The translations under genes and the position numbers were made by a program. From Parietichytrium sp. I65-24A (taxonomy: Eukaryota; Sar; Bigyra; Thraustochytrida; Thraustochytriidae): a DNA stretch of 37,362 nucleotides. The notes below the pieces were generated by a model. That model did not search any database. It was not told where the DNA came from and saw nothing but the letters and a program-made list of their open reading frames with translations. The stretch lies in contig BLSF01000125.1 in assembly GCA_012862575.1 (NCBI GenBank), forward strand, positions 1 through 37,362, read 5' to 3'. Shown here in pieces: positions 1 through 37,362 of the stretch (position 1 is the first letter of the stretch; each line of letters opens with the position of its first letter).

Positions 1-354
1 GAGCGATTCCCACCTTGTCAAAGTTCTTCTCGCTCAATGCCTCACTTCCTCGGCGAAGACTCAACATCTGCGCGACCTACCTAATCTGCCGAAGTGTTTT
101 GTTCCCTTCGAGCGCAACGGCAAGCCCTCTCGCTTTACCCTGATCTGGCCATCGGAATTGAAAACTTTGCGTAGAAGCACATTTCAGGTTAGAGACCGGC
201 CACCCTAAAACGTAAAAACTGCGTGGCGGCCAACTTACGAAACGGCCTCTTGCTGCTCCAACGCCTTGAGCCAATCCTCGAACGAGTCCATCTCGCTCAC
301 GCACCAAAACGTCGACTCGACTCCACATATTTCTTGTCTTACGTACTCGCCCAT
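1..354 (-). CDS. LRR gene, exons 1-2 only (runs off left edge)
   Basis: Minus strand. Exon 1 is 354..239: ATG, then 38 codons plus 2 nt, including the conserved core STFWCV followed by WLKALEQQEAV, ending at a GTAAGT donor. Exon 2 is 164..81, exactly 84 nt after a CGCAAAG acceptor. It encodes a 28-residue LRR-like unit containing GLAVALEGNKTLRQI and ends at a GTAGGT donor. Both exons end in phase 2, so the reading frame carries across the junction. Positions 80..1 are the start of intron 2, and later LRR exons would lie beyond the window. The copy is closely similar to exons 1-2 of the gene at 2978-6153, which supports the model. The role is inferred only as a protein-binding LRR protein; no signal peptide or other domain is visible. 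Confidence 0.65.
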
Positions 355-600
355 CTTCCCTCCCTTATCTCAGTTCCTTCCAAAACTCCAAAGCTCTCTA
401 CACGCGACACTGCCTCTCTCTCACTCACTCACTCACTCGCAGTCAAGTGTACTTGCACTCACTCAGTCAGTTCACTTGGCAGAGTGTACACGAACATACG
501 TGTACCGGTACGTGTACTTTCACCAGCAGTGACCTTCAAAGCCTCTCTAGTAGCTACTAGGCTGCTACTCTACTTTAGCTAGCTCTAGCTAGCACACTGA
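355..600. promoter_or_regulatory. 5' flank of LRR gene with ACTC microsatellite
   Basis: This stretch lies upstream of the minus-strand ATG at 354 and is similar to 6154-6470 upstream of the complete LRR gene. It has a short (ACTC)n run near 415-435, palindromic ACGTAC/GGTACC-type motifs around 490-515, and CTAGCTAG runs near 545-595. I infer promoter and 5'-UTR. Small ORFs here are microsatellite translations. Confidence 0.4.
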
Positions 601-798
601 ATATCGAAAATCTGAGGATAGACATTTTGCGATTTAATGGCGCGGCTGTTGCTGGGTCGGGTTTGAGCTGCCCGGGAGGTGGCGGAAGGCTTGAAACCTC
701 CAAAACCGGTGTCTTTGTCGCGCGAGCGTGCGTGCTCCGGTGCCTGAGTGTGGAGAGGAAGGTCCTTGTGAGGGAAGCACGTTGGAACTTGTTGCAAA

Positions 799-2078
799 AT
801 GCCCAAAACTTGCCCTTGCAGGCGAGGAACGTGTTTTGAACACCCGGACGAGTGCCGCAGGCACTGCCCCACCTGCAAACCTGTGGTCAGGAGGGGAAGG
901 CCGAAGAAGGACCCAAAGGATGGACCCGCGAAAGAGAAAAAAAGAAAGCTGGCACGGCCAAAGCGAAAGCTTGACTCTTCGGAGAACTCACCGAGCTATG
1001 CCGAAGTGGACGAGCATGTTGGGCTTGTATACTCGGAGGCAGAACCCGAGAAACTTCCTTTGGTTGAGTTACCGGAGAGAATTCGTATTCGGGACCTTTT
1101 TTTCCACTTCAGAATGGCAGAATCCAAATTGCACAATATGCGTTCTGTGTCCGCCAAGTATTTCAGATGCTGGAGCAAAATGAGCTTGGTTTCACCGTTC
1201 GCAAAGGCGATATCGAGCAGCCCGAGTTTCAGCTGGCACGACATTCCATGTTCGATTGGTCAGACTACTTTCCCGGTTGGGCTCGACGTCCAAGAAAAGG
1301 CGAGACACTTGGGCCCCGGTGTGGGAAGGAGCACTATCCGACTATTGCACATATTATTGCCAACGAGGGCATTGACAAGCAGCATCATTCCTGGGTGCTC
1401 GAGAAGCTTCGCTTGATGCCTGAAAACGCTTTCAGATGTGACATCCCCACCGAATCCGAGGTCAAATCTATTGTGGATAGGTTGCTGAGTTATCGCGCTC
1501 GGTGCGCCAAGAAAAGGGAGGAGCCGCAGTACATGGACTTCATAACTGGTAACATACTGGGAGGCGGACCCGGTTCCCAACTGCCGTATGATGTGGAAAT
1601 GTTCATTCAGCTTGAGATTGACAGGAAGTTCTCCGTACCTCCTGCTGAATGCTATCATCGAGCGCTGGACTCTTTGCAACACCACAAGGAATGGCTATCG
1701 CTATGCGCCAACAGGACTAAGTTCATACGGCGGGTGGGAAACATTCGAACACACCGCAAGAAGGGGGCCACCGCACCGAGTCAATCATCAAGCTACACAG
1801 TTGCACGTGTACCAGCCTTGGCAAATGCGCAGCCGACTACGAATAGAGCTCTCGCAGCAGGAAGAACCGGGCAACTGGGCATTCCTGCCCGTTTTGAACA
1901 GTTTATTCAGAACGAGTTGGAAGTGGACTTGGATCAGACTCCAACGCAGGTTCTGGAGAACTCGAAGGTTGCCTATGAGGACGATACTTGGCTCGAAGGT
2001 GACGAAAACTGCAAGAAGCTCAAGAGACGGGTCGTCAATGTAAAACATTTCATTAAAAAGAAATCACAAGCAATATAG
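799..2078 (+). CDS. Cys-rich AT-hook hypothetical protein, apparent frameshift
   Basis: The N-terminal frame starts at ATG 799. It shows a compact Cys/His cluster (spacing CxCx4Cx6Cx3CxxC in residues 5-26) followed by an AT-hook core GRPKK and a basic stretch, which suggests DNA binding. This frame becomes unconvincing after about 1103. From about 1104 a second frame carries a well-behaved protein through to TAA at 2078; it contains QNGRIQIAQYAFCV upstream of the first Met of that frame at 1167. The switch coincides with a run of seven T at 1097-1103. A 1-nt indel, an assembly error or a small intron could therefore unite both parts into about 425 residues. I do not recognise the C-terminal family; transposon-derived origin is possible but unproven. 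Confidence 0.5.
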
Positions 2079-2977
2079 ATTGATTGAAAAGCTACCCATG
2101 TCCGCTGCGATCCGTATCTCCAAGTTTCCAGTAGCCACGTAGTGTATCTTAAGAAGAGGCAAGGTCCTAGTATCTCCTAGTCAGCTAGGTAAAACTGCTT
2201 AGCAGATGCCAAATTGCGAACACGCGTAGCGCACAAAATACTTGGATTTGATTCAAACCAAGCACATGTTTGGAAAGCCCTGAGCTTTATCTACTCATAA
2301 AAATTGAATTTGGTTCATGAAACATTCGACCACCATTAAAACACGTTTTGGCCAAGATTGTATTTGACTGGGCGACTGTTCTTAGTATATAGACAGTGTG
2401 CTAGAGCTATGCGAGAGTTGAGTGACTGTCGGAGAGGAAGGCGTGCACGGGTTGCCCGCGACTGTTAGCTTCATGCGTAGCGAATAGTTAGCGAACAGCG
2501 GTAGTCCTACCCGTCCGTAGCTACTATCATTACTACTCCTTAGCCAGGGGAAGGGGTGTAGAATTTAGTAGTTCTTAAGAGACAGCTAAAATGGTCGTAG
2601 AAAATGGTCATGAACAAAGAAGGGGTTCGCAGAACTAAAGAGTAGCTCAACACTTCTAAAACTTGTGAAGATTGTGAAGCCAGGTTTCGAGCATCTGTTA
2701 GTAACAAACATTCACACGTCACTCATAAAATGCCGCGTTCCAGCTTTTCCAGCGAAATAATTGAACAAGCGCTACCAAAGTTGAAGAATAGTATTTTTCT
2801 TTGACTTCCAATTTGGAGTTGAAAAAATTGGCTGACGATTGGGAGCAGTGGTACTGGGTATTAGTACAGTAGTACATGAAAGCAACTCGTGGCTTCGCAT
2901 GTCTAAGATCGTTCAAAGAAGAACAAATTGCATTGAAAAGACGCCTGCCTTTCCACATGCATCCGATGCGAAGGTCG
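2079..2977. other. Intergenic region with LRR-flank fragment
   Basis: No convincing gene. Positions 2412-2597 resemble 6505-6682 (and its duplicate 7133-7311), the DNA upstream of the plus-strand LRR copy, but no LRR exon follows here. A minus-strand ORF at 2719-2958 shares a weak motif, TTCCAGCG then ATTGAAC then AGCGCTAC on the plus strand, with 9864-9895 and 13546-13577. It looks like part of a dispersed repeat rather than a gene. Confidence 0.4.
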
Positions 2978-5900
2978 TCAGTAGCTCACATTAGCAAGCG
3001 CGTTCTTCTTCAAAGCAAGACGGATCGCTGAAGCTGTTTCAGCGCCAATTTCAGAGTGGCCAAGACTGGGTATTTACAGAAAGCGAGAAGAGGTCGACAG
3101 CCGCATCGAAAGAACAAGGTCAGGAAAGATATGCTAGAGTATTTCACGTCATCGACACCAAAATCACACGTACTTCAAACAAGTCAGCGCAGTGTTCTTC
3201 TCCAACGCGCGACCGATCGCTGATGCTCCTTCATCGCCAATACTACTTCTGTAAAGACTATTTATTTCCAGAAAAAGACGAGAGGTCGCCAGCCGCAAAC
3301 AAAGAAAAAGGTCAGCAAAGATATGCTGGAGTGTGTCAATAAATCGACGCCAAAACCACACGTACTCCAACCAAGTCAGTGCAGTGTTCTTCTCCAGCGC
3401 GAGACCAATCGCCGATCCTCCTGCAGCACCAATGCCATTGTATTGAAGACTATTTATTTTCAGAAAGCGACAAGAGGTCGCCAGCCACCAAGTCCGAGAA
3501 AGGTCAGCAAGAGACTAATCTCTTTCACCAAACCGGTGTCAAAGTCACACGTACTCCAATCTAGTCAGCGCAGTGTTCTTCTCCAACGCGCGACAGATCG
3601 CTGATGCTCCTTCATCGCCAATACTATTTTTGTAAAGCCTATTTATTTCCAGAAAAAGACGAGAGGCCGCCAGCCGCAAACAAAGAAAATGGTCAGCAAA
3701 GATATGCTGGAGTATGTCAATAAATCGACGCCAAAACCACACGCACTTCAGCCAAGTCAGCGCAGTGTTCTTCTCCAGCGCGAGACCAATCGCCGATCCT
3801 CCTGCAGCACCAATGCCATTGTATTGAAGACTATTTATTTTCAGAAAGCGACAAGAGGTCGCCAGCCGCAAACAAAGAAAAAGGTCAGCAAAGATATGCT
3901 GGAGTATGTCAATAAATCGACGCCAAAACCACACGTACTTCAAGTCAGTCAGCGCAGTGTTCTTCTCCAGCGCGAGACCAATTGCCGATCCTCCTGCAGC
4001 ACCAATGCCATTGTATTGAAGACTATTTATTTTCAGAAAGCGACAAGAGGTCGCCAGCCACCAAGTCCGAGAAAGGTCAGCAAGAGACTAATCTCTTTCA
4101 CCAAACCGGTGTCAAAGTCACACGTACTCCAATGTAGTCAGCGCAGTGTTCTTCTCCAACGCGCGACCGATCGCCGATGCTCCTTCATCGCCAATTCTAG
4201 TGTAGAATAGACTATTTATTTCCAGAAAGCGACAACAAGTCGCCAGCCGCAAACAAAGAAAAAGGTCAGCAACGACATGCTGGAGTATGTCAAGAAGGGA
4301 CCAAGTCATACATACTCCAGGGAAGTGAGCACATTGTTCTTCTTCAACGCACGACCGATCGCTGATGCCCCTTTAGCTTTTATAATATTGCCCCTGAGAC
4401 TAGATCACGAATCAAGACGCAAAACTTGTCAGCGACTCAGCACGAGCTACTTTAGTGAGACACCAAATGTTTTCACTTGGAAACGTCACACATACTCCAC
4501 GGAAGTCAGCGATGTATTCTTCTTCAACGCGCGACCGATCGTTGTTGCTCCTTTGCCGTCAATTTCATTATCGCAGAGACTATTTCCAGAAATATCACGA
4601 AATCGTCAGCCGCCAAGCACGAGAACATGTCAGATGTGTTAGACAACCATTTCGCGAGACGAACGACTGCACAACACTACTAGCTAGTACACGTACGACA
4701 AACTAGTCAATGTAGTGTTCTTCTCCAGTCCATCAGCCAGAGTTGATACAAACTTGGATTTCCTCCACCAAGCGAGCCTCAGAAGATCAGGGAGCGTTCC
4801 CTTGATGGACATAAAAGTTGAGTTGAGTCTGTTCATATGAAGAGGGCCAAACTGTCAGCGATTGAAAAACTGAGAAAAGCGAGACGATTGAGCAACATTA
4901 TGCAACCGCTCTAAAATTCAAACGTACTTTAGCGACGTCAGAGTAGTATTCTTTGACAACGCGCGGCCGATTGCTGCTGCTCCTTTACTACCAATAGGAT
5001 TACCGGAAAGACTGTCTCCAGAAAAGCGAAGAAATTGTTAGCTGCAGAGCGCGATAACGTTTAGCAAGCTTTCAAGACCATCAAAAGGGCTATACGTACT
5101 CCAAAAACCTCAGTGCGGTGTTTTTTGCCAACGCGCTGCCGATCACTGATCCCCCTTCAGGACCAATCTTATTCCTTGAGAGACTGTATCAGAAAACGAC
5201 AAAAACTGTCAGCATCAGAACGCGGCAATGTTTGCCAAGCTGAACACGCCTCCTTCGCAGGGCCGTACGTACTCCAAGAATACCAGTACGGAATTTTCTG
5301 CCAACGCGCGGCCGATCGCTGATCCACCTTCAGGGCCAATATCATTATTTGAAAGACTAACATTCAACAAGAAACGTCATGAAACTAAACCGTCAGCTGC
5401 GGAGCACGACAACGTTTGGCAAACTTGGGACTCTTGGGAGGGCCGTACGTACTCCAGAAACATCAGTGTGGTGTTTCTTGCCAACGCGCGGCCGATCACC
5501 GATGCTCCTTCATTTCGAAACCCATTCCATGAAAGACTAATTCCAGGTTACATGGTACCGCCAGCGACAAACCATCGAGATACTTAGTATGGGTAAGAAG
5601 TGTTTTCGCAAAATAAGTGTCAAAGCCGCACATACGTACTCCACACAAGTAAGCGCAGTGTTCTTCTCCAGCGCACAAGCGATTTCTGATATTTGTTCGG
5701 CATTCATTCCAACTCCATAAGCACTATCTCAAAGGCAATACATTGTCAGCCACAGGGGACGAGAAAGGTTAGCGCAGGAAGGGTGGCTCTGAATCTTTCT
5801 AGCGATTCCCACCTTGTCAGGGTTCTACTCGCTCAATGCCTCACTTCCTCGGCGAAGACTCAACATATGCGCGACCTACCTAATCTGCCGAAGTGTTTTG

Positions 5901-6153
5901 TTCCCTTTGAGCGCATAGGCAAGCCCTCTCGCTTTACCCTGATCTGGCCATCGGGATTGAAAACTTTGCGTAGAAGCACATTTCAGGTTAGAGAACGGCC
6001 ACCCTAAAAAGTAAAAACTGCGTGGCGGCCAACTTACGAAACGGCCTCTTGCTGCTCCAACGCCTTGAGCCAAGCCTCGAGCGAGTCCTTCTCGCTCATG
6101 CCCCAAAACGTCGACTTGACTCCACATATTTCTTCTTTTTCGTACCCGCCCAT
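2978..6153 (-). CDS. Ribonuclease-inhibitor-type LRR protein, one repeat per exon
   Basis: Inferred exons (minus strand, in order): 6153-6038, 5963-5880, 5723-5640, 5536-5453, 5356-5273, 5183-5100, 5011-4928, 4777-4697, 4579-4496, 4399-4316, 4211-4128, 4022-3939, 3830-3747, 3638-3555, 3449-3366, 3257-3174 and 3065-2978 (ends TGA). Exon 1 encodes a 38-residue head with STFW and WLKALEQQEAV. Every repeat exon is 84 nt (one is 81) and cut in phase 2. Splicing TTGGA to TCTT recreates Leu-Asp/Glu-Leu, and each exon yields a 28-residue unit such as SIGDEGASAIGRALEKNTAL. Donors are mostly GTACGT (also GTAAGT, GTAGGT, GTATGT, GTGCGT); acceptors are mostly TAG or CAG. Introns are 74-156 nt and often have a CTGAC branch-like motif before a T-rich tract. 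Total is about 486 residues with no stop or frameshift. LRRs of this type bind proteins; the specific ligand is unknown. Splicing is inferred, not demonstrated. Confidence 0.75.
3066..5639 (-). repeat. Tandem exon-intron units of the LRR array
   Basis: Units of about 180-200 bp, each an 84-nt LRR exon plus an intron, repeat head to tail. Between 3174 and 4211 two exon types and their introns alternate with near identity: the GDEGAS type and the GAAGGS type. This is evidence of recent duplication of whole exon-intron blocks. Units above 4211 are more diverged, so the array is oldest toward its 5' (gene) end. Confidence 0.8.
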
Positions 6154-7585
6154 CTTCCCTCCCTTAACTCAGTTCCTTCCAAAACTCCAAAGCTCTTTAC
6201 ACGCGACACTGCCTTTCTCTCACTCACTAATTCACTCACTCACTCACTCACTCACTCACTCACTCACTCAGTCCACTTGGCAGTGTGTGTACACGAACGT
6301 ACGTACGTACGTGTACGCAACTCTCACCACCACACCTACGCAGTAAAGTAACGCTTTCGCTTACGGGTGCTACTACGGGTACCGGCACGTGCGTAGTGTA
6401 CGTGTACGTACGTACACACTTTCACCAGCGGTGACCTTCAAAGCCTAGCTAGCTAGTAGCAATCTGGTAGAGCTATCTTAGCCTCTACTTCTAGGTAGTC
6501 GAGCTAGCGAGGGTTGAGTGAGTGTCAGAGAGGAAGGACTGTTAGCTTCAAGCTTAGCGAATGGTTAGCGAACAGCGGGAGTCCTACCCGTCCGTAGCTA
6601 CTATTGCTACTATCATTACAACTCCTTAGCCAGGGGAAGGTGTGTAGGATTTAGTAATTCTTAGGAGACAGCTTAAACGGTAGTAGTGAACTGCCGTGAA
6701 TACACACACATATGTGCGCACTGCGTAGAATTCCGCGAGTGAGAGAGGCCAGTGCCAGTGAGTGCTGCAAGTACGCGAGTGAGTGAATGAATGAGTGAAT
6801 GAATGAGTGAGTGAATGAGTGAATGAGTGAATGAGTGAGTGAACGAGTGAACGAGTGAGTGAGTGAGCGAGTAAATGAATTAGTGAGTGAGAGAGAGGCA
6901 GTGTCGCGTGAAGAGAGTTTTGGAATTTTGGAAGGAACTGAGACAAGGGAGGGAAGATGGGCAAGTACGAAGACTATGAAGTATGTGGAGTCAAGTCGAC
7001 GTTTTGGTGCGTAGATAAGATGGACTCGTTCGAGGATTGGNTACACACTTTCACCAGCGGTGACCTTCAAAGCCTAGCTAGCTAGTAGCAATCTGGTAGA
7101 GCTATCTTAGCCTCTACTTCTAGGTAGTCGAGCTAGCGAGGGTTGAGTGAGTGTCAGAGAGGAAGGACTGTTAGCTTCAAGCTTATCGAATGGTTAGCGA
7201 ACAGCGGGAGTCCTACCCGTCCGTAGCTACTATTGCTACTATCATTACAACTCCTTAGCCAGGGGAAGGTGTGTAGGATTTAGTAATTCTTAGGAGACAG
7301 CTTAAACGGTAGTAGTGAACTGCCGTGAATACACACACATATGTGCGCACTGCGTAGAATTCCGCGAGTGAGAGAGGCCAGTGCCAGTGAGTGCTGCAAG
7401 TACGCGAGTGAGTGAATGAATGAGTGAATGAATGAGTGAGTGAATGAGTGAATGAGTGAATGAGTGAGTGAACGAGTGAACGAGTGAGTGAGTGAGCGAG
7501 TAAATGAATTAGTGAGTGAGAGAGAGGCAGTGTCGCGTGAAGAGAGTTTTGGAATTTTGGAAGGAACTGAGACAAGGGAGGGAAG
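6154..7585. promoter_or_regulatory. Shared flank between divergent LRR genes, with TGAG/ACTC repeats
   Basis: This lies between the ATG at 6153 (minus) and the ATG at 7586 (plus). It holds (ACTC)n near 6228-6270, the complementary (TGAG/TGAA)n at about 6775-6885 and 7403-7515, and alternating ACGT palindromes near 6296-6315 and 6400-6415. Its two ends are inverted copies of each other. I infer promoter and 5'-UTR function for both genes. ORFs rich in SLTHS here are repeat translations. Confidence 0.45.
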
Positions 7586-7669
7586 ATGGGCAAGTACGAA
7601 GACTATGAAGTATGTGGAGTCAAGTCGACGTTTTGGTGCGTAGATAAGATGGACTCGTTCGAGGATTGG
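6413..7669. repeat. 628-bp direct duplication flanking a single N
   Basis: 6413-7040 and 7042-7669 are the same 628-bp sequence with one difference that I can find (G at 6557, T at 7186). They are separated only by the undetermined base at 7041. The left copy ends inside LRR exon 1 (its ATG is at 6957), exactly where the right copy also contains that exon. This may be two overlapping contig ends that were not merged. Confidence 0.85.
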
Positions 7670-8184
7670 CTCAAGGCGTTGGAGCAGCAAGAGGCCGTTT
7701 GGTAAGTTGGCCGCCACGCAGTTTTTACTTTTTAGGGTGGCCGGTCTCTAAGCTGAAATGTGCTTCTACGCAAAGGTTTGAAGGTCCATGGCCAGATCAG
7801 GGTCAAGCGAGAGGGCTTGTCGTTGCACTCGAGGGGAACAAATCACTTCGGCAGATTAGGTAGGTCGCGCAGATGTTGAGTCTTCGCCGAGGAAGTGAGG
7901 CATTGAGCGAGAAGAACTCTGACAAGGTTGGAATTGCGAAAAAGGCTCATAACTACCAACCTACCTGTAAACTAACCTGTACACTTTCTCGTCTCCTGTG
8001 GCTGACAATATATTGCCTTTGAGATAGTGTTTGTGGAGTTGGAATGAATGCCAAACAAATATCAGAAATCGCGACAACTGATTTGCAATTTGCAATGAAG
8101 GGTGAAGGAGTAAAACAAAACTACTTGTATCTGCTTGGCTGTTTGGGAGGTCGAACAGAGTTGAGAGAACATTTGGTTAGGTAA
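7586..8184 (+). pseudogene. Truncated LRR gene (exons 1-3), inverted copy
   Basis: Exon 1 is 7586..7701: ATG, 38 codons plus 2 nt, ending WLKALEQQEAV at a GTAAGT donor. Exon 2 is 7776..7859, 84 nt, containing GLVVALEGNKSLRQI, with a GTAGGT donor. Exon 3 starts at 8028 after GAGATAG and matches exon 3 of the minus-strand gene (5723-5640) for about 45 nt, to about 8072. There the LRR sequence is replaced by a dispersed segment also found at 11738 and 14323. The frame happens to stay open to TAA at 8182-8184, so a short chimeric protein is possible, but the LRR array is lost. I call it a broken gene. Confidence 0.65.
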
Positions 8185-8251
8185 TATTTTGCCATATACT
8201 TCTTTCATTCAGAGCTGGACCAGCGAGGGATGGGTCTGACGGATCGTTTTC

Positions 8252-9145
8252 TCAAACTGATGGCTGAATTTCATTCTTTGTTTCGACGGCTTTGCTGCTG
8301 GAGATCTTGAGCTTGTATCCTGCAAAGATGAAAAGAATGAGTGCTGCAAATACACCAAACCCGATGGCAGCAGCAGTCTCTGAGGACATTCCCCAAACAT
8401 CAAGGTTGATAAAATACTCCACATCAACGTTTTTGAATGTCCATTTTAGCTCCGCGCCGCTGAGAATTTGGACGTAACCATTCTCTTCAGCCATCGGCAA
8501 GCAAGTCTCTTCGATCGGAGAACCAGAGCAGGTTGTGTCAGAACGATTGTGCACTGAAAAGGACCCGTCTTCTTTGAGAAGTATGTTGTAGTCTACCCGA
8601 AAATGGCAACCAGTGGATATCAGAAATCTGCTCTCATCGAAGAGCTCGGGATCAATAAGCTCGGCCGTGGTGTTGCGAGCCTTTGCACACCACTCTTCGC
8701 GCGAGACGTTAAATTCTGCAGATTTTACAGACTTCTGCCGGTAAAATACAGACTTTGCCATGTCAAATGTCTTGATCTCATATTTGATAAATGTGTCACG
8801 ATCAAAATATTTGCACGAGGTATCTATGGGCAAAGTTCCTCTGAAGTTCTCGTCATCACCACGACTATACCCTGATGTAGCTAATGTCTCGCAATTTTCA
8901 TCTTCAAAGTATGCATAGTATTCAGCTTCAGATGATGTCTCAACGGCCGCGTTAGCGAAAGATGTGCCATCGGAATCGCCATCGCGTCTCAGGCAGACAT
9001 TGTACAAAGAGTCTAAACCCACAGTGCCGACCGTAGGAGTTTTGCACGTTTTATCTCTGTAACGGTAAACCGCAAGTCCTTGGAGGCCGGTGGCGGTCTG
9101 AATCAGGCCTGCGAATGCCACGCACGCACTGATGCCGAGTCTCAT
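8252..9145 (-). CDS. Type I membrane protein, copy 1
   Basis: The ORF has 297 residues from ATG 9145. It has a clear N-terminal signal peptide (residues 1 to about 20, hydrophobic, ending TATG), then a Cys-containing extracellular domain of about 240 residues with N-glycosylation sequons (NVS, NTT, NRS). A single membrane segment lies at about residues 258-282 (AAAIGFGVFAALILFIFAG), followed by a short tail ending EIQPSV. I do not recognise the family. It is unlikely to be spliced, because the frame is intact from signal peptide to tail. A close paralogue lies at 11910-12809 on the same strand, with conserved flanks on both sides. Surface or secretory-pathway location is inferred; function is unknown. 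Confidence 0.7.
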   Translation of the reverse strand: MRLGISACVAFAGLIQTATGLQGLAVYRYRDKTCKTPTVGTVGLDSLYNVCLRRDGDSDGTSFANAAVETSSEAEYYAYFEDENCETLATSGYSRGDDENFRGTLPIDTSCKYFDRDTFIKYEIKTFDMAKSVFYRQKSVKSAEFNVSREEWCAKARNTTAELIDPELFDESRFLISTGCHFRVDYNILLKEDGSFSVHNRSDTTCSGSPIEETCLPMAEENGYVQILSGAELKWTFKNVDVEYFINLDVWGMSSETAAAIGFGVFAALILFIFAGYKLKISSSKAVETKNEIQPSV

Positions 9146-10339
9146 CTTGGGAGCTGTTTGGTTGCAACCTAGTCGGGTCGATATTCAGATGGAGTTTCCG
9201 GACTGCAGCGTGCTGAGGCTTCACTCGATTCGTAATCTTATTCTCACCACATTTGCTAATTAGCCAAATCGATAGTCAATCCCCCAGCATGTGGAAACTC
9301 TGCAGCGAAGACACCTCCACGAAGCATTCTATAGAGAGGAATAGAGCTGCCGTGAGGTATCCGCAACTGTCAAGCACGAAGAAGACCGCCGAAGGCGGGC
9401 GCAACGTGACTTTGGCTTGTTTCCAAGATCGATCGATCCAGACCGCTGTTCCTACTCAGGAGAGGCACTTTACTCTAGTCGTATTGCGCAGTTTTGAAAC
9501 AATAATTTAAACCTTGGAAGTGTGTACCGCTGTACGTACCGGTACCCGAGTGCTCCTACAACCCAACCTGTCTGGCGATGGCAGGAAGTTACGTGTACTA
9601 AGCTGGTGCTAATGTGTACCGTAATCCTCGCAGTAACTTGCTGGCGCCAGTATTGAGATCTGCTTCTTCGCAGTCAACGCAGATCAACGCAGTTTGTAGT
9701 TGTGGCGATTCTTACAACCTCACTTGGGAGTGAATTGTGGAATGTGGAAATGTTACAGAACTCAAAGTCCACCCGAGTCCCATCGTGTACGGTACTCACT
9801 GTCAGTACTGGCATTGCCTGTGAGTAAAACCAATTCACCTCACACGTCAACGCATGAAAGTTCCAGCGATCCGATTGAACGAGCGCTACTAAACTTGAGT
9901 AGTCTTGCAATTAGTATCCTTTGACACCTTTGACATCCTTTGACACCCGTTGACTTGGAGTTGGACTGGCAATCTTGAGCCGTGAACTTCGCTAAGGATA
10001 GTGAGCAGCAGTATCTGGTACTGAGTACTTACTCTTTTTCTTTTGTAAACTTTCCACAAGAATACAAGTTCTAAGTTCCAGTTTTGAGCCCGTCAGCCCT
10101 GGCAGCTAAGGCTCAGGCTATTTGTGGCACATCTTCTTCACTGTCAACACGGATTTCAGCGATTTCAGACATGAGTTGAAGTACCGTACTTTCGACAGTG
10201 CCAGTAGTGTACTAGGTATGTGTATGTGTACACGTACAGTCAACTCATTTGACTACTAGAGCAACTTAGAGTAACCTTTGTTTGATTTTGTAGTTCCAAC
10301 GTTTAAAATCACCGCTCAAGCCGTGAATTTCACTCGGGT
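9146..10339. other. Upstream region of membrane-protein copy 1, part of tandem duplicate
   Basis: No gene is supported. The DNA is nearly the same as 12810-14015, so it is part of the duplicated unit and includes the presumed promoter of the minus-strand gene. It contains GTAC-rich palindromes near 9525-9545, and the segments 9470-9770 and 10020-10165 that reappear inverted further right. Positions 9248-9370 have a diverged relative at about 17875-17990. Confidence 0.5.
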
Positions 10340-10795
10340 GGGCTGTGAGTCCTGCAACTTTTCCACATTCCACAACTTACTCCCAAGTGAGGTTGTAAGA
10401 ATCGCCACAACTACAAACTGCGTTGATCTGCGTTGACTGCGAAGAAGCAGATCTCAATACTGGCGCCAGCAAGTTACTGCGAGGATTACGGTACGCATTA
10501 GCACAGGCCTAGTACACGTAACTTCCTGCCATCGCCAGACAGGTTGGGTTGTAGGAGCACTCGGGTACCGGTACGTACAGCGGTACAAACTTCCAAGGTT
10601 TAAATTATTATTTCAAAACTGCGCAATACGACTAGAGTAAAGTGCCTCTCCAAATCCGTGTTGAAGAAGATGTGCCACAAATAGCCTGAGCCTTAGCTGC
10701 CATGGCTGACGGGCTCAAAACTGGGACTCAGAAGTTAGAATTTTGATTTTGACTTGTAATCTTGTGGAAAGTTCAAATAAGAAAAAGAATACCCC
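10340..10795. repeat. Inverted-copy segment absent from the second duplicate
   Basis: 10340-10650 is the reverse complement of about 9470-9770, and 10651-10795 is the reverse complement of about 10020-10165. In the second duplicate, the sequence on the left of this segment (CCGTGAATTTC, near 14018) joins directly to the sequence on its right (CCAAAAC, near 14020). This block is therefore an insertion in copy 1 or a clean deletion in copy 2. Confidence 0.7.
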
Positions 10796-11200
10796 AAAAA
10801 CATCTTTCTCCGATATGGAAGCCGTTTTGCGCCTGGCGCGGTACGGCGCCGGTACTGAGTACTGTCGATCTGACAGTGAGTATTCGACCGATGGGCAACG
10901 TCTCGAGGGTGGCGTGATGTTCCGTGTGCCAGCGGCCCATTTCTCACTCGTAAGTCAAAAGTGCGCCAACCTTCGGCTCCCAATAATTTGGTGGACGAAT
11001 TCCTTGTTCTTTGAGATTCCTTGTTCCCTGAGCTCCTTGCTCTGTACTGTAGAGCTCCTTGTTCGTTGGGGTCAGATAGCCCCGAAATTATGACAGTCTT
11101 ATGAAAAGTGACACGTACACGTACACACCAAGTCCTACCGGGACATTCCACACACGTTTGACAAATTTTGACAATCTATCCGAGATATCCGAGACTCAAA

Positions 11201-11480
11201 CTACTCGAGAAGAGTGACGCTGTAGATTGGTACTCCATCCACATCTTCGAGACGAAAAGTCGAGCGCTCGACCTTGCGTCCATCTTGGAAGGACAGCAAG
11301 CAGGACTTCTCCCGGTTCAGTTCAAATCCACCACAGCGCTTGCAACCAAGCTTGTGGCAAGAAACAAGTACCCTGGCGCGCTGTGTTTTTTTCACTCGTG
11401 GTCGCACGGCAAAGACACAACTTGGTGCGAACTTTTTGTTATCCGGGGACGCTGTTGCTGGAGGCAGTGCTGTCAGTAGC
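11201..11480 (-). CDS. Possible terminal exon, Cys-containing hypothetical
   Basis: An open frame of about 90 codons on the minus strand, from an AG-type acceptor near 11482 (ATCGTAG) to TGA at 11201. It has the cluster SCHKLGCKRCGGFELN and ends with RLEDVDGVPIYSVTLLE. A related stretch lies on the minus strand at about 16800-16920 (RLEDVENVYSSTW), and both are flanked on the plus strand by the same TCCTACCGGGAC motif. No ATG-initiated upstream exon is evident, so this may be a gene remnant. The family is not recognised. Confidence 0.3.
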
Positions 11481-11564
11481 TACGATCGCATGTGGACGCA
11501 TCAGATGATTCACCTTGTGTTGCATGCTGCGTTCGAGCTGAGCAAACAAGGATTCTTATTGTGA

Positions 11565-11720
11565 TCTTTCCAACGTGCGGATGTGGATTTGGTGATGGCC
11601 TCCACGCGTTGCCGTGTCGCCTGGCTGCTGAGCTTTATCAACGTGGACGAGTTTGTTCCCACGGATCATAGACGCGGGTTTGTAAACGAACTCGACGAAA
11701 GGAATTCTTCCACTTCCTAA
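11565..11720 (+). pseudogene. ORF remnant ending in the DERNSSTS motif, copy 1
   Basis: The frame after the TGA near 11562 runs to TAA at 11718-11720 and ends with PTDHRRGFVNELDERNSSTS. The same tail, slightly changed, ends the ORF at 14086-14307. The upstream parts of the two copies share only scattered similarity and are in different frames, so at least one is degraded. The product is unknown. Confidence 0.25.
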
Positions 11721-11909
11721 AGAGGACCAAGAAACACGACAACTGATTTGCAATGAAGGGTGAAGGAGTAAAACATAACTACTTGTATCTGCTTGGCTGT
11801 TTGGGAGGTCGAACAGAGTTCAGAGAACATTTGATTAGGTAATGTTTTGCCATTTACTTCTTTCATTCAGAGCTGGACCAGCGAGGGACGGATCTGACGG
11901 ATCGTTTTC

Positions 11910-12809
11910 TCAAACTGATGGCTGAATTTCATTCTTTGTTTCGACGGCTTTGCTGCTGCGGGAGATCTTGAGCTTGAATCCTGCAAAGACGAACAGAATG
12001 AGTGCTGCAGATACACCAAACCCGATGGCAGCAGCAGTCTCTGAGGACATTCCCCAAACATCAAGGTTGATAAAATACTCCATATCAACGTTTTTGAATG
12101 TCCATTTTAGCTCCGATCCGCTGAGAATTTGGACGTAACCATCCCTTGTAACCATCGGCAAGCAAGTCTCTTCGATCGGAGAACCAGAGCAGGTTGTGTC
12201 AGAACGATTGTGCACTGAAAAGGACCCGTCTTCTTTGAGAAGTACGTTGTAGTCTGTCTGCAAATAGCAACCAGGGAATATCAGAAAGCGGCTCTCAGAG
12301 AAGAGCTCGGGATCAATAAGCTCGGTCGTGGTGATGCGAGCCTTGTCACACCACTCTTCGCGCGAGACGTTAAATTCTCCAGAGTATACTTGCTTTTCCC
12401 GGTAAAATACAGACTTTGACATGTCAAATGTCTTGAACTCGAATTTGCCAGAGCCGCCTTTCCAAGTGTGGCATGAGGTATCTATGGGCAAAGTTCCTCT
12501 AAAGTTAAAGTCATTACCACGACTATGATTTGATGTAGCCAATGTCTCGCAATTTTCATCTTCAAAGTATGCATAGTATTCAACTTCAGATGATGTCTCA
12601 ACGGCAGCGTTAGCGTAAGATGGGATGTCATCCCAAGAATCCCAATAGCGTCTCAGGCAGACATTGTACAAACTGTATATACTCACACTGCCCTTCTGAG
12701 AATTTTTGCACTCTTCATCGCTGTATGTGACCCACGCAAGTCCTTCGAGGCCGGTGGCGGTCTGAATCAGGCCTGCGAATGCCACGCACGCACTGATGCC
12801 GAGTCTCAT
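11910..12809 (-). CDS. Type I membrane protein, copy 2
   Basis: The ORF has 299 residues from ATG 12809 and is a close paralogue of 8252-9145. It has the same signal peptide, ectodomain with matching Cys and N-glycosylation positions, membrane segment (AAAIGFGVSAALILFVFAG) and EIQPSV tail. Differences cluster in the first half of the ectodomain and around residues 135-150. The last 150 residues are almost identical. The flanking DNA is also duplicated, so the pair arose by segmental duplication of roughly 2.3 kb rather than retroposition. Function is unknown; cell-surface location is inferred. Confidence 0.7.
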   Translation of the reverse strand: MRLGISACVAFAGLIQTATGLEGLAWVTYSDEECKNSQKGSVSIYSLYNVCLRRYWDSWDDIPSYANAAVETSSEVEYYAYFEDENCETLATSNHSRGNDFNFRGTLPIDTSCHTWKGGSGKFEFKTFDMSKSVFYREKQVYSGEFNVSREEWCDKARITTTELIDPELFSESRFLIFPGCYLQTDYNVLLKEDGSFSVHNRSDTTCSGSPIEETCLPMVTRDGYVQILSGSELKWTFKNVDMEYFINLDVWGMSSETAAAIGFGVSAALILFVFAGFKLKISRSSKAVETKNEIQPSV

Positions 12810-14085
12810 CTTGGGAGCTGTTTGGTTGCAACCTAGTCGGGTCGATATTCAGATGGAGTTTCCGGACTGCAGCGTGCTGAGGCTTCACTCGATTCGTATT
12901 CTTATTCTCACCACATTTGCTAATTAGCCAAATCGATAGTCAATCCCCCAGCATGTGGAAACTCTGCAGCGAAGACACCTCCACGAAGCATTCTATAGAG
13001 AGGAATAGAGCTGCCGTGAGGTATCCGCAACTGTCAAGCACGAAGAAGACCGCCGAAGGCGGGCGCAACGTGACTTTGGCTTGTTTCCAAGATCGATCGA
13101 TCCAGACCGCTGTTCCTACTCAGGAGAGGCACTTTACTCTAGTCGTAATCTTATTGCGCAGTTTTGAAATAATAATTTAAACCTTGGAAGTGTGTACCGC
13201 TGTACGTACCGGTACCTGAGTGCTCCTACATGCTCCTACAACCCAACCTGTCTGGCGATGCAAGGAAGTTACGTGTACTAGGTCTGTGCTAATGCGTACC
13301 GTAATCCTCGCAGTGACTTGCTGGCGCCAGTATTGAGATCTGCTTCTTCGCAGTCAACGCAGATCAACGCAGTTTGTAGTTGTGGCGATTCTTACAACCT
13401 CACTTGGGAGTGAATTGTGGAATGTCGAAAAGTTGCAGGACTCACACCACCTGAGTGCCATTGCGTACGGTACTCACTGTCAGTACCGGTACTGGCATTG
13501 CCTGTGAGTAAAACCAATTTCACCTCACACTTCAACGCATGAAAGTTCCAGCGATCCGATTGAACGAGCGCTACTAAACTTGAGTAGTCTTGCAATTAGT
13601 ATCCTTTGACACCTTTGACATCCTTTGACACCCGTTGACTTGGAGTTGGACTGGCAATCTTGAGCCGTGAACTTCGCTAAGGATAGTGAGCAGCAGTATC
13701 TGGTACTGAGTACTTACTCTTTTTCTTTTGTAAACTTTCCACAAGAATACAAGTTCTAAGTTCCAGTTTTGAGCCCGTCAGCCCTGGCAGCTAAGGCTCA
13801 GGCTATTTGTGGCACATCTTCTTCACTGTCAACACGGATTTCAGCGATTTCAGACAAGAGTTGAAGTACCGTACTTTTGACTTCATGTGCTAAGTGTACT
13901 AGGTATGTGTATGTGTACACGTACAGTCAACTCATTTGACTACTAGCGTAACTTAGAGTAACCTTTGTTTGATTTTGTAGTTTCAACGTTTAAAATCACC
14001 GCTCAAGCCGTGAATTTCCCAAAACGTCTTTCTCCGATATGGAAGCCGTTTTGCGCCTGGCGCGGTACGCTTCAACCTTGTCGGT
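12810..14085. other. Upstream region of membrane-protein copy 2
   Basis: This is the direct duplicate of 9146-10339 plus about 10796-10850, lacking the inverted segment. It contains the same GTAC palindromes (near 13195-13216) and the presumed promoter of the minus-strand gene ending at ATG 12809. I see no gene. Confidence 0.5.
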
Positions 14086-14307
14086 ATGCCTGATTCTTTT
14101 GCCACAAAACCACAAAGATCTGCGCGAACGGACCATCTCTATTTGACTCTATTCTGTATGCATGCTGCTATCGATGGGTTCCTTTCCGGAAATATTGTGA
14201 TCGCACCCATCAAAGTGGACGACCAAAAGCATACAGAGTTTCTTCCCACGGATCATAGACGCCGGTTTGCAAAGGAACTCGACGAAAGGAATTCTTCCAC
14301 TTCCTAA
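14086..14307 (+). CDS. Small ORF ending in the DERNSSTS motif, copy 2
   Basis: An ATG-started ORF of 73 residues whose last 20 or so residues match the remnant at 11565-11720. It sits at the same place relative to the downstream membrane-protein copy. No domain is recognisable. It may be the last exon of an otherwise lost gene carried in the duplicated unit. Evidence for expression is lacking. Confidence 0.25.
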   Translation: MPDSFATKPQRSARTDHLYLTLFCMHAAIDGFLSGNIVIAPIKVDDQKHTEFLPTDHRRRFAKELDERNSSTS

Positions 14308-14479
14308 AGAGGACCAAGAAACACGACAACTGATTTGCAATGAAGGATGAAGGAGTAGGACAAGACTACTTGTATCTGCTTGGCTGTTTGGGAGGTCGAA
14401 CAGAGTTGAGAGAACATTTGGTTAGGTAATGTTTTGCCATATACTTCTTTCATTCAGAGCTGGACCAGCGAGGGATGTG

Positions 14480-14602
14480 TCTGACGGATCGTTTACTCAA
14501 ACTGATGGCTGAATTTCATGCTTTGTTTCGACGGCTTTGCTGCTGCGGGAGATCTTGAGCTTGTATCCTGCAAAGATGAAGAGAATGAGCGCTGCAGATA
14601 CC
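14480..14602 (-). pseudogene. Truncated third copy of the membrane-protein gene
   Basis: On the minus strand this encodes only the end of the membrane segment and the tail (AALILFIFAGYKLKISRSSK, ending EIQPSV). Downstream of the stop it keeps the same 3' flank as the other two copies (14323-14480 matches 11738-11880). At about 14602 similarity stops abruptly and unrelated glycine-codon-rich DNA begins, so about 260 residues including the signal peptide are missing. Confidence 0.7.
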
Positions 14603-14620
14603 ACCTTGTCCTCCTGCATC

Positions 14621-15429
14621 CTAGAACACCGGCACCACCATCACCACCATCGCCTCCAGGACCACCTCTTCCGCCAAGAGAAAGAATCGCGAGACTGCCT
14701 GAAGCACTTGCAGCCAAAATCGCAACACCGCAGCGTGCTCCAAGTGCACCGCGATCTCCCCGTCCTCCAACGCCCCTAACAATCCCTCGACACCCGCAGC
14801 TGCCGCCGTGGGTGGGGTTTGATCTGCGTCTGGACCACCACGGCCACTCACATCGAAAGTGAATGCGGCGATCGCAAGTGCAACAGTGGTGATTGAAAGG
14901 AGAGATTCAATACGGGCAACGGCTTCTCTCACGCAAAGTCGATCATGGCATGCGACAAGCACATGTTTGCACCCTCGAGAATCCTCGGCAGCAGACCCCA
15001 TCCGGCTCAAATCGGATCGCTGAAATGGAGCTCGTCAGAAACCTGGTCCGGCGATTGTTGCAACACCCGTCGAAATTTGCGTCCCCATCGTCGGCTGTAC
15101 CTATTCATTTTTGCACTTCCCAATCGCAGCCATCGCTTCGGACCCGCCATCTTTGACCGGATCTTCACACTCCACCGATTCCTTTTGTGCTGAATAGGAC
15201 TGCTGCTCTCTACTGTCCGCTTCATTGACGATTCCTCCGCTATGGGAGCGTCATCTCGAAGGTAAGTTGGATTGCTGCATTGGTTCGCTTGGTTGCGCAA
15301 TTCTTGATCTCCCCTCCCCACCGCTTGCCTCCCGTCACTTAGTGGCCAGACACACAAAAGCAACACGGCCAGCAAGATCTCCCAGAAGGGCACCTTTTCA
15401 ATTCTCCTGATCATTGCCTGAAATCCCAT
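14621..15429 (-). CDS. Uncertain minus-strand ORF(s), possible signal-anchor protein
   Basis: Two adjoining minus-strand frames. The first, from ATG 15429 to 15007, has a hydrophobic stretch (VPFWEILLAVLLLCVWPL) near its start and a basic C-terminal half. The second (about 14999 to 14621) contains SLLSITTVALAIAAFTFDV, then Gly/Ala-rich sequence. A CAG near 15022 could join them by splicing, but I cannot fix an intron. In another frame 14600-14840 is strongly glycine-rich. No homology is recognised, and either or both may be non-coding. Confidence 0.25.
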
Positions 15430-16980
15430 TGCTGTCCAGAGTTGAGTTGTTGGCGGGCGGCATACCTTGTCTTTTCTATCTCCTATGAACACCAGCTCAG
15501 ATTGAGCACGCCAATGTTAACCTTCTTCGACGAACTGGCTGGAGCGAAAAAAAATTACAGCCACGGCTGCTTCGGCTGCAAAGATGTCTTCTGCAAAGTG
15601 AAGAAATTATTCTTGGAAGATGAACTGCCGCTATTTCTGACGAGGGATGGTTGGCCAGAAGAAAATACTCACCACCAGGACACTATGAGACTTGGCTACG
15701 ATATTGCTTTTGCAAGTCGCTCACAACGAGTTCGAAGACTTGTACGACTTTGCTCTTCAGGGCCCGTCCACGCAATGCTCTGATTTGCTCTGATCTGCTC
15801 TTTGCTGCATTTCGGTTTTGCCCATACCTGAACTACACCCTTTACTAACGACTCCTTCCTATGTTTGGCACTGCATCGGCCCGAATTATGTGTCGCAGCC
15901 AATTCAGCCAATCTCTGGATCGTTCCTCCCTAGGACTGGGAGACTCGCGTTACGAGTACTGACATGGAACGTGAGTGTACTCGTAAGCTTACTGACATCT
16001 CTTCCTCCTGAGCGAATGGGCATAAGTACCACAAGCTCTAAGTTCATTCTATTGCACACAATCAAACTGGAAGAGTCAGTTCCGAGCGGCAACCCTTGCC
16101 TGCCTGCCATACTTGGAGCAGTCAAAAGAGGGAACTCGCAGCCAGCTCGCGCCAAAACGCGTGCGAAGCAACCCTGAAATTCAATCTCGCGATTGCTCGC
16201 CGTGCTGGCCAATCTCATCTGTGGGTGCACGCGTCTCTCAACCTCCAGGCCGACTGTCAGGACGAACAACTGCACAACGAGGCTAGCAACATCGAGTGGA
16301 AACGGAATAGTCGCAACGCCACAACAACAGGTTGCGTCAGCAATCAAAACTTGAGCGAGTTGTAAGTCTCACATCTCACATTATATCTTGTCAGACATTG
16401 TCAGACAGTGGAGTCCGACTCTTTCGTGAAAGTATGACAAGTGCGTTGAACAGCTCTTTGTTCCAGCGTGGGAGCACGTGCAAAAGGTGTTTGCACTATG
16501 ATCGAGTAAGGCATCGTGACGCCTGGGCGGTCGACAGAGAAGACAGAGCAGCATGCCTCCCACACTTTAGGACCGGCACAATAGCAGCTTCTGAGACGGA
16601 GATCTCGTTCGTATCACAAGAAACACATAAACAAAATGCGCCCAACGAAAGCAAGGTGTCCAGCAGATCCAATGTGAACTGGTGAGGCAAAGTCCTCTCA
16701 TTTCTATTAGCGCCAGAGTACGGTTGGGAAAGTCTTTACCGTCACTCATAACTTCGCGTCGAGTGTACACGTACGTACTACTTAGTAAGTCCTACCGGGA
16801 CGTTCCACACACGTTCGACAATCGAACTACTTGAGAAGAGAGCGTCAATCCATGTACTCGAGTATACGTTCTCCACATCTTCGAGACGAGAAGTGTCCGT
16901 GAGTACTGACCTTGGCAATCTCCAAACGACCACAAATGAGGCGGCAATAGGTGAACTGAGTACCAGACATTGACGAAGCG
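15430..16980. other. Region with no confident gene
   Basis: Several ORFs of 60-147 codons occur on both strands, but none has a recognisable domain. One plus-strand frame (from ATG 15514) has a Cys pair (GCFGCKDVFC), and one near 15945-15970 reads LRVLTWN just before a GTGAGT. I regard both as weak. Positions 16790-16920 share sequence with 11130-11260 (TCCTACCGGGAC and the RLEDV coding stretch on the minus strand). Confidence 0.35.
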
Positions 16981-16992
16981 TGAGTCATTAAA

Positions 16993-17340
16993 ATGGAGGA
17001 GGGCACGAAGGAAAACGGGGGCCGATTTGCGTACCCATGCCCATATTGCGGGCGAGCCAACACCGTCTCGGTGCCGGGAAACAGCTGTGGCAGGGTCCAG
17101 TGCAATGCGGCCCGAAAAGTCAACCTTAAAATCGTTGATCCGGCGCTGGAGCTGCTCAAAGCGCAAGTCGTGAAGACGGTTGAGGAGAACAAGGAAAACG
17201 CGAGCCGATTTGCGTACCCGTGCCCGTATTGCGGGCGAGCCAACACGGTCTCGGTGCCGGGCAACAGCTGTGGCAGGGTCACATGCAATGCGGCGCGAAA
17301 ATTTAATCGCCAAGTTCCTACCAAGGAATCGAGCAATTGA
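16993..17340 (+). CDS. Small protein with two zinc-ribbon-like units
   Basis: The ORF has 115 residues from ATG 16993. It consists of two copies of a Cys4 unit, each YPCPYCGRANTVSVPGNSCG followed by RV-x-CNAARK: C16, C19, C32, C37 and C77, C80, C93, C98, that is CxxC-x12-C-x4-C. The period is 61 residues (183 bp). Most base differences between the two units fall at third codon positions, which argues for selection on the protein. A helical linker (PALELLKAQVVKTVEE) separates them. The spacing is what a zinc ribbon or LSD1-like finger would need, but the fourth ligand is followed by Asn-Ala-Ala and the family is not certain. A longer minus-strand ORF over the same DNA is a shadow. Confidence 0.6.
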   Translation: MEEGTKENGGRFAYPCPYCGRANTVSVPGNSCGRVQCNAARKVNLKIVDPALELLKAQVVKTVEENKENASRFAYPCPYCGRANTVSVPGNSCGRVTCNAARKFNRQVPTKESSN

Positions 17341-18076
17341 GAAAATAGGCCTAGCGCCCGGCAAGTCCTCAAAGATGTGGATATTTGCTTCAATCGCTCT
17401 TTCGCTGTTGTCCGACCACGCAAAAGATAAAAAACCACCAAGGCCCTTCCATTTTCAAAATCAAAATAGCAATCTCTCAAAGCCTATTACTCACATTTCT
17501 GGATTCGAGATGCACACGAGAAAAGCTTTTGGAGCTCTCGCCATTCTGCAGATAGTCTTTCGCCCAGCGACATTTTCGCGAGAATATAAGTATCTTTGAA
17601 CCTTCATATCTATTCAACCGCTTGACCGATTCACACGATGACAAGGCCCACACTTGTTTCCTACTCTCCGAGTTCTCCTGGTCAAAAGCTCATTCAGCTG
17701 TTTCACCATAGGTAAAACATACGTGAATAAAAATCGAAACCCGAAAATACACCCCACCTTCCGGTAGAGTTTGTTTAGGAAGGCATTCGTGGCTCCATGA
17801 CAAAATGATTGAAACTGCAGGGGGAATAAGGACCCGTTTCTGGTGAAGTTGTGATTGTTGTGTTTCAGAAATGAGACCACATTCGCTAATCACTCAGCAA
17901 GTGGAAACTGTACGGCGAAGGTGCGTCCAACTCTTCTGCTTGGCAAGTTGGAGAGGAAGAGAGCTGCCGCAAGAATCCGATCCTCCCGTTAGGCGATTAA
18001 GTACGCCTGGCTACTCAAGAGCCTATGTACCGAGTAAGCCTGACTCTTGCTGGAAGATGAACTGCAAATGCAACGA

Positions 18077-18108
<32 letters not shown>

Positions 18109-18252
18109 CAAGAAAGACAAGAAAGAAAGAAAAGAAACTAAAGTAGGAAAATGAATCCGAAGGGATTAATTTTTCGAGAAGACTCTATGGCCCATTCGCA
18201 TGCACAGCTTGGAGTTTGGAATTTGGATTCACGCGTCTTCAACCTCTGAGCC
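17341..18252. other. Intergenic region with dispersed repeats and GAAA microsatellite
   Basis: No supported gene. Positions 17751-17798 belong to a dispersed repeat also at 26584-26633 and inverted at 27326-27376. Positions 17875-17990 are a diverged copy of the membrane-gene upstream region (9248-9370). A GAAA/GACAA microsatellite fills about 18074-18145. Confidence 0.45.
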
Positions 18253-18765
18253 TCAGTTTGGGTCCTCGCCCTCTGGTCTCGAATAGTTTGTCTTCATGTT
18301 CAGCTCTTGGACCACAAATCGCGGGTACGTGTACGCCACTTGGTCACTATGCTCACATTCTTTGATGTTTTGGGCAAGCTCTGTGTTGTAGCGTCTAAGA
18401 TCCTCGAGCGGCACACTCTTTAGTGACTCCCGCGTGAGCAAGTGATCAGAATTGTAGAAAAGAATTTGTTCTGGATCACGCTCACGGAGACAGGAAAGGT
18501 CCGTCGACTCGCAATCGTACTTCTCAAACACCAGAGCTGAATTATGGTAGATACTCTCTGGCATCCCGCCTGCGGTGAACGTTGAGTTCATATTCCTGTC
18601 CAAACAACACTCTTGGGCCGCTCGCTCGTTGTCAAAGGCTTCCACCACCTCTGTCAGCTCGTCGCGGCCGAGTTCCGTGCAATATGTCGTGCCAACCTTC
18701 ACAATGTTGGTTATGACACGCAGGACCACATAGACACTGTCCTCTTTCCGCAGCGTCGAGCTCAT
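18253..18765 (-). CDS. Hypothetical protein
   Basis: The ORF has 170 residues if started at ATG 18765 (MSSTLRKEDS); the open frame extends a further 27 codons without an earlier ATG. It is mixed and hydrophilic with several Cys (for example ECCLDR and CESTDLSCLRE) and acidic and basic residues throughout. It has no signal peptide, no membrane segment and no recognised domain. The ordinary amino acid composition favours a real gene. It stands alone, with microsatellites on both sides. An additional upstream exon cannot be excluded. Confidence 0.45.
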   Translation of the reverse strand: MSSTLRKEDSVYVVLRVITNIVKVGTTYCTELGRDELTEVVEAFDNERAAQECCLDRNMNSTFTAGGMPESIYHNSALVFEKYDCESTDLSCLRERDPEQILFYNSDHLLTRESLKSVPLEDLRRYNTELAQNIKECEHSDQVAYTYPRFVVQELNMKTNYSRPEGEDPN

Positions 18766-18925
18766 TGTCGCTCTCCTCGCTCGGCCCGACCAACTGACAG
18801 CCGCGCTCCGTGAAGTTTCCTCAGCAAGTCTGCTCGATTCGGCCACAACAACAATTCACGACTGGCGCTAGACCTGACAAAGTGTCCTCGCAATGCCTTC
18901 TTCTTATCCGTCGGCTTACACCACA

Positions 18926-19028
18926 GAGTTCAAAGTTCACAGTTCACAGTTCACAGTTCACAGTTCACAGTTCACAGTTCACAATTCACAGTTCACAGTT
19001 TACAGTTCACAGTTTACAGTTCACAGTT
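18926..19028. repeat. (AGTTCAC)n microsatellite
   Basis: About 14 tandem, slightly imperfect copies of the 7-bp unit AGTTCAC. ORFs reading through it (VHSSQFTVHSS) are repeat translations. Confidence 0.9.
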
Positions 19029-20021
19029 CAGATCTTCTGTTTTATTTGAAGTTGCTGACAGTGAGTTCACATCTGATTTTGAGGATATTTGAGGATTACA
19101 AATCCAATCGACTCATCACTCACCCAAATAACCTACCAACCATTACCAACCTAAACGCAAATGCGCCGTTTTCGGTAACATTTAACCTGTTCTTTCATTC
19201 ACGACACGTCACGGTACAAAAAGTACGGTACTTCGACGAGGTGTGCACTATAAGTTTCGGGTGGTGGTACGGTTTGAGCTAGACAAGGCATAGCGGAGTT
19301 TTTAAGAGTGAGGAGGTGTGGACGGGTTAGGTTAGCAAACTTATTATCGGAAATGGTAGAAGGTGAGGAGTTTACTATTGTAATTCTCTGCAGGCCTTCT
19401 CCTCTCTGAGAGGAGGGTACCAGGGTAGAGAGAAGGAGGAATGTGAGAAGAGGAAGAAGGAATCGCAAAGCGCCCAACAAAAGCAAGGTCTCCAACAGAA
19501 CCAAGAGAGCGAGAGCAAGAACGACCAAACGATTTGGGGACTAATTCCTTGTTCTCTGAGACTCCTTGCTCGTTGGAGTCTGCCATTCCGAGTCCATCGA
19601 AATGGAACACAAACAGCTAGCTAGCTACTCTCTACTAGTAGCTGGCTATAGCACAGTGTATACATATGAATATCGAGACTCTGATGATTTAACTATGCTC
19701 GATCCAATGGTGCGCTAAGTAGAGCGCCAGCTAGCTATTCCAAACCATAACCCTTCATATGGTCTTTTCTTCCAAATTCCACTTTCTCAAAATTCTCAAA
19801 GCACGCACACACACTAAGCAGGGGTTACAACTGCTCACTGTTGTTCATGTTCACTTTCGTGGAAGGTAAAGAATGCAAAGCACGCACTTCTGTCCCGGGG
19901 GATCTAGCAGTTCTATCCCCCGTTAGTATATAATGTAATTGAGGAGGAATGTAAGAAGTGGAAGAAGGAGAGAGAGTGAGAGAGAGAGAGAGAGGGCGCG
20001 CGTACGCGGATGGGTACGCGC
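19029..20021. other. Intergenic region, no gene seen
   Basis: No supported gene. It contains a segment near 19468-19510 resembling 16637-16670, and a CCTTGTTC/CCTTGCTC stretch (19545-19570) like 10995-11070. A TATATAAT at about 19926-19934 lies roughly 370 bp before the ATG of the next gene and could be a TATA element. A GA-rich tract is at 19965-19995. Confidence 0.35.
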
Positions 20022-20062
20022 AAGCAGTAAGCAGTAAGCAGTAAGCAGTAAGCAGTAAGCAG
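20022..20062. repeat. (AGCAGTA)n microsatellite
   Basis: Almost six tandem copies of a 7-bp unit in the presumed 5' region of the membrane-protein gene at 20306. Confidence 0.9.
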
Positions 20063-20074
20063 AGATTCTTTCTG

Positions 20075-20104
20075 CGCCTCTCTGCGGAACGCTTGTCTCT
20101 CGCA
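20075..20104 (+). promoter_or_regulatory. Conserved 30-bp 5'-flank element
   Basis: The stretch from CGCCTCTCTGCGGAACGC to TGTCTCTCGCA is present, with one difference in 30 bp, upstream of the ATG at 20306 and again at 36152-36181 upstream of the ATG at 36253. The flanking DNA is much less similar. It may be a transcription start or regulatory site of this gene family, or conserved 5'-UTR. Confidence 0.4.
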
Positions 20105-20305
20105 ACGCGGCAAGATCAGCGCATCGTTAATCGCCAAGTATCGCCAACTCGCCACTTGCCAATACTTGCCAATACTTGCCACCGTGACTTGCCAATACTC
20201 GCCATTTGCCACTTGGAGATTGGCATTTGAGTTATTTGCGCTGTTTGAACTGTTTGAGCTGTTTGAGCGCAGCGAGGACAGATCGTCTGGGCCAGCAGGC
20301 GCAGA

Positions 20306-22906
20306 ATGTTGCGAAGCTTGAAGATTGCTGCGATTTTGGCGGTGCTTGCGGTGCTTGCGAATGGAGAGCGTGAGACTGAGGGGCTGATGGCGCTGTACTG
20401 GTTTCGACAGGAGGAATGTGCGGGAGCGAGCTTTGCGCCGGAGCCTGGGTTTGAGACGTTGGGCGCAATGACGTATAATGCGACAAGGTATGCGGCTGAT
20501 TCGGAGTCGATAAGTGATGTGACGTACAAGTGCCCGCAGATTGTGGAGACGGTGAATTCGTCCGTGCTGACGTACCGGAAGGCGCATAATGGAGTGCATT
20601 TTTCCGGGTTGAGGCAGAACACTGGCTTGACGTATCCAGAGTATGAGTTTGCCCAGTCAGCGAGTAATATCTCGGGACTTGAACTGTCGCGTGTTTTGAC
20701 TTTGGAGTTTTGGGTCAAGACTGGGGATTTGACTGAAGAGGATAAAAATTTGGTACTCTTTGAAATTGGGAAAGACGAGCTCACTTCGAGTAGTTCTAAC
20801 TGGGAATGCGGAACCAACGACTTTGACGCGCAATTGACGTACAACCATGGAGCAGGAAAGAAGAATTTTTCATTTGAGTATAGACGAAGTGAGTCTTCAT
20901 GCTTTCAAGTGACTCTTGATGCTTCTCCTCTGGAGTCAGGGAAAGTCTATCACATAGCCTTTGAGGCAACAAGTGTCATAAATAGAGCCAGTGGTATTAT
21001 GATGAAGATCTATGTCACCGAAGCCTCGGGAGCATTCTCCGAAGAGTCTTCAGCCAGAATAGGATACGGCGCCTTTATTGCACCATCTACTTGGACCTCC
21101 ACCCACACGGTAAGTTGAGTTAATATTTGTTGCCCACAAGCCACGCCGCCTCCCCTCCGCAGCCCCACCTCCCTCTCTCCCTCCGCCACCGCCATCCCTA
21201 TCTCTCTCTCTCTCTCTCCCCCTCCGTCCCTCTCCGCGGGGAGCACTGAGCGCGGGTGGAGGGATGGAGGGAAGGACGGAAAGGAGGGGGGAATGGGGAG
21301 AGGAGGGAGGGCAAGTGGCCGTGAGAGGAGTGCGGAGGGGAGGATGGGAGGGAGAGAGAGCGGTGCACTGACGATGGTGCTTTTTTTGTTTGTTTTGTTT
21401 GGGTTTGTTGGATGGGTTGGGTGGATGGGGATGGCGCGGATGGATTGGTGCTGGGTGATGGTTTTGTGATGCGGTTGCTCGTGGTGAATAATATCATAGG
21501 TCAAGTTGGGATCCAATCCATTTGTTATGTCTTCTGCCAACACAGCAGCAGCAGGCGGATTTAACTCATTCCCAGGAGACATTCTGGGATTCGCCATGTA
21601 CAACATGCAGCTCAGTGATGCCCAGCTTCAGGCCAACTTTGAGGCGGGCATTCCAAATAGCACTCCAGTAATGCCAAATGTTCAGACGCTTGCAGGCGAG
21701 GAGGACACTCAGACCCAGAACACCATCTCCGTCTACGACTTTGACGAGCGGTTCTTTGGCGCCGCCGCCGACTACGTCGTCGAGGTGAGCACCAACCTCT
21801 CTTACGTGTCCGCTTCGCTCGGGGATGTGGGTGGCGAGGTGCGATTGACCCCTGATGGTGAGGTGGTGTATGCGCCATACGAAATTACCGGCACTTCATT
21901 CTACTTTGAGCCGACGAATGCGAACTCCTACGGTGGTCCAGCCACGTTCACCGCCAAGGTGAAGGATAGTGCCGGCGCTGAGAGTGCGGGAAGGGGAGTG
22001 ATCCACATCGATGTGAGCCCAGAGAACGATGCGCCAACTGCAATTCTCACAACGGAGACCCCGATTTTAATTCCTCAGACACGGTCCAAGCTCCTCAAGC
22101 TGCGCGGTTTTGACGTGGACTGCAGCATCAGCCAGGACACTACCTCCGGGTCCTGCGAGGAATTTGGCATGGAAAAGTTGACAATCACCGAGTATCTGCA
22201 GGAAGTCAACCTTGGTGTGCTCTACATTCCTTCCGCTGGCTTGAGCAGGACGAGCACTTCTGACGATTGCATAGGCTACGCTCCCAGCTCAACACTTGTG
22301 AAGCCAGGTTTCGAGTTTTATTTTGCAACCATGTCCGAAGGGTCGTACGTGACCGGAGAGCAGTTTGCATATGTCTGCTTTGAGAGCTGCTTAGAGGGAA
22401 GCAAGACCAACAACTGCCGGAACGGCACTGCGCAGAATGTTGACGGCATTGTCGGGTACACTGCGTTCAGCTTTACTGTCACTGACCGCGCTGGTAGCTC
22501 CTCTGTCGCCACCGTAAACGTGACTGTGACTTCGGTGCCTCAGACTAGCGACGAAAGCAGCAGCAACAGCATGGACAAATCAGTGAGCTTCTGGGCCGCA
22601 ATCTCCGCAACAGCGCTCTTGATTTGCGGAGTCTGTTACTGCTGTGCTCAATGCATCATCCGCAATGCACTTGCAGGAAAGGGAGCCGCCATGTGGTTTG
22701 TGCGCAACATACTCTTCACACACATTGATCCTTATGAGGAGCGCCCCGAGTTTCGCGTCCAGTGCTGTGCGCATCTCTTGCATGTCCTCTGTCCGTGCTG
22801 CCGCAGGTTTGACATAGACCAGAGTGAGCTTCCGACCAAGAGGAATTGGAAGAAAGCTGTGCTCTACAACAGCTCGGTTGTCGGCAGCCCCGTTGTTTCA
22901 ATTTGA
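20306..22906 (+). CDS. Type I membrane protein, LamG-like plus cadherin-like region (two exons)
   Basis: Exon 1 is 20306..21109 and ends at GTAAGT in phase 0. Exon 2 is 21500..22906, after ATCATAG. The product is about 736 residues. It has a signal peptide (residues 1 to about 20), then a concanavalin/LamG-type region (about 25-310) with LTLEFWVKTG, LVLFEIG and, across the splice, LGFAMYNMQLSDAQLQANF. A cadherin-like/tandem-95 type segment follows, marked by AGEEDTQTQN near its start and SPENDAPTA near its end. A Cys-containing region with N-glycosylation sequons leads to a membrane helix at about 632-654 (FWAAISATALLICGVCYCC). The tail of about 80 residues is Cys-rich (CCAHLLHVLCPCC). Such domains bind carbohydrate or proteins at the cell surface; the ligand is unknown. 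Paralogous exons lie at 32436-33833 and 36253-37041, supporting the exon boundaries. Confidence 0.8.
21110..21499 (+). other. Intron of the LamG-like gene
   Basis: 390 nt, GTAAGT to TAG. It is rich in C/T then G/A tracts. Its 3' half is strongly similar to 32225-32435, and its 5' end to 37042-37250, which marks both as introns of paralogues. Confidence 0.75.
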
Positions 22907-23667
22907 ATTGTATGTTTTCGAACTCTTAAATCGTTTGGCATGTGCGCTCTCAGGTCTGCTTTTTGCTTTTAAAGCAAGACCGTGGCGGCCAAATACGCGG
23001 ATTGTGAAATTGGAGAGGCTATTGAAGAAGGACAAAGCCCTTGTAAAACCGTGCTCTAGCTAGAATGTGATGACAACCGTTCATTAGTAGGAGATGGTGG
23101 AGCCATTACAGGCGTCGTGGCACTCGTGTGTCTGTCTGTTTTCCTCGGGGCTTGGCGAGAGTTATGCTTCTGACCTACAACTATTTTTTACTAGTAAACA
23201 AGCCAAAGTGCGCCAGCCTTCGGCGGTCTTCTTCGCCCTTAAGAGTTGCGCCTGTCATTGCGTTTGCAGATGTTGAAGTTCATCTTCGCGAGTTGCGCCT
23301 GCCTGGGTGACTGCCAGAGCCAGTCTGACAGTTCACAACCAAGGAAAAAAAGTAAAGTTCACGTGAGAATAACTTTTGTTGGTCAGCAATTATAACTGGA
23401 TTGATTCAGAGTCGGCGTGAGATTATTTCCAGTGGAAGAGTAGGGCCATGTAAAGTGGAAGTCTTTGTGCGCGAGCGCAAGTCTGTCGCCGAAGTTGTCG
23501 TGGACCATGAAGTCCTCGATACGGTTGGAGCTCGCAAAGAAACTCGCACGCGTTTGTCCGCCGCGAGTTTTAGAGCTTGAGCCTTGCTTTTCGAACCGTG
23601 GCAGAGCTCAACAAGGTAGTTGGCGACAGCCATCCTGAAGCAGATGAACTGTTGCACTACCTCGGAT
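22907..23667. other. 3' flank of the LamG-like gene, no gene seen
   Basis: 22907-23090 is similar to 33834-34022, so the duplicated block includes the 3'-UTR and stops near the motif TTCATTAGTAGGA. The remainder holds only short ORFs without recognisable features. Confidence 0.45.
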
Positions 23668-24100
23668 TTATTTTTCCTCTGCGGAGAGCAAGAAAGCTTG
23701 CAGCTCCGGGAGAAAGAAGCGAATGTCTGGTACTGTCCATGCTTCCTGATCAACGAACTCAGCAGAGAAGTTGTCACTCTGGAGATAATCGAGGAGACCA
23801 TCCTCGACGATAACAAGGTGCTGGGAAGTCGCGAACAGGCTAAGAATGAGGCTCAAAATTTTGCCCCTTTCTTCTTTTGCCAGTGGAATTTTGAGATAGA
23901 CCTCGTAGCTGTGAGCTTCTCGTTCTGGGAACTTCAGACCCTTCTTTTGCTCCTTGCTATCTAGAGTGAGATTGGTTCTCGGTATGTAGAAAGTGTTCTT
24001 GAACGGAAAGTTTCCAAAGATCGAAATGGTGTCCATTCCCTCGATGCTTGACGTGCTTGGCGCTGGGAAGAGCTGAAAACGGATAGCCCTGTTGCAGTTC
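23668..24100 (-). CDS. Hypothetical ORF, possible C-terminal exon of the LRR gene
   Basis: The minus-strand frame is open from after a TGA at about 24108 down to 23668. From ATG 24036 it gives 122 residues (MDTISIFGNFPF, ending LLSAEEK). Composition is protein-like with a hydrophobic segment (ILSLILSLFATSQHLVIV) but no recognised domain. It begins just downstream, in transcription order, of the last LRR exon at 24199-24116. I cannot find an in-phase intron of normal size: CAG near 24089 keeps frame but gives only about 27 nt of intron. It may be a separate gene or a C-terminal exon joined by unusual splicing. Confidence 0.4.
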
Positions 24101-24115
24101 TGGTTTCACACGTAC

Positions 24116-26563
24116 CCTAATGACGTCAGCGCGGTGTTTCTTTCCAGCGCGCGGCCGATCGCTGATCCTCCTTCATCGCCAATCTTGTTATCACAAAGAC
24201 TATTCCATTGCAAAGAGGCATAAAGTCGTCAGACCATAAGTCCAAGAAAGTTAAGCAAGGTAATCAGCTTTTTCACCAAGCCGGTGTCAACGTCACACGT
24301 ACTTCAACCAAGTCAGCGCAGTGTTCTTCTCCAACGCGCGACCGATCGCTGATGCCCCTTCAGCGCCAATCTTGTTATCACAAAGACTATTCCATTGCAA
24401 AGAGGCATAAAGTCGTCAGACCATAAGTCCGAGAAAGTTTAGCTCTCACCAAACCGGTTTCAAAGTCACACGTACAACAATGTAGTCAGCGCAGTGTTCT
24501 TCTCCAACGCGCGGCCGATCGCTGATGCTCCTTCATCGCCAATCTTGTTATCACGAAGACTATTTCATTGCAAAGAGGCATAAAGTCGTCAGACCATAAG
24601 TCCGAGAAAGTTCCGCAAGAGACCAATCTCTTTCACCAAACCGGTGTCAAAGTCACACGTACTTCAACCAAGTCAGCGCAGTGTTCTTCTCCANNNNNNN
24701 NNNNNNNNNNNNNNNNNNNNNNNNNNNNNNNNNNNNNNNNNNNNNNNNNNNNNNNNNNNNNNNNNNNNNNNNNNNNNNNNNNNNNNNNNNNNNNNNNNNN
24801 NNNNNNNNNNNNNNNNNNNNNNNNNNNNNNNNNNNNNNNNNNNNNNNNNNNNNNNNNNNNNNNNNNNNNNNNNNNNNNNNNNNNNNNNNNNNNNNNNNNN
24901 NNNNNNNNNNNNNNNNNNNNNNNNNNNNNNNNNNNNNNNNNNNNNNNNNNNNNNNNNNNNNNNNNNNNNNNNNNNNNNNNNNNNNNNNNNNNNNNNNNNN
25001 NNNNNNNNNNNNNNNNNNNNNNNNNNNNNNNNNNNNNNNNNNNNNNNNNNNNNNNNNNNNNNNNNNNNNNNNNNNNNNNNNNNNNNNNNNNNNNNNNNNN
25101 NNNNNNNNNNNNNNNNNNNNNNNNNNNNNNNNNNNNNNNNNNNNNNNNNNNNNNNNNNNNNNNNNNNNNNNNNNNNNNNNNNNNNNNNNNNNNNNNNNNN
25201 NNNNNNNNNNNNNNNNNNNNNNNNNNNNNNNNNNNNNNNNNNNNNNNNNNNNNNNNNNNNNNNNNNNNNNNNNNNNNNNNNNNNNNNNNNNNNNNNNNNN
25301 NNNNNNNNNNNNNNNNNNNNNNNNNNNNNNNNNNNNNNNNNNNNNNNNNNNNNNNNNNNNNNNNNNNNNNNNNNNNNNNNNNNNNNNNNNNNNNNNNNNN
25401 NNNNNNNNNNNNNNNNNNNNNNNNNNNNNNNNNNNNNNNNNNNNNNNNNNNNNNNNNNNNNNNNNNNNNNNNNNNNNNNNNNNNNNNNNNNNNNNNNNNN
25501 NNNNNNNGTCAGCGCAGTGTTCTTCTCCAACGCGCGACCGATTGCTGATGCTCCTTCAGCGCCAATTCGATTCCAATAAAGACTATTTCATTACAAAAAC
25601 ACATGAAGTCGTCAGCCTCCAAGTCCGAGAAACTTCCGCAAGAGACCAATCTCTTTCACCAAACCGGTGTCAAAGTCACACGTACTTCAACAAAGTCAGC
25701 GCAGTGTTCTTCTCCAACGCGCGACCGATTGCTGATGCTCCTTCAGCGCCAATTCGATTCCAAGAAAGACTATTTCATTACAAAAACACATGAAGTCGTC
25801 AGCCATCAAGCCCAAGAAAGTTCAGCAAGGTACGAAACCAAACCGGTGTCAAAGTCACACGTACTCCAATGTAGTCAGCGCAGTGTTTTTCTCCAACGCG
25901 CGACCGATCGCTGATGCTCCTCCATCACCAATTCTATTTTCAGCAAGTCTATTTATGATATCAAGAAAAGAAGTCGTCAGCCGCAAAGCGCGAACGCACG
26001 AACGAAGTCAAGGAATATAGTGAACGTTTTAACGCATAGGCCGTGCCAAAGTCACACGTACACCAACGAGGTCAGCGCAGTGTTCTTCTCCAACGCGCGG
26101 CCGATCGCTGATGCTCCTTCATCGCCAATCTCGTTAGAGAAAAGACTATTTCATTACAAAAACACATGAAGTCGTCAGCCACAAAGTCCGAACACGTTTA
26201 GTAAGGTATGAAACATTTTCACCAAACCGGTGTCAAGGTCACACGTAATAGCTCAGTTGCCCCAGCAACGCTCAGCGCATGCACGACGTACCTTAATTGT
26301 TGAAGCGTTTTGTTTCCATGGAGCGCCACGGCCACCTTGATGGCTCCATCTTGCCCCAGGCAATAAGCGTCAAACCTGTGCGTGAAAGGAAAGGCAGCGT
26401 CAGAAAATCAAGTTGCCCGGCTCTTTCACTCAGCTGACGGACGTTACCTCACTTACCGCACGGCTACATGTCGGTCGAGAGCGTTTAGTCCTTCGCCCAA
26501 CGAGCTCACACACCAGAACCTCGACTTGACGCCACAAATATACCGGTCTTGGTACCTTCCCAT
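24116..26563 (-). CDS. Second LRR gene, one repeat per exon, with assembly gap
   Basis: Inferred exons on the minus strand: 26563-26457 (ATG, 35 codons plus 2 nt, GVKSRFWCV core, GTAAGT donor), 26375-26292 (84 nt, CLGQDGAIKVAVALHGNKTL), 26145-26062, 25948-25865, 25769-25686, 25582 into the gap, then from the gap to 24663, 24559-24476, 24386-24303 and 24199-24116. Each complete repeat exon is 84 nt in phase 2 and encodes a 28-residue ribonuclease-inhibitor-type LRR such as RIGAEGASAIGRALEKNTAL. Donors are GTACGT. The head exon is diverged from that of the first gene but keeps frame, phase and the CGVKS-x-FW motif, so it is an older paralogue. The 3' end is unresolved (see 23668-24100). Confidence 0.7.
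24694..25507. other. Assembly gap (814 N) inside the LRR array
   Basis: The run of N begins and ends inside LRR exons (24663 onward and up to 25582). With about 190 bp per unit, some three more repeat exons would fit if the gap length is real. Long ORFs drawn across it are artefacts. Confidence 0.98.
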
Positions 26564-28189
26564 CTTTCTTCGCTGTATCCACGCACCTTCCGATGGGGTT
26601 TGTTTACGCTGCACTTCGTGGCTTCACTTGCGCTGTATCAGCCTCCAGAACTTCCAGAACGCTTCGATCACGAACAACGACACCTATGACATCCACAGCC
26701 TCCACTGTTCAAACCGCTCTGTGTCCTGTATCTGTGTATGTTCTTTACGATGTGCACTGCGTGTGCGTGCGTGTGCGCGCGTGTGCCGTCTAGATTACAC
26801 TTTTATTAACACTGCATACTGCCTGTAGCTAGTAGTAGACTGCTGAGCCTGACTGGACCGTTCTCAGAACGCGCGGGAACGAACATGGCCAGTGAGACTA
26901 GCTACCAGTAAGCATTGATAAGCATCCCTAAGCTGATGGGCTATGTTTACAACTGAGTTAGCAAGTATGTCAAGTAAGCTTAGTCAGTTTTAAGACCAAC
27001 CCCGTTAAGAGGGGGTATGAATTTACTAACCTAACCTAACCTAAACTTTTCTACTGATTCATTTTCTGTTCCCTTCCTCTCATTCAACTTTTCCCTCTCT
27101 CTCCCTCAACCTCCTCACAGCCAGCCAAGAACTTCTCCGCATTTCCTCACAACAATCTTTCTCCAATCCACCACGTCCACCTACTCTCCATATAGCCGTA
27201 TCGCAAAAACCGCACAACCCTCCTAACCATCCCATGGATTTGCCTAGCACCATCCATGTGAGGACCCCTCTACATTACCAAGCCCTACTCCCAAACCCGA
27301 ACCGATGGCAGCTTAGTAGTACCATACGCAACTGAAGCCACGAAGTGCAGCGTAAACAAACCTTATCGGAAGGTGGGGTGTCAGAAGTGCGTACCGGTAG
27401 TACCCAGTACTCCGAGTCGCATCTTCTCTTTGCAAGCACGTCAAACTCTGGGCTATTTTTCTTTTCACCATGTAAAGCCCTAAGTGATTCAGCACGAATT
27501 GGCCAAAAATTTGGTCATAATTACAAATACTAAAAGTATTTTCTAATATTGAAGTGATATTCACGTTTCTATTAGTACTAATTCTAGTACTCCGACTCCG
27601 AGCCAGGATTTCCCACGAACTTCTGACCCGTTAGTTCTTAGTACGCCTGTCGAAGGTTTTGCGTTACTGGAGAGCCTATGCACAGAGTAAGCCGTTGCAC
27701 CGCGCAATTGAGTTGAACGAAACATTCAACCAGGTTCAGTTTTTCTTAGGGGCGGTATAAGGAAATGTAGTTCAAGTGGGAAAATTGGGAATGTAACGTT
27801 GTAACTCATTTGCGCCGCAGGTCAGGTCAGCAGAATTCAGAATTCAGAATTCAGAATTCAGAATTCAGATGATTTGGACTGTTCCATAAAATTCCATCTT
27901 TTAAGGGCTGTAAGTTAAACGGTTAATGACATTGGAACTCATTTGCGGCAATTCAGCAATCCCAGGTCAGATCAGCAGACCCTTCAGACTGTTTAGGAAA
28001 GACCTTGGTTGGGGATCAGATTGGTTCAAGCAGGGAAAATCATGATGTGGGCAAATAGTCACCCATTTTCTGCCAGCCTTGGAATCCTTGAAACTTGTAG
28101 TTTTGTTGACTCTGGAATCCATCGACATGATCGTACGTCGTACGGTTACAAGTTCCCAGCCGTGTCTGAATGTTGATAGTTGACTTAGT
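26564..28189. other. Noncoding region with dispersed repeats
   Basis: No supported gene. It holds the presumed promoter of the second LRR gene, a GT-rich tract near 26740-26790, and a dispersed repeat at 26584-26633 with its inverted copy at 27326-27376. It also has a short (TAACC)n stretch at 27026-27046, a C/T-rich dispersed element at about 27074-27272 (second copy near 35395-35582), and (AGAATTC)n at 27832-27868. Confidence 0.5.
27832..27868. repeat. (AGAATTC)n microsatellite
   Basis: Five tandem copies of a 7-bp unit that itself contains an EcoRI-type palindrome. Confidence 0.9.
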
Positions 28190-28204
28190 TTGCACGAACT
28201 TGAA

Positions 28205-28486
28205 CGCATGCAGCGCAACACGATGCACGCACTAGTAATCCAGTGCCGGTACATTTTTTCTCGTTTTCAGATAGCACGTTTTACTTTTCGTATGTTGGCA
28301 CGAGAAGGTTTTCTTTTGGGTTTATGCTTCACATTGCTTGGCATTACTCTTTTAAGCTCTTTTTATGTAAATCATTGGGTTTATGCCTCACATGCCCAAA
28401 AGAAAGCCAAAAAATATATAATTTCTGAAACAATAAACAAAATTATACCAAAACGTAGTCCCAATCGCACAATTGATTTTTCATAG
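28205..28486 (+). CDS. Possible small single-pass membrane protein
   Basis: An open frame to TAG at 28486, with in-frame ATGs at 28208 and 28223. It has a hydrophobic helix (GFLLGLCFTLLGITLLSSFY) followed by a basic, AT-rich-coded tail (AQKKAKKYIISETINKI). A TTTTTTCTCGTTTTCAG just before 28272 looks like a good 3' splice site, so the true start may be an exon further left. The coding stretch is visibly richer in A+T than its surroundings. No family is recognised; chance ORF remains possible. Confidence 0.25.
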   Translation, partial: RMQRNTMHALVIQCRYIFSRFQIARFTFRMLAREGFLLGLCFTLLGITLLSSFYVNHWVYASHAQKKAKKYIISETINKIIPKRSPNRTIDFS

Positions 28487-28900
28487 CAAGCTTTTGTCAA
28501 AATCTGACCTCGATTATTCGATCTGGAAAAGTCGTAGAATTCACATTGAGACTCCACTTTGATTAAGAACCTTTTAGCCAAAAACTATTAATGTTCAGAT
28601 TTCGATATCAAGTCGACGTCTACTGAGTACCCTGGTATACCCTGGTCTCACAAATTAAACAAACTCTTTGAAAAAAAAAAATAATGTGAACGCTACCAAC
28701 ACTCAAGGAACAACGAGCCGCGAAATAAGCCCCCCCCCTTTTTTTTCAATCAAAGACAGCATCAACCGTCATCAGTGATCGTTTCAAGGCCACTGCAACT
28801 GACAGTGAGTCCAGATTGGAACGAAAACATGAAAGCAAGAACTTCACCGACCAGTCCCTGAATGGCTTTTGAAGAATCTTCTCGAGAGAGCTGAAAGAGG

Positions 28901-31443
28901 ATGTCGGGCGTTAATGCTGAAGCAGAGGGAAGGCCCAACCCTGAGGAGCACGAGAAAGTTCGTGCTGAAGCCCATGACGAGCTCTTTGACCTGGTGCGGA
29001 AATCGAAGCTGACCGAGCTCCACACGCACCTCATGGGTATGGGATCGGCAGACTTTTGGGTGACGCGCATCATGTGCACATACCTGCCAAAAGCGTTGCG
29101 CAGCGTGAAGAAAGAAAACAACTCATCTTGTGGGAGCTCTTATGACCGTGTCATAGATACGCTCGCCAAACGCTTAGACGAATCTTTCCTCGACAAACCA
29201 AAAGATAAGACGTGGGAGGAAATTCTCCGCACAGTCCTTGGCAACCGAGGAAATGTGGACTCGACAGCCACTTGTTGCAATCCTGAAGAACTCTTTAAGT
29301 TCGTTGCATCAACGGGAAGTCAGAGCAAAGCACAAGCAGCACAGGACAAAGAAGCAAAGACAGAGGAGTTGGAGATGACTCAGATTTGGCGGCGTCGCCT
29401 AGAAATTCGTGTGCAGGATAAGCTGGAGTTGAGGCTGAAAGCGGCAGATGAGAAGAACAAGGACGAACGTGCAAAAAAATACGACATTTGGTCTCTTTTT
29501 ACGCACGACATCGTTTACGATGTTGATGTTCTCTGCAACGCCTTTGGGATCTCTGCTTACAATCTGCAGAAAGACATTAGGCAGGAATACAAATGCATGC
29601 TGCTGGAAAGCAACCTCGTAAACCGCTGCGAAGGCAAGAAATCAATTAAGGAGATCTGCAAGCCGTACATTGTCTTCAACCAGCGGAAAAGAGAGTTCCA
29701 GCTCGTGATCGGGATTGCGAATCAGGATCTTGTGGAGCTTATGAGTTCTGAAGAATTGGGTGTGCGGGCACTGATCCGTAACTGTTTTGAGTTTCTCGGT
29801 ACAGAAGGGGACAAGCCAACTGCATCTGAAGTGAACTCATTTTTTCGTGGTAACTTCACCCCAGAATTCTATCCACGTCGTTTCACAATGAAAGACCCCA
29901 TCTACGAACAGCGCCTCGAGGTGCTGGCAATCCTCTTGGATCAGGTTCTCTCGCGATACAGTAAAGCAGGTGTATCCTACATTGAGTTCTCGATTGGAAT
30001 AAACGACGCCTTGAATCCGGATGTACTTCGCACGTTGAAGTGGGGTGTTGGGGGTACCGCACGCAGCACCCCAGATGTCAAAAATTGGCTGACAGAACAT
30101 CGCAGGTGGAAGAAGGATTGGGAACCTTGGTGGTACGCCAACCATGATCGAAACAAATTCGGCTCCGGGTACCGACAGCCACATTACGCGTTCCTCGCAG
30201 GTTTCCCTCGAAACACCCAGCGACGGCAATTAGGTCAGAGCGACGGAGTGGAGAAGGCGATAATATATCCTTCTGAAGGAATCCAAAATCTCGCGGAAAA
30301 GCTCAAAGGTGAGTGGAACAAGCAGACTAAGAAAAAGATTGCAAAAAAATATCTGAAGGATGATAAGCTCGAGCTCCTTTTCCCGGACGTTTTAAAGAAG
30401 GCCAAGATCTTTAAAAACATGCTTTCCTCTCTACCAGATGAAGCCGACATAGCGCACTCTGGATCAGATGAAGCCGACATTGCGCACACAAAAGATTGCT
30501 TTAAGCGTCTACTTTGCGGCCGAGATGGCAGTGAGACACCTGCCATCGTGGGCTTCGATTGGATGAGCAATGAAATGGGTGCGCCAGAATGCGCACTTTG
30601 CCACACAATATTCAGAGATATCATTGCGTGGTTCCGTAGAGATAATGGCGGGAAAAACCCTAATTTCGGGGTGCGTATCCATGCCGGCGAGTCCGTACCA
30701 ATGCCCCCTGGTCTTCCATGGCTTCATGAGCTTCGGGATGTATACGCCCTTAGCATGCATATCCTTGTGAAAGGCATTGAAAAGGTCTTAGCCCACTGGA
30801 CAGAAGATTGTGTGAAGGAGGAAATGAAGAAACCAAAAGTGCGAATCGGGCATGGGGTTGCGTTCCTGACCGACCTCACAACTCTAAAGCAGAGACTCGG
30901 AGAGGACCTTGGAAACGAGATTTACGACCTGCTCAAGGAGTTTCGCAAACTTCTAGTAAAAAAGGGAGTTGTACTCGAGCTCAATCCAACAAGCAATCAC
31001 ATGCTCCTGTGGGATACCTACAACTTCATAAATATCGTGAATAACGGGCAGGCTTCCCTTGATGCCGTGGCCGGTGCCAACTCTGAGGACTCCAAGGTTC
31101 GCGTCGTTGTGTGCACGGATAACGACGGTATATGGGCCATTCACAAATGCAAGAAGCACTACCACCATGTGAGCATCGCCGCAGAGCTTTGTGACATGAT
31201 CGAAGCCCCTTTAGATGGTGCGAGGAAGCAAATAAGTGCCAAGATGTTGACGAATTTGGCAAAAAACGCATCCGAAGCGACGTTCTTCAATCGCCGAAAA
31301 AAAAAAAAAAAAAAAAAAAAACGGTAGCGGAAGAATTGAAGCCAGGAGCTCCGGATAGATCAACGGCAGAAAATGAAGGCGTGAAGAGAAAAAGAGAAGG
31401 GAAAGAAAAAGTAGAGGATTCGAAACATCCGCGACGAGTCTAA
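28901..31443 (+). CDS. Large adenosine-deaminase-like hydrolase (frameshifted 3' end)
   Basis: ATG 28901; the uninterrupted frame ends at TAG 31327 (808 residues). Motifs of the adenosine/AMP deaminase superfamily are in order: LHTHLMG (metal ligands H41, H43), RIHAGES (H594, E597), RIGHG (H651), LELNPTSN (692-699) and CTDNDG (D740, metal/catalytic Asp). These residues would hold zinc and deaminate a purine nucleoside or nucleotide. At about twice the length of classical adenosine deaminase, the extra sequence lies between the first and second motifs (residues 50-590), and the substrate cannot be deduced. A 25-A run (31297-31321) precedes the stop. Changing the frame there opens a basic tail containing VKRKREGKEKVED and ending PRRV at TAA 31441-31443, probably the genuine C-terminus (about 846 residues). 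Confidence 0.8.
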
Positions 31444-32224
31444 ACTAACCTTACACTACCTCCTAGCTAGCAGTCTAAAAAAATGTCCCAAACAGTGCCA
31501 CGCAGTAGTCAGTTTCAAAAGTGCCCCCTCTTCTTGTTCACTTTTCTTTTCTCCACCTTTTTACTTTTCTACTTTATATAACCCCGCTCCACTCTTGGTC
31601 GAGCCAAGCAAGCGTAGTACATACAAAGAGCCACCCCCCCCTCTCTGGTCACTTTCAAACCTTTTCCGGCGTTTCTATTAGTGGTGAGACCTTGACTTTC
31701 GTCAATCTGGATAGGCACTTGGTAAAGCCTTTCACCGTACCTGACTTTCACGGACTAAAAACCTTTGTGTACTCGCATTTTTCTATTTCCAAAGTTTGAG
31801 CCCCTTGAGCCTGAAGTCCGGAACCGAGAGCAACTGCGCGCTTGACTGCTTTGCTCATGCATGCGCACTAGAGCTGCCTTACCCGTCAGGACCTTGGCTC
31901 TAAGTGCATCGTACGAGATCCAACTTTGCTCATGCAAGGCCTCTCTCGCACGTTCAAGCAAGATCGACGGCACGACGCTTGGATCCGTCCCGAGACTTTG
32001 TGGCGGCTCGATCGTGGAGAGTATTCAGAATTTCAAAACTCGAAAAATTCGAAAAATTAACAATGTAAATCACATTTTTTAACGCTAGTGGTTCTCTAGC
32101 TAATTAAAACCTTAGTAATTCGCTATTGCCAAAGTAATCGAGCTTTAACGTACGAATCGCTATCGCAAGAACGTCATAGGAAGTTGTACGAGTGTTGAAA
32201 GTACTGTAGTGCCGTTGTACTTAT
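31444..32224. other. Intergenic region, no gene seen
   Basis: Only short ORFs without domain features. A C-run (31636-31643) and a CT-rich stretch follow the deaminase gene. At about 32225 similarity to the LamG-gene intron begins abruptly. Confidence 0.4.
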
Positions 32225-33833
32225 CCAAGGCCCGGGAGTGAGGGGAAGGGGTCGCGAGAGGAGTGCGGAGGGGAGAATGGGAGGGATAGAGAGCGTGAGA
32301 GCGGCACACTGACGATGGTGCTTGTTTTGTTTGTTTTGTTTGGGTTTGTTGGATGGGTGGATGGGGGATGACGCGGATGGATTGGTGCTGGGTGATGGTT
32401 TTGTGATGTGGTTGCTCGTGGTGAATAATATATAGGTCAAGTTGGGATCCAATCCATTTGTTATGTCTTCTATCAACACTGCAGCAGCAGGCGGATTTAA
32501 CTCATTCCCAGGAGACGTATTGGGATTCGCCGTGTACAACGTTGAGCTGACTGCGGCCCAGATCCAGGCCAACTTTGAGGCGGGCATTCCCAACAGCGCT
32601 CCAGCCCTGCAAGACCTGCAGACGCTTGCAGGCAAGGAGGACGTTCAGACCCAGAACAACATCTCCGTGTACGATTTGGACGAGGAGTTCTTCGGCGCCG
32701 CCGCCGACTACGTGGTCGAGGTGAGCACCAACGTGTCCGGCGTGTCCGCTTCGCCCGGGGACGTGGGTGGCGAGGTGCGATTGACCACTGACGGCGAGGT
32801 GATGTACGCGCCATACGAAATTACCGGCACTTCTTTCTACTTTACTCCGACCAACGCGAACATCTACGGTGGTCCAGCCACTTTCACCGCCAAGGTGAAG
32901 GATAGCACCGGCGCCGAGAGCCTGGGAAGCGGAGTGATCCACATCGATGTGAGCCCAGAGAACGATGCGCCGACTGCTTTTCTGGCGACGGAGACCCCGA
33001 TTATAATTCCTCAGACACGGTCCAAGCTCCTCAAGCTGCGCGGTTTTGACGTGGACTGCAGCATCAGCCAGGACACAACCTCCGGGTCCTGCGAGGAATT
33101 TGGCATGGAAAAGTTGACAATCACGGAGTATCTGCAAGAAGTCAACCTTGGTGTGCTCTACATTCCTTCCGCTGGCTTGAGCAAGACGAGCACTTCTGAC
33201 GATTGCATAGGCTACGCTCCCACTTCAACACTTGTGAAGCCAGGTTTCGAGTTTTATTTTGGAACCATGTCCGAAGGGTCGTACGTGACCGGAGAGCAGT
33301 TTGCATATGTCTGCTTTGAGAGCTGCTTAGAGGGAAGCAAGACCAACAACTGCCGGAACGGCACTGCGCAGACTGTTGACGGCATCGTCGGGTACACTGC
33401 GTTCAGCTTTACTGTCACTGACCGCGCCGGTAGCTCCTCTGTCGCCACCGTAAACGTGACTGTGACTTCGGTGCCTCAGACTAGCGATGAAAGCATCAGC
33501 AACAGCATAGACACAGTGACCTTATGGGCCGCAATCTCCACAACAGCGCTCTTGATTTGCGGAGTCTGTTACTGCTGTGCTCAATGCATCATCCGCAATG
33601 CACTTGCAGGAAAGGGAGCCGCCATGTGGTTTGTGCGCAACATACTCTTCACACACATTGATCCTTATGAGGAGCGCACCGAGTTTCGCGTCCAGTGCTG
33701 CGCGCATTTCTTGCATGTACTCTGCCCGTGCTGCCGCAGGTTTGACATAGACCAGAGTGAGCTTCCGACCAAGAGGAATTGGAAGAAAGCTGTGCTCTAC
33801 AACAGCTCGGTTGTCGGCAGCGCCGTTGTTTGA
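32225..33833 (+). pseudogene. LamG-like membrane-protein paralogue lacking exon 1
   Basis: 32225-32435 matches the 3' part of the intron at 21110-21499. 32436-33833 is an intact exon 2 (465 codons plus stop) closely similar to the one at 21500, with the same LAGKEDVQTQN, SPENDAPTA, membrane helix and Cys-rich tail. No signal peptide, LamG start or exon 1 is found upstream; the matching DNA starts mid-intron at about 32225. It is therefore a 5'-truncated duplicate. The open frame has been kept, so the duplication is recent, or the exon is used with some other first exon. Differences from the other copy include conservative changes before residue 150 and the TM start (VTLWAAIS). Confidence 0.7.
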
Positions 33834-34022
33834 ATTTGAATTGTATGTTTTCGAACTCTAAAATCGTTTGGCATGTGCGCTCTCAGGTTTGCTTTTCGCT
33901 TTTACCGCGAAACCGTGGCGGCCAAAATCGCGGATTCTGAAGTTGGAGAGGCTATTGAAGAAGGGCAACGCTCTTGTAAAAACGTGCTAGCTAGAATGTG
34001 ATGAGAACCGTTCATTAGTAGG

Positions 34023-36151
34023 ACGGTCACTGGTTGCAGAACGAATTGGTGGAGCCATCGTTGACATGTGAGTCGACCAGTTTTGCAATGATCAATGTAA
34101 TGCAATGAAATCAAAATAATTAATTCAAGTTGGGAAACCCCAATTCCCATAAGTTAACAAATTAAAGCTCAATTAACCTCAACACATAGCATAAATGCAC
34201 CGTATCCGGAAACATTTCACTTGCTCCATTATCACTGCCTTGGCTTCGTGACAATAATTTGCGTATTACCGAACCGAAATAATCAAAACCTTAGACTTTC
34301 GACTAATTAGTACCGCCTTCACGGCATTAAAGTTAACCATGGTCACAGACATAAGACTCTGTTCAAGGAAAACTTCAGTTCGCACACCTTGCGCTGGAGA
34401 AGAAAGCCGGACCTAATGCGCATATAACAGTTTAACTGATACTGTCTCGTTTGCTCGAGACATAAATTGAACAACAATTGTACCGTATAGGCCTCTCTAT
34501 TACTAAAACTAAGGTACACCCAGGTTTCTACGAGCTGCTAATGCGTTCGAGCTTTATTTGTATCCGACTTTTCTTTTTCTGTTCCCTTACTTCCGAGGTA
34601 TTATTTTCCTCATTTATCTGCGTTTATCTGTTGAGTTGCGAGCCTTCCTCCTCGATTTATCCTTGAGCAGTATCTCTTGATAGCGAAAACGTGTGCGGTA
34701 GGAGTTTGGAAAGTCTTCAAAAGAACAAAACGCGAACATCGAGATGCGGAGGTCCCGCCACTGCGTACGGCTCCGCCAATCGATACGCTAAGACTCGCAG
34801 CTCGCACATGCACTCGGCTTGCTGCTTGCTTTCCTGTAGCGTCTCCTACGCAGATGGATAGGGTGAGACTAAAGTGGTGGAAATGACAACCTCCTCTACT
34901 CTACCTACTAGTGGCTTCGTTATAGAACCACTTATCACTAATGTTTCGAGTATCTGATCTTAAGGCGTCCACGTTCCATAGAGTCGCTCATGGTGTACTG
35001 TAGCGCAAAGGTGTGCACTAATATATTGTGGCTGGTATTAAGGTTTGTGATAGGGAAGTATTAGTCAAGCTTTTGTGAGGCGCGCTGGAATGGCGTGGAT
35101 TGGTAGGTAAGTGGATAGCGGAAATGGTGATGAGGCGAGGTGTGAACTTGCCTTCCTCCTCTCCGAGAAGAGCGACGCAGAATGTGAACTGCTTAGTATA
35201 GGTCTACCACAATCATTAACTTTCCTTGGTTCTGATAGAGGCTAGTCGGTACGGTAACATCTCCTATCCTTTCGTAGGTTTATGTTTAGAAGAGCATAGA
35301 AGATCAGTTACTCACTTGAACAGCACCTTGTCCAATGGTCTCGAGAGGAGGGCCTAGACGATAGTATAGAAAATCAAAGTTGAGTACAAATTTTTTCTCT
35401 CATTCAACTTCTCTCTCTTCTCATCCTCCTCACAGCCAGCCCAGAACTTCTCCGCATTTCTTCACAGAACAATCTTTCTCCAATTCACCACGTCCACCTA
35501 ATAATTATATAGTTTTTTCGCCTAATTCGCACACAACTTCTATTCATCCCCTGGATTTGCCTAGTACCCTCATGTGAGGACGTGCCATTCTCCCTCACAG
35601 TAAACCCTCCGAATCCACGCCATATCCACTTACGTGAAACCATAGTACTGATATACCCCCACATCCTCCCTCACATCGCGCCTCCCTCTTCCCTCTCTAT
35701 TCCACAACACACATTTTCTCCTTCCACATCTTCTCCCTCTCTCCCCCTCTCTCCCCTTCTCCCTCTCTCCCATACAACCAACACACAACCCACTCACGCA
35801 CTCCTACCCCTCCACATAACCATCCCCTACTCCCAACCCCAAAACCAAACCACACACACACACCTGCCCAGTTGAGTGAGAGAGAGAGAACAGAAAAAAC
35901 GAAAAGAAAAGTAAAAAAAGCAAGAAAAAAGGAAAGAATAAAAGACACAGAGAGAGAGAAACAGAGAGAAACAGAGAGAGAGAGAGAGAGAGCAAACTGC
36001 ACTCAGCAAAAGACACAACAGTGGACGACCAACACGCGACCGACCGAACGAAATACAGACAGACAAACAGAGAGAGAGAGAGAGAGAGAGTGAAAGAGAG
36101 GGGGGTACGCGGCACGCGGCAGGTGGTACGCGCGCACAGTGCTTCTTCCTT
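34023..36151. other. Intergenic region, no gene seen
   Basis: No supported gene. It contains the second copy of the C/T-rich dispersed element (about 35395-35582), a long pyrimidine tract (35650-35770), and a GA-rich tract with perfect (GA)n runs (35880-36110) leading into the 5' flank of the next gene. ORFs of LSLSLS type are translations of these tracts. Confidence 0.45.
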
Positions 36152-36181
36152 CGCCTCTCTGCGGAACGCCTGTCTCTCGCA
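36152..36181 (+). promoter_or_regulatory. Conserved 30-bp 5'-flank element, second copy
   Basis: Second copy of the element at 20075-20104, about 72 bp before the ATG at 36253 (about 202 bp before the ATG in the first gene). It is part of the presumed promoter or 5'-UTR of the LamG-like gene family. Confidence 0.4.
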
Positions 36182-36252
36182 TCAACGCATCAACTCATCC
36201 ACTCATCTTTTCATCATCCCCACTTGCCAATTGTCAACTGTCGAGCGGCAAG

Positions 36253-37041
36253 ATGGTGCGAAGCGTGAAGATTGCGGCGGTTTTGGCCGTGCTGGCTGCG
36301 TTTGCCAATGGAGAGCGCGAGACTACGGGGCTCAAGGCGTTGTACTGGTTTCGACAGGCGGAGTGTGCGGGAGCCAGCTTTGCGCCGGAGACTGGGTTTG
36401 AGGCGCTCGGGGCGTTGACGTATAATTCTACGAATTATGCGCCGAATTCTGAGTCGACGAGTGATGTTACGTACAAGTGCCCGCAGATTCTGGAGACGGT
36501 GGACTCGAATGTGTTGACGTACCGCAAGGCGCATAATGGTGTGCATTTTTCCGGGTTGAGGCAGAATACTGGGTTGACGTATCCGGAGTACGAGTTTGTC
36601 AAGTCTGCGAGTGATATTTCGGGGCTTGAGTTATCGAATCAGCTGACTTTGGAGTTCTGGATCAAGACTGGGAATTTGCCTAACGAGGACAAGAACTTGG
36701 TGCTCTTTGAGATCGGGCAAGATGAACTTGCAACCAGTGGTTCGAATTGGCAATGTACCAATTCAGTTGACAACTTTGTTGCGCAACTAATTTACAACCC
36801 TAGCAGCGAAGGTTTCACGTTCGGGTACAGAGCCTCATCAGGATGTCTCACAGCCGAGTTCACTTCAACCCCACTTGCGAGCAATTCTGTTTACCACATT
36901 AGCCTATCGACCACCAGAACCTTGGAAAACCCTCTTGGCGCAGCATTCTTCCTTCACGTTACCTTGAGTAGCGATACCGTTGGCACCGCTGTTGTCGCAT
37001 ACAACAATCCATATCTCGGAACCTGGACCTCCACCCACACG
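36253..37041 (+). CDS. LamG-like membrane-protein paralogue, exon 1 (runs off right edge)
   Basis: ATG 36253 starts 263 codons ending at a GTAAGT donor in phase 0, as in the gene at 20306. It has a signal peptide (MVRSVKIAAVLAVLAAFANG), a conserved first half (GLKALYWFRQAECAGASFAP, LTLEFWIKTG, LVLFEIGQDEL) and a more variable second half (residues about 170-250). It ends in the same WTSTHT as the first copy. The open frame extends left of this ATG without a better start. Positions 37042-37362 are the start of the intron; exon 2 lies beyond the window. Secreted or surface carbohydrate/protein binding is inferred from the fold. Confidence 0.75.
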
Positions 37042-37231
37042 GTAAGTTGATTAAAAATTTGTTGCCCACAAGCCCCGCCGCCCCCCTCCGCCTCCCCACC
37101 TCCCTCTCTCTCCGCCCCCTCTCCCCTCCACTCCCACCCCTCTCCCTCCCGCGCCTCCTCCCTCTCTCCCTCCGCCACTCACTCACTCACCCACCCACTC
37201 CCCACGCACACCCACCCACCCGCCATCCCCA

Positions 37232-37267
<36 letters not shown>

Positions 37268-37362
37268 CAAAGGAGCGCTGACCGACGGCGAAGAGCGGAC
37301 ACAGATGGGAGGAGCGCGAGGATCAGAGGATCAGAGGATCACAGGTGCGCGCAAAGAGAGAG
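37042..37362 (+). other. Intron start of the LamG-like paralogue
   Basis: Begins GTAAGTTGA, like the intron at 21110, and continues into the same C-rich then (CT)n composition. No acceptor is reached before the window ends. Confidence 0.6.

Follow-up and report, generated by a model that had tools for sequence, protein, structure and literature searches.

A predicted leucine-rich repeat gene with one repeat per phase-2 exon, and its ROC-COR-TIR relatives, in Parietichytrium sp. I65-24A

The gene at 6153-2978 on the minus strand of the window encodes each of its leucine-rich repeats (LRRs) on a separate phase-2 exon. The window here means the whole stretch of DNA that was analysed, 37,362 nt long (C125:1-37362, contig BLSF01000125.1). 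Taken together, the exon organization, the family to which the gene belongs, the tandem duplications, the excess of change at predicted concave positions and the presence of relatives with ROC-COR domains suggested that this is probably a spliced gene for a 486-aa LRR-only protein, and that it is a member of a diversifying recognition family with LRR-ROC-COR(-TIR) relatives. The window is part of a 42.5-Mb genome in 172 contigs.

Organization of the gene

A reading of splice sites and frame in the window gave a gene of 17 exons, whose CDS of 1461 nt had no internal stop and encoded 486 aa. The first exon (116 nt) was followed by 15 internal phase-2 exons and a last exon of 88 nt that ran to TGA. 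All internal exons, from the first (5963-5880) to the last (3257-3174), had AG before and GT after them; 14 of the 15 were 84 nt long, and the remaining one (4777-4697) was 81 nt. The introns were 74-156 nt long. This bore out the preliminary description, in which each repeat had been considered a symmetric phase-2 exon, fourteen of them of 84 nt and one of 81 nt. The exon-per-repeat anatomy was confirmed, and the gene is predicted to be expressed and to be spliced in the cell.

Exon 1 (6153-6038) started with ATG and encoded an N-terminal piece of 38 aa plus a split codon (MGGYEKEEICGVKSTFW...), as indicated by the gene model and the paralogues. Exon 2 (5880-5963) was a diverged, capping-like first LRR. 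Exons 3 (5640-5723), 4 (5453-5536), 5 (5273-5356), 6 (5100-5183), 7 (4928-5011), 9 (4496-4579), 10 (4316-4399) and 16 (3174-3257) were LRR exons of 84 nt that were found by both the gene model and the repeat profile. The 81-nt exon 8 (4697-4777), a diverged repeat, was called from the gene model; an exon like it comes after the early exons in genes on contigs C40 and C47. LRR exons 11 (4128-4211) and 12 (3939-4022) had their copies in exons 14 (3555-3638) and 15 (3366-3449), respectively, the latter two being called from the gene model, and the unit nearest to exon 13 (3747-3830) was exon 12. The terminal exon 17 (3065-2978) was itself an LRR unit, and its donor position read Y-TGA. A similar ending was observed in the C40 genes.

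Splicing had been proposed to restore Leu-Asp/Glu-Leu at the exon junctions. This was correct for Asp, which occupied nine of the 15 junctions between exons 2 and 17, but Glu was never found, and Lys, Asn and Ser took two each of the other six. The junction codon was itself variable in the gene array.

The protein and its repeat

Only LRR models exceeded the Pfam cut-off in the 486-aa protein, with LRR_6 (PF13516) covering 10 stretches (1.3e-70). The same scan gave no match to NB-ARC, ROCO (ROC, COR), kinase or NACHT, in agreement with the earlier statement that this gene has no recognisable NB-ARC, ROCO or kinase domain. The solved relatives of the protein were RI-like LRR chains (ribonuclease inhibitor, NLRPs, LRRC34, GALA and DRC5), and the matched chains included structure 5irl, described as uncharacterized in its table entry, which we take to be NOD2. 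The repeat, whose 28-residue consensus is LxxNxIGxEGASAIGRALEKNTALTxLx, is RI-like. The exon junction presumably falls within the beta-strand of the LRR, so that each strand would be encoded by two exons. By eye, no signal-like hydrophobic start was present in the 486-aa protein; because there was also no signalling domain, the protein is probably cytosolic.

Support for the 84-nt exons

A leave-out profile was built without the window, on 240 exons taken from other contigs. It matched 15 stretches in the gene array and, in a second array of the window (26151-24110), eight more, with E-values from 1.7e-4 to 5.6e-29. At E<=0.01, neither the reversed window nor any of 20 shuffles (3-mer blocks) gave a match. 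Exon 8 was matched in part only, and exon 2 was unmatched; the call of exon 2 therefore rests on the paralogues.

Boundaries could be assigned to 292 exons in the window and in 20 further stretches; 265 of these exons were 84 nt and five were 90 nt long. The boundaries had been picked near the profile, with AG and GT or GC required and lengths divisible by three favoured, and profile matches that had no usable sites, lay at runs of N or scored below 15 bits had been dropped from the count. A clean set of 260 exons, with exact predicted 84-nt boundaries and no N, came from 20 sources including the window. An in-frame stop was found in one of these 260 exons, whereas reading them in the other two frames gave stops in 246 and 255. 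Neighbouring introns were unequal in length, e.g., 88 to 113 nt among the rows listed. The bases adjoining GT and AG were conserved in the clean exons (GT and AG themselves being imposed by the picking), and a stop stood just behind the donor (Y-V-stop) in 199 of the 260. A stop selected for its position after each donor was considered and rejected: common descent suffices to explain it, because the neighbouring intron bases were about equally conserved.

The family in the genome

Five exon-1 copies were found in the window. In addition to the gene described above, a further tandem copy of exons 1 and 2 (80-354, minus strand) ran off the contig start, a partial inverted copy of exon 1 (6957-7040, plus strand) stopped at an N, and an inverted truncated copy (7586-8070, plus strand) comprised exons 1 and 2 and the start of exon 3, followed by other sequence. 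The second array of the same family (24116-26563, minus strand) contained exon 1 at 26563-26459, exon 2 at 26375-26292 and LRR exons, and was broken by an 814-N gap (24694-25507). The exon-1 peptide of this second array matched at least 69 places in its own genome, 54 of them at E<=1e-3 (truncated copies counted). Two exon-1 copies on C47 fell outside the 69, and hence this number is a lower bound. Pattern matches to the family were also obtained in viral contigs (8) and in contigs of prokaryote genomes (42), and none of them was confirmed by tblastn.

Contigs often end in family genes, and a telomere-proximal location of the family was considered and rejected. Each of the six contig starts that were read stopped inside exons 1-3 or intron 2 of a family gene, and four-unit patterns of TTAGGG and TTTAGGG, which cover two telomere types, had no match in the assembly. 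Assembly breaks in repeats thus explain the contig ends better. The genome contained no match to the light-harvesting family, and the host is apparently non-photosynthetic. The PP-binding matches in the genome formed no close tandem ACP series.

ROC-COR-TIR relatives

The gene had been described as what would be a minimal form. It does not stand isolated, since elsewhere in the genome ROC-COR(-TIR) frames are preceded by 84-nt exons and by a first exon of this kind. COR-A was found in 11 places, 10 of them over the cut-off, and four of the 11 were read. In L028 (C75), the last LRR exon of the array, with a phase-2 acceptor, continued in frame into an open frame of 1,086 aa containing Roc (5.5e-19), COR-A (4.1e-10) and TIR_2 (1.5e-10); upstream there were two exon-1 copies, 39-53% identical to those of the window. 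L036 (C12) possessed exon 1, 14 profile matches to LRR exons and, after a phase-2 acceptor, a Roc-COR-A frame that was cut off by the limit of the retrieved sequence. In L035 (C107), exon 1 and three LRR exon matches were accompanied by a frame with COR-A, TIR_2 and the second part only of Roc. At its start, L037 (C81) had the final part of an LRR-like exon (16.4 bits); it also displayed Roc-COR-A-TIR. In L028 and L036, therefore, a first exon of the window type and 84-nt exons run in phase into ROC-COR, and TIR follows in one of the two. A ROC domain behind the plus-strand array on C47 was rejected as a fusion; it was read as part of an intron-containing gene for a Rab-like small GTPase.

How the arrays change

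Exons 11 and 12 of the gene, together with the intron between them, recurred 573 nt away as exons 14 and 15. The two copies differed at 0 of 105 intron positions and at 16 of 168 exon bases, and 10 of these 16 differences were at codons 2, 3, 5 or 26 or at the junction. This repeat was below the limits of the scan for tandem duplications and lies outside the ten that the scan detected in eight of 21 sources. The ten self-duplications were 287-1,796 nt long, and each copy held 1-5 whole LRR exons. These results supported the earlier suggestion that the repeat number of such genes changes. The first copies had 20 ends in all, 13 of them outside LRR exons and seven inside, indicating that the breakpoints were not confined to introns.

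The nearest relatives of exons 3-7, 9 and 10 were in the C40 and C47 genes and that of exon 16 was in C47, while those of exons 11-15 were inside the window array itself. Since exons 11-15 are nearest to one another, the distal half of the array would be the growing half. In the family, 89 of 261 units had their nearest relative on another contig.

Variable positions and their rate of change

At codons 2, 3, 5 and 26, the amino-acid entropy among 240 unique exons reached 3.75, 3.80, 3.25 and 2.99 bits, respectively; it was 2.58 bits at codon 8 and did not exceed 1.56 bits in any of the other 22 codons. The split junction codon was likewise variable across these exons. Except for codon 8, the variable codons presumably correspond to those residues of the xLxLxxNx strand that face the solvent. 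The variation was centred on the predicted concave beta-strand positions 26, 28, 2, 3 and 5.

The 251 units compared form 31,375 possible pairs, of which 11,729 were used, namely those whose introns aligned over at least 40 positions. The difference was 0.625 at positions 1+2 of codons 2, 3, 5 and 26, compared with 0.183 at the fourfold synonymous sites of conserved codons, 0.203 in introns (mismatches only) and 0.103 in other codons. Codons 2, 3, 5 and 26 had been picked as variable, and for this reason the test was repeated with codons 26, 2 and 3, which were taken from the brown-algal sites.

In the repeated test, pairs were chosen by the identity of the upstream intron alone, which gave 61 mutual-best pairs from 261 units, with identical exons in 15 of the 61. 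Changes were found at 79 of 366 sites of codons 26, 2 and 3 and at 44 of 753 synonymous sites (OR 4.4, p=3e-14), a test that was not blind, as these codons were fixed after their variation had been seen. The other codons gave 124 of 2684. The excess over synonymous sites was present both in the group of the window, C40 and C47 (34/186 vs. 17/392) and in the remaining arrays (45/180 vs. 27/361). Compared with the downstream intron (566/4209, mismatches plus gaps), the 79/366 of the three codons was also higher (p=4.3e-5). In the closest 34 pairs, the concave codons (24/204) exceeded the synonymous sites (12/436; p=1.1e-5) but not the introns (196/2346; p=0.12). A separate selection-independent run with 58 pairs agreed with the 61-pair test, and in its 30 closest pairs the values were 0.154 at codons 2, 3, 5 and 26, 8/373 at synonymous sites and 0.057 in the downstream intron (mismatches only). 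Two further sets were kept out of the main evidence as selection-biased: pairs binned by intron identity, and the 45 non-identical pairs of 56 mutual-best pairs that had been picked on intron plus conserved codons.

Based on these counts, change faster than synonymous at the variable codons appears well supported, and change faster than introns less well supported. Both statements apply to the family level, where a counting method and not a codon model was used, LRR-only genes were pooled with at least one ROCO gene, the pairs of paralogous repeats lack independence, and the link between exon and intron may be broken by recombination.

Proposed evolution and alternative explanations

According to the reading that we favour, the gene would give rise to a protein in which a short N-terminal piece is followed by about 16 RI-like repeats of 28 residues, one per phase-2 exon. 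Unequal exchange or gene conversion between exon-intron units that are nearly identical may generate new alleles, with whole exons being gained or lost without a break of the frame. Selection would then diversify the solvent-exposed concave residues 26, 28, 2, 3 and 5 of each repeat, and the concave residues at each junction would be built jointly by two neighbouring exons. The product would most likely serve as a cytosolic ligand-recognition surface, for sensing non-self or food/pathogens. Within the family, the ROC-COR-TIR relatives would be the signalling receptors, and the LRR-only members may be partners, decoys or an exon reservoir. A germline-encoded recognition repertoire would be the simplest account.

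A more far-reaching reading, to which we give only a slim chance, is combinatorial recognition in a probably single-celled, non-photosynthetic eukaryote. There, LRR-only genes and LRR-ROC-COR-TIR receptors would draw on, and trade with each other, a genome-wide pool of interchangeable 84-nt LRR exons, with ligand-facing residues outpacing synonymous sites and perhaps introns, and the diversification would possibly be dedicated or clonal and not ordinary germline unequal crossing over.

Alternatively, the arrays might be a selfish or neutral tandem repeat, with the LRR-only gene as a by-product or a decayed LRR-ROC-COR-TIR receptor that has no function of its own. This explanation seems unlikely. 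The places with exon 1 (54 at E<=1e-3, gene types not told apart) do outnumber those with COR-A (11), some copies are truncated (such as that at 7586-8070) and contigs end inside family genes. However, no stop interrupts the 17 exons of the window gene, whose splice sites are intact; 259 of the 260 clean exons likewise lack an in-frame stop, and there was not one stop in 1,044 variable codons, compared with the about 5.9% expected from composition. The change was also focused on the concave sites, the other codons being conserved.

It is improbable that the gene encodes a housekeeping scaffold, i.e., an RI-like LRR protein with conserved partners, such as the ciliary LRR proteins or LRRC34, in which the variation of repeats is unimportant. 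A scaffold would suit the sequence similarity to LRRC34, DRC5 and chains of the ribonuclease-inhibitor type, but this similarity is not specific, as many kinds of RI-like LRR chain match the protein, and the large size of the family and the above-synonymous change at predicted ligand-facing positions argue against it. Translation of the repeats through short "introns" as one long protein, with no per-repeat exons, is extremely improbable: introns 12, 13 and 15 have lengths of 3n and are open and in frame if retained, which produces a stop-to-stop frame of 180 aa through part of the array, but 13 of the 16 introns hold an in-frame stop, intron length varies against the constant 84 nt of most exons (the picking favoured lengths divisible by three), and conservation extends to the bases beside the imposed GT and AG.

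Comparison with known systems

The spliced, LRR-only member of a recognition family that we propose has one of its two closest parallels in the brown algae, a parallel that had been pointed out in the preliminary description. In Ectocarpus and Saccharina, LRR-ROC-COR genes with shuffled 72-bp phase-2 LRR exons have been described, with positive selection at four concave sites (14, 16, 18 and 19) of the ROCO exons (PMC11378527). The same source reports LRR-only sequences with shuffled exons in Saccharina japonica as a possible reservoir, gives LRR-ROC-COR as the sole ROCO arrangement of brown algae, and mentions alternative splicing (PMC11378527). With this description the window family shares one LRR per phase-2 exon, exon duplication, LRR-only sequences beside ROCO genes, and an excess of change at concave sites, here obtained by counting at the family level. 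The spacing of sites 14, 16, 18 and 19 equals that of positions 26, 28, 2 and 3 here, if our mapping is right. The exon unit differs, as it is 72 bp in brown algae and 84 nt, with a 28-residue RI-like repeat, here. Moreover, TIR follows COR in relatives here, in contrast to the LRR-ROC-COR arrangement reported for brown algae; the window gene, unlike the brown-algal LRR-ROCO genes described, is without ROC-COR, and an N-terminal exon is shared in the family.

The other parallel is Tetrahymena, in which thousands of young LRR genes contain tens of thousands of 90-bp phase-2 LRR exons; exon number differs between close paralogues, most of the genes are reported to be under purifying selection, and there is a link to REP retrotransposons (PMC6564038). 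The purifying selection there counts against the reading favoured here. An exact exon length, phase 2, the LRR, variable exon numbers and nearest exons that often lie in other genes are common to these arrays and the window family, and the unit is 90 bp there and 84 nt here. No ROC-COR-TIR link was found for Tetrahymena in this source, the word "roco" being absent from the main text (PMC6564038), whereas the window family has one.

A literature search that covered few subscription papers yielded no paper that paired leucine-rich repeat with an 84-bp exon, and among the titles listed none besides the two sources on brown algae and Tetrahymena was on exon-per-repeat LRR genes of protists. In the NOD proteins, each LRR exon is presumably 84 nt long. 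The animal NLRs NOD1/NOD2 are described as having terminal repeats of 28 residues (PMC3791470), a repeat length common to them and the window gene; a NACHT match is absent from the latter. LGR proteins of Protochlamydia contain 28-residue RI-like LRRs that were multiplied by adjacent concatenation (PMC2216083). Those genes are bacterial, whereas the window gene has each repeat as an exon.

The units of 72 bp in brown algae, 90 bp in Tetrahymena and 84 nt here suggest that a similar solution has evolved repeatedly, in the sources compared always in phase 2. The mode and the phase were already known; new here are the 84-nt unit, the shared first exon and the TIR-bearing ROCO relatives, which link a TIR module with a sensor whose exons are shuffled. 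The family thus represents a testable candidate recognition repertoire outside animals and plants.

Exon-1 copies at contig starts and in head-to-head pairs

A search of the Parietichytrium genome with the exon-1 peptide of the second window array, which represents the shared N-terminal first exon of the gene family, gave 69 matches. Thirteen of these, on 12 contigs, lay on the minus strand less than 2 kb from a contig start and faced outward, in a count that covered the left-hand contig ends; a single plus-strand match, in C137, was found at the same distance of less than 2 kb from a contig start. At the six such starts that were inspected, the sequence ended within exons 1–3 or intron 2, and therefore the assembly breaks in this exon-1/LRR gene family.

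Exon-1 copies also occurred as head-to-head pairs, at L009:7660-9200 (a stretch of C47) and in the window (6153 minus and 7586 plus). In both pairs, long simple repeats of GAGTT or GAGT were present upstream of exon 1.

Other open reading frames

Two closely similar frames with hydrophobic ends, of 310 and 312 aa, were located on the minus strand of the window (8252-9184 and 11910-12848); the 310-aa frame, the one searched, had no Pfam match. On the plus strand, 20267-22906 and 32436-37050 contained two or three copies of alike frames, whose secreted-looking proteins weakly matched concanavalin-like, carbohydrate-binding and Ig-like models below the cut-off. Elsewhere in the genome, open frames of 4,460 and 5,583 codons in C7 and C66 encoded several carrier-protein domains.

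LRR exons in C47 and C75

At L010:493-2172 (C47), an 840-nt block containing four whole LRR exons was duplicated, and the copies were 99.6% identical. The duplication junction fell within a copy of the 81-nt exon, leaving a partial exon without its acceptor. In C75 (L028:1156-4416, minus strand), the last LRR exon shared one 1,086-aa open frame with Roc, COR-A and TIR_2 domains.
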